A stretch of DNA of 64,000 bases from contig NC_011026.1 in assembly GCF_000020525.1 (NCBI RefSeq), forward strand, positions 186,001 through 250,000. The letters are read 5' to 3'. Source of the DNA: Chloroherpeton thalassium ATCC 35110. Its GTDB lineage: Bacteria > Bacteroidota > Chlorobiia > Chlorobiales > Chloroherpetonaceae. Of this stretch, positions 1-64,000 are shown in pieces. Each line of letters begins with the position of its first letter. Position 1 is the first letter of the stretch. Under the pieces are notes generated by a model. It ran no database searches. It saw nothing but the letters and a program-made list of their open reading frames with translations, and had not been told where the DNA came from. Both the position numbers and the translations under genes were made by a program.

Positions 1-7
1 CGATTTC

Positions 8-214
8 TTATGCGTTTTCCGCTTTGACTTCGGACTTGAAATCGACTTTTTTGTGCGAACCGTCGCAGTAAGGCGTGTTTTGGGTGTGACCGCAGCGGCA
101 AAGGAAAACCATTTTTCCACTTTCGGCAAGAGGCGCGCCATTCATATCCAAAATTTGCGCGTCACCTTCAACTTTGATTGGACCGTTGCTGAAAACCGTG
201 ATTTTAGCTGACAT
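8..214 (-). CDS. CDGSH iron-sulfur domain protein
   Basis: A 68-residue protein carrying one CDGSH-type motif: Cys39, Cys41, Cys50 and His54 (C-x-C ... CDGSH) would bind a redox-active 2Fe-2S cluster with 3Cys/1His ligation. The family serves in electron transfer or iron-sulfur homeostasis; the exact partner cannot be told. The ATG at 214 is preceded on the minus strand by AGGAG at good spacing, so the start is secure. It stands alone and is divergent from hisC. Confidence 0.9.
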   Translation of the reverse strand: MSAKITVFSNGPIKVEGDAQILDMNGAPLAESGKMVFLCRCGHTQNTPYCDGSHKKVDFKSEVKAENA

Positions 215-418
215 GATTTTTCTCCTGTGTAATGATGGTTTGCAAAATCTATCGGGACGAAAGGCTTAAAAAACAATGGTATAACACCGATTCGAACGCA
301 AATAATTTCTTTTTTCTCACGCGTCTAAACAACCCCAGACATCGCGCAGCCTGTCTGGAATAACGCTGGAGCTTTTGTATCTTTGCGCTTTAAGATTTAA
401 CCAGTCAATGCTTTTGAC

Positions 419-1516
419 ATGCAAAAAGATTTTTCAAACGATTTAGAATTTCGAGCATTTCTAAATCCTGCCGTTAGGAATATGTCTGCCTATCATATTT
501 CTGGTGGACAAAACGCGGAAATCAAGCTAAACCAAAACGAAAATCCGTTAGACCTGCCCGATTGGCTGAAGGAAAAAATATTGGCGGACTTTGCCAAAGA
601 GCAATGGAATCGCTATCCCGAAATTTTCCCAAACCAAGCCACACGGAAATATGCAGAGTTTTTAGACGTTCCCGCCGAATGCGTGCTGATGGGAAACGGT
701 TCTAACGAGTTGCTTTACACGATTTTCATGGCGACCCTTACAAAAGGCGCGTCGGTGCTGATTCCGCAGCCGTCGTTTTCACTTTATGAAAAAATCGCTG
801 ACATCTTAAACGCCGATGTCATTGCCGTGCCGATGACCAGCTCGTTTGAGTTTCAACCGGAACGCATCATTGCGGAAGCGAAGAACAGCCAGCCAAATCT
901 CATCGTGCTTTCCACGCCGAACAATCCGACGAGCAAGTCGCTTTCTTATGAGCAAATCAAGCAAATTGTCACCGAAACCGATTCCATCGTTTTGGCTGAC
1001 GAGGCGTATATCGAATTTTCCAAGCAAAAATCCGCGCTGGATCTGATCTATGAACACAGCAACTTGCTCGTGCTTCGAACCATGTCGAAGGCGTTTTCGC
1101 TTGCGGGCGTGCGGGTCGGTTTTGCCATCAGCCATCCTGAACTGTTGAAGGAAATCTCAAAGCCGAAGATTCCATTTGCGTCGAATCGCTTGGCGGAGCT
1201 TTGCCTGATTCATGTGCTCGAAAATTATTCAGTTATTGACGAACGCGTAAAAATGCTGCTCGGCGAGCGCGAACGAATGGCGGGCATATTGGCAAAAATG
1301 AACGGCATCTTTTTGCACGAAAGCGACACGAACTTTTTCATCATTGAAGTTGAACAACCCGGCGAAGTATTTAATCGGTTGAAAGCCAAAGACATCATCG
1401 TGCGAAATGTTTCGAGCTACCCGATGATGGAAAAATGCCTGCGCATCAATGTGGGAACAAAAGCGGAAAACGACCGATTTTTGTCGGAATTGGAAAAAAT
1501 TATGAATGAAGGTTAA
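419..1516 (+). CDS. hisC: Histidinol-phosphate aminotransferase
   Basis: A 365-residue fold-type I PLP aminotransferase of the normal HisC length. The PLP lysine is Lys224 in TMSKAFSLAGVRVGF; the NPNNPT-like segment (STPNNPTSK) and the final R-I-N-V-G segment that binds substrate carboxylate are present. It converts imidazole acetol phosphate to histidinol phosphate in histidine synthesis. No other his gene is nearby. A related aromatic or other amino acid transaminase is possible, but the sequence reads as HisC. The RNA methylase gene follows after 15 bp, probably in the same transcript. Confidence 0.88.
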   Translation: MQKDFSNDLEFRAFLNPAVRNMSAYHISGGQNAEIKLNQNENPLDLPDWLKEKILADFAKEQWNRYPEIFPNQATRKYAEFLDVPAECVLMGNGSNELLYTIFMATLTKGASVLIPQPSFSLYEKIADILNADVIAVPMTSSFEFQPERIIAEAKNSQPNLIVLSTPNNPTSKSLSYEQIKQIVTETDSIVLADEAYIEFSKQKSALDLIYEHSNLLVLRTMSKAFSLAGVRVGFAISHPELLKEISKPKIPFASNRLAELCLIHVLENYSVIDERVKMLLGERERMAGILAKMNGIFLHESDTNFFIIEVEQPGEVFNRLKAKDIIVRNVSSYPMMEKCLRINVGTKAENDRFLSELEKIMNEG

Positions 1517-1531
1517 GGATTTAGTAGAAAA

Positions 1532-2071
1532 ATGTTGAGGAAATTACATGGTTCTGAAATGGGGCGCTTAGAGCCGGACGCGTTTCGCGAAAGCCAAAAA
1601 CATCCGATTTATGTGATGTTTCAAAATATCCGAAGCATGTGGAATGTGGGCTCCATTTTCAGAACATGCGACGCGGCGAGAATTCAGAAAGTTATTATTA
1701 CGGGCTACACCGCCACGCCGCCACGCCCGCAAATAGACAAGGTGGCGCTGGGCGCAACCGAAACAGTCGATTGGGAATATGTCGCTGACCCGCTTGAGGC
1801 GCTCGCGGATTTGAAAGATCAGGGCGTGAAAATCGCCGCGCTGGAAATCACCGAAAACGCCCGAAATTATGACGAACTGAGCGCGGAAGATTTTCCACTT
1901 TGCCTGGTGTTAGGAAATGAAGTCACGGGCATAGACGATGAGGTGCTTCAGGAATGCGATTTTGCGTTGGAAATTCCGCAATACGGCACGAAGCATTCCT
2001 TAAATGTGGCCGTTTCGGCGGGCATCGCGATTTTTGAGGCGGTTCGGCAATTTCGCGCTTGCGACATCTAA
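1532..2071 (+). CDS. SpoU/TrmH-family RNA 2'-O-methyltransferase
   Basis: A 179-residue SPOUT methyltransferase. All three SpoU motifs are seen: N-x-G-S-I-F-R-T-C (motif 1, about residues 34-42), LVLGNEVTGI (motif 2) and IPQYGTKHSLNVAVSAGIAIFE (motif 3), which form the SAM-binding trefoil knot. It would methylate ribose 2'-OH in tRNA or rRNA; the target cannot be deduced. It lacks the extra N-terminal substrate-binding domain of RlmB, so it is a minimal member. It ends just before a hairpin that serves the convergent rubrerythrin operon. Confidence 0.88.
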   Translation: MLRKLHGSEMGRLEPDAFRESQKHPIYVMFQNIRSMWNVGSIFRTCDAARIQKVIITGYTATPPRPQIDKVALGATETVDWEYVADPLEALADLKDQGVKIAALEITENARNYDELSAEDFPLCLVLGNEVTGIDDEVLQECDFALEIPQYGTKHSLNVAVSAGIAIFEAVRQFRACDI

Positions 2072-2122
2072 AAAAAGCCGGACAAAATGACCGTTCCTTG
2101 TGAGAACAGTGATTCAATCCGG
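2072..2122 (-). terminator. Intrinsic terminator of the rubrerythrin operon
   Basis: On the minus strand AGCCGGA pairs with TCCGGCT (2078-2084 and 2117-2123), with a small inner GTTC/GAAC hairpin, and is followed by a run of T. It lies between the convergent RNA methylase and rubrerythrin genes; the T-run favours minus-strand use. Confidence 0.6.
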
Positions 2123-2172
2123 CTGCAATTTGTTTTCAGTCAAAAAGAGCTTTCGCAAAGAAAGCGCTTTGT

Positions 2173-2751
2173 TTACCAGTTTTCGCCAAGAAGCTCAAAA
2201 TAAGCTTGTGGTTTTAAACATGCCGGGCAAGCTTTTGGGGCTTCTTCAGCTTCGTGCAAATAGCCGCAGTTGATGCAGCGCCAAACGACTTTTCCACCAC
2301 GCTTGAACACTTTGCCCGCCTCAAGATTGTCGGCCAAATCTTTGTAGCGTTTGCCGTGCTGCTTTTCAGAAACGCAAATGGCTTCAAATGCGCGAGCAAC
2401 TGGCTCAAAACCTTCTTCGCGTGCAATTTTTGCAAACTCAGGATACATGCTGGTCCATTCGTGCTCTTCACCAGCGGCGGCGGCGCGAAGGTTTTCCAAT
2501 GTGGAACTGACAACGCCAGCCGGAAACATTTCTTCAATCTTCAAGTCGCCACCTTCTAAAAAGCTAAAGAAGCGCTTTGCATGTTCGCGCTCTTGGTTGG
2601 CGGTTTCTTCAAAAATTTCTGCAATCTGAATCAATCCTTCTTCTCTTGCTTTTTCAGCAAAAAAAGTGTAGCGATTGCGCGCTTGCGATTCACCCGCAAA
2701 TGCCGTCAGTAGATTTTTTTCTGTTCGCGTGCCTTTTACGCTCTTTGACAT
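2173..2751 (-). CDS. rbr: Rubrerythrin
   Basis: A 192-residue non-haem iron protein. The N-terminal ferritin-like four-helix domain carries the ExxH di-iron ligands (for example ESQARNRYTFF, EETANQEREHAKRF, EAICVSEKQHGKRY), and a C-terminal rubredoxin-like knuckle follows with CINCGY and CPACLKP. It reduces hydrogen peroxide with electrons from rubredoxin, protecting anaerobes. I start at the ATG at 2751, where a GGAG ribosome-binding site precedes it and the ferritin domain begins; a 25-residue extension to 2826 is basic and unlike the family. It follows the rubredoxin-fusion gene by about 80 bp, so both probably act in oxygen defence. Confidence 0.95.
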   Translation of the reverse strand: MSKSVKGTRTEKNLLTAFAGESQARNRYTFFAEKAREEGLIQIAEIFEETANQEREHAKRFFSFLEGGDLKIEEMFPAGVVSSTLENLRAAAAGEEHEWTSMYPEFAKIAREEGFEPVARAFEAICVSEKQHGKRYKDLADNLEAGKVFKRGGKVVWRCINCGYLHEAEEAPKACPACLKPQAYFELLGENW

Positions 2752-2829
2752 GATGGTTTTCTCCTTTTTTATTTTCCTGATTGTAATTAAAAGAACATGA
2801 AAAAAAAGCTGCTTATCTGATTGCAAAGA

Positions 2830-4329
2830 TTAAGCATGAGCAATGTCTGTATATTCGCTAATTTCTCGGCTTAATGTAACAAGATCGCTGTACTCCAAAT
2901 CGTGAATATTCTTGCGACCAAGAATTCGCACGATATCTTCCAATTCCGATTTATAAACCAGAAATAGATTGGCGAGCATTTTTGCCGATTCCTCAATATT
3001 GAAGCGTTCACGAAGCTTTGGGTCTTGGGTTGCAATTCCAACCGGACAAGTGCCTTTGTGACAAACCCGGTACTGCTGGCAACCAATGCCAATCATGGCT
3101 GTTGTGCCCAACGCGACCGCATCCGCGCCCATCGCAATACATTTGGCAATGTCGGCAGTCGTGCGAATGCCACCGGTAAGAATCAGGGCCGTGTCCGCCA
3201 CCTGTTTTTCTCTAAAAATTTTTCGTGCTTGATAAACGGCATAAGGCGCAGGAATGCCGAAGTTATCCTTTACATGCGCCGGGGCTGCGCCTGTGGAACC
3301 ACCACGACAATCGATGGTAATAAAATCAGGTTGGGCGTAAAGCGCAACCTCCAAATCATCCTCAAGATTGCCCGCAACAAGCTTAATGCCAACAGGTTTG
3401 CCGTCGATTTTTTCGCGTAGCCAATTCACTTTCTTGCGCAAATCGTCCTCCGATTTGATGTCGGTGTGATTTGCAGGACTGATAATATCTTGAAACGGCG
3501 GGACTTTGCGCACACGAGCAATTTCTTCAGTAACTTTCTCAGCGAGCAGGTGACCGCCCAATCCGGCTTTGGCGGCTTGACCAATTTTAATTTCTACCGC
3601 ATCGCATTTTTTCAGCGCGTCATCCGTGACGCCAAAACGCCCAGTTGAATATTCGAAAATGTATTTATATGCCGCTTGCTGTTCTTCGTCAATCATTCCG
3701 CCTTCACCGCTGCAAGTCGCGGTTTTGGCCATCGCCGAACCTTTGGCTAATGCAATTTTGGCTTCTTTTGAGAGTGAACCAAACGACATGTGCGAAACGA
3801 AAAATGGCAAGGCAAGTTCAATTGGCTTAGCTGATTGCGCCCCGATAATCGTTTTCAAGTTGACTGCCACTTCATCAGGGCGAAGCGGTCGGCGGGCAAG
3901 CTGGCCAGGTAAAAACAATATCTCGTCGAATAAATTGCGATGCTTTGGCGTGCGCATCGCCGAATATTCTTGTTTGCCCGTTACCGCTTTCAGAAAAATA
4001 GAACGCATTTCGCGCTCGGTTTCATCCCATTGGCGCTCGTAATTTCCAAGATAGCTTGTTACCGTTTTTCCTGTATTGGCTGGCTCCGTGTGGCGTGTGC
4101 TGTCTGTAACATTACGACCTGGCTGCTCCCGCGAGAGATTTTTTTCTGCCTCCTCTGCAGCAGCGCGCCTGACGATTTTCTCAAAATGCTCTTTGCCGGC
4201 ACCGCAAACCGGGCAAGTCCAATCGCCGGAGATGTCTTCAAATTTTGTTCCCGAGGCAATCCCGCTATCCGGGTCGCCGAGGTTTTCATCATAAACCCAT
4301 CCGCAAATCACGCATTCAAACTGCTCCAT
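2830..4329 (-). CDS. Rubredoxin domain fused to FMN-binding glutamate-synthase-like domain
   Basis: A 499-residue protein in two parts. Residues 1-52 are a complete rubredoxin with Cys6, Cys9, Cys39 and Cys42. Residues about 130-480 are the FMN-binding domain of glutamate synthase (GltB type), with the [10 protein letters not shown] phosphate-binding region and the cluster segment [19 protein letters not shown]. The glutaminase domain of true GltB is absent. The domain may still form glutamate from ammonia and 2-oxoglutarate or act as a flavin oxidoreductase; the attached rubredoxin suggests it takes or gives electrons directly. It sits just upstream of rubrerythrin, which uses rubredoxin electrons. 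The function of the fusion is inferred, the domains are clear. Confidence 0.88.
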
Positions 4330-4629
4330 GTGAGTATAGTCAAGGTTGTTTTTTTGGGTGAACTAAAAAAAGAAAACCTCAATATAAAACTTTGCAAAAA
4401 GTTTTTTCTTGCACAAGTTCAAGAATCATAAGCATTTGTTTACAAAACATGATTTGCAAATTCGCTCGCAAAAATAGTAATAATTCCTGAAATTTTTAGC
4501 CAATAAAACCGCAGTCCTTGAATTGCCGAATAAAAATGCTACCTGTTTGCAATTTTTCAATATAAATAAAAAAGGCAGCCTTGTTGCGAAGGCTGCCTTC
4601 ACCGCCAAAATAGATTTAGCGGTATTCGC
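4330..4629 (-). other. Intergenic region between SDH operon and rubredoxin fusion gene
   Basis: About 300 bp with no supported gene. It should hold the promoter of the rubredoxin-fusion/rubrerythrin operon on its left side and it contains the terminator of the SDH operon at 4566-4599. The rest is AT-rich with no recognisable element. Confidence 0.6.
4566..4599 (-). terminator. Intrinsic terminator of the SDH operon
   Basis: An 11-bp perfect stem AAGGCAGCCTT / AAGGCTGCCTT (4572-4582 and 4589-4599) with a 6-nt loop, followed on the minus strand by a T-run. It lies about 30 bp after the stop of the HdrB-like gene. The stem core matches the terminator at 44486-44508. Confidence 0.88.
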
Positions 4630-5478
4630 TCAGCTAACAAGGTGCCTGTTTATTCCCAACTCTTTTTGCGTATAGCCAAACGCCAGCCCAACGAGCTGCG
4701 AAAGATGCAGCACCGGAATTGAGCCTTTGATTCCTTGCTTATCAAGGGCTTTTTTCTGGTAGCCGTCCAGAACCGTGTGGCAAAGCGGACACGGCGTCAC
4801 GATGTAATCCGCGCCTGATTTGATGGCATCGTCTAAAGCAGCAGCCGCGATTCTGAGCGACTCGTCTTCGGCGACGAGCAGCGTATGAAAACCGCAGCAT
4901 TGATTGCTTGATTTATACTTGACTGGCTTTGCGCCAAGCACATCCACAAGCTGGTCTAAGGATTTCGGTGCTTTCGGATCGTCAACGCCCAAAAGCGACG
5001 ACGGCCTTAGAATGTGGCAGCCATAGAACGACGCAACTTTATATTCCTTCAACGGATTTTTCACCTTCTTGGCAATTGCTTCCAAACCGATGTCTTCGTT
5101 CAACACCCACAGCAGATGCTTCACGGCAGATTTTCCGGTATATTCCAAGTCTTCGCGTTTCAGGAAGCCGTTGACCATCTCGCGCTTTTCCTTTGAACGA
5201 TCAAGTTCGTCTTTGGCACGGCGCAAACTCAAAAGGCAGGTGTTGCACGAAGTAACCATGTCCAAACCAAGCTTTTCAGCCAAAGCAATATTTCTGCCAT
5301 TCACCACCAAAAATTCATCGGGATTGACATAATCCAAGTTGCTCCCGCCGCAGCAAGTGCCTTGCTCGAGTTTCACCAGCTCCAAGTCGAGGTCTTTTTC
5401 CCATTGTTCAAGCGACTTATCGACTTCTTTGGTCATGGCCTCGTTGATGCAACTTAAATAATATGCGTACTTTTTCAT
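4630..5478 (-). CDS. SDH/FRD class E subunit, HdrB-like (two CCG domains)
   Basis: A 282-residue protein with two cysteine-rich CCG domains: the first has CCGGSN and SCNTCL, the second YGCHILR, QCCGFH and PCPLCH. Such domains occur in heterodisulfide reductase HdrB and in the SdhE (also called SdhC) subunit of class E succinate:quinone reductases, where they replace the usual haem-bearing membrane anchor and hold the quinone-side clusters. It ends the minus-strand gene set sdhA-sdhB-sdhB'-this gene, 18 bp after the second FeS subunit, with GGAGGAAGG before its ATG. No transmembrane segment is seen, so membrane contact would be peripheral. Confidence 0.88.
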   Translation of the reverse strand: MKKYAYYLSCINEAMTKEVDKSLEQWEKDLDLELVKLEQGTCCGGSNLDYVNPDEFLVVNGRNIALAEKLGLDMVTSCNTCLLSLRRAKDELDRSKEKREMVNGFLKREDLEYTGKSAVKHLLWVLNEDIGLEAIAKKVKNPLKEYKVASFYGCHILRPSSLLGVDDPKAPKSLDQLVDVLGAKPVKYKSSNQCCGFHTLLVAEDESLRIAAAALDDAIKSGADYIVTPCPLCHTVLDGYQKKALDKQGIKGSIPVLHLSQLVGLAFGYTQKELGINRHLVS

Positions 5479-5496
5479 CTTACCTTCCTCCGTATT

Positions 5497-6516
5497 CTAT
5501 TTGTGATGGTTAGAGTTGCCGCGACTTTTCAGTTCTTTGAGCATCGAACGAAGATTTTCGATGCCTGGAACTGCCTTTACCATAAACGGAGGCGGCGGGG
5601 TTTTGCCTTTTTTCGTCATTTTGAACGCCATTGGGAGCATATTTTTGACCGTCCAGCTTAAGCCATTGGTACGAATCGGCAAAAGCGATTCTACGAGACG
5701 ACCTTTTTTCTCAATATCTTTTACAAACGCAGCGGCGTGTTTTGCGCCTGGCGTGTCGCTCAGGCCACGCTTTTGAACCGCGTCCTCACGAATGTGGTGA
5801 ATTGCTTCCATGATGGGAATGTGCTTGACGCAATGTTCCATGCAGCGGTAGCAGTGTGTGCAGTCCCAAACGCCATTGTCGGAAACCAAAACGCCCAAAC
5901 GCTTGTCATGCACGGCATCGCGGCTGTCGGCTTCCATGCGGTAGGATTTCAACAGCACCGCCGGCGTGATGTATTCTTTGTTGGCTTTCGTCATGGTGCA
6001 TTCGGAAATGCACGACGCGCAAAGAATGCAGTCGGTCGCCGCATCGTAGAGCTTGAATTCGGCTTCGGCGATGTTGAATTCCTTTTTGCCCATCTGATTT
6101 TCGGGCATTTTGGACTCAACCCAACCGAAGTATTTTTCAATTTTCCCGACGACGGAATCCATATCGACGACCAAGTCACGAATGACGGGCAAATTTGCAA
6201 TTGGCTCGACTAAGATGACGTTTTCGCGGTCGGCAAATGCCAACTCGTCCCAAACCTGTGTAGTACAAGCCAGTTTGGAAACGCTGTTTATTCTCATCGC
6301 GCAAGAGCCACAAATACCCGCTTGACAAAAGGAGCGGAACGAAAGACGCGGCTCAATATGCTCCTTGATATAGTTCAGCGCACGCAGGACGGTAATACCT
6401 TTTTCCACCGTAATCGGGTATTCATCATAAAACGGGGACGCGTCAATTTGTGGATTGAACCGATACACACGGAACGTAATCTCCCGTTTTTCTTCCTTAA
6501 CTTCCGGCATTGTCAT
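5497..6516 (-). CDS. sdhB: Second succinate dehydrogenase/fumarate reductase iron-sulfur subunit, C-terminally extended
   Basis: A 339-residue FeS subunit. The N-terminal ferredoxin domain has Cys64, Cys69, Cys72 and Cys84 for the 2Fe-2S centre. Two full CxxCxxCxxxC motifs follow (CILCASCISEC and CTHCYRCMEHC); the last has four cysteines, so the third centre is predicted 4Fe-4S, as known in class E enzymes, instead of 3Fe-4S. It is clearly paralogous to the subunit at 6872-7621 but has about 90 extra C-terminal residues, rich in Lys and Pro, without a known domain. It would pass electrons from the flavoprotein to the HdrB-like subunit encoded 18 bp downstream. Start could be the Met two codons later. 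Confidence 0.9.
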   Translation of the reverse strand: MTMPEVKEEKREITFRVYRFNPQIDASPFYDEYPITVEKGITVLRALNYIKEHIEPRLSFRSFCQAGICGSCAMRINSVSKLACTTQVWDELAFADRENVILVEPIANLPVIRDLVVDMDSVVGKIEKYFGWVESKMPENQMGKKEFNIAEAEFKLYDAATDCILCASCISECTMTKANKEYITPAVLLKSYRMEADSRDAVHDKRLGVLVSDNGVWDCTHCYRCMEHCVKHIPIMEAIHHIREDAVQKRGLSDTPGAKHAAAFVKDIEKKGRLVESLLPIRTNGLSWTVKNMLPMAFKMTKKGKTPPPPFMVKAVPGIENLRSMLKELKSRGNSNHHK

Positions 6517-6871
6517 CTTTGTTTTCAGTTAAAATACATTCACAAAGCAGAAAAAGCGGTTTCTGCTTTCGTCCAACTCATTGCAGCAAAAAGCCATGAT
6601 TTCCTCAGTTTAAACAGGACATCATGCGCTGTTTGCCCAAGAGTGTTTCACCTCATAATAGCAAAGGTTCGTTTGCAAGTATAGACCAGGTACAAATCGG
6701 CAAACGCATATTTAGTAAGCGTTTTCGCCAGGATTTCTTACCGGAGAAAGCTGAGCAGAAGCAATGTTGGGAGCAGGAAAAATTCAACATCTCACAACTG
6801 CTGCGGCTTAGCGCCACTTTGTTGGATTGCAAGAGGTTCAAGTTTAACTGCGCGCCAAACGATGCGGTTAC
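6517..6871 (-). other. 355-bp gap between the two FeS-subunit genes
   Basis: No credible gene is seen on either strand. It is long for an operon interior, so the second half may have its own promoter. Next to the downstream gene it holds a perfect 10-bp hairpin (6544-6569). Confidence 0.5.
6544..6569 (-). promoter_or_regulatory. Perfect 10-bp hairpin in leader of the second sdhB
   Basis: AAAGCAGAAA pairs with TTTCTGCTTT around a 6-nt loop, 28 bp before the start codon. No T-run follows on the minus strand, so it is more likely an mRNA-stabilising or processing hairpin than a terminator. Role is inferred. Confidence 0.4.
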
Positions 6872-7621
6872 TTAGCTTTTTCCTGAAAGCTTTTTTTGCA
6901 TCACTCTTTCCCGCAAGGATTGAATCGCTTGCATGATGGGAATATTTTTGACACAGGTAAATGCACAACGATTGCAGCCTCGGCAGTCCATCACGCCATG
7001 AAGCTCGCCGAGCAGCTCGAGGCGCTCCTCTTCGGATTTATCTCTGCTATCGGCGTTCATTCTAAACGAGCGCAGCAGCACGGGTGGCGAAACATAATCC
7101 GGGTCGGCCTTCAACGCCGGACAGTCTGACAAGCACGTACCGCAAAGAATGCAATCCGTCGCCGGGTCATACACCCGAAACTCTTCTTCGGAAACCGTGC
7201 ATTCTTTTTTGCCCATTTCTTGCTCAGGCATCGCCGGCTCAACCCATCCAAGATAAGTTTCAAGCTTTCGGACAAGCGGCTGCATATCAACAATCAAATC
7301 ACGGAGAGCCGGTAAATTATTAATCGGCTCAACCGTGATGACATTTTTTTCAACGCTGTTTTTTAATTCATCCCAAACCTGGGTAGTACAAGCCAATTTG
7401 GCCATGCCGTTTATTTTCATCGAGCAGGAACCGCAAATTCCCGCATGACAAAACGAGCTGAACGAAAGCCTTGGCTCCAGGTTTTGTTTAATGTAATCCA
7501 AGGCTCTGAGTACCGTAATGCCTCGCTCAGTTGGAATTTCAAATGAGTCGTAATATGGATGCTCGTCGATTTGCGGATTGAACCGAAACACACGAAACGT
7601 GATTGCTTTTACTTCTTTCAT
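6872..7621 (-). CDS. sdhB: Succinate dehydrogenase/fumarate reductase iron-sulfur subunit
   Basis: A 249-residue FeS subunit of usual length. It has a plant-type 2Fe-2S domain (FCHAGICGSCSMKI ... LACTTQ) and two CxxCxxCxxxC motifs (CILCGTCLSDC and CRGCNRCAFTC). The last has a fourth Cys, giving a 4Fe-4S third centre typical of class E succinate:quinone reductases. It follows sdhA by 56 bp and should form the catalytic core with it. In green sulfur bacteria this enzyme runs as fumarate reductase in the reductive TCA cycle (established knowledge). Confidence 0.93.
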   Translation of the reverse strand: MKEVKAITFRVFRFNPQIDEHPYYDSFEIPTERGITVLRALDYIKQNLEPRLSFSSFCHAGICGSCSMKINGMAKLACTTQVWDELKNSVEKNVITVEPINNLPALRDLIVDMQPLVRKLETYLGWVEPAMPEQEMGKKECTVSEEEFRVYDPATDCILCGTCLSDCPALKADPDYVSPPVLLRSFRMNADSRDKSEEERLELLGELHGVMDCRGCNRCAFTCVKNIPIMQAIQSLRERVMQKKLSGKS

Positions 7622-7677
7622 GTACGCTTAGACCTATTAATTAAAAATAAAATAACGGCATAGCCCGAGCTGCAGCA

Positions 7678-9378
7678 TCAATATTTTCTTTCTTGAAGCT
7701 CATATTTGCCCATCGTCACTTGCTTGAAATCGATTTTCACCTGACCATTTTCTATTGTGAACATGGTGTGCTTATGCCATTTTTCGTCGTCGCGCGTTGG
7801 GAAATCTTCACGGGTGTGCGAACCGCGACTTTCTTCTCGCATCAACGCGCCCTCCGCAACAGTCTGTGCCAAATCCAGCATATTTCTAAGTTCAAGCACC
7901 TGAATCAAATTGGTGTTAAACACATCGCTGGAGTCAAACACGCGCACTTTCTTGAATCGATCGCGAAGCGCCTTCACATCCTGAAGTCCATTTTTCAAAT
8001 CTTCGCCTGTCCGATAAATGCCGACGTTATTTGCAAGGGTTCGCCCTAATTCTTCACGAAGAATTCCGTAGCGCTCGCGGCGATCATGGTGCATTAAATC
8101 GCGCAGATATTTGTATTGATCGCTCACGGCTGTGCCGGAAATCGGCTTTGGAGAATTGTCCTTTGCTTCTAAAGCAGCAGCGTGGCCTGCTCGTTTGCCA
8201 AAAACAAGAATTTCCAAAAGCGAGTTTCCGCCCAAGCGGTTTGCGCCGTGAACCGACACACAGGCGCATTCGCCCGCCGCATAGACGCCTTTCATCACGG
8301 TTCTGCCATCGATGTCTGTATCGATGCCGCCCATTGAATAGTGAGCAGTCGGCAAAATCGGAATTGGCTCTTCGATAGGGTCGACACCTTCAAAGTACAT
8401 GGAAAGCTCGCGAATCTGCGGCAAGCGTGTCTTAATAAGATCAGCGCCCAGATGCCGAAGATCGAGGTGGACATAGCGACCGGCAGTGCTATCAAAACCG
8501 CGTCCTTCACGGATTTCCGTTTCAATAGAGCGCGAAACCAAGTCTCTCGGGCCCAACTCCATCTTTTGCGGCGCATAGCGGGACATAAAACGCTCGCCAC
8601 TTTTATTAATCAAATAACCGCCTTCACCGCGTGCGCCTTCGGTGACGAGCAACCCGCTCTTGCGAAGACCGGTCGGGTGAAACTGAACAAACTCCATATC
8701 CTTCAATGGAATGCCAGCACGCAAGGCCACCGCTTGGCCGTCGCCGCTATTACCCGCCGCATTACTGGAACGATTCCAATACATTTTGGCATAGCCGCCG
8801 GTTGCAAAAATGACGGTTCTTGCTGGAAAGTCAACCACTTTGCCGGTTTTAATATCCAGCGCCAGCACACCCTGAACCGCGCCGTTGTTGTGCTCGAGCG
8901 AGAGCAAGAGAAACTCGTTATAGAATTTCACGCCCTTGCGAAGGCACTGCTCATATAGGTTTTGAAGAATGGTGTGGCCAGTTTTGTCGGCGCAATAGCA
9001 GCAACGTGGCTTGGCTGCACCGCCAAACGGACGCTGTGCGATCGTCCCGTCTTCAAGGCGAGAGAACGGCGTTCCCATATTTTCCAATTCGCGAATGATA
9101 CCGGGCGCATCTTGACAAAGCACCTCAGCCGCATCTTGGTCGGCCAAGTAGTCGCTTCCTTTAATTGTATCAAAAATATGAGATTCAATGCTGTCATCTT
9201 TTGCGGTATTTGCCAACGCCGCGTTCACACCGCCCTGCGCCGCTGATGTGTGTGAACGATTCGGATAAATTTTAGACAGAACCGCGATTTTGAGTTGAGG
9301 TGCTGTTTTCATCGCCTCCATAGCGGCATAGAGTCCAGCGCCTCCACCTCCTATAATTACAATATCAAACAACTGCAT
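7678..9378 (-). CDS. sdhA: Succinate dehydrogenase/fumarate reductase flavoprotein subunit
   Basis: A 566-residue flavoprotein. The FAD dinucleotide fold starts at GGGGAG (residues 10-15). RSHTSAAQGG holds His43, the residue that takes covalent FAD. The substrate region HPTG...TEGARGEGG and the HGANRLGGNSLLE segment are intact. It interconverts succinate and fumarate. It heads a minus-strand gene set with two FeS subunits and an HdrB-like subunit, so it is a class E complex. NadB, encoded at 62454, is a distant relative, but the partner genes make this SdhA. Confidence 0.95.
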   Translation of the reverse strand: MQLFDIVIIGGGGAGLYAAMEAMKTAPQLKIAVLSKIYPNRSHTSAAQGGVNAALANTAKDDSIESHIFDTIKGSDYLADQDAAEVLCQDAPGIIRELENMGTPFSRLEDGTIAQRPFGGAAKPRCCYCADKTGHTILQNLYEQCLRKGVKFYNEFLLLSLEHNNGAVQGVLALDIKTGKVVDFPARTVIFATGGYAKMYWNRSSNAAGNSGDGQAVALRAGIPLKDMEFVQFHPTGLRKSGLLVTEGARGEGGYLINKSGERFMSRYAPQKMELGPRDLVSRSIETEIREGRGFDSTAGRYVHLDLRHLGADLIKTRLPQIRELSMYFEGVDPIEEPIPILPTAHYSMGGIDTDIDGRTVMKGVYAAGECACVSVHGANRLGGNSLLEILVFGKRAGHAAALEAKDNSPKPISGTAVSDQYKYLRDLMHHDRRERYGILREELGRTLANNVGIYRTGEDLKNGLQDVKALRDRFKKVRVFDSSDVFNTNLIQVLELRNMLDLAQTVAEGALMREESRGSHTREDFPTRDDEKWHKHTMFTIENGQVKIDFKQVTMGKYELQERKY

Positions 9379-9509
9379 GACTTTAAATTTTATAGACTAT
9401 ACCCTTAACCCGGCAGATTAGCCGAGGTAAATACAAAACATCTCTTAATTGTTAAATTAACGGATTGGTAGACTGATAACAGTTCTGCTCAATCCTGCCT
9501 ACGTCTCTT

Positions 9510-9956
9510 CTAATAAGCAGCTTGATCAGAATAAGGAGGTAATTCTTCCACGGCGTGCAGCACATCGGTTTCGCTCAGAATGCCGACTAATTTGTCACCG
9601 TCCAGCACGGCAACGCGACGAATTTGGACGCGCTTCATCAAGCGAAGGGCATATTTTAAACGCATTTCAGGATAAACGCTGACGATCGGCTTGCTCATGA
9701 CTTCAAAAACCGGCGTGTTCCAAGGGTCACGATGCACATCGTCGCCCGGATCGATGACTTTTTCAAGAATATCTTTTTCCGTTACAATACCATAGGTATC
9801 GTCTTCATTGCGCGGTTTAACCACAATGCTACTGGTATTGAACCGTTTCATTAACTGGATAGCTTCTGCTACCGTTTTGCTTCCGTCTATCGTGACGACG
9901 TCTTTTGTCATCAATGCGGAAACTGGTAGTACGCGAAGTTTTTTTAGTTGCTCCAT
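9510..9956 (-). CDS. Two-CBS-domain protein
   Basis: A 148-residue protein that is almost wholly a Bateman module: CBS1 about residues 12-75 ([25 protein letters not shown] ... GIVTEKDIL) and CBS2 about residues 85-140 ([22 protein letters not shown] ... [11 protein letters not shown]). CBS pairs bind adenine nucleotides and sense energy state. No catalytic domain is attached, so its effector target is unknown. It lies 130 bp upstream of sdhA in the same direction but is probably separately transcribed. Confidence 0.9.
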
Positions 9957-10591
9957 ATTTACCCTTTCACTGTATAGCTAATTTCAAAATAGTTTGGATT
10001 TCAGAAACAAAAACCTGCTTCTGTTAACGCTTCAAAAGTTTAGGAAAAAAAATCGTGAATGAACCTTAAGAAATGATAGAATTGTGAGACCAAACCTTAA
10101 TACGGTAAGGCAACCCTCGACCCTAAAATACAATTGTGCGGTTCAAAAACAAATAAATCACCAATTTTTAGATTACTTTTCCGACTATATAACTACATAG
10201 TTATTTCTTATAAAAGAAAAATCTGCAAAAGGGGAAAAAGCGAAAAAGATATCCGGCACTTTCTGTAAAGGGGATAGAAAAAAGTGAAGAACTAACAAAA
10301 AACGAATCGCTTTTCTCAATAAAGCATGCGTTAGTTTTAGATAGGCTATTTGATTCTCGCCATCGGAATATTGTCCATCATCCTGAACTTGCTATTTCAA
10401 AAATAGCTTTTCGGTTTGCGCAAAGTCACTTCTATCGAGCTTAAAAATCGTATAATATAAGTTGATGAAAGAACAGAAATTTAACGCTTCTGAAAACGGG
10501 ATAAAACTATTTTGAGTTATTAAGGAAGTTTGTAAATTCAATTTTTATTTTTAGTTATCGTCCCAACCAAATCTTAAGAAGGAGGTTTGTG
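9957..10591. other. Long AT-rich intergenic region
   Basis: About 635 bp between divergent genes with no credible ORF and no RNA family I recognise. It must hold the promoter of the CBS gene and of the orphan gene at 10592. A small inverted repeat CCTTA-N6-TAAGG occurs near 10095-10110. Confidence 0.5.
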
Positions 10592-11023
10592 ATGACCGGG
10601 AAAATTGCTAAACGCAACGAAAAAATCCTCCAAAACATCGAACTTGATAATTTCGATTTTCTCGAGATTCCTGAGCTTTATATCCACTCTGGAGAGCTAA
10701 ACAAAAACGAGATAGAATACATCCGTGCCCGACTGGAGGAAATGCAGCGCGTTCGTGAAAACTGCGAGCCCGAATCCTTACTGCGCATGAGGCAAGCCAA
10801 TGAGCGCGCGATTTTGAACTTTTTGGGCGAAATGCGCTACCGTAGGCTGCAACTGCGCATGCAAATGTACTTGAAAGAATATTGCGAAAAGTTTATTGAA
10901 AGCTACGATAAAGATATTGTTAAGCCGGAAAAAGAGCCGTTAGGTTCTGTTGCCCAGAAGTTTCATCTTGCGCTCAAAGATCTTTGGCAAAAAGTATGCA
11001 CGCTATTTAGCCCTTATCATTAA
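10592..11023 (+). CDS. Unrecognised small helical protein
   Basis: A 143-residue protein I do not recognise. It is highly charged and predicted helical, with a long region rich in Arg, Glu and Leu (about residues 45-110) that could form a coiled coil or helical bundle; there is no signal peptide or membrane segment. An unusually strong ribosome-binding site, AAGGAGG, precedes the ATG at 10592 by 6 bp, so the gene is probably real and well translated; the GTG at 10589 sits too close to it. It is alone between a long empty upstream region and a convergent gene. Confidence 0.65.
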   Translation: MTGKIAKRNEKILQNIELDNFDFLEIPELYIHSGELNKNEIEYIRARLEEMQRVRENCEPESLLRMRQANERAILNFLGEMRYRRLQLRMQMYLKEYCEKFIESYDKDIVKPEKEPLGSVAQKFHLALKDLWQKVCTLFSPYH

Positions 11024-11125
11024 TTCCCAAGTATCCTGACATCCTGAGATAAACACAACCTTGTTCTTTTTCCCCTAACCAGAAGCCGTTAGGCAATCTT
11101 ATTGACGGGGAGAGCTCAGGCAAAA

Positions 11126-11142
11126 CGACTTTGGCAAAGTCG
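11126..11142 (-). terminator. Hairpin terminator after the PilM-like gene
   Basis: CGACTTT-GGC-AAAGTCG forms a 7-bp stem with 3-nt loop directly after the stop codon of the minus-strand gene, followed by TTTT on that strand. Confidence 0.6.
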
Positions 11143-12012
11143 CTAAAATTCGTTGACGGCTTTAATGGCACATCCGAGCGCCTTTAAATATTTTGTGGCA
11201 TCTTTTTTTTCACAATTGAAAGTCATCTGAGCGGGCATCGTCAGTGGCATGACTCTCACACCGATAACGCCTGAGAGAAAAGCCATCGCGTCTGGCGATG
11301 CGCCCGAACCGATCGCATATATTTTTGACGGGATTTCCAATTTTTGCATTTCCGTTAGGGCAAAATAGGCGGCGTCTGTCTCAGAGGCTAAGTTCCAATA
11401 TGAAAACTCCTCGATGCGAAATTTATTCATCAGGCTGAGCGCAAAATAACGCGATTCGATTTCAATCAACAGCATGGCTTCTTGCGAGTCGCGATATAAA
11501 TTTTGCAACGACATGTGCGAGCCGTCGATCAAGTTGATGTTTTTCCGCGCTGGCGCAATCAGCATTTGCAACCGATTTAGAACCTGCTTCGGCATAAACA
11601 CCAGCAGATATCTTTCATACGGCATGTCGCTTTGCTCCCAAAGTCGAACGGCTTGCAAGGTATACGCTTCAGGATTACAGAGAAATTTTTCGGCTTCGTC
11701 CTCACATTCATCAGCAAACTCTGTTTCGGAAAGGTCACGGTCAAAAAAAGTACGGACACACTTGATCTTATCCATATTTACACAAACCGATAGCTTTTGA
11801 GGGATATATTTTTCAAGCGCTGGAATCAGTTCGTGCATTACCGCCAACATGGCTTTCGAATGCCCATGTTCAAAAACATCCTCATAAATGTCAAATCCAA
11901 AGTGCATTTCATGGCAATCTTGAACAATGTACTGTCCGCTGTCTTCCTGAGTTAGGTGAACTAATGTAATCTCTTGTTTCTCAATGCTCAGTGATAACTG
12001 TGATTTGCTCAT
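11143..12012 (-). CDS. Possible PilM-like actin-fold protein
   Basis: A 289-residue protein without a firm family match by eye. The pattern LLIEIESRYFALSLMNKFRIEEFSYWNLASE about residue 175 and the IYAIGSGASPDA segment near residue 230 resemble the second phosphate loop and adenosine loop of PilM/actin-fold ATPases, and the N-terminal half looks like a duplicated sheet-helix domain. It is 11 bp downstream of a ComEA-like gene and in the same strand run as aroK-aroB; in many gammaproteobacteria pilM genes sit beside aroK-aroB. It may belong to a type IV pilus or DNA-uptake system. No pilN/O/Q is seen here, so this is a tentative call. Confidence 0.45.
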   Translation of the reverse strand: MSKSQLSLSIEKQEITLVHLTQEDSGQYIVQDCHEMHFGFDIYEDVFEHGHSKAMLAVMHELIPALEKYIPQKLSVCVNMDKIKCVRTFFDRDLSETEFADECEDEAEKFLCNPEAYTLQAVRLWEQSDMPYERYLLVFMPKQVLNRLQMLIAPARKNINLIDGSHMSLQNLYRDSQEAMLLIEIESRYFALSLMNKFRIEEFSYWNLASETDAAYFALTEMQKLEIPSKIYAIGSGASPDAMAFLSGVIGVRVMPLTMPAQMTFNCEKKDATKYLKALGCAIKAVNEF

Positions 12013-12023
12013 GCGCTTTTTTT

Positions 12024-12545
12024 CTATTCAACCTTAAGATAGTTTTTTAGCTGGCCAAGTTTCTTTTGACCAATTCCTTTCACTTCAAGCAATGCGTTCA
12101 AAGTCTCTACACGCCCTCCTTTGTATGCGCGAAACCGCACCAGCCGCTCTGCCATTACCGGCCCAATGCCAGGCACATCAATGAGTTCTTCTTCGGTTGC
12201 TTCATTATAGTTTAATTTACCTGCGAACCGTTGTTTTTCCGAACTCGATTTCGTTGTTTCTTTAGATTTTTGCGTATCAACCTTGTTGCTTTTCGCCAAA
12301 CTTGCCTCATAAAGCGAGTCTTCAACGGCGAGCACATTATCTAATTCCGTCCCAATAAACTGCTCATGCCGTTTTTTCTCCAAAAGTTCTGCACGACTCA
12401 GCGATGCGCTGTGTTTTTTCAAGAGCAAGCCCATCATCAAAAAACCCAAAAGAAAGGATATGATGATCACTTCCATTCGGGTCAGGCTGAGCTTGGTGGA
12501 AATTGCTCTTAGCAGTCGCATCATCGCAGTGGCAACTTTTGGCAA
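12024..12545 (-). CDS. ComEA-like helix-hairpin-helix protein
   Basis: A 173-residue protein with a transmembrane segment near residues 27-43 (VIIISFLLGFLMMGLLL), a charged linker, and a C-terminal double helix-hairpin-helix domain from about residue 112: LNYNEATEEELIDVPGIGPVMAERLV then LEVKGIGQKKLGQLKNYL. This is the layout of ComEA, the membrane-anchored DNA receptor of natural competence, though many ComEA-like proteins have no proven role in uptake. It is followed closely by the PilM-like gene and preceded by aroB, with an unexplained gap. Confidence 0.82.
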   Translation of the reverse strand: MPKVATAMMRLLRAISTKLSLTRMEVIIISFLLGFLMMGLLLKKHSASLSRAELLEKKRHEQFIGTELDNVLAVEDSLYEASLAKSNKVDTQKSKETTKSSSEKQRFAGKLNYNEATEEELIDVPGIGPVMAERLVRFRAYKGGRVETLNALLEVKGIGQKKLGQLKNYLKVE

Positions 12546-12912
12546 AACCTATCAAGCTGACATTTTCTATTTGGCATCGGGGGATTTGCCTAATTTTTGA
12601 AAATCTTTTTGTTAAAAATACGGTATTCTTCTGCGAATCGGAAATGCCGTTTTTGGCCAGGCAATCGCACCAAACTGGCTTGGCCAAGATGGCATAGCCT
12701 TTCAAACCGTCAGCCATTTGCCAAACGCTTCTTTTGGGTTCATGCGTGAAACGGCGTTTCGCTACCAAAAAAGATTCGACACAGAAAACCATTTCCAAAG
12801 CGCAAATGCAATTTGAGACAAAATCATCAAAATGACGATTCGATAAAACCATGTCCGAATTTTATAGAAAACTTTCTTTTGCATAATCCCAGGAAGTCAA
12901 CTCCATCGTTTG
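12546..12912 (-). other. Gap between aroB and the ComEA-like gene
   Basis: A 367-bp stretch. An open frame crosses it on the minus strand but it overlaps the ComEA-like gene heavily and its product matches nothing I know, so I treat the region as non-coding, probably promoter-bearing. Confidence 0.45.
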
Positions 12913-13998
12913 TTATGCGAACAAAGGTTTAGCCGCTTCAATCGCAAAAATGATATCTTCTTTCGCAATTTCTTCTCGATGCAAATACGCATTTCCGATG
13001 CGTTTCAAAAGCGCAAAGCGAATGTGCTTGCCTTCTTTCTTCTTATCAGATCGCATATTTTCGATGATCGTTTCCGGCGCAACATCCAAAAAGTATTTCT
13101 TGATCAGCCTTTTTGGATAAGGAAATTTCTGAATCATCGCGCAAATTCTTTCAGCATCTTCTGAGGAAATATTTCCGATTTTCATAGAAAGCTGTGTCGC
13201 ACAAGCCATGCCCACCAGCACCGCTTCGCCATGACGCAGCGCTTTATAATTGGAGAGCTTTTCGAGCGAATGACCAAACGTGTGGCCAAAATTCAAAATG
13301 GCTCTTAATCCCGTGGTTTCGCGAAAATCTTCTGTCACCACTTTCACTTTCGCGTTGACGCTGCGCTTGACCGCTTCATCGATGTATGGCGAAACCAGCG
13401 TGGAAATTTCTTGAAAATTATCCTCCATGAAGTCAAGAAATGACCCGTCCAAGATTAAGGCATATTTGAGCACTTCGGCCAACCCGCCAAAAATCTCCCG
13501 ATTGGGCAGCGTTCTCAAATAATTCGGATCGATTAAAATGAGCACCGGCTCGTGAAAAAAGCCAATCATATTTTTACCCATCGGGTGATTGATAGCCACT
13601 TTTCCACCGATGGCGCTATCCGTCATCGCCAGCAACGTGGTTGGCACTTGCACAACCGGCACGCCGCGCATGAAGCTCGCCGCGATAAATCCGCCCAAAT
13701 CTCCAACCACGCCGCCGCCAACGGCCACCACCGACCAACTTCTATCCACTTCGCGCTCAAGCATTTCTCCATAGAGCCGATAAGCCATCCGAAAACTTTT
13801 CGATGCTTCGCTGGCAGGCACAATCAGATTATGAAAAATGAACCCATCCTTCTCGAGCTGCTCGGAAATGCTTTTCTCAAAAAGGCCTGCTGTGTTTTTA
13901 TCGTATAACACAACCACTTTTTTTTGCCGCCCAAGTTCCGCAAATTTGTTTCCAATTTTCGCAATGGCTGGCGTTTCAATTACAATTTTACTACTCAA
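12913..13998 (-). CDS. aroB: 3-dehydroquinate synthase
   Basis: A 361-residue NAD-dependent enzyme of full length. It shows the NAD-binding and active-site segment GGGVVGDLGGFIAASFMRGVPVVQVPTTLLAMTDSAIGGK (in two halves) and the zinc-ligand region NFGHTFGHSLEKL. It makes 3-dehydroquinate from DAHP, the second step of the shikimate pathway. The shikimate kinase gene lies 11 bp upstream, forming an aroK-aroB operon. Type II dehydroquinase (aroQ) is elsewhere in the window at 30539. Confidence 0.96.
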   Translation of the reverse strand: MSSKIVIETPAIAKIGNKFAELGRQKKVVVLYDKNTAGLFEKSISEQLEKDGFIFHNLIVPASEASKSFRMAYRLYGEMLEREVDRSWSVVAVGGGVVGDLGGFIAASFMRGVPVVQVPTTLLAMTDSAIGGKVAINHPMGKNMIGFFHEPVLILIDPNYLRTLPNREIFGGLAEVLKYALILDGSFLDFMEDNFQEISTLVSPYIDEAVKRSVNAKVKVVTEDFRETTGLRAILNFGHTFGHSLEKLSNYKALRHGEAVLVGMACATQLSMKIGNISSEDAERICAMIQKFPYPKRLIKKYFLDVAPETIIENMRSDKKKEGKHIRFALLKRIGNAYLHREEIAKEDIIFAIEAAKPLFA

Positions 13999-14009
13999 GG
14001 TTGTTCGCT

Positions 14010-14573
14010 TTAGTTTGTTTTACAATTTGCCCGAATATGTCGCTCAATTTGGCGCGTCAGATTTTCTATGGTTACACCCAACGGGGTTTTATCGGTTAAA
14101 GCTAAAATTTCGGCGGCGCTATATCTCGGTTCGCGTTTGGCTAAAAGCTTTTCCACTCGATCGGAAATGTCCTCTATTGAAAGTTTCTCACCATTTTCAC
14201 CTTTCATTAGCGGACGATCTTCTTTATGAGAAAGCCGGCGGGCGAGCGTAGCCACATCGGATTTTAAATAGACCAGCGTTCCTGCCTTACGAATAAACTC
14301 AAAGCATTTGTCGTTTTCCAGCGTACCGCCGCCAAGCGCTACCACCAAATCCTCAGATTGGGAGATGCTGCTCAAGACATTGTATTCCAGTTCTCGAAAA
14401 TACGGCTCGCCTTTCTCAGCAAAAATCTCGTTGATGGATTTTTGTTCTCGATCCACAATTTCTTTATCGATGTCGATGAACTCAAACCCGAGCGAGTTTG
14501 CGAGCAACGGGCCAATGGTGGATTTGCCCGAAGTGCTAAATCCGGTTAAAAATATCAAACTTGGCTTTTTCAT
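14010..14573 (-). CDS. aroK: Shikimate kinase
   Basis: A 187-residue P-loop kinase. Walker A is GFSTSGKST near the N-terminus, DIDKEI carries the substrate-binding Asp, and GGGTLEND and the RPLM lid region are present. It phosphorylates shikimate. I use the ATG at 14573, directly before the first beta strand; a TTG at 14585 would add four residues. It is followed by aroB after 11 bp. Confidence 0.94.
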   Translation of the reverse strand: MKKPSLIFLTGFSTSGKSTIGPLLANSLGFEFIDIDKEIVDREQKSINEIFAEKGEPYFRELEYNVLSSISQSEDLVVALGGGTLENDKCFEFIRKAGTLVYLKSDVATLARRLSHKEDRPLMKGENGEKLSIEDISDRVEKLLAKREPRYSAAEILALTDKTPLGVTIENLTRQIERHIRANCKTN

Positions 14574-14803
14574 GTCTATCTGCAAAAATTAGGATTCTAT
14601 CGTGATTCGCATGATTTATTGATGCGAAGAATTTACTGAATTTTTATGACTAACTCGCCTCGCGCATCAACGCCAAATCGCCTGCCTGAAAAAAACGCAT
14701 TCTTGCAATGGCTTTTTATAGCTTTTGTTTTTCCATTTAAAAAGGGTTTAATTGGGACAAGTTTTTCCCTTGGCAAGGTTTTTCTAACGCAAAAAGCAAA
14801 CAC

Positions 14804-15196
14804 ATGGAACTTGAAGTTTTTTTTGAGGACAACTTAAAAGTGAATGCCAAACTTGGCGATCAAATCATCCGCACCGATCAGTCAATAGCCGCTGGCGGCG
14901 ACGGCTCAGCGCCTGCGCCATTCGAGCTTTTTTTGGCGTCTATTGGCACTTGCTCTGGCATTTTTGTCAAACATTTTTGCCTTCAGCGCGGCATCGATCC
15001 AACCGGCATTCGCATTTTGCAAAAACACGATTTCAATCCGCAAACGCACATGATAGAACAAATCAACATCGAAGTGCATTTGCCCGAAGGCTTTCCAGAA
15101 AAATATAAAGACGTGATTATCAAGGTTGTTGATCAATGCGCGGTCAAGCGGCATTTGCAACATCCGCCCGTTTTTAATGTGACCACCGTGAGCTAA
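14804..15196 (+). CDS. OsmC-family protein
   Basis: A 130-residue OsmC/YhfA-type protein. Family features are the Gly-rich GGDGSAPAPFELFLASIGTC stretch with the first redox Cys and a second conserved Cys in VDQCAVKRHLQHPP. Members reduce organic hydroperoxides or act on related thiol chemistry; here the conserved Cys pair supports peroxidase function, although YhfA-type proteins have no proven substrate. It is monocistronic and ends in a good terminator. Confidence 0.85.
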   Translation: MELEVFFEDNLKVNAKLGDQIIRTDQSIAAGGDGSAPAPFELFLASIGTCSGIFVKHFCLQRGIDPTGIRILQKHDFNPQTHMIEQINIEVHLPEGFPEKYKDVIIKVVDQCAVKRHLQHPPVFNVTTVS

Positions 15197-15226
15197 CGAA
15201 CAGCGAAAACCATGAGCAGCGAAAAG

Positions 15227-15263
15227 AGGCGATTTTCATGATTTTGAGAATTGCCTTTTTTTC
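15227..15263 (+). terminator. Intrinsic terminator after the OsmC gene
   Basis: An 11-bp stem with two G-T pairs (15227-15237 with 15246-15256) and an 8-nt loop, followed by a run of seven T. Confidence 0.75.
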
Positions 15264-15434
15264 ATTTCGCTAAAAAAACACTCGACATATTTTTTATTGA
15301 AAACTTAATTTGTTTACAATTTAGAATCAGTTTAAATTAATTTTTTATTTTGGGTTATCAGGATTGACAACCACCGATAAAAAATTGGCCATTCACAGAT
15401 TGAATAACCGATAGGAGATAGGAAGTACTGCTAT

Positions 15435-17930
15435 ATGAATCTCGCTGAGTTGCACGCTGGGCAAAATGGATTTATCACGAAAGTAAAAGGGCGTGGCGCC
15501 TTTAGAAAACGAATTAGTGAAATGGGATTTGTGAGGGGCAAGCAAATTACAAGAATTAAAGATGCGCCGCTCAAAGATCCAATAGAGTTTAAATTGATGG
15601 GCTTCAATGTGTCGCTGCGCAAAAGCGAAGCTGAGCAAATTGAAGTTGTTACAGAATCCGAAGCCGTTTCGCTAAACGGAAACGCGCATAGCAATGGCAC
15701 TCCAGTAGAACACTTTTTTGAAAAGAAAATCAAGGAAGCTTCCAAGCAGATCAATGTGGTGCTTGTTGGCAACCCAAACTCAGGAAAAACGTCGCTGTTT
15801 AATTATGCGTCTGGCTCAAACGAACGAACCGGAAATTACAGCGGTGTAACCATCAGTCCACATGAAAGCCTTGTATCGCTAAACGGCTATCGCATCAATA
15901 TTGTCGATTTGCCAGGGACGTATTCACTTTCGGCCTACACACCTGAAGAAACATTTGTTCGCCGCTATATCATCGATAAGCAACCCGATGTGGTGATAAA
16001 TATCGTTGATGCGTCCAACCTCGAAAGAAACCTTTACCTCACCACGCAGCTCATCGATATGGACATCAAAGTGGTTATGGCACTGAACATGTACGACGAG
16101 CTGACAACCAAAGGCGATACCTTACACATCGAGCAGCTTGGCGAGCTTTTGGGCATTCCCATTGTGCCCACTATTGCTTCAAAAGGAAAAGGCATCAAGC
16201 AGCTTTTTGATCATGTCATTCAAATTCACGAGGAAACAGAGCCGACCTATCGCCACATTCACATCCAGTACGGCGACGACATCGAGAAATCGCTGCATAG
16301 CTTGCAAGAGCTTATTTGGAAAAATAAGCACATTACCGACAAAGCCTCTTCGCGCCTTTTGGCCGTTCAACTTTTGGAAAAAGACAAAAGCATCGACAGC
16401 TTTCTGTCGCAATTTTCAGAATATGAGACGATCAAGACAAAAGCGGATCATGAAATTGCCTCGCTCGAAAAGCAATTCCATGAAGAAAGTTCTTCATTAA
16501 TTTCGGAAGCGCGATATGGGTTTATTGCGGGCGCGTTGAAAGAAACTTACCAGAAAAAAGAGGACATTCAATTATCCAGATCGGATAAAATAGACAACCT
16601 TCTCACGCATCGAATTTACGGCTATCCCATCTTTCTCTTTTTTCTTTGGATTGTTTTCCAAGCGACTTTTTCGCTGGGACAATATCCGGTAGAATGGCTG
16701 GAATTCTTGGTTGGCGAAATCTCTTCCTTTTTTTCCAGTATTTTGCCCGCCGGCTTTTTCAAAGATCTCGTTGTAAGCGGCATTATCGACGGAACAGGAA
16801 GCGTTCTTGTCTTTTTGCCCAACATCGTCATCTTGTTTCTCTTCATATCGATTATGGAAGATACGGGCTACATGGCTCGCGTGGCGTTTATCATGGATAA
16901 GCTCATGCACCGGCTTGGGCTGCATGGAAAATCATTTATCCCGCTGATCATTGGCTTTGGCTGCAATGTGCCGGCAATTATGGCCACGCGCACGATTGAA
17001 AATCCAAAAGATCGTCTGCTGACCATGCTTATTGTGCCGTTTATGTCGTGCTCAGCGCGCTTGCCCGTTTATATTTTGCTGATCAGCGCGTTTTTCCCGG
17101 AGCATCCCGTAACGATTCTCTTTTCGCTTTACCTGATTGGCATTTTGCTCTCCATGCTGTTCTCATTTGTTTTCAACAAAATCATTTTCAAAACCGGCCA
17201 AACGCCGTTTGTCATGGAACTGCCGCCGTACCGCGTTCCCACGCTGCAATCGGTGATCAAGCATGTTTGGTTTCGGGCGTATTTGTATCTGAAAAAAGTC
17301 GGCGGCGTGATTCTCATCGCATCGGTTGTTGTATGGATGCTTCAATATTTTCCGCGCCAACCCGAACTTGACCAACAATTAGAACAAGATGCGGCGCGTG
17401 TCTCGCAAACTTATGAGACCAAAATCCAGGCTGCGTCAACCGATGAAATCAAAACACAGTTGAAAACAGCGCTTTCCGAAAAAATAGCGGACATGGAATT
17501 TGCTACGGAAATGACGCGTACCGAACGCTCGTATCTTGGCCAATTTGGAAAAACGCTTGAGCCAGTATTTCGTCCGCTGGGATTCGATTGGAAAATTAGC
17601 GTGAGCTTGCTTTCAGGAATTGCCGCCAAAGAAATTGTGCTGAGCACAATGGGCGTGCTGTTTCAAACCGCCAATGTTGAAGAAGATGCGCATAAATTGG
17701 AAGAAGGATTAAGCCTGCATTTTGCTTCGCTCAATAGCGCGCCGCCATTTTTGACCGCGCTTAGCTTGCTTCTTTTCATTCTGATTTATTTTCCATGTCT
17801 CGGCGTGGTCGTCGCCGTTGGGAAAGAGTCTGGAAGTTGGAAATGGGCAGTTTTTGTTGTGTCTTACACATCGCTGCTGGCTTGGGTTATTTCGTTTGGC
17901 GTGTTCCAAATCGGAAGCCTGATTTACTGA
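15435..17930 (+). CDS. feoB: FeoA-FeoB fusion ferrous iron transporter
   Basis: An 831-residue protein. Residues 1-75 form a FeoA SH3-like domain (MNLAELHAGQNGFITKV ... GFNVSLRKSEAEQIEV). The FeoB GTPase domain starts about residue 105, with G1 GNPNSGKT (112-119), a G2 threonine in NYSGVT and G3 DLPG. A helical GDI-like region precedes the membrane domain (about residues 390-831) with Gate motifs such as GFGCNVPAIMATRTIE and SCSARLPVY. It imports Fe2+ into the cytoplasm; iron demand is high in a phototroph rich in FeS proteins. FeoA is normally a separate small gene. No clear Fur box was found by eye in the 238 bp upstream. Confidence 0.96.
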   Translation: MNLAELHAGQNGFITKVKGRGAFRKRISEMGFVRGKQITRIKDAPLKDPIEFKLMGFNVSLRKSEAEQIEVVTESEAVSLNGNAHSNGTPVEHFFEKKIKEASKQINVVLVGNPNSGKTSLFNYASGSNERTGNYSGVTISPHESLVSLNGYRINIVDLPGTYSLSAYTPEETFVRRYIIDKQPDVVINIVDASNLERNLYLTTQLIDMDIKVVMALNMYDELTTKGDTLHIEQLGELLGIPIVPTIASKGKGIKQLFDHVIQIHEETEPTYRHIHIQYGDDIEKSLHSLQELIWKNKHITDKASSRLLAVQLLEKDKSIDSFLSQFSEYETIKTKADHEIASLEKQFHEESSSLISEARYGFIAGALKETYQKKEDIQLSRSDKIDNLLTHRIYGYPIFLFFLWIVFQATFSLGQYPVEWLEFLVGEISSFFSSILPAGFFKDLVVSGIIDGTGSVLVFLPNIVILFLFISIMEDTGYMARVAFIMDKLMHRLGLHGKSFIPLIIGFGCNVPAIMATRTIENPKDRLLTMLIVPFMSCSARLPVYILLISAFFPEHPVTILFSLYLIGILLSMLFSFVFNKIIFKTGQTPFVMELPPYRVPTLQSVIKHVWFRAYLYLKKVGGVILIASVVVWMLQYFPRQPELDQQLEQDAARVSQTYETKIQAASTDEIKTQLKTALSEKIADMEFATEMTRTERSYLGQFGKTLEPVFRPLGFDWKISVSLLSGIAAKEIVLSTMGVLFQTANVEEDAHKLEEGLSLHFASLNSAPPFLTALSLLLFILIYFPCLGVVVAVGKESGSWKWAVFVVSYTSLLAWVISFGVFQIGSLIY

Positions 17931-17964
17931 TTACACTCATTTTTGCGGTTAGCACGATTAAAAT

Positions 17965-18003
17965 GAAAAAGCGGCGGTTCAAAATAGAACTTGCCGCTTT
18001 TTT
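17965..18003. terminator. Bidirectional terminator between feoB and dxs
   Basis: AAAAAGCGGC...GCCGCTTTTTT with inner GGTTC/GAACT pairs, flanked by A-run and T-run, sits between convergent genes and can serve both. Its stem core is shared with the terminator at 29553-29582. Confidence 0.88.
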
Positions 18004-18067
18004 CATTCACAACAGAATTTATTTGCTAATTGCCAATGGCTCGCTTTTTAGAACAGAGCCGAAATTT

Positions 18068-20011
18068 CTACATCGCGACGATATCTTCGCTGTGAGCGAA
18101 TTCCAAAATGCGCTTCACAACACCCTGCGCGTCCAATCCGATTTCTCGATGCAAATCAGCGACCGAACCATGCTCAATGAACCTATCAGGAATGCCCAGC
18201 GTTAGCACACGATTGCGATGCCCTTTTTCCTGCAAATATTCGCAAACCGCACTGCCAAATCCTCCGATAACAGTGTTTTCTTCAATTGTGACAATCCGAT
18301 CAAAACGAGCGCAAATAGCATCCAACAGCTCGGTATCGATCGGCTTAACAAACCGCATATTGGCAACAAGCGGCGAAACACCTTGCGCTTCGAGCAACGC
18401 TGCGGCTTCCAGCGCCACATTGCTCATCAACCCAATGCCCAAAATGGCAATTTCCTCACCATCGCGAAGCACTTCGCCTTTGCCAATCGGCAATTGCTTA
18501 AACTCCTGCAGCGCCATGCCCAACCCGTTGCCACGCGGGTAACGAACAGCCACTGGGCCGTTTTCATACTTGACGGCAGTGAGCAGCATGTCGCAAAGCT
18601 CTTGCTCGTGCATCGGCGCCATCACAACCATATTTGGAATCATGCGAAGGAACGACAAATCAAAAACGCCGTGATGTGTGGGGCCGTCTGCACCAACCAG
18701 CCCAGCGCGATCGATGGCAAAAATGACATTTAATTTTTGAAGCGCGACATCGTGGATAATCTGATCGTAAGCGCGCTGGAGAAAGGTGGAATAAATCGCA
18801 CAAACTGGCTTGAAGCCATGAACGGCCATGCCCGCCGCAAACGTGACCGCATGCGGTTCGGCAATTCCAACATCAAAGAAACGCTCAGGATATTTTTCGC
18901 CTAATTTCTTGAGTGATGTGCCCGAAGGCATCGCCGCCGTGACGCCCACAACGCGCTGATCTTTTCCTGCAATTTTGGTAATCGCGTCACCAAAAACATC
19001 CTGATACTTCGGCGCTGCATTTGGATCGGCTTTTTTGAGCGATACCCCAGTGACTTTGTCAAATGCGCCACTTTGCGCGTGCCATTTACTTTGGTTGGCC
19101 TCCGCCGGCGCAAATCCCTTTCCTTTCACTGTCACAATGTGAAGCAATTTCGGATGCGGCAAACCTCGAATTTCAGTTAAAACCCTGGCCAAATGCCCAA
19201 CATCGTGCCCATCAATCGGGCCAAAATAGCGGAATCCAAGCGCCTCAAAATAAGAGCCTGGCGTTAGTGCGGCTTTCAACCCATCTTCTATCCCACGAAC
19301 CAATCGTCGGGCAGTTGAACCAATCTCGTTATCAAATTTTGAAAGTGTTTGCCAAATGTCGCGGCGAATTTTGTTATAAGTGAAATTTGTGGTGATGTCA
19401 GTCAAGTATTCGCGCAAACCGCCCACGTTTGGATCAATCGACATGCGATTGTCGTTTAAAATCACAGTGACATCCGTTTTCAAATGCCCCAGATGATTCA
19501 TGCCCTCAAACGCCATGCCTCCAGTCATCGATCCGTCACCAATCACCGCCACCACTTTAAAATCTTCATGCGCCAAATCCCTTGCAGCTGCCATGCCCGT
19601 TGCCGCAGAAATTGAAGTTGAAGCATGCCCAACGCCAAAGGCGTCGTAGCAGCTTTCGGCTCGCTTCGGAAAGCCCGAAACACCACCATACTTGCGATTG
19701 CTATAAAAGAAATTTTTCCGTCCTGTTAGAATTTTATGCACATAGGCTTGGTGGCCAACATCCCAAATAATTTGGTCTTTGGGCGTATTATATGCGTAGT
19801 GTAATGCCACACTAAGCTCAGCCACCCCAAGGCTTGAGCCAAAGTGACCACCGTTTTTTGAAACTGCGTCGATAACCAGTTCTCGGCATTCTTGCGCTAT
19901 CGCGGGAAGTTCCTCAATCGAGAATTTCCTAAGATCTTCTGGCGAATCGATTTTTGATAGGTACGTGCCAAAGCTGGCAAGTTCCTCAGATTCCTTCAGG
20001 TTTGGATTCAT
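18068..20011 (-). CDS. dxs: 1-deoxy-D-xylulose-5-phosphate synthase
   Basis: A 647-residue thiamine-diphosphate enzyme, full length. TPP motif GDGSMTGGMAFEGMNHLGH with the closing NDN, the HVGHQAYVHKILTGR-like N-terminal region (DVGHQAYVHK), and the transketolase pyrimidine domain (DRAGLVGADGPTHHGVFD) are all present, with the C-terminal domain ending near residue 640. It condenses pyruvate and glyceraldehyde 3-phosphate in the non-mevalonate pathway, which feeds carotenoid, quinone and bacteriochlorophyll side-chain synthesis. It is monocistronic. Confidence 0.97.
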   Translation of the reverse strand: MNPNLKESEELASFGTYLSKIDSPEDLRKFSIEELPAIAQECRELVIDAVSKNGGHFGSSLGVAELSVALHYAYNTPKDQIIWDVGHQAYVHKILTGRKNFFYSNRKYGGVSGFPKRAESCYDAFGVGHASTSISAATGMAAARDLAHEDFKVVAVIGDGSMTGGMAFEGMNHLGHLKTDVTVILNDNRMSIDPNVGGLREYLTDITTNFTYNKIRRDIWQTLSKFDNEIGSTARRLVRGIEDGLKAALTPGSYFEALGFRYFGPIDGHDVGHLARVLTEIRGLPHPKLLHIVTVKGKGFAPAEANQSKWHAQSGAFDKVTGVSLKKADPNAAPKYQDVFGDAITKIAGKDQRVVGVTAAMPSGTSLKKLGEKYPERFFDVGIAEPHAVTFAAGMAVHGFKPVCAIYSTFLQRAYDQIIHDVALQKLNVIFAIDRAGLVGADGPTHHGVFDLSFLRMIPNMVVMAPMHEQELCDMLLTAVKYENGPVAVRYPRGNGLGMALQEFKQLPIGKGEVLRDGEEIAILGIGLMSNVALEAAALLEAQGVSPLVANMRFVKPIDTELLDAICARFDRIVTIEENTVIGGFGSAVCEYLQEKGHRNRVLTLGIPDRFIEHGSVADLHREIGLDAQGVVKRILEFAHSEDIVAM

Positions 20012-20360
20012 GGCACGTCGATGTCTTTAGTTAAAAAAACAGAGTAGAACAGGAAGGCGAAGCAAAAAAAAGAAATTACGATTGCTTTGGGAGACCGACC
20101 TTCACTGATGCCGCAAGGCAAAGATTTATAATCTTTTAGAAGCCTACTTTCGAATAAGAGCAATCTATTCTTTTTTTCTCTTAAAAAAAAGCTGCCATCA
20201 AACGCGGTGGGTCTTCGTGCGCTGAGTGAATATTCTCACAATTATCGCGATTGCTTTTTACTTAAAAATTGGGGCAAAGGCCGAGGCAAGCAAAAAAAGA
20301 TTTAGGAGATTTTTTTGATGAAAAAGGGCGCGCGGTGGCGCCCTTTTTCATTTTTGGATT
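20012..20360. other. Intergenic region upstream of dxs
   Basis: About 349 bp holding the dxs promoter and, at its right end, the terminator of the decarboxylase operon. No gene or RNA family recognised in the rest. Confidence 0.5.
20321..20348 (-). terminator. Intrinsic terminator of the sodium-pumping decarboxylase operon
   Basis: AAAAAGGGCGC pairs perfectly with GCGCCCTTTTT around a 6-nt loop; the T-run follows on the minus strand. It lies 12 bp after the stop of the beta subunit gene. Confidence 0.9.
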
Positions 20361-21497
20361 TTACATCAGAAAACTCATCAAAATACCGGCGGCAACGGCA
20401 GAACCGATCACGCCCGCCACATTCGGCGCCATGGCGTGCATGAGCAAGTGGTTCGTGGAATCTTCTTTTAATCCTTCTACTTGAGCCACGCGTGCGCTAT
20501 CGGGCACGGCTGAAACACCAGCTGCTCCGATTAACGGATTAATTTTATCGTCTGCTGGTAAAAATAAATTCATTGCTTTGGCGAACAAAATTCCTCCGGC
20601 TGTGGCGACCATAAAGGAAAGCGCTCCGAGTACGAAAATGAGAATCGACTGTGGCGTCAAAAATGTGGTGGCTTGCGTGGATGCGCCAACCGTAACGCCA
20701 AGCAAAATCGTGACGATGTCGATCATGGCCGTGCGGGCAGTATCGGCGAGGCGCTTTGTCACCATCGATTCTTTCAGCAAGTTGCCGAAGAACAGCATGC
20801 CGAGCAACGGCAGCGAGCCAGGCGCAATGAATCCCGTCAATATCAGGCCGATGATCGGGAAAAGCACTTTTTCTTTTTTCGACACCGAGCGCGGCGGCTT
20901 CATTCGAATTTTGCGTTCTGCCTTCGTGGTGAGCAACTTCATAATCGGCGGCTGAATCACCGGCACGAGCGCCATGTAGGAATACGCCGCAATCGCGATG
21001 GAGCCGATCAAGTTAGGCGCAAGCCGCGACGAAAGAAAAATCGCCGTTGGGCCATCAGCGCCACCGATAATACCAATAGAGCCCGCCTCTTGCAACGTAA
21101 ACCCGAGCGCAAGCGCCCCGAGAAACGTGGCAAAAATACCAAGCTGCGCGGCTGCACCAAGCAACATCAAGCGCGGACTGGAAATGAGTGTGGAAAAATC
21201 GGTCATAGCACCGATTCCCAGAAAGATCAGCGGCGGAAAAATTCCTTTCAAGACACCTTGATAAATGTAATTCATCACGCTGCCGTCTTCGTAAATCCCG
21301 AGCTGCATCCCCGCACTTTCAAGAAACGGTGTATTGCCGATGAGAATGCCAAATCCGATTGGCACTAAAAGCAACGGCTCATACTCGTAGCGAATGGCGA
21401 GGTAAATAAATATAAGCCCGACGGCAATCATCAAGACATGGCCGAGCGTTACATTTGAGAAGCCGGAGTATTCTAAAAACTTTAGAATGCCTTCCAT
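20361..21497 (-). CDS. oadB: Sodium-translocating decarboxylase beta subunit
   Basis: A 378-residue multi-spanning membrane protein of the OadB/MmdB/GcdB family. The region GGADGPTAIFLSSRLAPNLIGSIAIAAYSYMALVP carries the conserved Asp and Ser/Tyr residues of the sodium path, and the C-terminal VAQVEGLKEDSTNHLLMHAMAPNVAGVIGSA segment is typical. It decarboxylates carboxybiotin on the carrier protein and exports Na+. It is the last gene of the operon mmdA-gamma-BCCP-beta, starting 9 bp after the biotin carrier gene. Confidence 0.94.
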   Translation of the reverse strand: MEGILKFLEYSGFSNVTLGHVLMIAVGLIFIYLAIRYEYEPLLLVPIGFGILIGNTPFLESAGMQLGIYEDGSVMNYIYQGVLKGIFPPLIFLGIGAMTDFSTLISSPRLMLLGAAAQLGIFATFLGALALGFTLQEAGSIGIIGGADGPTAIFLSSRLAPNLIGSIAIAAYSYMALVPVIQPPIMKLLTTKAERKIRMKPPRSVSKKEKVLFPIIGLILTGFIAPGSLPLLGMLFFGNLLKESMVTKRLADTARTAMIDIVTILLGVTVGASTQATTFLTPQSILIFVLGALSFMVATAGGILFAKAMNLFLPADDKINPLIGAAGVSAVPDSARVAQVEGLKEDSTNHLLMHAMAPNVAGVIGSAVAAGILMSFLM

Positions 21498-21506
21498 AGT
21501 GTTTTT

Positions 21507-21923
21507 TTATTCAATTTCAAGAAGAACGTCTCCCTGCAACACCGTGTCGCCAGGAGCTACCTTAACACTTTTAATCGTACCGTCTTTTTCAGAGAGAATG
21601 TTGTTCTCCATTTTCATGGCTTCCATAACAAGCAAATTCTGCTCTTTTTTGACGATGTCGCCGGGCTTGGCCATGACTTTCAGAATGGTTCCGGGAAGTG
21701 GCGCTTTCAGAACGCTGACGCCCGTGCTCGAAAGCGGCTTGTGCTCCTTTGGCGGCGGCGCTTGCGCGCGAACAAGCTTCGGCGTTTTCGGCGTTTTAAT
21801 TTCCTTCTCCAATTCCACGAAGTATTGCGTCCCGTTGACTTCGATTTCGGCAACGTTATCCTCAAACGTTTTGATATCTACGGTATATTCGTTGCCACTA
21901 ATTTTGAATTTGTATTTCCGCAT
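21507..21923 (-). CDS. Biotin carboxyl carrier protein of the decarboxylase
   Basis: A 138-residue biotin carrier. The C-terminal biotinyl domain (about residues 70-138) contains EAMKMEN with Lys104 as the biotin site; an Ala/Pro-rich linker (APPPKEHKP) precedes it, and the N-terminal 45 residues form a small strand domain. It carries CO2 from the carboxyltransferase to the membrane beta subunit encoded 9 bp downstream. Confidence 0.94.
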   Translation of the reverse strand: MRKYKFKISGNEYTVDIKTFEDNVAEIEVNGTQYFVELEKEIKTPKTPKLVRAQAPPPKEHKPLSSTGVSVLKAPLPGTILKVMAKPGDIVKKEQNLLVMEAMKMENNILSEKDGTIKSVKVAPGDTVLQGDVLLEIE

Positions 21924-21928
21924 GAGGA

Positions 21929-22321
21929 TTATCGTCTAAAGTTGATGACATTGTAAATTTTCGAATTCCAAGGCGAATAGCGTTTTGAGACTTTTTTCAT
22001 GGTCAAAATCGTTTGTTCCGTGTCGTGTAGTTCGTTGAAATAAAGGAAAAGCGACATTCCAATGGCCGCATTCACTTCGCCCGGAATTTCCTCATCGACT
22101 TTTTTGGCTTGTTCATGCTCGCCTTTCTTTTTCAATTTTCGCTTCAAATTGAAATTGAGCACTTTTGGTAACGCACCAAAAACAAGCGAGAGCAAAATCA
22201 ACGAAAAAAACACAACCAAATAACCGACGAGCGAAATCATGATGCCGTCTTCGGTAATGAGCGACCAATCAAAAACAAGTAAGATTTGCATAATCATCAT
22301 TGTTAAAGTGGCATGGTGCAA
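21929..22321 (-). CDS. Sodium-translocating decarboxylase gamma-like subunit
   Basis: A 130-residue protein with one transmembrane segment about residues 30-50 ([19 protein letters not shown]) and a cytoplasmic charged tail, the shape of OadG/MmdD subunits that assemble the complex. The tail reads like a Chlorobi-specific version ([42 protein letters not shown]) and it is longer than OadG. The start is uncertain: the longest frame overlaps the carboxyltransferase gene by 19 bp, but ATGs at 22300, 22297 and 22291 just after that stop are as likely. The next gene (biotin carrier) follows after 5 bp. Confidence 0.75.
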
Positions 22322-23844
22322 TGTTTTTTCGGCGGATTCGTGTCTTTCTTGGTAGAAAGCGTTTGAAGCGCCCGAATCACGCGGAAACGCGTGTTGCGCG
22401 GCTCGATGATGTCATCAATGTAGCCGTAGCGAGCAGCTTCATACGGATTCGCGAATTTGTCCTTGTATTCCGCCTCTTTTTCCGCAACGAATTTGGCGCG
22501 CTCTTCTTCGTTTTCAATTTTTCTCAAATCCTTGCTATACAGCACTTCAATTGCGCCGCGCGGCCCCATGACAGCAATTTCGGATGATGGCCAAGCGTAA
22601 TTCACATCGCCACGCAGATGCTTGGAGCTCATCACATCGTAAGCGCCGCCGTAGGCTTTTCGCAGAATAACGGTAACCTTCGGAACAGTGGCTTCACCGA
22701 AAGCATAAAGCAATTTCGCGCCGTGCAAAATAATCCCGCCGTACTCTTGGGCGCTGCCGGGCAAAAATCCGGGCACATCTACCAACGTGACAATCGGAAT
22801 ATTGAACGCATCGCAAAAGCGCACAAATCGAGCGGCTTTTCGGGACGCGTCGATGTCCAAGCAACCGGCCAGATAGCTCGGCTGGTTGGCGACAATGCCC
22901 GTCGACATGCCGTTGAACTTGGCAAAGCCAATCACAATATTGCGCGCGTAAAGTCGCTGAATTTCCAGAAATTCACCGTTATCGACAATCTCGTGAATGA
23001 TGTCCTTCACGTCGTAAGGGATATTCGGATTCTCGGGAATAATGGTATTGAGCGAGTCTTCCAAGCGATCAATTGGGTCGTCACATTCGACGACTTGCGG
23101 TTCTTCAAGATTATTTTGCGGCAAATAGCTCAGCAATTTGCGGATCAACAAAATGCCTTCGTTTTCGTCTTGCGCAACAAAATGCGTGACGCCGGATTTG
23201 GTTGCATGAACCGACGCGCCGCCCAAATCTTCTTCCGTAATCATTTCGCCGGTCACTGTTTTGGCAACTTTCGGACCGGTTACAAACATGTAGCTGGTTT
23301 TATCAGCCATCATGATAAAATCCGTCAACGCGGGCGAATAGACGGCGCCGCCCGCGCACGGGCCGAAAATAGCGGAAATTTGCGGCACGACACCCGAAGC
23401 CAAAATATTTCGTTGGAAAATATCCGCATAACCGGCCAAGCTTCGCACGCCTTCCTGAATTCTTGCGCCGCCGCTATCGTTAATGCCAATAATCGGAGCG
23501 CCGACTTTCATGGCTTGATCCATGATTTTGCAAATCTTTTGTGCGTAAGTCTCCGAAAGTGAGCCGCCGAAAATGGTAAAATCTTGAGAGAAAATATACA
23601 CCAAGCGCCCATCGATCGTGCCGTGACCGGTAATGACACCGTCGGAGAGATACTTTTCTTTGTCCAAACCGAAATCGGTGGTTCGGTGCGTGACAAACAT
23701 GTCGTACTCTTCGAAACTGCCTTCATCCAGCAGCATTTCAATGCGTTCGCGAGCGGTGAATTTCCCCTTTTGGTGCTGCGCGTCGATGCGCTTTTCACCT
23801 CCTCCAAGGCGGGCTTTTTCTCTTTCTTCAAGTAGGCGTTTCAT
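22303..23844 (-). CDS. mmdA: Acyl-CoA carboxyltransferase, methylmalonyl-CoA decarboxylase alpha subunit type
   Basis: A 513-residue carboxyltransferase of the PccB/MmdA family. It has both crotonase-like halves with oxyanion-hole glycines ([44 protein letters not shown], and [28 protein letters not shown]). With the biotin carrier and membrane beta subunit next door and no biotin carboxylase, it should remove CO2 from methylmalonyl-CoA (propionyl-CoA product) while the complex pumps Na+. Oxaloacetate decarboxylase is less likely, since that uses an unrelated alpha subunit. First gene of the operon. Confidence 0.92.
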
Positions 23845-24302
23845 AAGTCTGAGGCCGTTTAGGTTAAATTGAACTCAGGAGGTCATCAAGTGGAATGAAT
23901 ACTACTTTTTTGTTACTACCTGTTCTACAAACGTAGCGCTTCTTTTGCTCAATCGCAACGGGGGGATTTTATCCCTTGCACGACGCAACCGACTAAAACG
24001 CTTTAAAATGGGCAGTTCGCCAAGCAAGATTAATTTTTTGCTAAACTCGCTATTCTCTCTGATTCACAATCGTTGCGCTGCCGACCATTCGTTTTCGAAG
24101 GCTGTTTGCAGGTCGTTTTTTGCAAAACTTATTTCGTCAAAAAAACATGTGCCGAAAGCGCATTTTTTTAGTTAATCGCCGCACAAGCCAGGGTTTTTCC
24201 ATTTTATGTTGCGGCGAAAAAAGATTTTTAGCGCTTATTTTGGCACAGATTTCTTATCATATTGGTCTTGAATTTTATCCAACATTTTTTCGAGATGTGT
24301 TG
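23845..24302. other. Intergenic region between mmdA and the DUF3109 gene
   Basis: About 458 bp between divergent genes. Short open frames occur but their products look random. It should hold both promoters. A frame continues upstream of the DUF3109 start as far as 24120, but the extension does not resemble the family. Confidence 0.5.
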
Positions 24303-24896
24303 ATGGCACGCGTAGAACCCATTACGATACTCAATGTACAAGGCGTTTTAGTAGAAAAAGAAGTGCTTCGTGAGCAATTCAAATGCGATTTGGCTTGTTG
24401 CAAAGGCATTTGCTGTGTGGAAGGCGAATTGGGCGCGCCCGTTCAAAGTGCTGAAATTGATGATATTGAGCGCAATATTGAAAATATTTTGCGCTATCTC
24501 CCCGAAAAAAATGTAAGCGTGATTCAAAAAAAAGGCTTTTACGAGGCGTATAAAGGCGATCTATACTTGCAAACCGTCGCTGGAAAAGAATGCGTATTTG
24601 CTTTGAAAAATGCGCAGGGAATTGTGACTTGCGGAATCGAGGCTGCGTTCTACGAAGGACAATCGGATTTTTTAAAACCCATTTCTTGCCATTTGTTTCC
24701 CATTCGAGTGAAAAAAAAATTTGGGATGGATTGCCTGGTTTATGAATATATCCCCGAATGCAACGAAGCAAGAACAGTCGGACAAAGAATCGGATTGCCG
24801 GTTTATGCGTTTATAAAGCCGGCATTAATTCGTAAATATGGAGAGGCTTGGTACCATGATTTCGAAGAAGTTTGTCATCAGTTTAGCGAGCAATAA
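24303..24896 (+). CDS. DUF3109 family cysteine-rich protein
   Basis: A 197-residue protein of the DUF3109 family (related to YkgJ-type zinc/iron chelating proteins). The signature is FKCDLACCKGICCVEGELGAPV near residue 22, with further Cys at KECVFAL, VTCGIE and SCHLFPIRV, giving a probable metal or FeS site. Function is unknown. I start at the ATG at 24303, where the family homology begins. It precedes rpoN by 69 bp on the same strand. Confidence 0.85.
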   Translation: MARVEPITILNVQGVLVEKEVLREQFKCDLACCKGICCVEGELGAPVQSAEIDDIERNIENILRYLPEKNVSVIQKKGFYEAYKGDLYLQTVAGKECVFALKNAQGIVTCGIEAAFYEGQSDFLKPISCHLFPIRVKKKFGMDCLVYEYIPECNEARTVGQRIGLPVYAFIKPALIRKYGEAWYHDFEEVCHQFSEQ

Positions 24897-24965
24897 CTCG
24901 AATTTTGTTACAAAGTTGCTCCTATGGAGCGGTGTCGATTAATTGTTTAGACAGCAGGAAGAGAT

Positions 24966-26519
24966 ATGAACACCCAATCACTATCGCAACGACAAGTGCA
25001 AACCATGCGGCTTAGCCCGCAGCAACTTTTATACACAAAGCTTTTGCAACTTCCGTTAATTCAGCTTGAACAGCGCGTCAAGCAGGAATTGGAGGAAAAT
25101 CCCATGCTGGAGGAATTTTCTGAATCGGATGAGGAAGCTGGCCAACCAGAAGAAATGGCCACGGACCTTTCGCAAAATAATGATGATGAAAATAAGCTGA
25201 ACGAAAAATCGGAGCAAAACGAGGAGGATCTCTACATCGCCGAAAAACCAACGAAAGACGAACCGCTTCCGAAAGACGATGACTACACCAAAGAGTTTGA
25301 TCAAGAAATTGAGGAATATTTTCCTGATGGCGATGAAGAAGGCTTCAATGTGCCGTCTTTCCGCGAAGAACCATCCGACGAAAGCTACTTTCAACCGGTT
25401 TTTCATGAGAGCTTTACCGAGCGCGTTTTAAACGATTTGCGCTATCAAGATGTCACAGAAAAAGAATTAGCAATTGCTGAGGAAATTGTCGGAAATATTG
25501 ATGAAGATGGCTACCTTCGCTGCCCAATTGAAGTGATTGCCGATGGCCTGATGACAACCGGAATTGAAGTTACTGAAGCTGAAATTTTGAAAGTGCTGGA
25601 AAAAATCTGGTACATCGATCCGGTTGGCATTGGCGCAAGAAATTTACAGGAATGTTTGCTGATTCAACTTGAAGCCAAATATCAACGAACGGAAGATATC
25701 GACGACACGCTCTATGAACAAGCCAAGCTTATTCTGAATAAATATTACCACGAGTTCACAATGAAACACTTTGAGAAGCTAATGACCCTTCTCAGTATCT
25801 CACCAGAAGAACTCACGCAAGCACTTTTGCTCATTCAAAGCTTTAATCCAAAACCGGGCGGCGATGTTTCGGCTTCAAGCAATTACATAATCCCTGATTT
25901 TATTGTTACTTTTGATGGGAAAAATTTGGTGGCCTTTTCCAATGAACGAAATTCTTTTCAGATCCGAATTTCGGAACAATACAAACCGTTGCTTGAAGAC
26001 AAGTCTCAGCCAAAAGGAGCAAAAGAGTTTGTCCGCAACAAATACGAAGCAGCCAAAAATTTCATGACGGCCATTGAAATGCGTCGCCAAACCTTGCAGC
26101 GCGTGATGAACGCTCTTTTAAATCTGCAATATGAATTTTTCACCATTGGGCCAAACCGGTTGAAACCGATGATTTTAAAAGATGTGGCTGAAGTGGCTGG
26201 CGTCGATATTTCAACGGTGAGCCGCGTGGTAAATGGAAAATATGTGCAAGCGCACAAGGGCATTTTGGAATTGAAATATTTCTTCAGCACAGGACTCGAG
26301 ACCGAATCGGGCGATGAAATTTCCAACAAGCTGATTAAAGAAAAAATCAAATCGTTTATTGAAAAAGAAGATACACGCAAGCCGCTGAGCGACGACAAAA
26401 TCTCCGAGATGCTTCAGCAAAACGGATTCAAGGTGGCACGAAGAACCGTCGCCAAATATCGCGAGCAAATGAATATTCCAGTAGCTCGCCTTCGAAAACA
26501 AATACAGTCTCTTAAATAA
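24966..26519 (+). CDS. rpoN: RNA polymerase sigma-54 factor
   Basis: A 517-residue sigma-54. Region I is the Gln/Leu-rich N-terminus that begins QTMRLSPQQLLYTKLLQLPLIQLEQRVKQELEENPMLEE; region II is a long acidic stretch (about residues 45-140); region III holds the core-binding and HTH parts (VAGVDISTVSRVVNGKYVQAHKG) and the RpoN box ARRTVAKYRE is at 491-500. It directs transcription from -24/-12 promoters with enhancer-binding ATPases, commonly for nitrogen metabolism. I saw no convincing -24/-12 promoter in the intergenic parts of this window. Confidence 0.97.
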   Translation: MNTQSLSQRQVQTMRLSPQQLLYTKLLQLPLIQLEQRVKQELEENPMLEEFSESDEEAGQPEEMATDLSQNNDDENKLNEKSEQNEEDLYIAEKPTKDEPLPKDDDYTKEFDQEIEEYFPDGDEEGFNVPSFREEPSDESYFQPVFHESFTERVLNDLRYQDVTEKELAIAEEIVGNIDEDGYLRCPIEVIADGLMTTGIEVTEAEILKVLEKIWYIDPVGIGARNLQECLLIQLEAKYQRTEDIDDTLYEQAKLILNKYYHEFTMKHFEKLMTLLSISPEELTQALLLIQSFNPKPGGDVSASSNYIIPDFIVTFDGKNLVAFSNERNSFQIRISEQYKPLLEDKSQPKGAKEFVRNKYEAAKNFMTAIEMRRQTLQRVMNALLNLQYEFFTIGPNRLKPMILKDVAEVAGVDISTVSRVVNGKYVQAHKGILELKYFFSTGLETESGDEISNKLIKEKIKSFIEKEDTRKPLSDDKISEMLQQNGFKVARRTVAKYREQMNIPVARLRKQIQSLK

Positions 26520-26558
26520 TTCAAACCAGTTTGTGTAGTGAGTAACGAGAAACCAATT

Positions 26559-27086
26559 ATGCGCGCGACAACCGTCATTGGTGTTTTGCGAAATGGAAAA
26601 GCGGCGCTTGGCAGCGACGGACAAATGACTTATGGCAATACGATCTTAAAACATTCGACGACAAAAATCAGAAAAATGCACGATGGCAAAATCATTGTGG
26701 GTTTTGCGGGCGCAACTGCCGACGCATTAACTTTGTTGGAGCGATTTGAAGAAAAACTTCAAGCGTACGGCGGTCGTTTAGATCGTTCCGCTGTTGAGCT
26801 GGCCAAAGAATGGCGCATGGATAAATATTTGCGCCGCCTGGAAGCCATGCTGGCTGTGGTTTCGCGCGAAAAAGCGTTGATTATTTCTGGAACGGGCGAT
26901 GTGATTGAACCGGAAGATGGCATTGTGGCCATCGGAAGTGGCAGCATGTACGCGCTTTCTGCTGCACGCGCGCTCTTGAAACACACCAACTGCGATGCAA
27001 AAACCATTGTGGAAGAATCGTTGAACATTGCCGGTGAAATCTGCATTTACACCAATACTAATATTCAAATTCAAGAAATTGTTTAA
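26559..27086 (+). CDS. hslV: ATP-dependent protease subunit HslV
   Basis: About 175 residues, the proteasome-like threonine peptidase. The mature catalytic Thr lies in MRATTVIGVLRNGKAALGSDGQMTYGN, matching the ATT/GTT of other HslV proteins. I prefer the ATG at 26559 (Thr at position 4 or 5); a GTG at 26538 would add seven residues. It forms a double hexamer gated by HslU, encoded 138 bp downstream. The two together degrade misfolded and regulatory proteins in the cytoplasm. Confidence 0.94.
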   Translation: MRATTVIGVLRNGKAALGSDGQMTYGNTILKHSTTKIRKMHDGKIIVGFAGATADALTLLERFEEKLQAYGGRLDRSAVELAKEWRMDKYLRRLEAMLAVVSREKALIISGTGDVIEPEDGIVAIGSGSMYALSAARALLKHTNCDAKTIVEESLNIAGEICIYTNTNIQIQEIV

Positions 27087-27224
27087 GCCCTCTTTTTTTA
27101 AAGAGATACACGCTTTCAAATTTTATTCTGGGTTATTTGGGAAGGTATTTCCATTGTTTGACGAATACGATACATTCTGAATTTGACCCGAGGTTTTCTA
27201 AAGTTTTAAAAGCAAAAAAGATAG

Positions 27225-28730
27225 ATGCCAAAATCAAAATCTTCTAAAGAACTCACCGAAGATGAAGTAAAATCTACATCGGAGCAAAAGAAAAGTGATA
27301 TGACGGAAACGGGTGACGAACGCGACAATAAAATTCCAGAACATTTTCTGACGCCGAGTCAAATTGTTAAGGAGTTAGACAAGTACATTATTGGACAACG
27401 CGAAGCGAAAAAATCAGTAGCCATTGCGCTCAGAAATCGGCTTCGCCGCCAGCGCGTTGAAGGCGCGCTTCGCGACGAAATTATGCCAAACAACATCATC
27501 ATGATTGGCCCCACCGGTGTTGGCAAAACGGAAATTGCACGCCGCTTGGCAAAGCTTTCTGGCGCTCCGTTCGTCAAAGTTGAGGCATCAAAATTTACCG
27601 AAGTGGGATATGTCGGTCGCGATGTTGAATCCATGATTCGCGACTTGATGGATTTGGCCGTTGGCATGGTCAGAAGCGAGCAATCAGTTGTGGTTCAGGA
27701 AAAAGCAAAACAGCTGGCCGAAGAACGCATTCTGGACATTTTACTGCCGCCCGTGAAAAAAATTCCGGCTGGATTTAAAAAGCAACAATCGGCTGAAACA
27801 GACGCGGACACAGACGAGGATAAAACGGAAAACGAAATCAACGACAGAAGCCGCGAAAAAATGAGAGACCGATTGAGAAATGGCAAGCTCGACGATAAAA
27901 CCATTGAGCTGGAAGTTTCTTCTGATTCGCAAGGCATGATGCAAATTCTCGGCCCTTTTGGTCCAATGGAAGACATCGGCGGAATGATGCAGGATATTAT
28001 CAGCGGTTTGCCGAAAAAACGAAAAAAACGTCGCGTGACCATTTCCGAAGCCAAAGTTATTCTTGAGCAAGAAGAAACCCAGAAGCTTATCGACATGGAT
28101 GCGGTGGTCAAAGAAGCCACGCAGCGCGTTGAAAATTCAGGCATTGTCTTTATCGATGAGATCGACAAAATTGCGTCCAGTTCCACCGGAAATGGGCGTA
28201 GCCCGGATGTCAGCCGCGAAGGCGTTCAGCGCGATTTGCTTCCCATTGTGGAAGGCTCGAATGTGGCAACCAAATATGGCCTGGTGAAAACCGACCATGT
28301 TTTGTTCATCGCATCTGGCGCGTTTCATGTAGCCAAACCATCGGACTTAATTCCTGAACTTCAAGGACGATTTCCAATTCGTGTTGAACTGAAAAGTTTG
28401 CAGGAAGATGATTTCGTCAAAATTCTCACGCAACCAGAAAATGCCTTGATTAAGCAATACACGGCGCTGTTGAAAACAGAAAACGTGGAGCTGGAATTTT
28501 TGGAAGATGGCATTCAGGAAATTGCACGAATCGCAGCCCAAGTCAATGAGTCAGTTGAAAATATTGGCGCTCGGCGCTTGCACACCATTATGACAACGTT
28601 GCTGGAAGAACTGATGTTTAATATTCCTGAAAACATTCCAGACAACAAAATCGTAGTGGACAAAGCGATGGTCGAAAGCCGGTTGAGTGATATTGCCAAA
28701 GATAGAGACCTAAGCCGATATATTTTATAA
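27225..28730 (+). CDS. hslU: HslU ATPase
   Basis: A 501-residue AAA+ unfoldase. Walker A GPTGVGKT is at about 95-102, and Walker B is [13 protein letters not shown]; the I-domain inserted between them has the charged, Gly/Met-rich segment typical of HslU. The C-terminal tail [14 protein letters not shown] is the conserved end that docks into HslV and activates it. An N-terminal charged extension of about 35 residues precedes the usual start ([24 protein letters not shown]). Partner of hslV immediately upstream. Confidence 0.96.
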
Positions 28731-28817
28731 GCTTATAAACAAATTTATTCATTTAGCGTACAAGCAACCGGTTTTTTGAGACTTTTTTAATCAATAAAAC
28801 TTGCTTGAAAAAAAAAT

Positions 28818-29531
28818 ATGGAAACAAGACCCTTTTATTATAATCCGGGATACTCACAAGTTTCGGCTGATGTTCAAAATCGAGTGATCAACCAAGTATT
28901 TGTGTGGATGGCACTTGGCTTGGCACTTACCGCCGGAACAGCTTTTGCAACGGCCAGCTCTGAGGCCATGATGCAACTCGTATTCGGCAACCCGATTGTT
29001 TTTTTCGGGCTCATCATTGCTGAATTTGGCTTGGTTGTTGGCGTGAGTGCGGCCATCAACCGTTTGTCGCTTGCGGCGGCAACCGGCTTATTTTTCCTTT
29101 ACTCCGCCCTGAATGGCGTCACACTGGCCAGCATTTTCATGGTGTATAGCCTTGGCTCGATTGGCGGGGTGTTTTTAGTCACTGCGGGCACATTCGGCGC
29201 CATGAGCCTTTATGGCCTTACCACAAAACGCGATTTGACAAAAATCGGCAGCTTGGCATTCATGGCGCTCATCGGCATTATCATTGCTGGTGTCGTGAAT
29301 ATGTTTTTGCACAGCTCGGTCTTAAGCCTTATCGTTAGCCTTATTGGCCTTGTTGTATTTATTGGCCTTACCGCATACGACACGCAGAAAATCAAGGAAA
29401 TGGCTGCCATGACCAACGACGGGGAATCAGAAGGCAAAGTCGCCGTTTTAGGTGCACTTTCGCTTTACCTTGATTTTATCAACTTGTTTTTAATTTTGCT
29501 TCGCTTATTTGGTGGTGGCAAAGACGAGTAA
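28818..29531 (+). CDS. Bax inhibitor-1/YccA family membrane protein
   Basis: A 237-residue protein with seven hydrophobic segments and the family region (TPLTLAFVYTVLNGLTLSSI-like, here FFLYSALNGVTLASIFMVYS; and GLTAYDTQKIKEM near residue 190). The C-terminal ALSLYLDFINLFLILLRLFGGG is typical. These proteins sit in the inner membrane and act as calcium leak channels or bind FtsH; the precise role here is unknown. Monocistronic with a strong terminator. Confidence 0.92.
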   Translation: METRPFYYNPGYSQVSADVQNRVINQVFVWMALGLALTAGTAFATASSEAMMQLVFGNPIVFFGLIIAEFGLVVGVSAAINRLSLAAATGLFFLYSALNGVTLASIFMVYSLGSIGGVFLVTAGTFGAMSLYGLTTKRDLTKIGSLAFMALIGIIIAGVVNMFLHSSVLSLIVSLIGLVVFIGLTAYDTQKIKEMAAMTNDGESEGKVAVLGALSLYLDFINLFLILLRLFGGGKDE

Positions 29532-29552
29532 CCGATCAGTTCAGTTTAGCAG

Positions 29553-29582
29553 AAAAAGCGGCATATTCAGTGCCGCTTTTTT
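29553..29582 (+). terminator. Intrinsic terminator after the BI-1 gene
   Basis: AAAAAGCGGC / GCCGCTTTTTT with a 9-nt loop followed by a T-rich stretch. Same stem core as the feoB/dxs terminator. Confidence 0.9.
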
Positions 29583-29669
29583 ATTTTATTTGCTTGTAGG
29601 TATTCGGCAAAATCATACCTTTGTAGACTTTTACCGCGAAGTTATTTTTCACTTGAATTTCAACGGATA

Positions 29670-30071
29670 ATGGTTTCAGAGTCGCAACTTCGGAAAATTA
29701 TAGACCTTACGATTGAAGAGTTAGGCGAAAATGCCACCAAAGAAAATATCCAAGCTGTTGTGGCATCGGTTTTGGAAGCGTATGAACAACCGGACGCAGA
29801 GCGCCTTTCAGGAACGCCCTTGCTTCCTCAAAAAGCCTTGATAACAGTTTTGGGACCCAAAAAGCCTAACGCCCTTACCGCGCTTACTCCCGTTTTTTCC
29901 AAGCACAATTGCGACATCATTGACATTTCACAAAAAACGCTTCAGGCACACTTCTCACTCGTGTTCATCGTGGATATTTCCAAGCTAAACACGCCGTTTT
30001 CCGTTTTGCAACACGAACTTCAAAAAGAAGTGCAAGCACTCGGTTTGCAGCTTTTGGCCGCGCAAGAATGA
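29670..30071 (+). CDS. ACT-domain protein
   Basis: A 133-residue protein. The C-terminal half (about residues 52-133) is an ACT domain of the ALITVLGPKKPNALTALTPVFSKHNCDIIDISQKTL type, close to the UPF0237/GcvR-like family that senses amino acids. The N-terminal 45 residues form a helical region (SQLRKIIDLTIEELGENATKENIQAVV). Ligand unknown. Short gaps (42 bp) link it with the thioesterase and aroQ genes that follow, probably one transcript. Confidence 0.85.
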   Translation: MVSESQLRKIIDLTIEELGENATKENIQAVVASVLEAYEQPDAERLSGTPLLPQKALITVLGPKKPNALTALTPVFSKHNCDIIDISQKTLQAHFSLVFIVDISKLNTPFSVLQHELQKEVQALGLQLLAAQE

Positions 30072-30113
30072 CCTGCGACTTTTCCCAAAACCATCGCCCG
30101 AAAGCCGCTCGCT

Positions 30114-30530
30114 ATGAAAAAAGTTGAGACCCGTTTTAAAGTTAGAAGTTACGAACTGGACTCATTTGGACATGTCAATCATGCCGTTTATGTGCAATAT
30201 TTGGAGTTTGCCCGCAGTGAAATGTTTCGCTCAATTGGATTTTCCATGCAAGACGCGTTTCGCAAGGGAATTTATCCGGTTGTGGCCAACTTAACTGTGA
30301 ATTATCGTAAAGAGCTGCTGCTTCACGACGAAGTCTTGCTCACGTGCTTCATATCCAAAATTGGGCGCTCGTCTTTCACCATTCGCGAAGAGGGCTACAA
30401 ACTGACAAACGGCCAAATGAAAGCCTTTGACGCAGAAGTTGTCATGGCATTTGTGGATAAAACTTCCTCCGTTTCTGTGATGATTCCAACGGAGGTGCGA
30501 AATCAATTTCAACAATTACTTTTTTCTTAA
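30114..30530 (+). CDS. Acyl-CoA thioesterase (4HBT, YbgC type)
   Basis: A 138-residue hotdog-fold thioesterase. The catalytic Asp is in YELDSFGHVNHAVYVQYLEFARSEMF, the 4HBT signature D-x-x-G-H-V-N. It hydrolyses short to medium acyl-CoA or 4-hydroxybenzoyl-CoA-like thioesters; substrate unknown. Followed after 8 bp by aroQ. Confidence 0.88.
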   Translation: MKKVETRFKVRSYELDSFGHVNHAVYVQYLEFARSEMFRSIGFSMQDAFRKGIYPVVANLTVNYRKELLLHDEVLLTCFISKIGRSSFTIREEGYKLTNGQMKAFDAEVVMAFVDKTSSVSVMIPTEVRNQFQQLLFS

Positions 30531-30538
30531 CTGTAACG

Positions 30539-30985
30539 ATGATCGAGCAAAATCATATTCTTGTTTTAAACGGCCCCAATCTTTCGCGTTTGGGAAAAAG
30601 AGAGCCCGGCGTTTATGGAAGTCGAACGTTGATGGACATCAATTCAAGTTTAGCCGCGGTATTTCCCAAAATTGGCTTTCAATTTGTTCAGTCGGAGTAT
30701 GAAGGCAAATTGATTGAAGCGCTGTTTCAAGCCGAAGATCAGCCAGAAATGAAAGGCACGGTGCTCAACGCTGGCGCTCTGACGCATTACTCGATCGCAC
30801 TCAGAGATGCAATTAAAGCCATTAGTAAACCTGTTGTCGAGGTGCACTTGTCTAACATTTATGCACGAGAGGAATTTCGTCGCAAGTCGGTCATTTCCGA
30901 AGTTTGCCTTGGCGTTATTAGTGGTTTTGGCGAGGAAGGCTATCACTTCGCAGTGGAAGCGCTTTTAAGCAATCTTTCGGAGTAA
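30539..30985 (+). CDS. aroQ: 3-dehydroquinate dehydratase type II
   Basis: A 148-residue type II dehydroquinase. Active-site features: VLNGPNLSRLGKREPGVYGSRTL with the lid Arg and Tyr, the NAGALTHYS segment and the EVHLSNIYAREEFRRKSVIS segment. It dehydrates 3-dehydroquinate in the shikimate pathway, downstream of the AroB product encoded at 12913. Confidence 0.95.
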   Translation: MIEQNHILVLNGPNLSRLGKREPGVYGSRTLMDINSSLAAVFPKIGFQFVQSEYEGKLIEALFQAEDQPEMKGTVLNAGALTHYSIALRDAIKAISKPVVEVHLSNIYAREEFRRKSVISEVCLGVISGFGEEGYHFAVEALLSNLSE

Positions 30986-31020
30986 AAAAGCGCTATAGAT
31001 AAGTTAGAGTTTAAACAAAG

Positions 31021-31043
31021 AGGAGCTGTAAAAAAGCTCCTCA
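31021..31043 (-). terminator. Terminator of ssrA
   Basis: GAGGAGCT / AGCTCCTC, 8-bp perfect stem, followed on the minus strand by TTTGTTT, about 20 bp after the 3' end of the tmRNA. Confidence 0.75.
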
Positions 31044-31064
31044 TAGTTGTGATGATAAATTTGT

Positions 31065-31460
31065 GGAGATGGCGGGACTCGAACCCGCGTCCAAGACATT
31101 GCAAGAGGTGGCTACCACACTCATCTTCGCTGTTTGGAAGTTCGCAAGCTACGACTCCAGCGACAAAGGTCAGCTTGCTATTCCGATTGTGTATTCACAC
31201 CTGCCATCGGACATACAGGCGTGAAGCTTACTTGCGCGAGCGTTAGCTCAAGCGCGGGTTATGTCACCAAAAGGCTTCCGAATAAGCGCTTCCACCAGAT
31301 GGCGTGACCGGCTAAATAACTATGTGTTAATTAGGCAGCCATTGCATACGAATAATCGTCTGCATCTACAGTTGCATAGACTTCTTTAACGAGTCCATCC
31401 ATGCTGAAACTCGGAGTGCAACCAAATCCGACACATGCCTTGTCGAAACCGGTCATCCCC
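31065..31460 (-). ncRNA. ssrA: tmRNA (SsrA), trans-translation RNA
   Basis: A 396-nt tmRNA. The 5' end GGGGATGACCGGTTTCGACA pairs with the 3' acceptor CATCTCC (one G-U) and a T-arm GCGGGTTCGAGTCCCGC precedes it. The coding part on the minus strand (31363 down to 31331) starts at the GCA resume codon after TAGAT and reads ADDYSYAMAA then TAA. The tag tail AMAA is the Chlorobium type in my memory. The 3' CCA is not encoded: the genomic 3' bases after the discriminator A are CAA, so it must be added. It tags nascent peptides on stalled ribosomes for proteolysis. Confidence 0.96.
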
Positions 31461-31500
31461 TATTTTCCTCAATTGCAATAAAAATGAACAAAGAGCCTTC

Positions 31501-31506
31501 ATTATA
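31501..31506 (-). promoter_or_regulatory. Possible -10 box of ssrA
   Basis: A TATAAT hexamer on the minus strand about 40 bp before the tmRNA 5' end; no clear -35 box. The mature RNA would need a 5' trim of a leader. Confidence 0.35.
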
Positions 31507-31614
31507 GCATTTTTTTTACAAAAAAAGATGCTTCTGCACTAAAAATAAATTTGACAACTGAGCAATGCTTATTCTCTCTACGCCATGAAATGTTACACTT
31601 GAATGAACCGATTT

Positions 31615-32178
31615 TTAGTTCATCCGTGGATCTTCTGGCGTATTGGCAATAATGGCATAATCACCACCTTTGGCACGAAGCGCTCGAGCCCACATTCTAT
31701 CATACACCGGATTAAAAACAACATTGGCGGTGGCTTTGGCCTGATACCAGGAGTCTTGATCTATTTCCTGCTGAAGCTGACCAGGCCCCCAACCTGAATA
31801 GCCAAGGAAAAAACGAAAATCATCGGGCGACGCGTGCCGCGTATTAATCATTGAACGAATGGTTTCGTAATTTCCGCCCCAATACACGCCATCCACAACC
31901 TCAATTGCATCTTCGATTTCGTCGCCAAGACGATGCAACACATGAACCGTATTTGGTTGAACTGGGCCGCCTGCATGTAAGGCAATATCCCAATCTTCAA
32001 TGTCCTCAATGGCTTCACTGATGTTAATATCGAGCGGCTTATTGAGAATTAAGCCAAAAGTGCCTTCTTCATTATGTTCGCAAAGAAGCACAACGGAACG
32101 CTTAAAATTTGGGTCTATTAACTGCGCGCCGGCTATAAGAAGAATTCCTCGCTTTGGCGAAGCATAATCATCAAGCAT
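31615..32178 (-). CDS. YqgE/AlgH family protein
   Basis: A 187-residue protein of the UPF0301 (YqgE/AlgH) family. Recognised by KRGILLIAGAQLIDPNFKRSVVLLCEHNEEGTFGLILNKPL at the start, and AHAGGPV-like (LHAGGPVQPNTVHVLHR) and GYSGWGPGQLQQEI motifs. Function unknown. It stands alone on the minus strand between ssrA and an unannotated gap. Confidence 0.9.
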   Translation of the reverse strand: MLDDYASPKRGILLIAGAQLIDPNFKRSVVLLCEHNEEGTFGLILNKPLDINISEAIEDIEDWDIALHAGGPVQPNTVHVLHRLGDEIEDAIEVVDGVYWGGNYETIRSMINTRHASPDDFRFFLGYSGWGPGQLQQEIDQDSWYQAKATANVVFNPVYDRMWARALRAKGGDYAIIANTPEDPRMN

Positions 32179-32600
32179 AATACTTCACTTTTAGTTGATT
32201 AATGATGCTTTAATTCAATCCGATGGAAGCGGACAACTCGTTTTGCTTTTTCTTGAACATATATCGCGCATCCACGACGGTTTCAGTCCGTGTTTGCATG
32301 AAAATGAATCCTGGACGAGTGAGATTCTTAAGAGATTTTTGAGATAAAACTTAATGTACAAAAAAATTAAAAAAGCGCTTTTTATTTGCCCATTAACTTG
32401 GAGAGTGCACTGCGTATTTAAACGGGGGAAAAACGTATGCTTAACATGAGACGCGTCTCATCGCGCGTGACGATCCGGTTCATTTGATTTGTTCCATTGG
32501 AAAACAGATCGTTTGCGAGTTCCGCGTTCTTTTTGATCAAAATATGAGAATATTTCGTTCTTTTTGGCTGATCTTTTAGCAAACGGCTTGTCGGTTTTAA
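32179..32600. other. Intergenic region with a 16-bp palindrome
   Basis: About 422 bp, no credible gene. It contains the perfect palindrome at 32446-32461. The right side precedes the stop of the SbcD-like gene, the left side holds the promoter of the YqgE gene. Confidence 0.5.
32446..32461. promoter_or_regulatory. Perfect 16-bp palindrome ATGAGACGCGTCTCAT
   Basis: A perfect inverted repeat centred on ACGCGT in an otherwise gene-free stretch. It could be an operator for a dimeric repressor or an RNA hairpin; nothing proves either. Confidence 0.3.
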
Positions 32601-33833
32601 TTATCCAAAAAGTCCAGATTCAAGTTCGGCAGCAATTTTCAGAACTTTTTCTTTGATCGGCTTAAATTGAGCGTTTTGTTCAACGTAAATCTCAAGCGCT
32701 TCAGCCGCCGTCATGGTTTTGCTCAAGTCGGGATTTCTTAAGCGTTTTGGCTTTTCATTCACCTCAACGCTTACTTCGGAAACCAGAAACGCTTCTTGCA
32801 ACGCCTCTTTTATTGTAGAAATATCGATCTCCGATTTTTGATCGATCGAGCAAAGAATCCTAACTCGCACAATTGCATCTGCGATGTTTTTTTTGGCGAT
32901 CTCAGCCAAAATAAAAGCCATCGGCTCAGGAGACTTGAGCGTCACATCTATATCGAAACTGACAAACGGCCTGGCTGGAGTTAGCACGCGCGCATAAGAA
33001 ACACGCTTGGCATCATCAATTGTGACCATCACAAAGCCTTTTTCCTCATCACATTCGTTGAAGCTGATGCGCTCAATGCTACCTGAATAAACAACCGGCG
33101 GCTGATTGCCTGGATTCAAGTCCTGAAATTTATGAATATGGCCAAGTGCGATATAATCAAACTCTTTATGCGCCAGCGCGCCAACGGAAAACATTGGGTC
33201 TTTGGCAAGCAAAGTGATTCTCTCCGACTTGGACATCATGGCCGTGTCGATGTGCAAATGCCCGGCAAGAATGCTGGGAATTTCGTCCGGCTGCTCGCGA
33301 AGCGCATCGGCTTGCTCAAGAATGAATTCAAGGTAAAACTCATGAATTTTGCTCTTCAATTCTTCGGGAGAAAATGCCGCATACGCCTCTTTGGCAAACA
33401 AATTGGTTCTTACCGGCCACGGCAGCCCCACAATTCGCAACAAGCCCGACTTCGTTTCCACGAGCTGAACTTCCAACTTATCTATCACAACGACTTGCGC
33501 AGCCAGTTCCTGAAAAATTTGCAAGGCATTGGCTCGTCCGTGCGCAAATGGATGATCGTGATTGCCAACAACCATCACAACGGGAATATTCGCCTCGAGA
33601 ATCGGCTTTAAGCAACGCGCAAAAATTTGCTGTTCGGTAGGGCTTGGCGTGGCATCACGATAAGCATCGCCGCAAAAAAGCAGTGCGTCTATTTTTTCAT
33701 CGAGCGCTGTTTGAACTAAAAAGTCGAAGCTTTTTTGAAAATCGAGCAGCCGCGTGTTCAACCCGGCTTGCTGATCAAGCTTACCGTGCGTTGTGTAGCC
33801 AATGTGAATATCTGCGGTATGGAGAATTTTCAT
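32601..33833 (-). CDS. sbcD: SbcD-like metallophosphoesterase/DNA exonuclease
   Basis: A 410-residue calcineurin-like phosphoesterase with the nuclease layout: KILHTADIHIGY (D, H), LLFCGDAYRDATPSP (D), VVMVVGNHDHPFAHGRANALQIFQEL (N, H, D) and later LAGHLHID and ALGHIHKFQ. It matches the Mre11/SbcD family. The start at 33833 follows AGGAA on the minus strand; an earlier TTG/GTG-like start at 33866 adds 11 residues. An SbcC partner ATPase is not beside it. Confidence 0.85.
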   Translation of the reverse strand: MKILHTADIHIGYTTHGKLDQQAGLNTRLLDFQKSFDFLVQTALDEKIDALLFCGDAYRDATPSPTEQQIFARCLKPILEANIPVVMVVGNHDHPFAHGRANALQIFQELAAQVVVIDKLEVQLVETKSGLLRIVGLPWPVRTNLFAKEAYAAFSPEELKSKIHEFYLEFILEQADALREQPDEIPSILAGHLHIDTAMMSKSERITLLAKDPMFSVGALAHKEFDYIALGHIHKFQDLNPGNQPPVVYSGSIERISFNECDEEKGFVMVTIDDAKRVSYARVLTPARPFVSFDIDVTLKSPEPMAFILAEIAKKNIADAIVRVRILCSIDQKSEIDISTIKEALQEAFLVSEVSVEVNEKPKRLRNPDLSKTMTAAEALEIYVEQNAQFKPIKEKVLKIAAELESGLFG

Positions 33834-33917
33834 TTTTCCTGGAAAGAATTTACGCTTGACGAGCACAGCCTCGCCACCGAATTAACGCGGCGAGGCAATC
33901 TATTCGTGAGAAAATTC

Positions 33918-35366
33918 CTAATTGTAATTGTATTTGTTCCACAGCAGTCGCCAAAAATGCACATGCGAAGAGTATTCGCGGCCTTTTTCCTCACCCGGAA
34001 TGGGATACGTGTGCGTGAAAACGCGAATGAGCGTGTTGCCATCAGGCGAAATGCCAGTAAAGATTTCTTCATCGTAAAACTCTTTTTCGCGAAGGGATCG
34101 GATCGCGGCCATGTTTGTTAACTCTTTTGGCGGATTTTCATACGGCGTGATGGCCGGAATTTTAGCCGCCACTTTCCCTGTCTGAGTTTCAACAACTAAA
34201 ATGGTATCGCGATCGTAGCGCTCAATTCTAAATAAGGCCGTACTTTTATATTGTTCGTTTACTTTGCTCGATTCTTCGAGCGTGCCAACCCATTCTTTGT
34301 ATTCTTGATCAGTTAAAAAATTCTTGCGCTGATCTTCCCAAGTTCCCATACGCCAAACTTTCTTATCCTTATCGTTGATAACAGAAATCAAATATTTGCC
34401 GTCTGTCGAAAAGTTCGCATCGCAGCCATTGAGCGTTTTGAGTTCTTTCCATTTTCTTATGGAAAAAACTTTGGTAGTGGGAAGCGCACGCGGATCGGGT
34501 TTCATGCCGCCTGCAATCAAATATTTTCCATTCGGATCAAAAATAGCTTTGCTTGGCCAAAAGTTTGAAATATCGTCGTCGGGCTTCGTTTCCATTTTAA
34601 CCACATCTTGCCAATAATAAGTATCCCAGACGGTTAATTGGCTACCTGCTGCAGCGCCACCGCTCGCCAGCGACATGTATCGCCCATTTGGACTGAAACT
34701 GATGACTGGCTTTCCGCCAGGCAGAGTTTCGCGCTGAAAGTTATAGTAAGCAAGCGGAACAAACGGATTATAGCGCCGCCCATTGATATAAGCTTTCACC
34801 CGTACCAAATAAGGCTTTTGGTTTTCAACAATTCGAAAAGTGCCAAATGCTTTGGCCTTGCGAAAATTTTTCTTAAACGCCTCAACCTGACCTTTTGGAA
34901 CAGCTACATTTGCCGGAAAGTTGTAGCCCGCGCCTCTAACTTTAAGGTCAAAGGTTTCCTGCGTGGAATCATATTTTCCTAAGAACAGCTTCACTTTGTC
35001 GGTGTAAGACTGGTTGAGCACTTGCATGATTTGCCGATGCTTACTTCGCTTCAACCGGTCGGCTTTGTTTTCATAAGCAGTTGAGACTCTTTCCTTTTTG
35101 GCGTTGTAGTTCGCAAGAAGCTTATTGTATCGTGTGGTGTCTTTAATTTCCCATTTTTTGGGTCGTTGCTTCGCCAGCTTTGTTAGAGATTTATGGAGTT
35201 GTTTGGAAATATCACCATCGATTTGGCGGTATTCTTTCTGAAGTTTTCGAAGTTTTTTCTGAGCGAGACCCACCTTAGTTGTTTGACCAATCGCCTCATT
35301 GCTTGGGCTGGAAACAAACAGCAATGAAGAGCAAAGAATTATCAAAGAGGTAAAAAACGATTTCAT
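33918..35366 (-). CDS. Secreted protein with coiled-coil and propeller-like repeats
   Basis: A 482-residue protein I cannot name. An N-terminal signal peptide (MKSFFTSLIILCSSLLFVSS) is followed by a Lys/Arg-rich helical region to about residue 115, then a globular part with repeats resembling WD40/YncE-like propeller blades: ISFSPNGRYMSLAS...LTVWDTYYW, AIFDPNGKYLIAGG...TTKVFSIRKWKELKT, and CDANFSTDGKYLIS...KVWRM. There are too few blades for a complete WD40 ring by eye. Probably periplasmic or outer-membrane associated. Neighbours give no clue. Confidence 0.7.
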   Translation of the reverse strand: MKSFFTSLIILCSSLLFVSSPSNEAIGQTTKVGLAQKKLRKLQKEYRQIDGDISKQLHKSLTKLAKQRPKKWEIKDTTRYNKLLANYNAKKERVSTAYENKADRLKRSKHRQIMQVLNQSYTDKVKLFLGKYDSTQETFDLKVRGAGYNFPANVAVPKGQVEAFKKNFRKAKAFGTFRIVENQKPYLVRVKAYINGRRYNPFVPLAYYNFQRETLPGGKPVISFSPNGRYMSLASGGAAAGSQLTVWDTYYWQDVVKMETKPDDDISNFWPSKAIFDPNGKYLIAGGMKPDPRALPTTKVFSIRKWKELKTLNGCDANFSTDGKYLISVINDKDKKVWRMGTWEDQRKNFLTDQEYKEWVGTLEESSKVNEQYKSTALFRIERYDRDTILVVETQTGKVAAKIPAITPYENPPKELTNMAAIRSLREKEFYDEEIFTGISPDGNTLIRVFTHTYPIPGEEKGREYSSHVHFWRLLWNKYNYN

Positions 35367-35736
35367 TCCTTATTTAATTTTTCAGTTTTCATTCAAATAT
35401 TATTCTTACAATAATCACTCGCTTCTCAAATGTAGCGTTGAGATGGGCTTTGTGGGAAAGGCTCACCCTAACAAAAGGTATTGTTCAAAGCTAATTACTT
35501 TTGTCGAATCGATAAAATTTTTCGCAAAGAAAGCACCAAAAAAAACGATCGTTTTGCTTATTGCCTTAACGCCTCCGCCAAGTAGCAGCCTCAATGCACG
35601 GCGTTCTCACCTTTCAAAACTAAACCATTCAAACGCTTGAGAAATCAATTGCTTATGTCAATCGTTTTTTTCTATGCTGCTTTCAGGGCGATCTCGCTTC
35701 AGGCAAAGAGGCTTTGCCGATTTCAAAACGGTCGCG
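35367..35736. other. Intergenic region between GNAT-nitrilase and secreted protein genes
   Basis: About 370 bp, no credible gene. It contains a 14-nt palindrome AAAACGATCGTTTT at 35542-35555 in an A/T-run context. Should carry the promoter of the secreted protein gene. Confidence 0.45.
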
Positions 35737-37281
35737 CTATTTGTTCAAACGCTTAATTGAATAGATGTCTGTTCGCCTATCCTTTAAGTTGCGAACGCTC
35801 CCGAGCTGATTTAACTCGCGTAGCATATCAATATCAACATCGGCAATAAGTATCATTTCGGTATTTGGTGTCGCTTCGGCCTTTATGCCGTTGGTTGGAA
35901 ATGAAAAATCGCACGGCGTGAAAACAACGGATTGGGCATATTGAATATCCATATTGTGCACTTTTGGCAAGTTGCCTACACTACCAGCAATCGCCACATA
36001 ACATTCATTTTCCACCGCTCTGGCTTGGGCGCAGCTTCTTACCCGAGAGTAGCCGTTTTGCGTATCTGTTAAAAATGGGACAAAAAGAATGTCCATCCCG
36101 TCCTCAGCTAAAATTCTACTTAACTCAGGGAACTCGACATCGTAGCAAATCAATATTCCGATTCTTCCACAATCCGTATCGAAGGCCTGAATTGTAGAAC
36201 CGCCTTGCAATCCCCACACTTTTGCTTCATCGGGCGTCACATGCAATTTCTCAAATTTTTCTACGCCGCCATCTCTCTTACATAAATAGCCAACATTGTA
36301 TAGGTTATTATTCACCATTTCGGGCATGCTGCCGGTTATAATGTTGATGTTGTATGAAATGGCCAATTCTGCGAATCGCTTCGTTATTTCTTCTGTATAG
36401 CCCGCTAATTTCCTAATTGCCTCCGGCACGGAAAGATGATTGTATTTAGACATCAACGGCGCATTAAAAAACTCAGGAAACAGCGCAAAGTCCGCCCTGT
36501 AACCGGAAACCGCATCAACAAAATACTCCGCTTGATGCATCAACTCTTCGAAGTCTTTATACAATCGCATTTGCCACTGTATCAACCCTAATCTGACAAT
36601 GGATTTTTTCATCGCCGCCGTGTTGGTTTTCTTTTCATAATAAACATTATCCCATTCCAGCAGCACGGCGTATTCTTGAGATTCTTTGTCGCCTTCCAGA
36701 TATCCCTTAAGAACGCGTGCCGGATGAAAGTCATTGGACATCTGAAAATCTAAAACCGGGTCGTGTATCTCTTTTTTTCTGACGTTTTCAATGTATTCAC
36801 GAGGCGACATCGACTCGGAATACTGATGATAATTTGGGATTCTTCCACCAAACACGATTCCTTTCAGGTTTAATTTTTCACAAAGCTCTTTTCGGTAATC
36901 ATATAAACGCCGTCCGAGCCTTAACCCTCTATATTTTGGCCTGACAAAAACATCTATGCCATATAGCTTATCGCCATTTGAAGTATGCGTATTAAACGTA
37001 TATCCGCCGGTGATCTCCTTATAAGTGTGCTTATCATCAAACATTGAATAATCCACGATAATCGATAATGCGCAGCCAGCCAGTTCATTATTAACCTTGA
37101 TGCCGATTTGTCCTTCAGGAAATTTCTCAATCAACGTTTTTATATGACGCTCTTTCCAATAAGCTTGCTGCATATTGGCATAGGCTTCTTTCATTGAGTT
37201 TTTCACTTCTTCATAGTCTTCCATCTTCAGGAAAACCAACTCGATGTTGTCAATTGAACGACTATCTTTTTTTGCTTCCAT
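35737..37281 (-). CDS. GNAT acetyltransferase fused to carbon-nitrogen hydrolase
   Basis: A 514-residue two-domain enzyme. Residues about 10-200 are a GNAT domain (KYRGLRLGRRLYDYRKELCEKLNLKGIVFGG is the acetyl-CoA loop region). From about 230 onward is a nitrilase-superfamily domain with the Glu of ALFPEFFNAPL, the Lys of FEKLHVTPDEAKVWG and the catalytic Cys of ILICYDVEFPELSRIL. Similar GNAT-hydrolase proteins are known in other bacteria; the natural substrate is unclear to me, possibly an N-acylated amide. Monocistronic; starts with a plausible ATG at 37281. Confidence 0.9.
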   Translation of the reverse strand: MEAKKDSRSIDNIELVFLKMEDYEEVKNSMKEAYANMQQAYWKERHIKTLIEKFPEGQIGIKVNNELAGCALSIIVDYSMFDDKHTYKEITGGYTFNTHTSNGDKLYGIDVFVRPKYRGLRLGRRLYDYRKELCEKLNLKGIVFGGRIPNYHQYSESMSPREYIENVRKKEIHDPVLDFQMSNDFHPARVLKGYLEGDKESQEYAVLLEWDNVYYEKKTNTAAMKKSIVRLGLIQWQMRLYKDFEELMHQAEYFVDAVSGYRADFALFPEFFNAPLMSKYNHLSVPEAIRKLAGYTEEITKRFAELAISYNINIITGSMPEMVNNNLYNVGYLCKRDGGVEKFEKLHVTPDEAKVWGLQGGSTIQAFDTDCGRIGILICYDVEFPELSRILAEDGMDILFVPFLTDTQNGYSRVRSCAQARAVENECYVAIAGSVGNLPKVHNMDIQYAQSVVFTPCDFSFPTNGIKAEATPNTEMILIADVDIDMLRELNQLGSVRNLKDRRTDIYSIKRLNK

Positions 37282-37592
37282 ATTGAACGCTTTTCCTTTT
37301 CTCTGTTAATGTTTTCTTGTTGTTGAAATATCCAAGCGGTAGTATCAAGAAAGGAGAAAACAGGAGGCGACTGACCTTACTTTTCTACATCACACGAGTC
37401 AGACTTGCTTCTCGTTCGTTTTCTTGCCGACATGTTGTTCATCCAAATGCCAATATTTCCCTCTGGCTTTTGCGACATGTCCGCTATTTCAACACCTTTT
37501 TTATTTAATAAAAAAAAGCGAAGGAAAATTTTTATCAAATCTTCCTTCGCTGAATGTTTATAAAAAATGATGATCAAAACAAATGGCCTGGC
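37282..37592 (-). other. Intergenic region between glgP and the GNAT-nitrilase gene
   Basis: About 311 bp, no gene. It holds the glgP terminator on its right side and the promoter of the GNAT-hydrolase gene on its left side. Confidence 0.5.
37509..37551 (-). terminator. Intrinsic terminator of glgP
   Basis: AGCGAAGGAA (37517-37526) pairs with TTCCTTCGCT (37542-37551), 10 bp, with a 15-nt AT-rich loop and an eight-base T-run on the minus strand. Confidence 0.85.
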
Positions 37593-39740
37593 TTACGCAT
37601 TTTTCCCTGACTTATAATATTTCTCGCAATAGTCTCGCACCATGCGATGGGTATTATAAACCGGCAATAGAGATAAAATTGAAGCTCTCATTTTTTTGAT
37701 CCACTCAGTCGGCAAATTGCGGCTATCGCGCGCGTAGTATGTTGGAACAATGTCCGTTTCAAGAATTTCGTAGAGCATTTTGGCATCGAGTTCGCTTTGC
37801 TCATGGGTGCTGGGCTGATTTTCATCTTTGCCGATTGCCCAGCCATTTTGGCCATTGTAGCCTTCGCGCCACCAGCCGTCCAAAATGCTGCAATTCAGCC
37901 CGCCATGAGCGATGACTTTCTCGCCAGAAGTGCCACTGGCTTCAAGCGGCCTGAGCGGGTTATTGAGCCACAAATCGACACCGGAAATCAAATAGCGAGC
38001 CACATTCATGTCGTAGTTTTCAAGGAAAACAACTTTACCCATAAACTGCGGCATTCTGGATATTTGGAAAATTCGCTGGATGAACTTTTTCCCTTCATTG
38101 TCGCGCGGATGCGCTTTACCAGAAAAAATAATTTGAACCGGTTTTTCCGAGTTGCTTAAAATAGCAGCAATGCGGTCGATGTCGCTGAAAATAAGCGGCG
38201 CACGTTTGTAGGTTGCAAATCGCCGTGCGAAACCAATGGTGAGCACATCGGTCGATAGAAAATCACTTGCCCAGAAACCGTTATCCATTCCTGTTCTCGA
38301 CATTTGGCGCTCAAGGCGATAGCGCACAAACTCAATCAAATCACGCTTCAACCGATAACGAAGTCCCCACAAGGAGTCATCAGGAATGCGCTCCAAAATT
38401 TCGGCCAGATGCTCAGGATCTGAGAAAAAGTCTTGCTCATTGTTTGTATAAAATGACCAAAACGCTTCGGTGCGATCGCGCATCCAAGTTTTGGTGTGCA
38501 CGCCGTTGGTGATGTGCCCGATTGGCACGTCGTTCGGATTTTCTTTCTGAAAAAGATGCTGCCACATTTCTCTGGCCACCACGCCGTTCAATTCCGAAAC
38601 GCCATTTGCGGCACGCGACATGTTCAAGCAAAGCACCGTCATGGTAAATTGATTTTGCGGCTCATTGTGATGCTCTTTTCCCAAACGCATCAGCGTGTCA
38701 AAATCGATCTTCATGGTCTCGGCGAATTTTCCAAGCGAGTAGTCCATCAAGTCTCGCGAAAAGCGGTCGTGACCGGCGGGCACAGGCGTGTGTGTTGTAA
38801 AGACGCACTGAGGTTTCACCGCAGCAATCGCATCGTCAAGCGATTTGCCACAATCCAACTCGCGGCGCAGCAGTTCCAGCGTAAGAAAACCGGAATGCCC
38901 TTCATTCATATGATAAACAGCCGGCTTAATACCCAACTTGTGAAGAAAACGCGTGCCGCCAATGCCCAACACAATTTCCTGGTTGATGCGCGTGGTTGCA
39001 TCGCCGCCATAGACGTGGCAAGTGATATCACGATAGTGTTCTTCGTTTTCCTCAAGGTTTGTGTCGAGCAAGTACAATTTTGCCCGCCCAACTTTGATCG
39101 TCCAAGCACACACATGAACGATGCTGTGCGCCAGCTCGATCGCAACCGTCACCGGCTTGCCCGCATCATCCAGCACTGGCTCCAACGGCAACGTGCTGGC
39201 CGGATGCAGCGGATATTCTTCTTGCTGCCAACCATCCATCGAAAGATGCTGCTGGAAATAGCCTTCACGGTAGTAAAGCGTTACACCGATAAAATTCAGG
39301 CCGAGATCACTTGCTGATTTAATATGGTCACCTGCCAAAATGCCTAAACCGCCAGAATAAATTGGTAATGATTCATGCAAGCCAAATTCTGCGCTGAAAT
39401 ACGCCACGGGATTGGCGGTGAACTCATCGGCGTGCGTGGCTGCCCAGGTGTTTTTTTCGGAAAGATATTCTTCGAATCGAGCCAAAACGCTTTGCACTTT
39501 TTCAGCGTAATCTTTTTCAGAGAGCGTGGCGGCAAGCTCCGCTTCTGAAACATTCTGCATCACTTTGATCGGGCTGTGGTTGTATTTCGACCAGAGTCTC
39601 GGCGAAAGCTCCGAAAAAACATTTTGAGCATCCGCATTCCACGACCACCACAAATTTTTGGAGAGCTTTTTTAAGAGAGCAATTTGTTCAGGAATTGATT
39701 GTGTGTTATTTGAGGTTTGTTTCGACAGGCTACTTGACAT
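37593..39740 (-). CDS. glgP: Alpha-glucan phosphorylase
   Basis: A 715-residue glycosyltransferase family 35 enzyme of the short (Thermotoga-type) class. It begins after a variable N-terminus with QIALLKKLSKNLWWSWN, and the PLP region is EASGTSGEKVIAHGGLNCSILDGWWREG, where Lys in GEK would hold pyridoxal phosphate. It releases glucose 1-phosphate from glycogen. I use the ATG at 39740; a frame extends upstream to 39839 but the extra 33 residues do not resemble the family. No other glg gene is adjacent. Confidence 0.92.
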   Translation of the reverse strand: MSSSLSKQTSNNTQSIPEQIALLKKLSKNLWWSWNADAQNVFSELSPRLWSKYNHSPIKVMQNVSEAELAATLSEKDYAEKVQSVLARFEEYLSEKNTWAATHADEFTANPVAYFSAEFGLHESLPIYSGGLGILAGDHIKSASDLGLNFIGVTLYYREGYFQQHLSMDGWQQEEYPLHPASTLPLEPVLDDAGKPVTVAIELAHSIVHVCAWTIKVGRAKLYLLDTNLEENEEHYRDITCHVYGGDATTRINQEIVLGIGGTRFLHKLGIKPAVYHMNEGHSGFLTLELLRRELDCGKSLDDAIAAVKPQCVFTTHTPVPAGHDRFSRDLMDYSLGKFAETMKIDFDTLMRLGKEHHNEPQNQFTMTVLCLNMSRAANGVSELNGVVAREMWQHLFQKENPNDVPIGHITNGVHTKTWMRDRTEAFWSFYTNNEQDFFSDPEHLAEILERIPDDSLWGLRYRLKRDLIEFVRYRLERQMSRTGMDNGFWASDFLSTDVLTIGFARRFATYKRAPLIFSDIDRIAAILSNSEKPVQIIFSGKAHPRDNEGKKFIQRIFQISRMPQFMGKVVFLENYDMNVARYLISGVDLWLNNPLRPLEASGTSGEKVIAHGGLNCSILDGWWREGYNGQNGWAIGKDENQPSTHEQSELDAKMLYEILETDIVPTYYARDSRNLPTEWIKKMRASILSLLPVYNTHRMVRDYCEKYYKSGKNA

Positions 39741-39974
39741 GGCTTCGGCTGTTTTGAGTAGAATTAATGAAAAAATTGAAAGAAACTTTCTTAACTTATG
39801 AGAACTGACCAACCGTTTGACGCCTTGCCGTGTATACACATGGTTTTCATCACATTACAACCCAACAATTTCTTTCATTTTCAAGATGTTTCAGTTTTAT
39901 GACTTTTCAAAATCATCTTCTGAACATTAAGTAAATATAAATATTTCCAAGATTGCAAAGCGTAAAGAAAAAGG

Positions 39975-40841
39975 ATGAAAATCGCACATATTTCTGATAT
40001 TCATATTGACCATGTCGCTCTTCCTAACCGCTCAGAACAATTTGAAAATCTTATCATTAATATCTTTGAAGAAGGCTTCGATCATCTCATTATTACCGGC
40101 GACGTTACAGACGTGGCCAGAGAAGAAGACATGCTTCTGGTTAAAGACATTTTTGAACGCAACGGCTTGCTCGATTGGAAAAAAATCACGCTGATTCCAG
40201 GCAACCACGACCTTTTTGGAAAATACGAGTTCAATGCCGAGCGGGTTTTATCCAACGCCATCAGAGCTTCTGGCACCAATTCGCTCAAAAAACTTCAAAT
40301 TTTCTGCGAAATTTTCCGCGACGTGATGACACCAAATAACACTGCTCGATACTACTTCCCTTTTGTAAAAATTTTTAATGGGCCTGGAGAAGGGGTTGCA
40401 ATTGTTGCTTTCAATAGCGTTTTTGAGTTTTCTTTAGCCAACAATCCAATTGGCTCGCGCGGCTACATTAGAACCGAAGAACTTCGCGCCATGCTTGACC
40501 CCGAGGTTTTGGACGTGCTTAAAGGAAAATTTGTTATCGCGCTTTGCCATCACGCCTATAAAATTCTGGAGTCGGCTATCGCGCCTTACGAACAAGCTTT
40601 TGTCTGGACAATGGAACTGATCAACCGAAGTGAATATGTCGATACGCTCAGAAAAATTCATGCAAAAGTCGCGCTGCATGGCCATTTGCATAAAACCGAA
40701 ACGTATGAAGTGGATGGCATCACGTTTATGAATGCGGGCGCATTTAAACGTGACCAAACTTTGGTAAATTCACTCAAAATTCATGAGGACGGCGGGTTTA
40801 GCCAAAAATTTTTAAAATTTTATAGTACCGTTGCTGTTTAA
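39975..40841 (+). CDS. Calcineurin-like metallophosphoesterase
   Basis: A 288-residue phosphoesterase. Metal ligands are at ISDIHIDH (N-terminus), ITGDVTDVAREED, PGNHDLF and, near the end, ALCHHAY and ALHGHLHKTETYEV. The substrate is not known; the family acts on cyclic nucleotides, protein phosphates or lipids. Divergent from glgP. Followed after 27 bp by a secreted barrel-like protein in the same direction. Confidence 0.88.
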   Translation: MKIAHISDIHIDHVALPNRSEQFENLIINIFEEGFDHLIITGDVTDVAREEDMLLVKDIFERNGLLDWKKITLIPGNHDLFGKYEFNAERVLSNAIRASGTNSLKKLQIFCEIFRDVMTPNNTARYYFPFVKIFNGPGEGVAIVAFNSVFEFSLANNPIGSRGYIRTEELRAMLDPEVLDVLKGKFVIALCHHAYKILESAIAPYEQAFVWTMELINRSEYVDTLRKIHAKVALHGHLHKTETYEVDGITFMNAGAFKRDQTLVNSLKIHEDGGFSQKFLKFYSTVAV

Positions 40842-40868
40842 TCCAACAATTAAAAACGACCGCGATAT

Positions 40869-41657
40869 ATGATTCAAGCCAAGCCTATTCTTAATATTTT
40901 TTGTTTGATTGCCGTATTTCTCTCCTTTGGATCTTCAAAAGCCAACGCCCAAAGCACCGCTGGCAGCAGCGCAAGCGAAGAACCGCGCTACTTATTCAAT
41001 ATGCCCACCGCAGGTGTTTTGCAGCGAGGCGTTTATGCAATTGAAGGCTGGGCTTATGGTGGCGGCGGCTCATTTGTCTCGCTCAGTGTTGGCCTTTCAG
41101 AACAGCTAACGTTTGGGATTGCTTATGGCGCTGGAAATTTAATTGGCAGCGGCTCGCCGGATTGGAATGAGTTGCCTGGCGTTATGGTTCGCTACCGGAT
41201 TTTTGAGGAAGAACTCAATTTTCCAGCTATCACGATTGGGTTTGAATCTCAAGGGCGCGAAAACTACCTCGACGGCGCCAATCGTTTTGAAAGAAAATCA
41301 CCGGGATTTTTCGCCGCAGCCACCAAAAATTATGCGCTGCTCGGCTTTATTGCCCTTCATGGCGGAATCAATTACAGCCTTGAAAATGACGACGATAAAG
41401 ATTTGAACTTTTATTTTGGGGTAGAAAAAACCATCGGCAAAGAACTTTCAGCCTATGCGCAATACGATGCGGCCATTAATGACAACAACAAAACAGCGCT
41501 TGGCGATGGACGTGGCTACCTCGATATGGGCTTGCGATGGTCTCTTGGAAAAGGCATGACGATTGAACTCAACCTCGCCAACATTTCTGATAATTTCAAG
41601 CATCTCGACGCAGCCAGCCGCAGCGTCAGACTTGAATACGTCCACCGATTCGACTAA
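40869..41657 (+). CDS. Secreted beta-barrel-like protein
   Basis: A 262-residue protein with a signal peptide (hydrophobic residues about 7-22, then ANAQ-STAG cleavage). After it come alternating strands rich in Gly and aromatic residues (ISFGTGAGNLIGSG-like; YFGVEKTIGKELSAYAQYDA; GYLDMGLRWSLGKGMTIELNLANISDN) that suggest an outer-membrane barrel, ending in VRLEYVHRFD with a terminal aromatic pattern. Not a family I recognise. Located after a phosphoesterase; terminator follows. Confidence 0.72.
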   Translation: MIQAKPILNIFCLIAVFLSFGSSKANAQSTAGSSASEEPRYLFNMPTAGVLQRGVYAIEGWAYGGGGSFVSLSVGLSEQLTFGIAYGAGNLIGSGSPDWNELPGVMVRYRIFEEELNFPAITIGFESQGRENYLDGANRFERKSPGFFAAATKNYALLGFIALHGGINYSLENDDDKDLNFYFGVEKTIGKELSAYAQYDAAINDNNKTALGDGRGYLDMGLRWSLGKGMTIELNLANISDNFKHLDAASRSVRLEYVHRFD

Positions 41658-41679
41658 CCATTTCTCTTCCTTTGGCAAT

Positions 41680-41709
41680 ATTGGGGGCAAGCAACCTCTC
41701 GCCCCCAAT
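41680..41709 (+). terminator. Intrinsic terminator after the barrel-like gene
   Basis: ATTGGGGGC (41680-41688) pairs with GCCCCCAAT (41701-41709), 9 bp, followed by TTTATTTAT. Confidence 0.8.
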
Positions 41710-41870
41710 TTATTTATCCTTCCTTTTATTATTTATTTCGGCCAAATTATTTGAACCGATTAGAACGTTTTTTTATCATTGCGTTAAACAGAACATTTCT
41801 TCGCGCTCAACATCGACCATTTTATCACCGCATTGTCAGTTTTTACTACCAACCAAAAGACAATTTCATT

Positions 41871-42116
41871 ATGAACAATTTGCACGGACATGTGATTCTT
41901 GAAAAGCTCATTCAATCGCCGCGTGTTTATACACGACAAAAGCTGCAGCAAGAAATTGAAGCCAAATATGGCAGAGATGTTGTTTTTTACGCATGTGGCG
42001 GAGAGAACATGTCGCTTAGCGACCTGCTCCAATACCTATTCAATCAGGGGAAAATCGCAGAAAAAGATGGCCTGCTAACCGCATTTGCAGATAAAATGTG
42101 CAGCCACGACCACTAA
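41871..42116 (+). CDS. YecH-like (DUF2492) protein
   Basis: An 81-residue protein matching the YecH family: NLHGHVILEKLI...YTRQKLQQEIEAKYGRDVVFYACGGENMSLSDLLQYLFNQGKI and a His/Cys end (MCSHDH). It has Cys and His residues that could bind metal. Function unknown. I start at the ATG at 41871; a longer frame from 41751 is unlike the family. Confidence 0.8.
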   Translation: MNNLHGHVILEKLIQSPRVYTRQKLQQEIEAKYGRDVVFYACGGENMSLSDLLQYLFNQGKIAEKDGLLTAFADKMCSHDH

Positions 42117-42129
42117 CTGTTTTTTTTAC

Positions 42130-43053
42130 TCAATTTTCATTTTTGAGCACAGAGAGCATGCTTGGCACAATTTCGTGAATGCCTGTTATTTGCTGAAACG
42201 CTTCTGCATATAAGCCTTTTACCAGCAATGGCACAGGATTTAAAGTATGTCGATCGTGGGAATTATCCTCAAAATTCCCATGATCGCTTGTTAAGATAAA
42301 CAGCGCGTCACCGGGCAAGCGGCTTAAAACAGACGCCAAATACGCATCTAAGCGGGAAACAATTTCAGAAGCGTGGGTTTTAATTCGGCGATGCCCTGCA
42401 TAATCAGCCAGGAAAAATTCGAAAAAAACGGCATCGTAGCATTCAAACAAATCGATCAAGTTTTCCGCCGCTTCTTCCGGCAAAATAACCGGCACATCGC
42501 TATCGCCATGCGCTTCATTTTGGCCCCACCACCAGCTAATAATGTCTCCAGAAACGGCTTTTTTCTCTTTTAAATCCTTGTTGTTCCGAAGTTGAATCGC
42601 TTCAATTACAGCAGCCTCGAAAAGCACCGAACTACGAATTTTTCCCTGCTCTCTTAAAACAAGATTGGCGTTGATGAAGGAATCGGGAAAAGCATTTGCA
42701 TAGCATGGCTTTTTGCCAAACAACTTCAACTTTTTGAAAATATTTTCCTGTGCTAAAGTCGCCCGCAGCGTCGACGGCAAAAAAGGGCCATAATGCCGTC
42801 CAAAAAGCTGTGCCCCATTAAACCCCGTGTAAATTGAAAACTGCCCCGTTCCACTTTGGCCAGTGCCTTCGCATCCCAACCCCGAATCGATCGGTTTAAA
42901 AACCAACGACGGCATTTGAACGGCTGCATCTTCAAGAAAAAAGCCCAGACCCAGAGCGTCTCTGAGTTTGGGCATATCGTAAAGATGAAAAGGATTTGTT
43001 TCCGTGCGTGTGGCCAAGCCCACGCCATCCAGAAAAAGAAAAATCAACTTCAT
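42130..43053 (-). CDS. Alkaline-phosphatase-superfamily metalloenzyme
   Basis: A 307-residue member of the metalloenzyme superfamily that includes phosphoglycerate mutase and phosphopentomutase. It shows FLFLDGVGL at the start (first metal Asp), GQSGTGQFSIYTG where a Ser/Thr nucleophile is expected, and LTSDHGNFEDNSHDRHT near the C-terminus (metal ligands). It is shorter than GpmI and probably acts on a different phosphate; I cannot name the substrate. It is 27 bp downstream of lysA on the same strand. Confidence 0.78.
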   Translation of the reverse strand: MKLIFLFLDGVGLATRTETNPFHLYDMPKLRDALGLGFFLEDAAVQMPSLVFKPIDSGLGCEGTGQSGTGQFSIYTGFNGAQLFGRHYGPFLPSTLRATLAQENIFKKLKLFGKKPCYANAFPDSFINANLVLREQGKIRSSVLFEAAVIEAIQLRNNKDLKEKKAVSGDIISWWWGQNEAHGDSDVPVILPEEAAENLIDLFECYDAVFFEFFLADYAGHRRIKTHASEIVSRLDAYLASVLSRLPGDALFILTSDHGNFEDNSHDRHTLNPVPLLVKGLYAEAFQQITGIHEIVPSMLSVLKNEN

Positions 43054-43080
43054 TTTCCCACCAATAACTTATCGTGCGAT

Positions 43081-44334
43081 TTATAGCATTTCATTTTGAA
43101 TGAGCTGCTCATAGGACTCTCTTTTGCGAATTAATTTATGCGCATCACCGCTCACGAGCACTTCGGCTGGCTTGAGCCTGGCGTTGTAATTGCTTCCCAT
43201 AACCGAGCCATATGCCCCGCTCGACATCACCGCGAGCAGTTCTCCTTCTTGTACATCACCGACTTTCCTGGCTCTGGCAAAAAAATCGCCAGATTCACAC
43301 ACAGGCCCAACAATATCGGCCAGGATTTCGTTGTCTTTTTTCGCAACAGCCAACACATCGTGGTGCGATTTATAAAGCGACGGACGAAGCAACTCAGTCA
43401 TCGCTGAATCAACAATCAAAAATATCTTGTCTTTGTAATTCTGCTTGCGATACAGCACTTTTGTTAAGAGCACCGACGCGTTCGCAACCATGTAGCGACC
43501 AGGCTCAAAAATGACCTTTGCGTTTAGATTGCTTAAAATTGGCACCAGCTTTTTAGCAAACTCAGCAATTGGTGTCGCTGGTTTTTCGGCGTTGTAAGTT
43601 ACTGGAAATCCACCGCCAATGTCGATATGCTCGATTTCGAATCCCATCGACTCAGCGATATTTTTGACGCCCAAAAGCTTTAGAGTAGCTTCGTAGTAAG
43701 GCAGTGTGTCAAAAATTTGCGAGCCAATGTGCATGTCCAATCCAATCAAATTCAAATTTTCAAGGCGCTTAATCAAAGAAAAGGTTTCTTCAGCAAGCGT
43801 TTCATCGATGCCAAATTTTTCTTCACTATCGCCCGTCGTAATGTACGGATGAGTTTCGGCCAAGACATTTGGATTGACACGAATGCCAACTGGAGCCACC
43901 AGATTGTTTTTCTTGGCAATTTCGTTGATTAAAATCAGCTCCGATTGAGACTCGGCTTTAATCATCATAATGCCGGTCGAAAGCGCATATTCAATCTCTT
44001 CTGCCGTTTTGCCAACGCCAGCCATAATGATTTTGCTTGGTTCAGCGCCGGCTTTTAGGGCACGGAAAAGTTCGCCGCCCGAATTGACGTCGAAACCACA
44101 GCCAGCGTCAACTAAAACTTTAATAACTTCCAAGTTGTAATTGGCTTTGACGGAGTAGCATGTCAAGTGATTCAGCGACTGAAACGCTTCCTCAAATGCG
44201 TGATATTGAGATAAAATGCTGGCTTTGCTGGTAACAAAAACAGGCGAGCCATACTGCTTTGAAACTTCAGATACTGGAACCCCCTCACAATAGAGACTCC
44301 CATTTTGATAATGAAAAAATGAATCTGTCGGCAC
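43081..44334 (-). CDS. lysA: Diaminopimelate decarboxylase
   Basis: A 417-residue fold-III PLP decarboxylase. PLP lysine is Lys63 in CYSVKANYNLEVIK; GGGFPVTYN binds phosphate, the CESGDFFARARKV segment holds the catalytic Cys and the ending SGAYGSVMGSNYNARLKPAEVLV is standard. It makes L-lysine from meso-diaminopimelate. Downstream metalloenzyme gene follows closely. Confidence 0.96.
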   Translation of the reverse strand: MPTDSFFHYQNGSLYCEGVPVSEVSKQYGSPVFVTSKASILSQYHAFEEAFQSLNHLTCYSVKANYNLEVIKVLVDAGCGFDVNSGGELFRALKAGAEPSKIIMAGVGKTAEEIEYALSTGIMMIKAESQSELILINEIAKKNNLVAPVGIRVNPNVLAETHPYITTGDSEEKFGIDETLAEETFSLIKRLENLNLIGLDMHIGSQIFDTLPYYEATLKLLGVKNIAESMGFEIEHIDIGGGFPVTYNAEKPATPIAEFAKKLVPILSNLNAKVIFEPGRYMVANASVLLTKVLYRKQNYKDKIFLIVDSAMTELLRPSLYKSHHDVLAVAKKDNEILADIVGPVCESGDFFARARKVGDVQEGELLAVMSSGAYGSVMGSNYNARLKPAEVLVSGDAHKLIRKRESYEQLIQNEML

Positions 44335-44480
44335 GGGTATGTTTCCTTTAAATGGTTAAGCAAACAATAAACATGTAAGATAGGGTTTACCTTTTTCTCA
44401 AGCAAAAAGCCGAAGCAAGTACGTTGTCCAATCAGAAAAAAGTAACCGTTGGACAAAAAGCAGCGCAAAATTGATAGAAT

Positions 44481-44508
44481 AAAAAAAGGCAGCCTTTTTG
44501 GCTGCCTT
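44481..44508 (-). terminator. Intrinsic terminator of the coiled-coil protein gene
   Basis: AAGGCAGCC / GGCTGCCTT stem of 9 bp with a T5 loop, followed on the minus strand by a seven-base T-run. Same stem as at 4572-4599. Confidence 0.88.
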
Positions 44509-44538
44509 CAAAACATAAATCGGGAAAAAGAAACCGGC

Positions 44539-45183
44539 TTATTCCGCTGGAGCAGCGTCTTCTGATGAAGCATCATCTTCTGGCGCAACTTCTTCCGACT
44601 CCAATTCGGATTCGTCAGTGACTTTATTCTCATCAACTGATTTTCCTGCAAATCCGATTAACGTTGGATTGTAAATCTTGTATGCTTTTTCAGCGATGGT
44701 GTAACGCTTTTCAGCAACGGCCAATTCAGATTTCAAATCATCAAGCTTTTTAGCTTCAACATCGTGATTCTTTTTTGCTTCGCCCAAATTTGCTTGCGCT
44801 TCTTTTTGATCTCTCAGATATTCAGGATCTTTTCCTGGTTGGTTATAAAGCTCAGCGACTTTTTCAGCTTTATCTAAGCGCTCTTTAAACAAACGAATAC
44901 GAGAATTTTGCTTTGCCATAAGATTTTTTAAGCGCTTATACTCTTTTTCCGTATCTAACCATTTGTTTAAAGCTTTCAAGCTATCTTCAGAAATAAGCTT
45001 GCGTGGTTCTACACTGGTAGCTGATTGCTTTTGCTGTTCAGGTTTTTCTTTCTTGGTAGCGCGACGCTGCATTTCCTTTACAGCTACAGCTTCGTTCGCT
45101 GCTTCATAAGCGTTAGCAGCAAAAGCAGATTGCACATAAAATAAACCCACCAATAGTAATATAAGAGATCTCATAGTTTTCAA
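44539..45183 (-). CDS. Secreted coiled-coil protein
   Basis: A 214-residue protein. A signal peptide (MKTMRSLILLLVGLFYVQSAFA) precedes a helical, charged middle (about residues 40-165) that could form coiled coils, and a very acidic tail rich in Glu, Asp and Ala. Not recognised as a family. It probably acts in the periplasm. Monocistronic between lysA and bchY; bchY itself is on the same strand but separated by about 140 bp. Confidence 0.68.
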   Translation of the reverse strand: MKTMRSLILLLVGLFYVQSAFAANAYEAANEAVAVKEMQRRATKKEKPEQQKQSATSVEPRKLISEDSLKALNKWLDTEKEYKRLKNLMAKQNSRIRLFKERLDKAEKVAELYNQPGKDPEYLRDQKEAQANLGEAKKNHDVEAKKLDDLKSELAVAEKRYTIAEKAYKIYNPTLIGFAGKSVDENKVTDESELESEEVAPEDDASSEDAAPAE

Positions 45184-45321
45184 ATTAATTTAGTTTTTTT
45201 AACCTTTTTACTTCGGTTTGGATTTTTTACCCAAAGAGCGGTTTGCTATTCCCTAAAATCTAATCAATATGCAAGGTTTCTCCAATTTTTACAAATTGGG
45301 ATGTTATTTAATGAATAAAAG

Positions 45322-46641
45322 TTATTGAAAGAAAGCTTGCATCTTTTCATAAATATTTTTCCTTTTCAGCAATCCATTAATTAGCGTTAAAACAGTTGCT
45401 GCGCCTTGCGCAAAATATAATGGTCGCGACGACATAATATTGGTGTAATAAACTGCTGGAATACCCATTTCTTTCACGTAACTATCCAGCGAAGTCGTTC
45501 CAATCACCAAATCTGGTTTGTGCTCAAGAACAGCTCGCCGATCTTCTTCTAAGAATTTCCGATAACGAACATCTGTCCCCAGCATCTTTAAAAGCTTATC
45601 ATCTTCTTCACCAAGCGGCGTTTGCTTAATCGATGTGGAAGCGTATGGCACAGTTAAACCAGCCTCCAACAACAGCCGAACTAATGGAAACTCATTGCCT
45701 TCATACCCAGCAACAATAACCGATCCTTCAACTTTATGCTGCTGCATAACGGCTTTAATTTTATCTTTTTCTTGCTGCGCCACCAGTTCAACTTGCGCCG
45801 GGTTGAGCGCCAAAACCTCACCAATATCCTTGATCCATTTGTAAGTTGAATTTGCGCCGACTGGATTTCCCGTGATAATTGGGACGCCTTTTTCCTGGAA
45901 AAAGGCCGCCGTCTGCTCATAAAATGGATGCAGAATCGCACATGCCCCTACGCTGCCGGCTTCTTTATAATCATCTAAACTTTGAGAAGGCAAGGTAAAA
46001 ACCGCTTCAACACCGAGTTGCTGAAGCAATGCCCCGATTGCCATTGCATCAAGCGGAAAGATTTCACCAACAATGAGAAGGGTTTTTTTCCGCTTAACGG
46101 AAAAATCAGCAAAGCGAGAAAGCAAGGCCAACACGGCAACGTCTTTGGCCTCTGGATGAGAACGCAATTGGTACGCAGGTAACTTTACAGGAAAAATTTC
46201 TACGTCACCAATTTTTTTCGGTAAGAGCTCTGCAGCGAATCCAGCTGTCTCTGCAACGCACAAACTCACAACAGGAATAACACGAACCGATTTATCCTCA
46301 GCGATTTTTTCTAACGCTTTTTTAATATCCGTATCGAGCGAACCGACTGAAAGTGTTTTATCAGTAATTTCAACAGATAGCACCGATTTGCGAGCTGCAT
46401 AAAATTGAGAGACAAAAGTCAATCCATACAAACAGCCTTTGTCAGTCACTAAACAGACCTGAGCGCCATTGATTCTGGCAAGAACCCGTAGCCCACCAAA
46501 ACCGGGACACATGGTTTGAGGATGTAAATTTACCTTTTCACTTTGTCCTTGCCCTTTTCCTCGGGTTTTGCTTAACTCATTAAAAAGGCTTTCAAAATTT
46601 GATTCTGATTGCAAGTTTGTTTTGTTTTTTTCCTCGCTCAT
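45322..46641 (-). CDS. bchY: Chlorophyllide a reductase subunit Y
   Basis: About 439 residues, nitrogenase-like. It shows HPQTMCPGFGGLRVLARI, TDKGCLYGLTFVSQFYAARKSV and VVSLCVAETAGF: the three cysteines (45, 70, 128 from the ATG at 46641) have spacings of 25 and 83, the same as the recalled cluster ligands of Rhodobacter BchY. With BchZ and the ATPase BchX it reduces ring B of chlorophyllide to a bacteriochlorin, so this organism makes bacteriochlorophyll a. BchX and BchZ are not in the window. A TTG at 46683 would add 14 residues, but the ATG fits better. It follows the SPOR gene by 49 bp on the same strand. Confidence 0.92.
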   Translation of the reverse strand: MSEEKNKTNLQSESNFESLFNELSKTRGKGQGQSEKVNLHPQTMCPGFGGLRVLARINGAQVCLVTDKGCLYGLTFVSQFYAARKSVLSVEITDKTLSVGSLDTDIKKALEKIAEDKSVRVIPVVSLCVAETAGFAAELLPKKIGDVEIFPVKLPAYQLRSHPEAKDVAVLALLSRFADFSVKRKKTLLIVGEIFPLDAMAIGALLQQLGVEAVFTLPSQSLDDYKEAGSVGACAILHPFYEQTAAFFQEKGVPIITGNPVGANSTYKWIKDIGEVLALNPAQVELVAQQEKDKIKAVMQQHKVEGSVIVAGYEGNEFPLVRLLLEAGLTVPYASTSIKQTPLGEEDDKLLKMLGTDVRYRKFLEEDRRAVLEHKPDLVIGTTSLDSYVKEMGIPAVYYTNIMSSRPLYFAQGAATVLTLINGLLKRKNIYEKMQAFFQ

Positions 46642-46690
46642 TAGCTTGATTTCAAAATATATGTTACGACGAACAGGAAACAATTAGAAA

Positions 46691-47344
46691 TTACTTCACT
46701 TTTACAATAAACGCATCGCCAGGCAACACAGACGCGGCCTCTTCTTTCGTTCGTAGCGCTTCAGCACGAGAGCTAAAACTGCCAACCAAAACACGATTGA
46801 AAGTTTTTCCACGAACCTCCGTTTCCCAAACCGCCGCGGCAATCCCTTTTTTGGCATACGTTTCCACCAACGCATCGGCTTTGCTTTTATCGGGAAAAGA
46901 CCCGACCGAAATGGCGTAACCGCCATCGGATAGATTCATTTTCTTAGTCAACTGAGGAGGAACAAACCATGGCGTTTCACGCGAAGCCGCTGCGCGCGAA
47001 CTGATTGCGCTCGAGGCTTTGCTTGGAGCCGGTGAAGATTCGATCTCACGATTTGGCTGAGCATAACGGCGCTCTGGTTGCGGCGTCTCCGCGGCACTTT
47101 GCTCAGGGATCATTTCTTTTTCTTGCGATTCCTCGACTGCTTGAGCCGCTTCGCTGGCTTTTTCTTCAACTGGCGCTTCAACGGTATGCGCTGCTGAAAC
47201 ATCAGGCATCTTTTCCTCAGATTCGCCGCCGCCGCTAAAAATAAAGAAACCGCCAATCGCTAAAAGTAATACAACCGCTACCGCACCGATGATGATATAT
47301 AAATTTTTACTGCTACTACTGCCTTCTTCATACAGCCAACTCAA
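46691..47344 (-). CDS. SPOR-domain protein (possibly the 3' part of a split HU-CCDC81/SPOR gene)
   Basis: About 217 residues from a TTG at 47344. A transmembrane segment (about residues 15-37, LYIIIGAVAVVLLLAIGGFFIF) is followed by an acidic, Pro/Ser-rich linker and a C-terminal SPOR domain (about residues 145-217: GGYAISVGSFPDKSKADALVETYAKKGIAAAVWETEVRGKTFNRVLVGSFSSRAEALRTKEEAA). SPOR binds denuded peptidoglycan at the division septum. Its frame is open upstream of the TTG, without any start codon, and reads TPLQKDDSEPSLSSGEGKGQ before it, so it may be part of the upstream HU gene; see the findings. The fused form in Bacteroidetes is recalled, not checked. Confidence 0.85.
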   Translation of the reverse strand: MSWLYEEGSSSSKNLYIIIGAVAVVLLLAIGGFFIFSGGGESEEKMPDVSAAHTVEAPVEEKASEAAQAVEESQEKEMIPEQSAAETPQPERRYAQPNREIESSPAPSKASSAISSRAAASRETPWFVPPQLTKKMNLSDGGYAISVGSFPDKSKADALVETYAKKGIAAAVWETEVRGKTFNRVLVGSFSSRAEALRTKEEAASVLPGDAFIVKVK

Positions 47345-48198
47345 ATCATGCTCTTGGCCTTTGCCTTCACCGGATGAAAGCGATGGTTCACTATCATCTT
47401 TTTGTAAAGGTGTTTTGGGGATTCCATAGTTGTTTTTTGATTTTGTTTTGATGATTCTAAAGGTTTCTTTGCCGCTTTCTCTTCAGATGCAGTTCCTGTT
47501 GCTTTAGATGATATATCAATCAATTCCCCAAATTCTTCACGTTCTGACTCATCGTCTTTTGACGATGCGGTGCTGGCGGTTTCGTACGAAAGCACATCGG
47601 CTTGGCCTTTTTGCTCAGCCTGCAATCTCTCGGCTGAGGCATCTGGATTCATCGTCTTTTCAAATTCCGCAGCTGCATTTTCTTGACTTTTCTTTGAGGA
47701 AACAGGCGCGGGTTTTAGATGTGCATATTGTTTGTTCAAAAGCTCAAGTAGCCAATCAGATTCTTCAAATGTAACGGTGCCGTCTTCAGCTTTTTTCAAC
47801 GCGCCGATATTGCCTATTTCAACCTCACCTTTAACCTCCAGAACTTTTTGAAGCGTGGCTGCAACCCCTTTGGAAAACTTTAAAGCGTGCACCTCATTCA
47901 AATTGAACTGGCTTAATGCGATGTCATAAACAAAATCCTCTGGATTTTCCGAACTGGAACTGGTTAGCTGCACACTTTGCCTTGGGGGAAATAAAAATAA
48001 ATTGCCGTCTTTTTCTTGACGCGGTTCGGCTGGATGGTACACTCGTTTCAGAACGCCAACACCTGCAAAAGAAACGGTGCCTTGCAATAGCAATTCTTCA
48101 AGTGATTGTTCAAAAAGTTTGTCAATGTATTGTACAACTTTATCCTTATCGAATCCTAACGAAGGTGCGAGCACCTTGGCAAAAATTTCATTATTCAT
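47341..48198 (-). CDS. HU-like CCDC81-type protein (N-terminal half)
   Basis: A 285-residue protein. The first about 160 residues form two HU-related domains (LAPSLGFDKDKVVQYIDKLFEQSLEELLLQGTVSFAGVGVLKR and LNEVHALKFSKGVAATLQKVLEVKGEVEIGNIGALKK), as in the bacterial HU-CCDC81 proteins that usually come with a SPOR domain. A Ser/Glu-rich linker follows, and the last about 30 residues (KHLYKKMIVNHRFHPVKAKAKSMI) look unlike the rest and may be a shifted-frame read. The gene ends four bases into the SPOR gene. It lies in an apparent operon with bchY. Confidence 0.8.
   Translation of the reverse strand: MNNEIFAKVLAPSLGFDKDKVVQYIDKLFEQSLEELLLQGTVSFAGVGVLKRVYHPAEPRQEKDGNLFLFPPRQSVQLTSSSSENPEDFVYDIALSQFNLNEVHALKFSKGVAATLQKVLEVKGEVEIGNIGALKKAEDGTVTFEESDWLLELLNKQYAHLKPAPVSSKKSQENAAAEFEKTMNPDASAERLQAEQKGQADVLSYETASTASSKDDESEREEFGELIDISSKATGTASEEKAAKKPLESSKQNQKTTMESPKHLYKKMIVNHRFHPVKAKAKSMI
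47398..47438 (-). other. Possible -1 frameshift site joining the HU and SPOR frames
   Basis: On the minus strand AAAAAAC (47432-47438) and CAAAAAG (47398-47404) lie in the overlap of the open HU frame and the open -1 (SPOR) frame. The second resembles the A-AAA-AAG slip motif of dnaX, with C in the first place. A shift here would join both into about 500 residues. A sequencing indel is an equal explanation. Confidence 0.4.
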
Positions 48199-48515
48199 AT
48201 CTTCAGAGATTCATAAAAGAAAAACTTTCGATGTGCTTGCCCTTATAAATGTTGAAAAGATATAAGCATTAGACCACATAGCAGGTATTCACTTGAAAAC
48301 TCACCGAAGGTACGCAAATCTGGTTTTTCAAACAAGCTAATGGATGTTAAATCTTATTGATGGCAACGAAGGGCTTTTTTAGGGAAATTAACGCTTGAAA
48401 CGAAACAACAAGAAAAAGTTTCAAAAAAATCTTAGGATTCTTTTTTACCTGTTGAACGCAAAGAGCGTAGCACAAATGAAAAGCGCGACCTGTCCAAAAG
48501 CCAAGCTGCCAATTC
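48199..48515 (-). other. Intergenic region upstream of the HU-SPOR-bchY genes
   Basis: About 317 bp, no gene. It should hold the operon promoter. No clear repeat or terminator. Confidence 0.45.
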
Positions 48516-50045
48516 TTATTTGAAGCGACGAATTTCCCCTGACTTCACGCGAGCAAGAAACTGGTTTAAATCAGACTTGACATCAGCGCCTAAAAGATAC
48601 AGCCCCATGATATTTGGAAAGCTCATGGAAAAAATCATAGCGTCGGAAAAATATATGACGCTGTCCAAGTTCATCGTTGCGCCAAACACGAGAAAAACAC
48701 AGAAAATAAACTTGTAAGTCAAATTAGCGACTTTGGTTTCCCCAAAAAGATATGTCCAAGCTTTTAAGCCATAATATGACCAGGCGATCATGGTTGAAAA
48801 AGCAAATAAAATAACAGCTAGCGAAAGAAGATAGGGAAACCAAGAAATGACACTTTCAAAAGCAGAGGAAGTTAAAGCCACACCATCGACGCCTTGTTCA
48901 TTGTAAAATCCAGTGATGATGATGACAAGCGCTGTCATGGTGCAAATCAAAACGGTGTCGATAAACGGCTCAAGAAGCGCCACCAAGCCTTCGGTAATTG
49001 GCTCGTCTGTTCTCACTGCAGAATGCGCAATCGAAGCCGAGCCAATTCCGGCTTCATTTGAAAAAGCCGCCCGTTTAAATCCTTGAATCATCACACCAAT
49101 CACGCCACCGGAAATAGCTTCTGGGGAAAATGCACCGGAAAAAATTAGCAAAAACGCAGCGGGGATATCTCGCCAGTGAACAAAAATGATAAAGAGCGCC
49201 GCCGAGGCATAAATAAAAAACATAAATGGAACCAATTTATCGGTGACACGGGCGATGCTTTTTATACCGCCAATAATTACAATTGCCACCAACACAGCCA
49301 TAACCAAACCAAACAGCCACGCACTTTCATAAGCAAAACTATATTCGCCGCCCGTTGCCACAATGAATTGCTTATATGCCTGATTGATTTGAAACATATT
49401 ACCGCCGCCGAGCGATCCACCAATGCACATAATCGCAAAAAATACGGAGAGCACTTTGCCAAGCTTGACTTGGCCTTTTTCCGCCAACCCCTTACTTAAA
49501 TAATACATTGGGCCACCGGACACTGAACCATCGGGATTAATATTGCGATATTTCACGCCTAATGCGCATTCAACAAACTTTGAAGACATTCCTAATAGGC
49601 CGGCTATAATCATCCAGAATGTAGCGCCAGGCCCGCCCAGCGTAATTGCCACAGCCACGCCCGCAATATTTCCCAATCCAACCGTTCCCGAAAGCGCCGC
49701 TGTCAACGCTTGAAAATGAGACACTTCTCCTTTTTGATATTTAGGGTTATCATACACCCCTAAAATCAAATCCAAGCCGAGTCGGAAACCTCTAACATTG
49801 ATAAAATTCATGTACAAAGTAAAAACCACCGCGCCCAAGAGTAACCATACCAAAACAACAGGAATAGCAATTTCATTATTAATCGGGACGGAATAAAAAA
49901 TCACATTGGCTACCGTAGTTGCAATTGGCTCAACAACTGCGTTTATTTTCTCGTCGATCGACAATTCAGTGCCTGCTTGTGCAAAAGTTTTCGCAGGAAA
50001 TGACAATATCAGGATTTGAAATAAAATCGTTAGGGTTTTTCGCAT
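48516..50045 (-). CDS. Sodium:alanine symporter family transporter
   Basis: A 509-residue AGCS-family transporter with about ten membrane segments. A cleavable-looking N-terminus ([23 protein letters not shown]) precedes the canonical region [34 protein letters not shown] and [21 protein letters not shown]. It likely imports alanine or glycine with Na+. In this window Na+ is also handled by the decarboxylase operon. Confidence 0.93.
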
Positions 50046-50278
50046 TCTCTTGTGTCATCTGTTTTTTCAGCTTAAAAAATCTTCATGTTTCTGGCAAAAA
50101 GATAAATAAAATTACCCATTAAACTTTTTAGAATTCGGTTTGTAAAGCAAAAAACTCTTTTTTCATGACGTGCTATTTTTTACTAATTGCTCGTATTCAC
50201 GCTGCTCTCCAATGAGGTATTTATGTTTTTCAAAAAAAAAAACTTGGTAGCTGATTTGGATAATAAAAAAAATCTCCG

Positions 50279-50284
50279 TATAAT
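50279..50284 (+). promoter_or_regulatory. -10 box of tRNA-Asp
   Basis: TATAAT, 17 bp before the tRNA 5' end, with a weak -35 TTGGAT (50256-50261) at 17-bp spacing. Confidence 0.5.
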
Positions 50285-50300
50285 TGGAGCTCTTTGCAAC

Positions 50301-50375
50301 GGAGCCGTAGCTCAGTTTGGTTAGAGCGCCTGCCTGTCACGCAGGAGGCCGCGGGTTCGAGTCCCGTCGGCTCCG
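50301..50375 (+). tRNA. tRNA-Asp (anticodon GTC)
   Basis: A 75-nt tRNA with acceptor GGAGCCG / CGGCTCC, D-arm GCTCAGTTTGGTTAGAGC, anticodon stem CCTGC / GCAGG with loop CTGTCAC (anticodon GTC) and T-arm CGGGTTCGAGTCCCG. The 3' CCA is not encoded (discriminator G then CAA). Confidence 0.96.
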
Positions 50376-50473
50376 CAAATTACAGCCCCCCTCTATTGCT
50401 GTAGTTTATTCTCAAGTTTTTCTTTCTATACAATTCTTTCATTTTAGCAGTCAATTTATTTCCCTTTTAACCC

Positions 50474-51262
50474 ATGGGAAAACGGCTCACCTTCGTACTG
50501 ACATTCGCTATTCTTATTTTCCCAAATGTGAGACATTCACAAGCTCAGCAAATTTCTGACCTGACAAAATCGAAAATAGACTCCCTAACTACACTGCTGG
50601 ATACTTGCGAAAATTTACCTGCTTATGAAACACTTGCCACCTATTATTACCAAAAACGTGAATTTATCGAAGCAGCCAAGCTTTTTAAACATGCCGTTCG
50701 CTTAAGCGACTCCATCGCTGCCAATCATTTCGGACTTGCCCAATCCTATTTTGCACTCCATCAATATCGATATGCTGCCGCCTCTTATCAAAAAGTCACG
50801 AAACTAACGCCGTTCTTTTTCACTGCTTTTTATAATTTAGGGATTACTTATTTACACCTGGGGCAATATCAGGAAGCAAAAAAAACATTTATCCATGCCC
50901 TTTCACTTGAACCGGAAAATTCCTATTGCTTTTTTCATATCGCAAAAGCCTATCGTGGTTTGAGGCTTTTTGAACAAGCGCTTGCCGCACTTCACTACGC
51001 TGCTGAACTTTCACCTGGATTTTCTGAAGCCCATTTTCTACTTGGAGATATTTATTTTGAATTGGAACAATATCAAAACGCGGCTGTGAACTATCAGCAA
51101 ATGCTGATTCTTTCACCAAATGCTACTTTAGCACTTTATCGACTTGGCCTTACATTTATTCGCTTAAAAGAGAAAACCAAAGCGCAACAAGCTTATAATC
51201 TTTTAGAAAAAATCAACCCATATTTAGCTCAAAAGCTGCTCAATCAAATCGAGATTATGTGA
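50474..51262 (+). CDS. Secreted TPR protein
   Basis: A 262-residue protein with a signal peptide (MGKRLTFVLTFAILIFPNVRHSQA) and about five or six TPR units from residue 50, for example AANHFGLAQSYFALHQYRYAAASYQKV, FYNLGITYLHLGQYQEAKKTF, and SEAHFLLGDIYFELEQYQNAAVNYQQ. TPRs mediate protein contact; partner unknown. It is followed by a second, lipoprotein-like TPR protein after about 100 bp. Confidence 0.85.
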   Translation: MGKRLTFVLTFAILIFPNVRHSQAQQISDLTKSKIDSLTTLLDTCENLPAYETLATYYYQKREFIEAAKLFKHAVRLSDSIAANHFGLAQSYFALHQYRYAAASYQKVTKLTPFFFTAFYNLGITYLHLGQYQEAKKTFIHALSLEPENSYCFFHIAKAYRGLRLFEQALAALHYAAELSPGFSEAHFLLGDIYFELEQYQNAAVNYQQMLILSPNATLALYRLGLTFIRLKEKTKAQQAYNLLEKINPYLAQKLLNQIEIM

Positions 51263-51363
51263 TCAAAATCCGCAAAGCTTTTAGCGTTGTTTTTTCTATC
51301 CGACATCCATGAAAATCCATTACGAGTTGTTAACTTCCCCTGAATTTGAAACCACATATTGAA

Positions 51364-51948
51364 ATGATTTATTCTCGATTTAAAAAAGCCTTTCTGTTTT
51401 GCGGTTTGCTGCTCGCGATGTTTGGGTGCGGTGTTGAAAATGGCCTTCAAAAACTCGAGCAAAAAGTATGGGCAAATCCAAATGATGTTGAAGCGCAGTT
51501 CAATTTAGGCAAAGCCTATGGAAGCATTGGTGATTATGAAAAAGCGGCGACAACTTTGAAAAAAGTCACTGAGCTTGATTCAACGCATCCTGTTGCGTAT
51601 TCGGCTCTTGGCGCGGCGTATTTTATGCTCGAGCGCTACGACGACGCCATTCAAGCCTTTCAATCAGCAAAAGCGTTGCAGCCAAAAGATCCTGAAAAAT
51701 CGGTTGATCTTGGAAATGCTTACTTCAATGCAAAAAAATTTCCAGAAGCCATTTCAGAATATAAAACAGCGCTTGCGCTGGATTCAACCTTACACGAAGT
51801 GTATTACAATTTAGGGATGAGTTACGCTAAAAATGGCCAAAAATCAGAAGCACTTCACGCTTACGAAATTTTGAAAACATACAATTCTTATCTGGCTTCT
51901 TCCCTGCAGCGAGAGTTCATCGATATTCTTGGCTTGGAAATAGAGTAG
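51364..51948 (+). CDS. TPR lipoprotein
   Basis: A 194-residue TPR protein. The N-terminus FCGLLLAMFGCGVENGL reads as a lipoprotein signal with Cys21 as the lipid attachment site, although the lipobox MFGC is weak. TPR units begin near residue 40 (DVEAQFNLGKAYGSIGDYEKAATTLKKV, VAYSALGAAYFMLERYDDAIQAFQSA, EKSVDLGNAYFNAKKFPEAISEYKTA, VYYNLGMSYAKNGQKSEALHAYE). The ATG at 51364 is chosen over a TTG at 51346. Relation to the neighbouring TPR protein suggests duplication. Confidence 0.82.
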   Translation: MIYSRFKKAFLFCGLLLAMFGCGVENGLQKLEQKVWANPNDVEAQFNLGKAYGSIGDYEKAATTLKKVTELDSTHPVAYSALGAAYFMLERYDDAIQAFQSAKALQPKDPEKSVDLGNAYFNAKKFPEAISEYKTALALDSTLHEVYYNLGMSYAKNGQKSEALHAYEILKTYNSYLASSLQREFIDILGLEIE

Positions 51949-52036
51949 GAATCCGCAGGTGTTACAAATGTGTGTGTTTTATTATTTCATTACCCCATAA
52001 GAAAATTCATCACCATCAATCAAAAAATCAAAAGAC

Positions 52037-53359
52037 ATGAAACATGTTGCAGTTGTAGGAACCGGCTATGTTGGCTTAGTTGCCGGAACCTGTTTTGCCG
52101 AAACCGGCAACCAAGTGATCTGTGTCGATATCGATAAAGCGAAAGTTGAGAAACTCAGAAATAACGTGGTTACGATATATGAACCAGGTCTTGAGGTGCT
52201 TTTCAAACGGAATTTGCGTGAAAAACGCCTTCACTTCACCACAGAACTTGCTGAGGCAATGGAAAGTTGCGACATTATTTTTCTTGCCTTGCCAACACCT
52301 CCAGGAGAAGACGGCTCTGCAGATTTGAAGTACGTGCTCGGCGTTGCAAAAGAAATCGGAAAATTAATCAAGTCATATAAAGTGGTTGTCAACAAAAGCA
52401 CCGTTCCTGTGGGAACAGCCGATAAGGTTCGCGCGGCTATTGCTGAACATGCAACCTGTGATTTTGATGTGGTTAGCAACCCAGAATTTTTGCGCGAAGG
52501 TGTTGCGGTTGATGATTTTCTTAAACCGGATCGTGTTGTTATCGGCAGTTCTTCCGAGAGAGCAACTGAAGTCATGCAGCAACTTTACGAACCGTTTGTT
52601 CGCCAAGGCAACCCTATTTTGGTGATGGACGAACGCAGCGCTGAAATGACAAAATACGCGGCCAATTCCATGCTCGCCCTTCGCATTTCATTTATGAATG
52701 AAATTGCAAATCTTTGCGATAAAGTTGGCGCAAATGTAGATATGGTTCGCCGCGGCATCGGGACCGATTTTCGTATTGGAAAGCATTTTCTCTATCCAGG
52801 CGTGGGCTACGGCGGAAGCTGCTTCCCAAAAGATGTGAAAGCACTTATTAAAACGGCTCAAGATTATGAGTATAACTTCCAAATTTTGAAATCAGTCGAG
52901 TGCGTCAATGAAAGCCAAAAGCATTTGTTAGTTCAAAAAATAGAAGCTTACTACGGCGGACGCGAACACATCGCGGGCAAAAAATTTGCCATGTGGGGAC
53001 TTTCCTTTAAACCAAACACCGACGATATTCGCGAAGCGCCATCGCTTGTCGTTATCCATGCGTTGCTTGAAATGGGCGCTGAAATTGTCGCTTACGATCC
53101 AGAAGCAATGGGACATGTGAAGCAAATTGTTGGCGATAAAGTAACCTTCGCTTCTTTAGCAGAGGATGCGCTGAACGACGCCGACGCGCTCATCATTGTC
53201 ACAGAGTGGAATGAGTTCCGAAATCCTGATTTCAATTCAGTGAAGAAGCGCTTGAAACATCATCTCATTTTTGATGGCCGCAACGTTTTCGATAACCACA
53301 AAATGAAAGAATTAGGCTTTGAATATTATAGCATTGGCCGCCCAACTTGCCAGCTATAA
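52037..53359 (+). CDS. ugd: UDP-glucose 6-dehydrogenase
   Basis: A 440-residue NAD-dependent dehydrogenase. [18 protein letters not shown] is the NAD-binding fold, the active Cys lies in [10 protein letters not shown] near residue 260, and [23 protein letters not shown] is the UDP-binding end. It oxidises UDP-glucose to UDP-glucuronate for surface polysaccharide. A strong terminator follows. Confidence 0.94.
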
Positions 53360-53386
53360 TTTTATTAACCAACTTTCTACTGTTTT

Positions 53387-53435
53387 TTTCATGCTGCTGC
53401 TTGGCTCAAGCAAACGGCAGCAGCATGAAATTTTT
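53387..53435 (+). terminator. Intrinsic terminator of ugd
   Basis: A perfect 14-bp stem TTTCATGCTGCTGC (53387-53400) with GCAGCAGCATGAAA (53417-53430), 16-nt loop, followed by TTTTT. It lies before the panB ATG and supports the late panB start. Confidence 0.85.
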
Positions 53436-53528
53436 CTGGCAAAAAAAAAGCTGCTCACACAAGCGAACCGAATCCTACACTTTTTGTTTTCGTGCACTAC
53501 ATTTTTACACACAAAACCGATTTCAACC

Positions 53529-54371
53529 ATGTCAACACGATTGGATATTAAAAAACGACTCGCGCCACAAGTTACCACACGAAAGTTAGTTGAAATGAAA
53601 GCGCAAGGCGAAAAAATCGCAATTCTTACAGCTTACGACTATACGATGGCTCGCATTTTAGATAATTCGGGCATCGATGTGCTGCTCGTGGGTGATTCGG
53701 CTAGCAATGTTTTCGGCGGAAATGAAACGACCTTGCCGATTACAATGGAGGAAATGATCTACCACGCAAAAGCTGTTTTTCGCGGCGTTCATGCAGCAAC
53801 AGGACGCGCCATGATCGTGGTCGATATGCCATTTATGAGTTACCAACTTTCCAGCGAAGACGCGCTGCGCAACGCTGGTAAATTAATGAAAGAAACAGGC
53901 TGCCACGCGGTGAAGTTGGAAGGCGGAAAAGCGATTATTGAAGCCGTCAAAAGAATTACCGATGTAGGCATTCCGGTTATGGGACATTTGGGACTAACGC
54001 CGCAAGCGATTTATAAATTTGGCAGCTATAAGGTTCGCGCTCGCGAAGAAGAAGAAGCCGAGCAGTTGTTGGAAGATGCAAAGCAACTTGAAAATGCAGG
54101 CGCATTTGCTGTGGTGCTGGAAAAAATTCCGATGGAACTCTCCCAAAAAGTGACAGACAGTCTCCATATTCCAACGATCGGGATTGGTGCTGGCGCGGCC
54201 TGCGACGGACAAGTGCTGGTTGTGAATGATATGCTTGGGTTCAACACGGATTTTCATCCGCGATTCGTCAGGAAATATGCAAATTTGGACAACGTCATCG
54301 GCACATCCGTTAAAAACTATGTTAATGACGTTCGCCAAGGCACATTTCCAAACGAATCAGAAAGTTATTAG
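53529..54371 (+). CDS. panB: 3-methyl-2-oxobutanoate hydroxymethyltransferase
   Basis: A 280-residue enzyme of usual length. It has the TIM-barrel motifs [33 protein letters not shown], the metal-binding [15 protein letters not shown], and [29 protein letters not shown] follows. It makes ketopantoate for pantothenate/CoA. A longer frame starts at 53319 but overlaps ugd and crosses its terminator, so I use 53529. Confidence 0.94.
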
Positions 54372-54381
54372 GAGCCGTTTT

Positions 54382-55008
54382 TTAGCGCTGAAGCAAATTA
54401 AACGCAATATTTGAACCGTAGCCGTTCATGGCCACATTAATCAAAAGAACGGCCATCGGTTCAAGATAACGAGCGGTTTTCAATGCGCCGCAATCAACTG
54501 GCTCAAACCCGATAGTAGAAATGAGTTCCTGCACAGCCACTTTTGCTTCAGCATCGTCGCCACAGTAAAACGCGCTGGCTTTTTGGCCATTAAAATCAGC
54601 GCCTAAGCGAATAACTTTATCCGAAATGGAATTAAACGCTTTAATGACTTTAGCGCCGGGGGCTTGTTTTGCAATCTCTTCTGCAACTGATGTGCTATAA
54701 CCGATGGTTAAAGAACGATAGTCGTTTCCCAACGGATTTATACAATCGATGAGAATTTTTCCAGTTAGCGAACCGCAGCTTTGAAGCGCGGCGTCACAAG
54801 CAGACCACGGAAACGCAAGCAAAATGACCTCGGCAAACGCGCATGTTTGCTGGTATGTGCCAAAAAGCGCGCCATGCCCGATTGTTTTGGCTAAAGCTGC
54901 TGCTTTTTCTGGCACACGTGAGCCAAAAAACACCTGATGCCCATTCTCAGCCCAACGCTTTCCAAGTCCACTGCCAATGTGCCCTGTTCCAAGTATTCCA
55001 ACTTTCAT
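54382..55008 (-). CDS. NADP-dependent F420-reductase-like oxidoreductase
   Basis: A 208-residue protein of the NADPH:F420 oxidoreductase-like family with GILGTGHIGSGLGKRWAENGHQVFFGSRVPEK (NADP-binding fold) and the DCINPLGNDY and KAFNSIS segments. The substrate is not evident: green sulfur bacteria are not known to rely on F420. It converges with panB, only 10 bp separating the stops. Confidence 0.82.
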   Translation of the reverse strand: MKVGILGTGHIGSGLGKRWAENGHQVFFGSRVPEKAAALAKTIGHGALFGTYQQTCAFAEVILLAFPWSACDAALQSCGSLTGKILIDCINPLGNDYRSLTIGYSTSVAEEIAKQAPGAKVIKAFNSISDKVIRLGADFNGQKASAFYCGDDAEAKVAVQELISTIGFEPVDCGALKTARYLEPMAVLLINVAMNGYGSNIAFNLLQR

Positions 55009-55344
55009 AAAACTAATTTTTTATAACAGCTGTTTCTTTCTAAACTTTGATGAGGATTTTTTCATAGCTTTTCAATTATAGAAAGAAAAGCTGATCGATA
55101 AAAATCTAATTTCTGCCCTTTATCAGAACCGGTTAGCGCCCCCCTCACTCGAGCCAATCATGACAGATGTGATGTAAAACCGATGCGATGTACACCTATT
55201 TGTTTAGGTTAGAAAAGTCTCGTCTTGAAAAGCAGATATCCTTTATATTTGGACTCACATTTGCTTATATTGGTTTGTGGTTTGGGGAGCCTGCATTTTT
55301 TAATCTACACTATCAGCATCAACAACTGCGCTTGTAATATTAAA
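55009..55344. other. Intergenic region before the OmpA/FecR protein
   Basis: About 336 bp, promoter region of the divergent genes. An upstream TTG-initiated frame (from 55225) joins the CDS but lacks homology; see that entry. Confidence 0.45.
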
Positions 55345-57453
55345 ATGAAAGCACAATTACGTACAAACGTGCTGAAGGAGAAGTGTTTTTTTAAGCATTG
55401 CCTGTGCTTCGCGCTTTTCTTAGTCAGTATTTTAGGGTTTCAATCTACTGTCATCGCACAATCCTACGAGCTTTCGCCCGGAAATATTTGGATCATCAAC
55501 GATGATGTTTTTTATCCGGGAACAGCCACCATCAATAAAAGCACGCAAGCGGCGGTCGATCGTTTAGGGCTTTATGTGGCCGCTCGCCCCGATTTAAAAA
55601 TTCTTATTCAAGGAAACTGGAGCAACGAAGGCAACACCGTTCGAGAAAAATTATACTCCGAGGAAAGAGCGCTTGCCATCCAGCGATTCTTAATCTACAC
55701 GCACAACATAGACCCATCAAGAATCCAAACCGTTGGTTACGGCTCAGCGCGGCCATTGACGGTTGAAAAAACAGCGGCAGATAAAGCGCGCAATCGCGCT
55801 GTCACCATTGTGGGCTTAACGAAATTATCTGATAAACCTCTCACTAAAAATGGTTATGCGGCAAACTGTACGGCTTATTTAGCGCTACTCGAAGGCAATG
55901 TTCAAACCAAAGCCCCTTGGGATGTGCAATTTGTGAATGGCCGCTATCAGCAGCAACTTTTTGAAGGCCACAAGCTTAATGTTTACAACGATTCGCGAGC
56001 CGCCATTCGCTTTGTTGATGGCAGCTTAATTAGCATGGGCGAAAACGCCAGGGTCGTGTTCAACGGCGGCTTGGATTTTGGCGAAGAACCCAATATGGAA
56101 ATCGATAGAGGCAAAATACATATCGAGCTCAGGCCAATGAGCACCCGCAAGGATTTTGAAATTTCATTCCCAGATGGCAAGCTCATCTTTTATGGAGAAC
56201 GCGCGCTTTTAAATGTGATTAATGGAGAAAAAGCCAAAAGTGTTTCGCTATCCGTGTTTGAAGGCAATGCTAAAGTGATTTACAAAGGCAGAGAATACTT
56301 TTTGCAAGAAGGCGAAGGATTTCAAGTTCAAGATCACGAGCAGGATACGCTGAAGAAAAGCAAGCTGCCCAAAACACCCGCGCTGATTTTACCTTTAGAT
56401 AATCAAACTGTTTATAAAGGAAAAACAAAGTTTTCTTGGACAACCAATGCCAAGCTAAACCTTTTGCAAATTTCCAAAAAGCCGGACTTCCGCAACTACG
56501 TGTATGAAGAAGTCGTTGCTGGCCAAAACAAAACCGTCACGCTTGAAAAGGGGACTTATTTCTGGCGCGTTAGCAGTTTAACTGGCGAAGGTTTGCCCGG
56601 CTCGCCTTCTGCAGCACGGCGTATTTTAGTTTCGGAGGAATACGTGACGATGTCGCTTATCGATAAAAAAGCCAAAACGGTTTTTGAGGAAGGGGAAAAA
56701 GCGACATTGATTACGAATGTCCCAAAAGATACGGTGGTTCATGAACAGCTTTTCAGTGTGATGGGCATTGTAGATCCTGGTAGCAATGTGTTTATCAACA
56801 ATACCTTGCTCGAGAACGTCTCGCCCAAAGGGGTTTTTTCTCAAAAGCTGCGCCTCATTAAAGGACAAAACGAGCTATCGGTTGATACCCGCGCTCAAAA
56901 TGGCTTGCAAAATCAAGTATCCGCCAAGATTTACTACCAGCCCATTGATAAAATCAGGTGCGCGCTCACACTTTCGCCTGTCATTCCTGTCACAACCAGC
57001 AACTATTCCTTAGGTTTAGGCGGGAAGTTTATTGTGTCGTATATGCTCGCCAACGAGTTTTATTGTAAAATGACAGCAGGCTACAATGCCTATTTGGTGG
57101 AAGCCGTAGCCAATGGATTTACCAATACCAACAGAAAACAGGTTAATAGTTCTATCATCACTGAAATTGGCGGCATTTATGAGTTTTTTCCTCATAGCAC
57201 AACCATTCCTTATTTAGAGATGAACACGGGTTTATTTTGGCTCAACAGAAGCGCGAAAGTTTTGTCTGAAACCAGAAAATCGGTGTACTTCTCCCCAGGT
57301 ATTGGCGCTGGAGTTATCTTTGTCACTGAAGGCCAAAACATTGGACTGGGCGGCTACTACCGACTCATTTTTCAAGGTTCTGACTTAATCGATAAAACTG
57401 CCGAAGGGCAATTTGCTGGCTTATTGGAAATTCAATTGACTTTTTGGTTTTAA
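55345..57453 (+). CDS. Multidomain outer-membrane protein: OmpA-like, FecR and barrel-like domains
   Basis: About 702 residues. After a signal peptide (residues about 12-38: CFFKHCLCFALFLVSILGFQSTVIAQ), an OmpA C-terminal-like peptidoglycan-binding domain lies at about 60-150 (GTATINKSTQAAVDRLGLYVAARPDLKILIQGNWSNEGN...RALAIQRFLIYTHNIDPSRIQTVGYGSARPLT). A FecR-like domain follows (about 165-325, VQFVNGRYQQQLFEGHKLNVYNDSRAAIRFVDGSLISMGENARVVF... EGNAKVIYKGREYFLQEGEGFQV), then an Ig/fibronectin-like module, then a C-terminal barrel-like region ending in FAGLLEIQLTFWF. A longer TTG start at 55225 would add a hydrophobic 40-residue piece; the ATG at 55345 gives a normal signal. Confidence 0.85.
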   Translation: MKAQLRTNVLKEKCFFKHCLCFALFLVSILGFQSTVIAQSYELSPGNIWIINDDVFYPGTATINKSTQAAVDRLGLYVAARPDLKILIQGNWSNEGNTVREKLYSEERALAIQRFLIYTHNIDPSRIQTVGYGSARPLTVEKTAADKARNRAVTIVGLTKLSDKPLTKNGYAANCTAYLALLEGNVQTKAPWDVQFVNGRYQQQLFEGHKLNVYNDSRAAIRFVDGSLISMGENARVVFNGGLDFGEEPNMEIDRGKIHIELRPMSTRKDFEISFPDGKLIFYGERALLNVINGEKAKSVSLSVFEGNAKVIYKGREYFLQEGEGFQVQDHEQDTLKKSKLPKTPALILPLDNQTVYKGKTKFSWTTNAKLNLLQISKKPDFRNYVYEEVVAGQNKTVTLEKGTYFWRVSSLTGEGLPGSPSAARRILVSEEYVTMSLIDKKAKTVFEEGEKATLITNVPKDTVVHEQLFSVMGIVDPGSNVFINNTLLENVSPKGVFSQKLRLIKGQNELSVDTRAQNGLQNQVSAKIYYQPIDKIRCALTLSPVIPVTTSNYSLGLGGKFIVSYMLANEFYCKMTAGYNAYLVEAVANGFTNTNRKQVNSSIITEIGGIYEFFPHSTTIPYLEMNTGLFWLNRSAKVLSETRKSVYFSPGIGAGVIFVTEGQNIGLGGYYRLIFQGSDLIDKTAEGQFAGLLEIQLTFWF

Positions 57454-57676
57454 CGATCATTTGACCCAACATTCACCTCACCGTTTAAAGCCATTCAACG
57501 GCTATTGGCAAGAAGCCTGAAAACACATAGAGAAAGAGGCCGAAGAAAAAAAGATTTTTTTCTGTAAATTTCGCCATAGCAGACTTGCTATATGTAGTTA
57601 TGTTGCTAGAAAAAATTGACGAACCGCACTTTTAGCTCAAGATTTTTTCGGGGGACAAGATTTTAAACTAATAAGT

Positions 57677-58534
57677 ATGACCGAAAAAAATAGACCGGCT
57701 GAACAGCCTCATCAACCGAAATACGCGCCGCACGACGCACCCCGAACGACCAAGCGAAAGTTTAAAATGCGCAAAGTACAAATTCCGCGAGTGCCTCCTT
57801 CGGCTGTTCCATCTGCCTTTACGGTCATGAACATGGCTTGCGGCTATGTGGCCATTGTTATGGCCAGCCAAGACAGTTTTACCGCGGCTGGCTGGTTTAT
57901 TATTTTTGCTGCCATTTTTGATACGCTTGACGGCTTTGTTGCTCGCCTCACCAATGCCTCATCTGAATTTGGTGTTGAATTGGATTCGCTCTCCGACCTG
58001 GTTTCTTTTGGCGCTGCGCCCTCTTTTCTTGCTTACAAATTCGGCCTGAACGAATACGGCGTTGGCGTTGGGCTGGGGCTAAGCTCGCTCTTGATGATCG
58101 GCAGCGGCCTACGATTAGCACGATTTAATGTCCAATTGGTTGGTTTTTCAAAGGATTACTTTTCGGGCTTGCCTACGCCTTCGCAGGCCATGACGCTTGC
58201 CACGTTTGTCATGTGGGCGCATAACGAACAGGTGTTTTTTGCGCCGCATCTTCATGTGGTTTTGGCTGTTCTCACGGTGCTCTTGGCAGGTTTGATGGTT
58301 AGCAAAGTGCGCTACGATACGCTGCCCAAATTTAGGCCCGACGATTTTCGCTCGTCGCCGGTTAAAATGTCATTATACATCATCTCGTTTATTTGCATTC
58401 TGATCTTTCAAGCCAAGGCATTTTTCATTGCCATGATGATGTACATACTTTTCGGATTAATTCGCTCGATTTATCATTTTTTCAGTGAAGAAACAGATAT
58501 CGCTTCCGAAAATGCAACAACCCATAACATGTAA
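57677..58534 (+). CDS. pssA: CDP-diacylglycerol-serine O-phosphatidyltransferase
   Basis: A 285-residue membrane protein. The CDP-alcohol phosphotransferase motif is DTLDGFVARLTNASSEFGVELDSLSD, i.e. D-x2-DG-x2-AR-x8-G-x3-D-x3-D. Several membrane segments follow. It makes phosphatidylserine, the precursor of phosphatidylethanolamine. A basic, Pro-rich N-terminus of about 35 residues precedes the membrane part. Other CDP-alcohol enzymes are possible but the length and sequence favour PssA. Confidence 0.9.
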   Translation: MTEKNRPAEQPHQPKYAPHDAPRTTKRKFKMRKVQIPRVPPSAVPSAFTVMNMACGYVAIVMASQDSFTAAGWFIIFAAIFDTLDGFVARLTNASSEFGVELDSLSDLVSFGAAPSFLAYKFGLNEYGVGVGLGLSSLLMIGSGLRLARFNVQLVGFSKDYFSGLPTPSQAMTLATFVMWAHNEQVFFAPHLHVVLAVLTVLLAGLMVSKVRYDTLPKFRPDDFRSSPVKMSLYIISFICILIFQAKAFFIAMMMYILFGLIRSIYHFFSEETDIASENATTHNM

Positions 58535-58560
58535 ATGATTTTTTTTAAACTCGCAAAAAT

Positions 58561-58584
58561 CAAGCAGAGCTTGCCGGTTTTTTG
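58561..58584 (+). terminator. Weak terminator after pssA
   Basis: CAAGC-AGA-GCTTG, a 5-bp stem with 3-nt loop, then CCGG and a T-run. Confidence 0.4.
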
Positions 58585-58640
58585 CATAGAAATCATTTTG
58601 AGCTCATCTCGTTTCTAATAAAAAAATAACTTTTTGTAGA

Positions 58641-58892
58641 ATGGCTTTTAACGCAAAAATCAGAGTAACGCTGCGCAAATCAATCCTTGATGTGCAAGGC
58701 AAAGCGGTGCATCAAGCACTTGGAAATCTTGGTTACAACGACATCGATTCTGTTAGAATCGGCAAATACATTGAAGTTCATATCAATGAAGAAGACATCG
58801 AAAAAGCGAAAAAAATAACGGATGACATTTGCCATAAATTGCTTTCAAATCCAGTTATGGAAGATTATAGCTACGATCTTGAAACGATCTAA
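58641..58892 (+). CDS. purS: Phosphoribosylformylglycinamidine synthase, PurS subunit
   Basis: An 83-residue PurS: KIRVTLRKSILDVQGKAVHQALGNLGYNDIDSVRIGKYIEVHI is the family signature. It bridges PurQ and PurL in the FGAM synthase complex of purine synthesis. The purQ gene follows 62 bp downstream. Confidence 0.95.
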   Translation: MAFNAKIRVTLRKSILDVQGKAVHQALGNLGYNDIDSVRIGKYIEVHINEEDIEKAKKITDDICHKLLSNPVMEDYSYDLETI

Positions 58893-58954
58893 ATGCATAG
58901 CAATCAACAAGGCAAATAACTTTTTAACCAATTGTATTCTTAAGTTTTTTACTA

Positions 58955-59662
58955 ATGGCAAAAACAAAATTCGGTATTGTCGTTTTTCCAGGTTCTAATT
59001 GCGATCACGATACAGAATATGTGTGTAACGCTTTTCCAAATGCTGAAGCGAAATTGATTTGGCACCAGGAAAGCGATTTACAAGGTGCTGATGTGATCGT
59101 TTTGCCAGGCGGATTTTCCTATGGCGATTATCTTCGTGCGGGCGCTATCGCGAAGTTTTCTCCTGTGATGCAAGAAGTAATTCGGTTTGCAGGCGAAGGC
59201 CGACCTGTTATTGGCATTTGCAATGGGTTTCAGGTGCTTTTGGAAAGCGGCTTGCTCGAAGGCGCTATGATGCACAACAAAAGCCGTCGGTTTATCTGCA
59301 AATTTGTATACCTGAAAGTCGCAAACAATCAAACGCTTTTTACCAGCAAATACGAGAAAGACGCCGTCGTGCGGATTCCCATTGCACACGGCGAGGGCAA
59401 TTTCTTTGCGTCGGAGGCAACGCTAAGCCGGTTGCAGGAAAATGAGCAGATTGTATTTCAATATTGCGACAAAGCGGGACAGCTCAGCGAGGCGGCCAAC
59501 CCGAACGGCTCGTGCCTCAATATCGCTGGAATTGTCAATGAAAAAAGAAACGTGCTCGGCATGATGCCGCACCCCGAACGCGCTTCGGATGCGATGCTGG
59601 GCTCAACAGATGGAAGCAAAGTTTTTGAGTCCATTTTAAATAATTTTGTTGAAGCCGTTTAA
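58955..59662 (+). CDS. purQ: Phosphoribosylformylglycinamidine synthase, PurQ glutaminase subunit
   Basis: A 235-residue class I glutamine amidotransferase. The catalytic Cys is in [15 protein letters not shown]; the family segments [13 protein letters not shown] and AHGEGNFF follow, and HPERASD holds the His/Glu of the triad. It supplies ammonia to PurL. Forms a pair with purS. Confidence 0.96.
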
Positions 59663-59847
59663 TCGGTTTTTGCTGGTGGAGACGAAGGCTGCATCAACAT
59701 TTCACTTGTCAATTTATCTCAAAAGATTTATTGAAAGTGAAAAAAAATGCCAACCGTTCGTCTCTGCGCAACTGAATAAAAAACCGTATCGACCACTTAA
59801 AAATGAAAGGTGCTACGCGAAACTTCGCGCTTCACCTTTGTTCAAAC

Positions 59848-60765
59848 ATGACGAAAAAAAATGCTGCTATCGCTATGTTTCGGACACGCTTGACTTTTAT
59901 ATGGATGTTGTTGGCGTTTTTCGGCGGGCACTCGTCGCTCCTTGCTGAAAACCAAGCGCAAATAAAACCCAAAAATTCGGCAAAACGCTATCCACCGAAG
60001 CTTCGCTTTAATGCCGAAGCGTTTCGTTCGTTCGAGAAAAACTACATAGACACGCGTCAGAAATATAATTTTGTCTATCAAAATGTGATTTTTGATTCGG
60101 TTGGCTGCACGCTCAACCAGCTCACACGACCGGTTATCCCCATTCAACTTGCTCTGAATCTTGCAGAAAATGACACCGCTACGGCGATTTTGGTTGCCGC
60201 AAAAGCTTTTTTAGATGAAAATGAACCGCTATTTCATGCAAATAGCAAACAAGTGGTGCTGGGCTCATTGAACGATTACGATGAATTCTGTGCCGTTCTT
60301 TTTGAGCGCGCGGCTTATGGCAAACATCCGGCGGCTGGACAAAGCCGCGGAAAAGTGGAATTTATTGTAGAAAAGAAAACGGGTCATCTGTATCTGCTGG
60401 CTTCCACCATGACAAGAATCATCGGCAACTTGCCCGACTCTGCAACTTATCCAAAAAATAAACTCTACGACAAACTCAAAGACCGAACGCTGAGGTTTTC
60501 GCTCGGCCAAAAACATATTAAATTTACCATCAACCGGCTCGAGACGATTCAGCTTAGCCGCGTGTGCGTCTATGAAAAGAAAACGTTTGATGATATTTAT
60601 GATTCGCACGGAAAACGGGTCGAGCGCCGGCTGGTAAGCGATGAACCGCATCTGGCTTACGAAGTTATTATTGGTGAAGATCTTGCCAACCCAATCGCAA
60701 CCATTTTCTTTGACGCGATTACAGGCGAAGAACTCGCCATAGATTATCCTGAACCTAAATGGTAG
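59848..60765 (+). CDS. Secreted protein, PepSY-like C-terminus
   Basis: A 305-residue protein with signal peptide (MTKKNAAIAMFRTRLTFIWMLLAFFGGHSSLLA). It is not recognised as a named family. The C-terminal part ends HLAYEVIIGEDLANPIATIFFDAITGEELAIDYPEP, which reads like the strand/turn of PepSY or FTP-type propeptide domains; a similar strand-turn lies near KVEFIVEKKTGHLYLLASTM. Function unknown, probably periplasmic. Start is the ATG at 59848; a longer frame to 59803 lacks support. Confidence 0.65.
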   Translation: MTKKNAAIAMFRTRLTFIWMLLAFFGGHSSLLAENQAQIKPKNSAKRYPPKLRFNAEAFRSFEKNYIDTRQKYNFVYQNVIFDSVGCTLNQLTRPVIPIQLALNLAENDTATAILVAAKAFLDENEPLFHANSKQVVLGSLNDYDEFCAVLFERAAYGKHPAAGQSRGKVEFIVEKKTGHLYLLASTMTRIIGNLPDSATYPKNKLYDKLKDRTLRFSLGQKHIKFTINRLETIQLSRVCVYEKKTFDDIYDSHGKRVERRLVSDEPHLAYEVIIGEDLANPIATIFFDAITGEELAIDYPEPKW

Positions 60766-60802
60766 TTGCTCAAAAATACAGTAAACCTTAAAACTCACAT
60801 TC

Positions 60803-62083
60803 ATGCCTTTGTCATCGGAAACGGCTGAGCCCGTTCCACTTCAGAACGAAGAACCTTACTCTAAACGAAATATTTTTGCCTGGACGCTCTTCGATTTTGC
60901 GAACACGTCGTTCAGCGTCATGATTGTCACCTTTGTTTATCCCCTTTACTTTAAGAACATTATTTGCGCGGGGCACGCCATCGGCGATGCGCTTTGGGGC
61001 ACCAATGTGAGCATTTCGATGCTTATTGGCGCCGTGGTTGCGCCGGTGCTTGGTGCCGCCTCCGATTATTCCGGTCGGCGCAAGCGTTTCCTTTTGGCCT
61101 TCACTTTAATTTCCATTCTCTGCACTTCGTTGATGTTTTTCACCTCAGCGGACATGATTCTCATCGGTTCAGTGCTCTTTATTTTGGCAAATGTCGGATT
61201 CGAAGGCGGACTGGTTTTTTACGATGCTTATTTGCCGGAAATTACATCTAAGCGAAGCTACGGGCGCGTTTCCGGCTACGGCTTTGCAATGGGCTATTTG
61301 GGCGCGCTCGTTACTTTAGCCGCTTCATTTCCGTTGATTATTGGCGGGTTTGAGCCGGAAAATTTGCTCAACATCCGATATAGTTTTTTGCTCGCGGCTG
61401 GGTTTTTCTTCTTTTTCTCGATTCCGCTTTTTCTTGCGTTGCGCGATAAAAAACCCGCGCGCGCCGAACATATTTCGTTCTTGAAAGCTGGTTTTCGTGA
61501 AGTTCGTGCGACGCTTTCAAACATCCGAAACTACCCCAACTTGGTTCGTTTCTTGACGGCGTTCTTCTTCTACAACGACGGCATTTTGACAATCATCGCT
61601 TTCGCCTCGATTTATGCCGCCAACACGCTCAATTTTTCATTTCAAGAACTGGTTATTTTCTTCATCACCGTGCAAACCACCGCCATTTTAGGCTCGGTGA
61701 TTTTTGGCGTGATTACCGACAAAATCGGTGCAAAACGCACCATTGTAATTACGCTGCTCATTTGGATTTTTGTGATTTTGCTCGCGTACTTTACCGACAC
61801 AAAAGAGATGTTTTACATAGTGGGACTGTTTGCAGGCATTTCAATGGGCGCGTCGCAGTCCGCTTCGCGCAGCTTGATGGCGCGGCTCACGCCGGCAGAG
61901 CATTCAGCCGAGTTTTTCGGCTTTTATGACGGTTCGTTCGGCAAAGCATCGGCTATTGTGGGGCCTTGGATTTTTGGGCTTATTTCCACGCTTGCAGGCA
62001 GCCAGCGCATCGCGATTCTTTCGTTGCTCCTTTTCTTCACCGTCGGCCTTTGGCTGATTTTAAAAGTTCGTACAGAAAAATGA
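60803..62083 (+). CDS. UMF1-type MFS transporter
   Basis: A 426-residue MFS protein with about 12 membrane segments. The N-terminus KRNIFAWTLFDFANTSFSVMIVTFVYPLYFKNII and ISDYSGRRKRFL-like AASDYSGRRKRFLLAFTL, with ASIYAANTLNFSFQELVIFF, match the UMF1/Atg22-like family of exporters/permeases. The substrate is unknown. It starts 37 bp after the preceding secreted protein gene, possibly in the same transcript. Confidence 0.9.
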   Translation: MPLSSETAEPVPLQNEEPYSKRNIFAWTLFDFANTSFSVMIVTFVYPLYFKNIICAGHAIGDALWGTNVSISMLIGAVVAPVLGAASDYSGRRKRFLLAFTLISILCTSLMFFTSADMILIGSVLFILANVGFEGGLVFYDAYLPEITSKRSYGRVSGYGFAMGYLGALVTLAASFPLIIGGFEPENLLNIRYSFLLAAGFFFFFSIPLFLALRDKKPARAEHISFLKAGFREVRATLSNIRNYPNLVRFLTAFFFYNDGILTIIAFASIYAANTLNFSFQELVIFFITVQTTAILGSVIFGVITDKIGAKRTIVITLLIWIFVILLAYFTDTKEMFYIVGLFAGISMGASQSASRSLMARLTPAEHSAEFFGFYDGSFGKASAIVGPWIFGLISTLAGSQRIAILSLLLFFTVGLWLILKVRTEK

Positions 62084-62453
62084 TGCGGCATCTCACAGAA
62101 ACACATCGCAACATGCGTTTGAGAGAACGTTTCAAAACCTAACGCTCAAAAAAGCACACGAACGTTACTTGACGTTCTTCCGTTTTTTAAAATGGAAATA
62201 TTCTAATCATATTTTTCTTATCTCTTTTTTAAAATAGCGGTTAGCTGCATCAATCCTACAATTGATGCGAACACTCCCGCCGCCTGAATCGAATATTTTC
62301 ATCCTTTTACAAAGCAAAACCCCATCACAACAGAAGGGCTGAGACAAGCTGTTTTTGAATTTTTTTTTGCAAGAATGTATTAAAAAGGCACGCAAAACAA
62401 GATTCTCGTGCTAAATTAACTTTTTTAACTCTGGTTTAGTGCTTGTTGAGACA
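62084..62453 (+). other. Intergenic region between MFS and nadB
   Basis: About 370 bp. A likely terminator of the MFS gene lies at 62160-62187: GAACGT / ACGTTC with TACTTG loop then TTCCG and six T. The remainder is the nadB promoter region; no gene. Confidence 0.45.
62160..62187 (+). terminator. Possible terminator after the MFS gene
   Basis: GAACGT (62160-62165) pairs with ACGTTC (62172-62177), 6-bp stem, followed by TTCCG and TTTTTT. Confidence 0.45.
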
Positions 62454-64000
62454 ATGACCGAAGAACTTAAAACTGATATTTTGGTAATCGGCAGCGGAAT
62501 CGCCGGACTTTATTTTGCATTGAAAGCAGCGGAGCTTGGCGAGGTTATCCTCATCACGAAAAAAGAACGCTCTGATTCGAATACAAACTGGGCACAAGGC
62601 GGAATTGCCGCTGTTTTGGATGAAAATGACACATTTGACGCTCACATCGCCGATACGCTGAACGCGGGCGTTGGGCTTTGCAATCAGGAAGCCGTTGAAG
62701 TGATGGTGAAAGAAGGCCCCGCACATATTTCAAAGTTGATTGAAATTGGTACGAACTTCACCAAAAAATCGGGAAAGCTCGACTTAGGACGCGAAGGCGG
62801 GCATTCCTACAACCGAATCGTACACGCTGCAGATTTAACCGGCCACGAAGTGGAACAAACCTTGCTTTCGAAAGTGGCTGAATCCCCCAACATTCAATTG
62901 CTTGAACATCATTTTGGAATTGAACTGATTACCGAGCATCATCTCAAATGCAAAACCAACGATATTACTTGCTACGGGGTCTATGCGCTGGATTCAAAAT
63001 CAAGGAAAATCAAAAAGATTTTGGCTAAAGCCACCATGCTCGCTACCGGCGGACTTGGCCAAGTGTATCAACACACTACGAACCCAAGCATCGCAACAGG
63101 CGACGGTATCGCCATGTCGTATCGTGCCGGCGCAGAAATTCACAACATGGAGTTCATCCAATTTCACCCAACCACGCTTTTTCATCCAAATGCCGATTCG
63201 TTTTTGATAAGTGAAGCGGTTCGCGGTTTTGGCGGTGTGCTGCGTCTGAAAAATGGCGAAGAATTTATGCACAAATACGACGAGCGAAAATCGCTGGCGC
63301 CGCGCGACATTGTCGCCCGTGCGATCGATAACGAAATCAAAAAATCGGGTGAGGAATGCGTTTTCTTAGATGTCACGCATTTGGATTCGGAAAGCGTTAC
63401 CCAGCATTTTCCCAACATTTACAACACTTGCCTGGAATACGGCATCGATATTACCAAAGAGATGATTCCGGTTGTTCCGGCGGCGCATTATTCTTGCGGC
63501 GGCGTAGCGACGGATTTAATCGGGCGAACCACCATCAATCGCTTGTATGCTTGCGGCGAAGCTGCCAGTGTGGGTGTGCATGGCGCAAACCGTTTGGCGA
63601 GCAATTCGCTGCTCGAGGCACTCGTTTTTTCTCATCGCGCTTTTTTAGACATGAAAGAACGACTTCAATATATCGAAAATAATATTTCCTTCCCGGATTG
63701 GGACGATAGCGGCACGGAAAATGCCGAAGAGTGGATTTTGGTTTCGCACAACCGCAAAGAAGCGCAGCAGGTTATGAACGATTATGTTGGGATTGTTCGC
63801 AGCGACTTGAGGCTTGATAGAGCCAGCCGGCGCATGGAGTTTTTGAAAGAGGAAACGGAGGTCTTTTACAAGAAAACCAAAATTACGCCGCAAGTTCTCG
63901 AGTTGAGAAACGCAATTAAGGTTTCATCGCTGGTTATCGAAAGTGCGCTCAAACGGCGAGAATCGCGCGGCTTGCACTACACAACCGATTATCCGTATGT
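62454..64000 (+). CDS. nadB: L-aspartate oxidase, 3' end cut by the window
   Basis: About 515 codons are visible from ATG 62454, and the frame is still open at the window edge. It begins [25 protein letters not shown] with the FAD-binding [19 protein letters not shown] and [13 protein letters not shown] follow, and the C-terminal [14 protein letters not shown] is the usual end, so only a few residues are missing. It oxidises L-aspartate to iminoaspartate for NAD synthesis. A fumarate-reductase flavoprotein is excluded because the NadB segments are specific and SdhA lies elsewhere. Confidence 0.94.

What the first reader, a model, noticed from the sequence alone, without database searches (positions are those of the whole stretch)
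47341..47470. HU-CCDC81 and SPOR genes may be one protein joined by a -1 frameshift
In the sequence the HU gene ends at 47341 and the SPOR gene can start only at a TTG (47344), overlapping by 4 bp. The SPOR frame is open upstream of that TTG without any start codon, and reads a sensible acidic linker, TPLQKDDSEPSL and on, while the last about 30 residues of the HU frame look unnatural (KKMIVNHRFHPVKAKAKSMI). Two slip sites lie in the double-open zone: AAAAAAC (47432-47438) and CAAAAAG (47398-47404). HU-CCDC81 and SPOR are fused in one protein in Bacteroidetes in my recollection. A shift of -1 here would give about 500 residues. It might be programmed, or a simple indel.
Basis: partly seen in the sequence, partly recalled or inferred. 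Interest (0 to 1): 0.72.

Follow-up and report, generated by a model that had tools for sequence, protein, structure and literature searches.

The report
One HU–SPOR gene split by frameshift
In one green sulfur bacterium, a gene that is a single reading frame in all of its relatives is cut in two by a one-base change of reading frame; most likely a local mutation or sequencing error, or, less likely but with a plausible signal present, a place where ribosomes are made to slip.

Summary
The window's contig has the length of the Chloroherpeton thalassium chromosome. The HU-CCDC81 frame (48198-47341, minus strand) and the SPOR frame (open 47482-46691) are one ancestral gene. Of 98 Chlorobia genomes, 83 have the HU part: in 81 it lies in one open frame of at least 333 aa, one is cut by a contig end, and only this genome is split. 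The nearest relative (432 aa, fused) shares DLSWLYE, which spans the TTG 'start', so the -1 frame is coding upstream of it. Homology puts the frame change at about 47449-47410. Still, no relative conserves the split, and a lineage-specific indel or base-call error is the most economical cause (about 0.6). Programmed -1 frameshifting is about 0.3. Resequencing and a reporter assay would decide.

The parts
47341..48198 (-). HU-CCDC81 half, ATG to TGA, 285 aa; the residues after the frame-change zone are out of frame
   Evidence: ORF; PF18175 HU-CCDC81_bac_2 and PF00216 matches
46691..47482 (-). SPOR half: -1 frame, open from 47482; the only near start codon is TTG 47344
   Evidence: PF05036 SPOR E=5.8e-14
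47341..47482 (-). double-open zone in which the frame must change
47410..47449 (-). homology-favoured place of the frame change
   Evidence: switch-point scoring against the nearest relative, 16 matrix/gap settings
   Evidence: sequence, in-phase motif count; listed as frameshift-prone in E. coli (PMC4066793)
47364..47410 (-). 17-bp interrupted hairpin starting 2 nt after the heptamer
   Evidence: -18.4 kcal/mol, z -4.9 to -5.4 by dinucleotide shuffles; 1.5% of GC-matched synonymous recodings fold as well
47432..47438 (-).
47398..47404 (-).
47327..47347 (-). DLSWLYE motif in the -1 frame, identical in the nearest relative and spanning the TTG 'start'
   Evidence: alignment
47237..47302 (-). 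transmembrane helix LYIIIGAVAVVLLLAIGGFFIF
   Evidence: read from the translation; aligned with the relatives' hydrophobic stretch

Best explanation
This is one gene for a cytosolic double HU (CCDC81-type) module, a linker, one transmembrane helix, a second linker and a periplasmic SPOR domain; it presumably ties a DNA-binding-like module to septal peptidoglycan (inferred from the families). In the C. thalassium record the first linker carries a net one-base displacement of frame, near 47449-47410. The most economical cause is a lineage-specific indel or a base-call error in this run-rich stretch (AAAAAAC, CCCCAAAA, CAAAAAG). Shown: one ancestral gene, split only here, and the transition zone. 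Inferred: that the cause is an indel or error and not recoding. If the indel is real, the cell makes a soluble HU protein and at best a reinitiated SPOR protein from TTG 47344.
For: 81 other Chlorobia genomes keep the HU part in one frame of 333-597 aa; the single other short one is cut by its contig end. Nearest relative fused, 432 aa, 45% identical, with a similar following gene. The split is a singleton, the class that Antonov et al. expect to be mostly sequencing errors when homology supports the fusion (PMC3711429). The stretch is rich in homopolymer runs. No SD-like stimulator of the list precedes the heptamer, and the hairpin spacing is short.
Against: Both halves are otherwise intact, with no second lesion. 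Frame-broken conserved genes are rare in 1.24 Mb of this genome. A frameshift-prone in-phase heptamer sits in the homology-favoured zone with an unusually stable hairpin just after it, which an indel does not predict.
Confidence: 0.6

Rival explanations
1. Programmed -1 ribosomal frameshifting. The ribosome decodes CCA AAA at C_CCA_AAA (47419-47413), is held by the 17-bp hairpin that starts 2 nt later, both tRNAs re-pair one base back (CCC, AAA), and a fraction of ribosomes makes the 502-aa HU-TM-SPOR protein while the rest stop at 47341 and make a soluble HU protein.
For: In-phase heptamer of the frameshift-prone set inside the homology-favoured zone. Hairpin -18.4 kcal/mol, z about -5; 2 of 176 frameshift-prone heptamers in this genome's genes have as stable a fold and 1 of 176 has z at or below -4. 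If the stem is taken from its second pair (C47409) it starts at the 4th base after the motif with a C-G pair and -15.3 kcal/mol, which meets the search rules of PMC4066793. The nearest relative, in one frame, has no comparable hairpin there. dnaX of the same genome is also two ORFs in -1 register.
Against: One genome only; no conservation. The hairpin starts 2 nt after the motif in the MFE fold where 5-8 nt is usual. Without GC matching, 8% of synonymous recodings fold as well. Several site types were examined after the fact. Lineage-specific recoding in a non-mobile gene is rare (inference).
Confidence: 0.3
2. Functional gene fission: a real indel split the gene, and the SPOR half is made as a separate membrane protein by termination-reinitiation at the TTGA overlap.
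For: TTGA overlap at 47344-47341. The SPOR half would keep its TM helix and SPOR domain.
Against: The TTG is the Leu codon of the conserved DLSWLYE motif, so it was not evolved as a start. The overlap is expected for most TGA stops. The upstream SD score (-3.7) is no better than random in-gene positions, 64% of which are weaker.
Confidence: 0.08
3. Transcriptional slippage at the A-runs gives a mixture of mRNAs, some in the fused frame.
For: A6, A4 and A5 runs in the zone. dnaX of this genome has A9, for which transcriptional slippage is the proposal (PMC3711429).
Against: A6 is short: runs of A6 or longer occur 1.6 times per kb of gene here, and the cited paper considers runs of more than 7 A.
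Confidence: 0.02

Closest known systems
Fused HU-type / SPOR proteins of Chlorobia, e.g. Chloroherpetonaceae MAG JANQGG010000023 (L059 3001-4299)
   Same: Same order of HU module, linker, TM, linker, SPOR; 45% identity; similar following gene
   Different: One continuous frame in the relatives; two frames here
dnaX of C. thalassium (two-ORF, A9; Antonov et al. 2013, PMC3711429)
   Same: Same genome, non-mobile gene, two overlapping ORFs needing -1
   Different: dnaX has a run of nine A and belongs to a cluster of several genera; this gene has at most A6 and is split in one genome only
Bacterial -1 programmed frameshifting at X_XXZ_ZZN with a hairpin (E. coli dnaX, IS3-family elements; PMC4066793)
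   Same: In-phase motif C_CCA_AAA, downstream hairpin, -1 ORF continuing a homologous protein
   Different: Short spacer, no SD-like element, no conservation, no measured product

Membership tests
HU-CCDC81 / SPOR fusion proteins | HU-type N-terminal module | tested here: met
   PF18175 37.0 bits over cut-off 35 and PF00216 23.4 bits over 22.4 for the HU domain alone; homologous to 83 Chlorobia genomes' matches
HU-CCDC81 / SPOR fusion proteins | C-terminal SPOR domain after a TM helix | tested here: met
   PF05036 E=5.8e-14; TM stretch read from the sequence
HU-CCDC81 / SPOR fusion proteins | Both in one open reading frame | tested here: not met
   Frames differ by -1 in this genome; met in the relatives
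Programmed -1 ribosomal frameshifting | In-phase slippery motif in the overlap | tested here: met
   C_CCA_AAA 47419-47413
Programmed -1 ribosomal frameshifting | Downstream structure at suitable spacing, or upstream SD-like element | tested here: inconclusive
   Strong hairpin but 2-nt spacer in the MFE fold, 4th base if the first pair opens; none of the SD-like words upstream (sequence)
Programmed -1 ribosomal frameshifting | Conservation of site and frame arrangement in relatives | tested here: not met
   No other genome of the class is split; only one member of the same family was available
Programmed -1 ribosomal frameshifting | Frameshift product observed | not testable with these tools
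   Needs mass spectrometry or a reporter assay

The most novel reading that the evidence does not exclude
A non-mobile HU-SPOR protein whose membrane and peptidoglycan-binding half is added by programmed -1 frameshifting at C_CCA_AAA with a hairpin, so that one mRNA yields a soluble HU protein and a septum-tethered one in a set ratio; the recoding arose in the Chloroherpeton lineage.
Probability: 0.3. Interest if true: 0.65.

Novelty: new member of a known kind. Interest (0 to 1): 0.4.

Why it matters
If programmed, it would be a rare lineage-specific -1 recoding in a non-mobile gene, setting how much of an HU module is tied to the cell wall, in a genome whose dnaX already seems to need recoding. 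If an indel or error, it is an annotation correction: two database proteins should be read as one, and the family is fused throughout Chlorobia.

Tried and rejected
Codon-usage likelihood to place the frame change was uninformative in this biased linker. The first genome-contig scan with the HU part found nothing; the second found only the known nearest relative. The hairpin DNA is not a repeated element: the best other match in the genome is 20 nt. Folding downstream of C_AAA_AAG gives no unusual structure (z -0.07 and -0.66). The same linker in the nearest relative has no comparable hairpin. No Rfam family fits. The hairpin energy alone is not extreme: 13% of all 70-nt gene windows, 1.2% when GC-matched. 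Literature searches for HU-CCDC81 with SPOR, or SPOR domain with frameshift in Chlorobi, gave nothing relevant.

Full report
What was checked. The window is bases 186001-250000 of a single 3,293,456-base contig. That is the length printed for Chloroherpeton thalassium CP001100, a JGI genome (PMC2613243). On the minus strand the HU-CCDC81 frame runs 48198-47341, and the SPOR frame is open from 47482 to 46691 with TTG 47344 as the only start near the HU stop.

It is one gene. A search of 98 genomes of the class with an HU alignment gave 83 matches. This genome has a 289-residue open frame. One match is cut by the end of its contig (G090; the contig ends 20 bases past the match). The other 81 have open frames of 333-597 residues. 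In the 29 relatives fetched, many frames match both the HU and the SPOR ends of the joined query, and their C-terminal ends look SPOR-like. The nearest relative, a Chloroherpetonaceae MAG (L059), has a 432-residue fused protein, 45% identical, followed by a gene resembling the bchY that follows here. Its DLSWLYE motif is identical here and spans the TTG, and similarity continues upstream in the -1 frame (SEP..SS..E). So the -1 frame is coding upstream of the only possible start. The HU search finds a single copy in this genome.

Where the frame changes. Scoring every possible switch point against the relative's protein puts the optimum at 47419-47410 with default BLOSUM62, and always within 47449-47410 over 16 matrix and gap settings. 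This rests on one relative and a weakly conserved linker, so it is moderate evidence.

The possible signal. In the HU frame AAAAAAC is split c|AA AAA AC|a and cannot work as a tandem slip. In the favoured zone lies C_CCA_AAA (47419-47413), a strict in-phase X_XXZ_ZZN heptamer. In E. coli C_CC.A_AA.A belongs to 18 underrepresented motifs with more than 0.10% shifting without stimulator (PMC4066793). Two bases after it begins a 17-bp hairpin, -18.4 kcal/mol, z about -5 by dinucleotide shuffling. Compared with real genes of this genome, heptamers of the frameshift-prone set occur 0.67 per kb; 2 of 176 are followed by a fold this stable, and 1 of 176 has z at or below -4. Compared with synonymous recoding of the -1-frame peptide, the fold is reached in 8% of trials, or 1.5% with GC matched. 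Against the signal: a spacer of 2 nt in the MFE fold where 5-8 is usual, no SD-like element from the list, and no conservation.

Base rates. Scanning 1.24 Mb of this genome (991 well-scoring ORFs) for overlapping ORFs without a nearby ATG or GTG start gave 20 pairs. On reading them, nearly all are ordinary neighbours with a later start. The exceptions are this gene, dnaX with nine A (also reported in PMC3711429), a broken TPR-repeat gene, and a doubtful channel/cNMP pair. Frame-broken conserved genes are therefore rare here. Lineage-specific recoding of ordinary genes is rarer still (inference), and Antonov et al. expect homology-supported singletons to be sequencing errors.

Verdict. The one-gene reading is close to certain. 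For the cause I give 0.6 to an indel or base-call error, 0.3 to programmed frameshifting at C_CCA_AAA, 0.08 to functional fission by coupling, and 0.02 to transcriptional slippage. These numbers are judgements: a low prior for lineage-specific recoding, raised for the joint presence of heptamer and hairpin, and discounted because several site types were examined after the fact. The proposed role (HU module tied to septal peptidoglycan by SPOR) follows from family knowledge and was not tested.

Noticed in passing
L040 4893-6742 (genome 164893-166742), A9 at L040 6101-6109: dnaX is two overlapping ORFs in -1 register joined at a run of nine A; this agrees with the two-ORF dnaX that Antonov et al. 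2013 report for C. thalassium.
   Followed up: partly
L082 8459-7027 (minus strand): A TPR-repeat gene looks frame-broken in its N-terminal repeats.
   Followed up: no
L093 14353-16160 (plus strand): A TrkA-type channel ORF is followed in the -1 frame by a cNMP-binding-like ORF without an ATG or GTG near the junction; possibly a second split gene, or a neighbour with a TTG start.
   Followed up: no
window 45322-46683 and 44539-45183: bchY (TIGR02015, E=1e-155) and a following coiled-coil-like gene lie downstream of the HU-SPOR gene, with similar genes in the same order in the nearest relative.
   Followed up: partly
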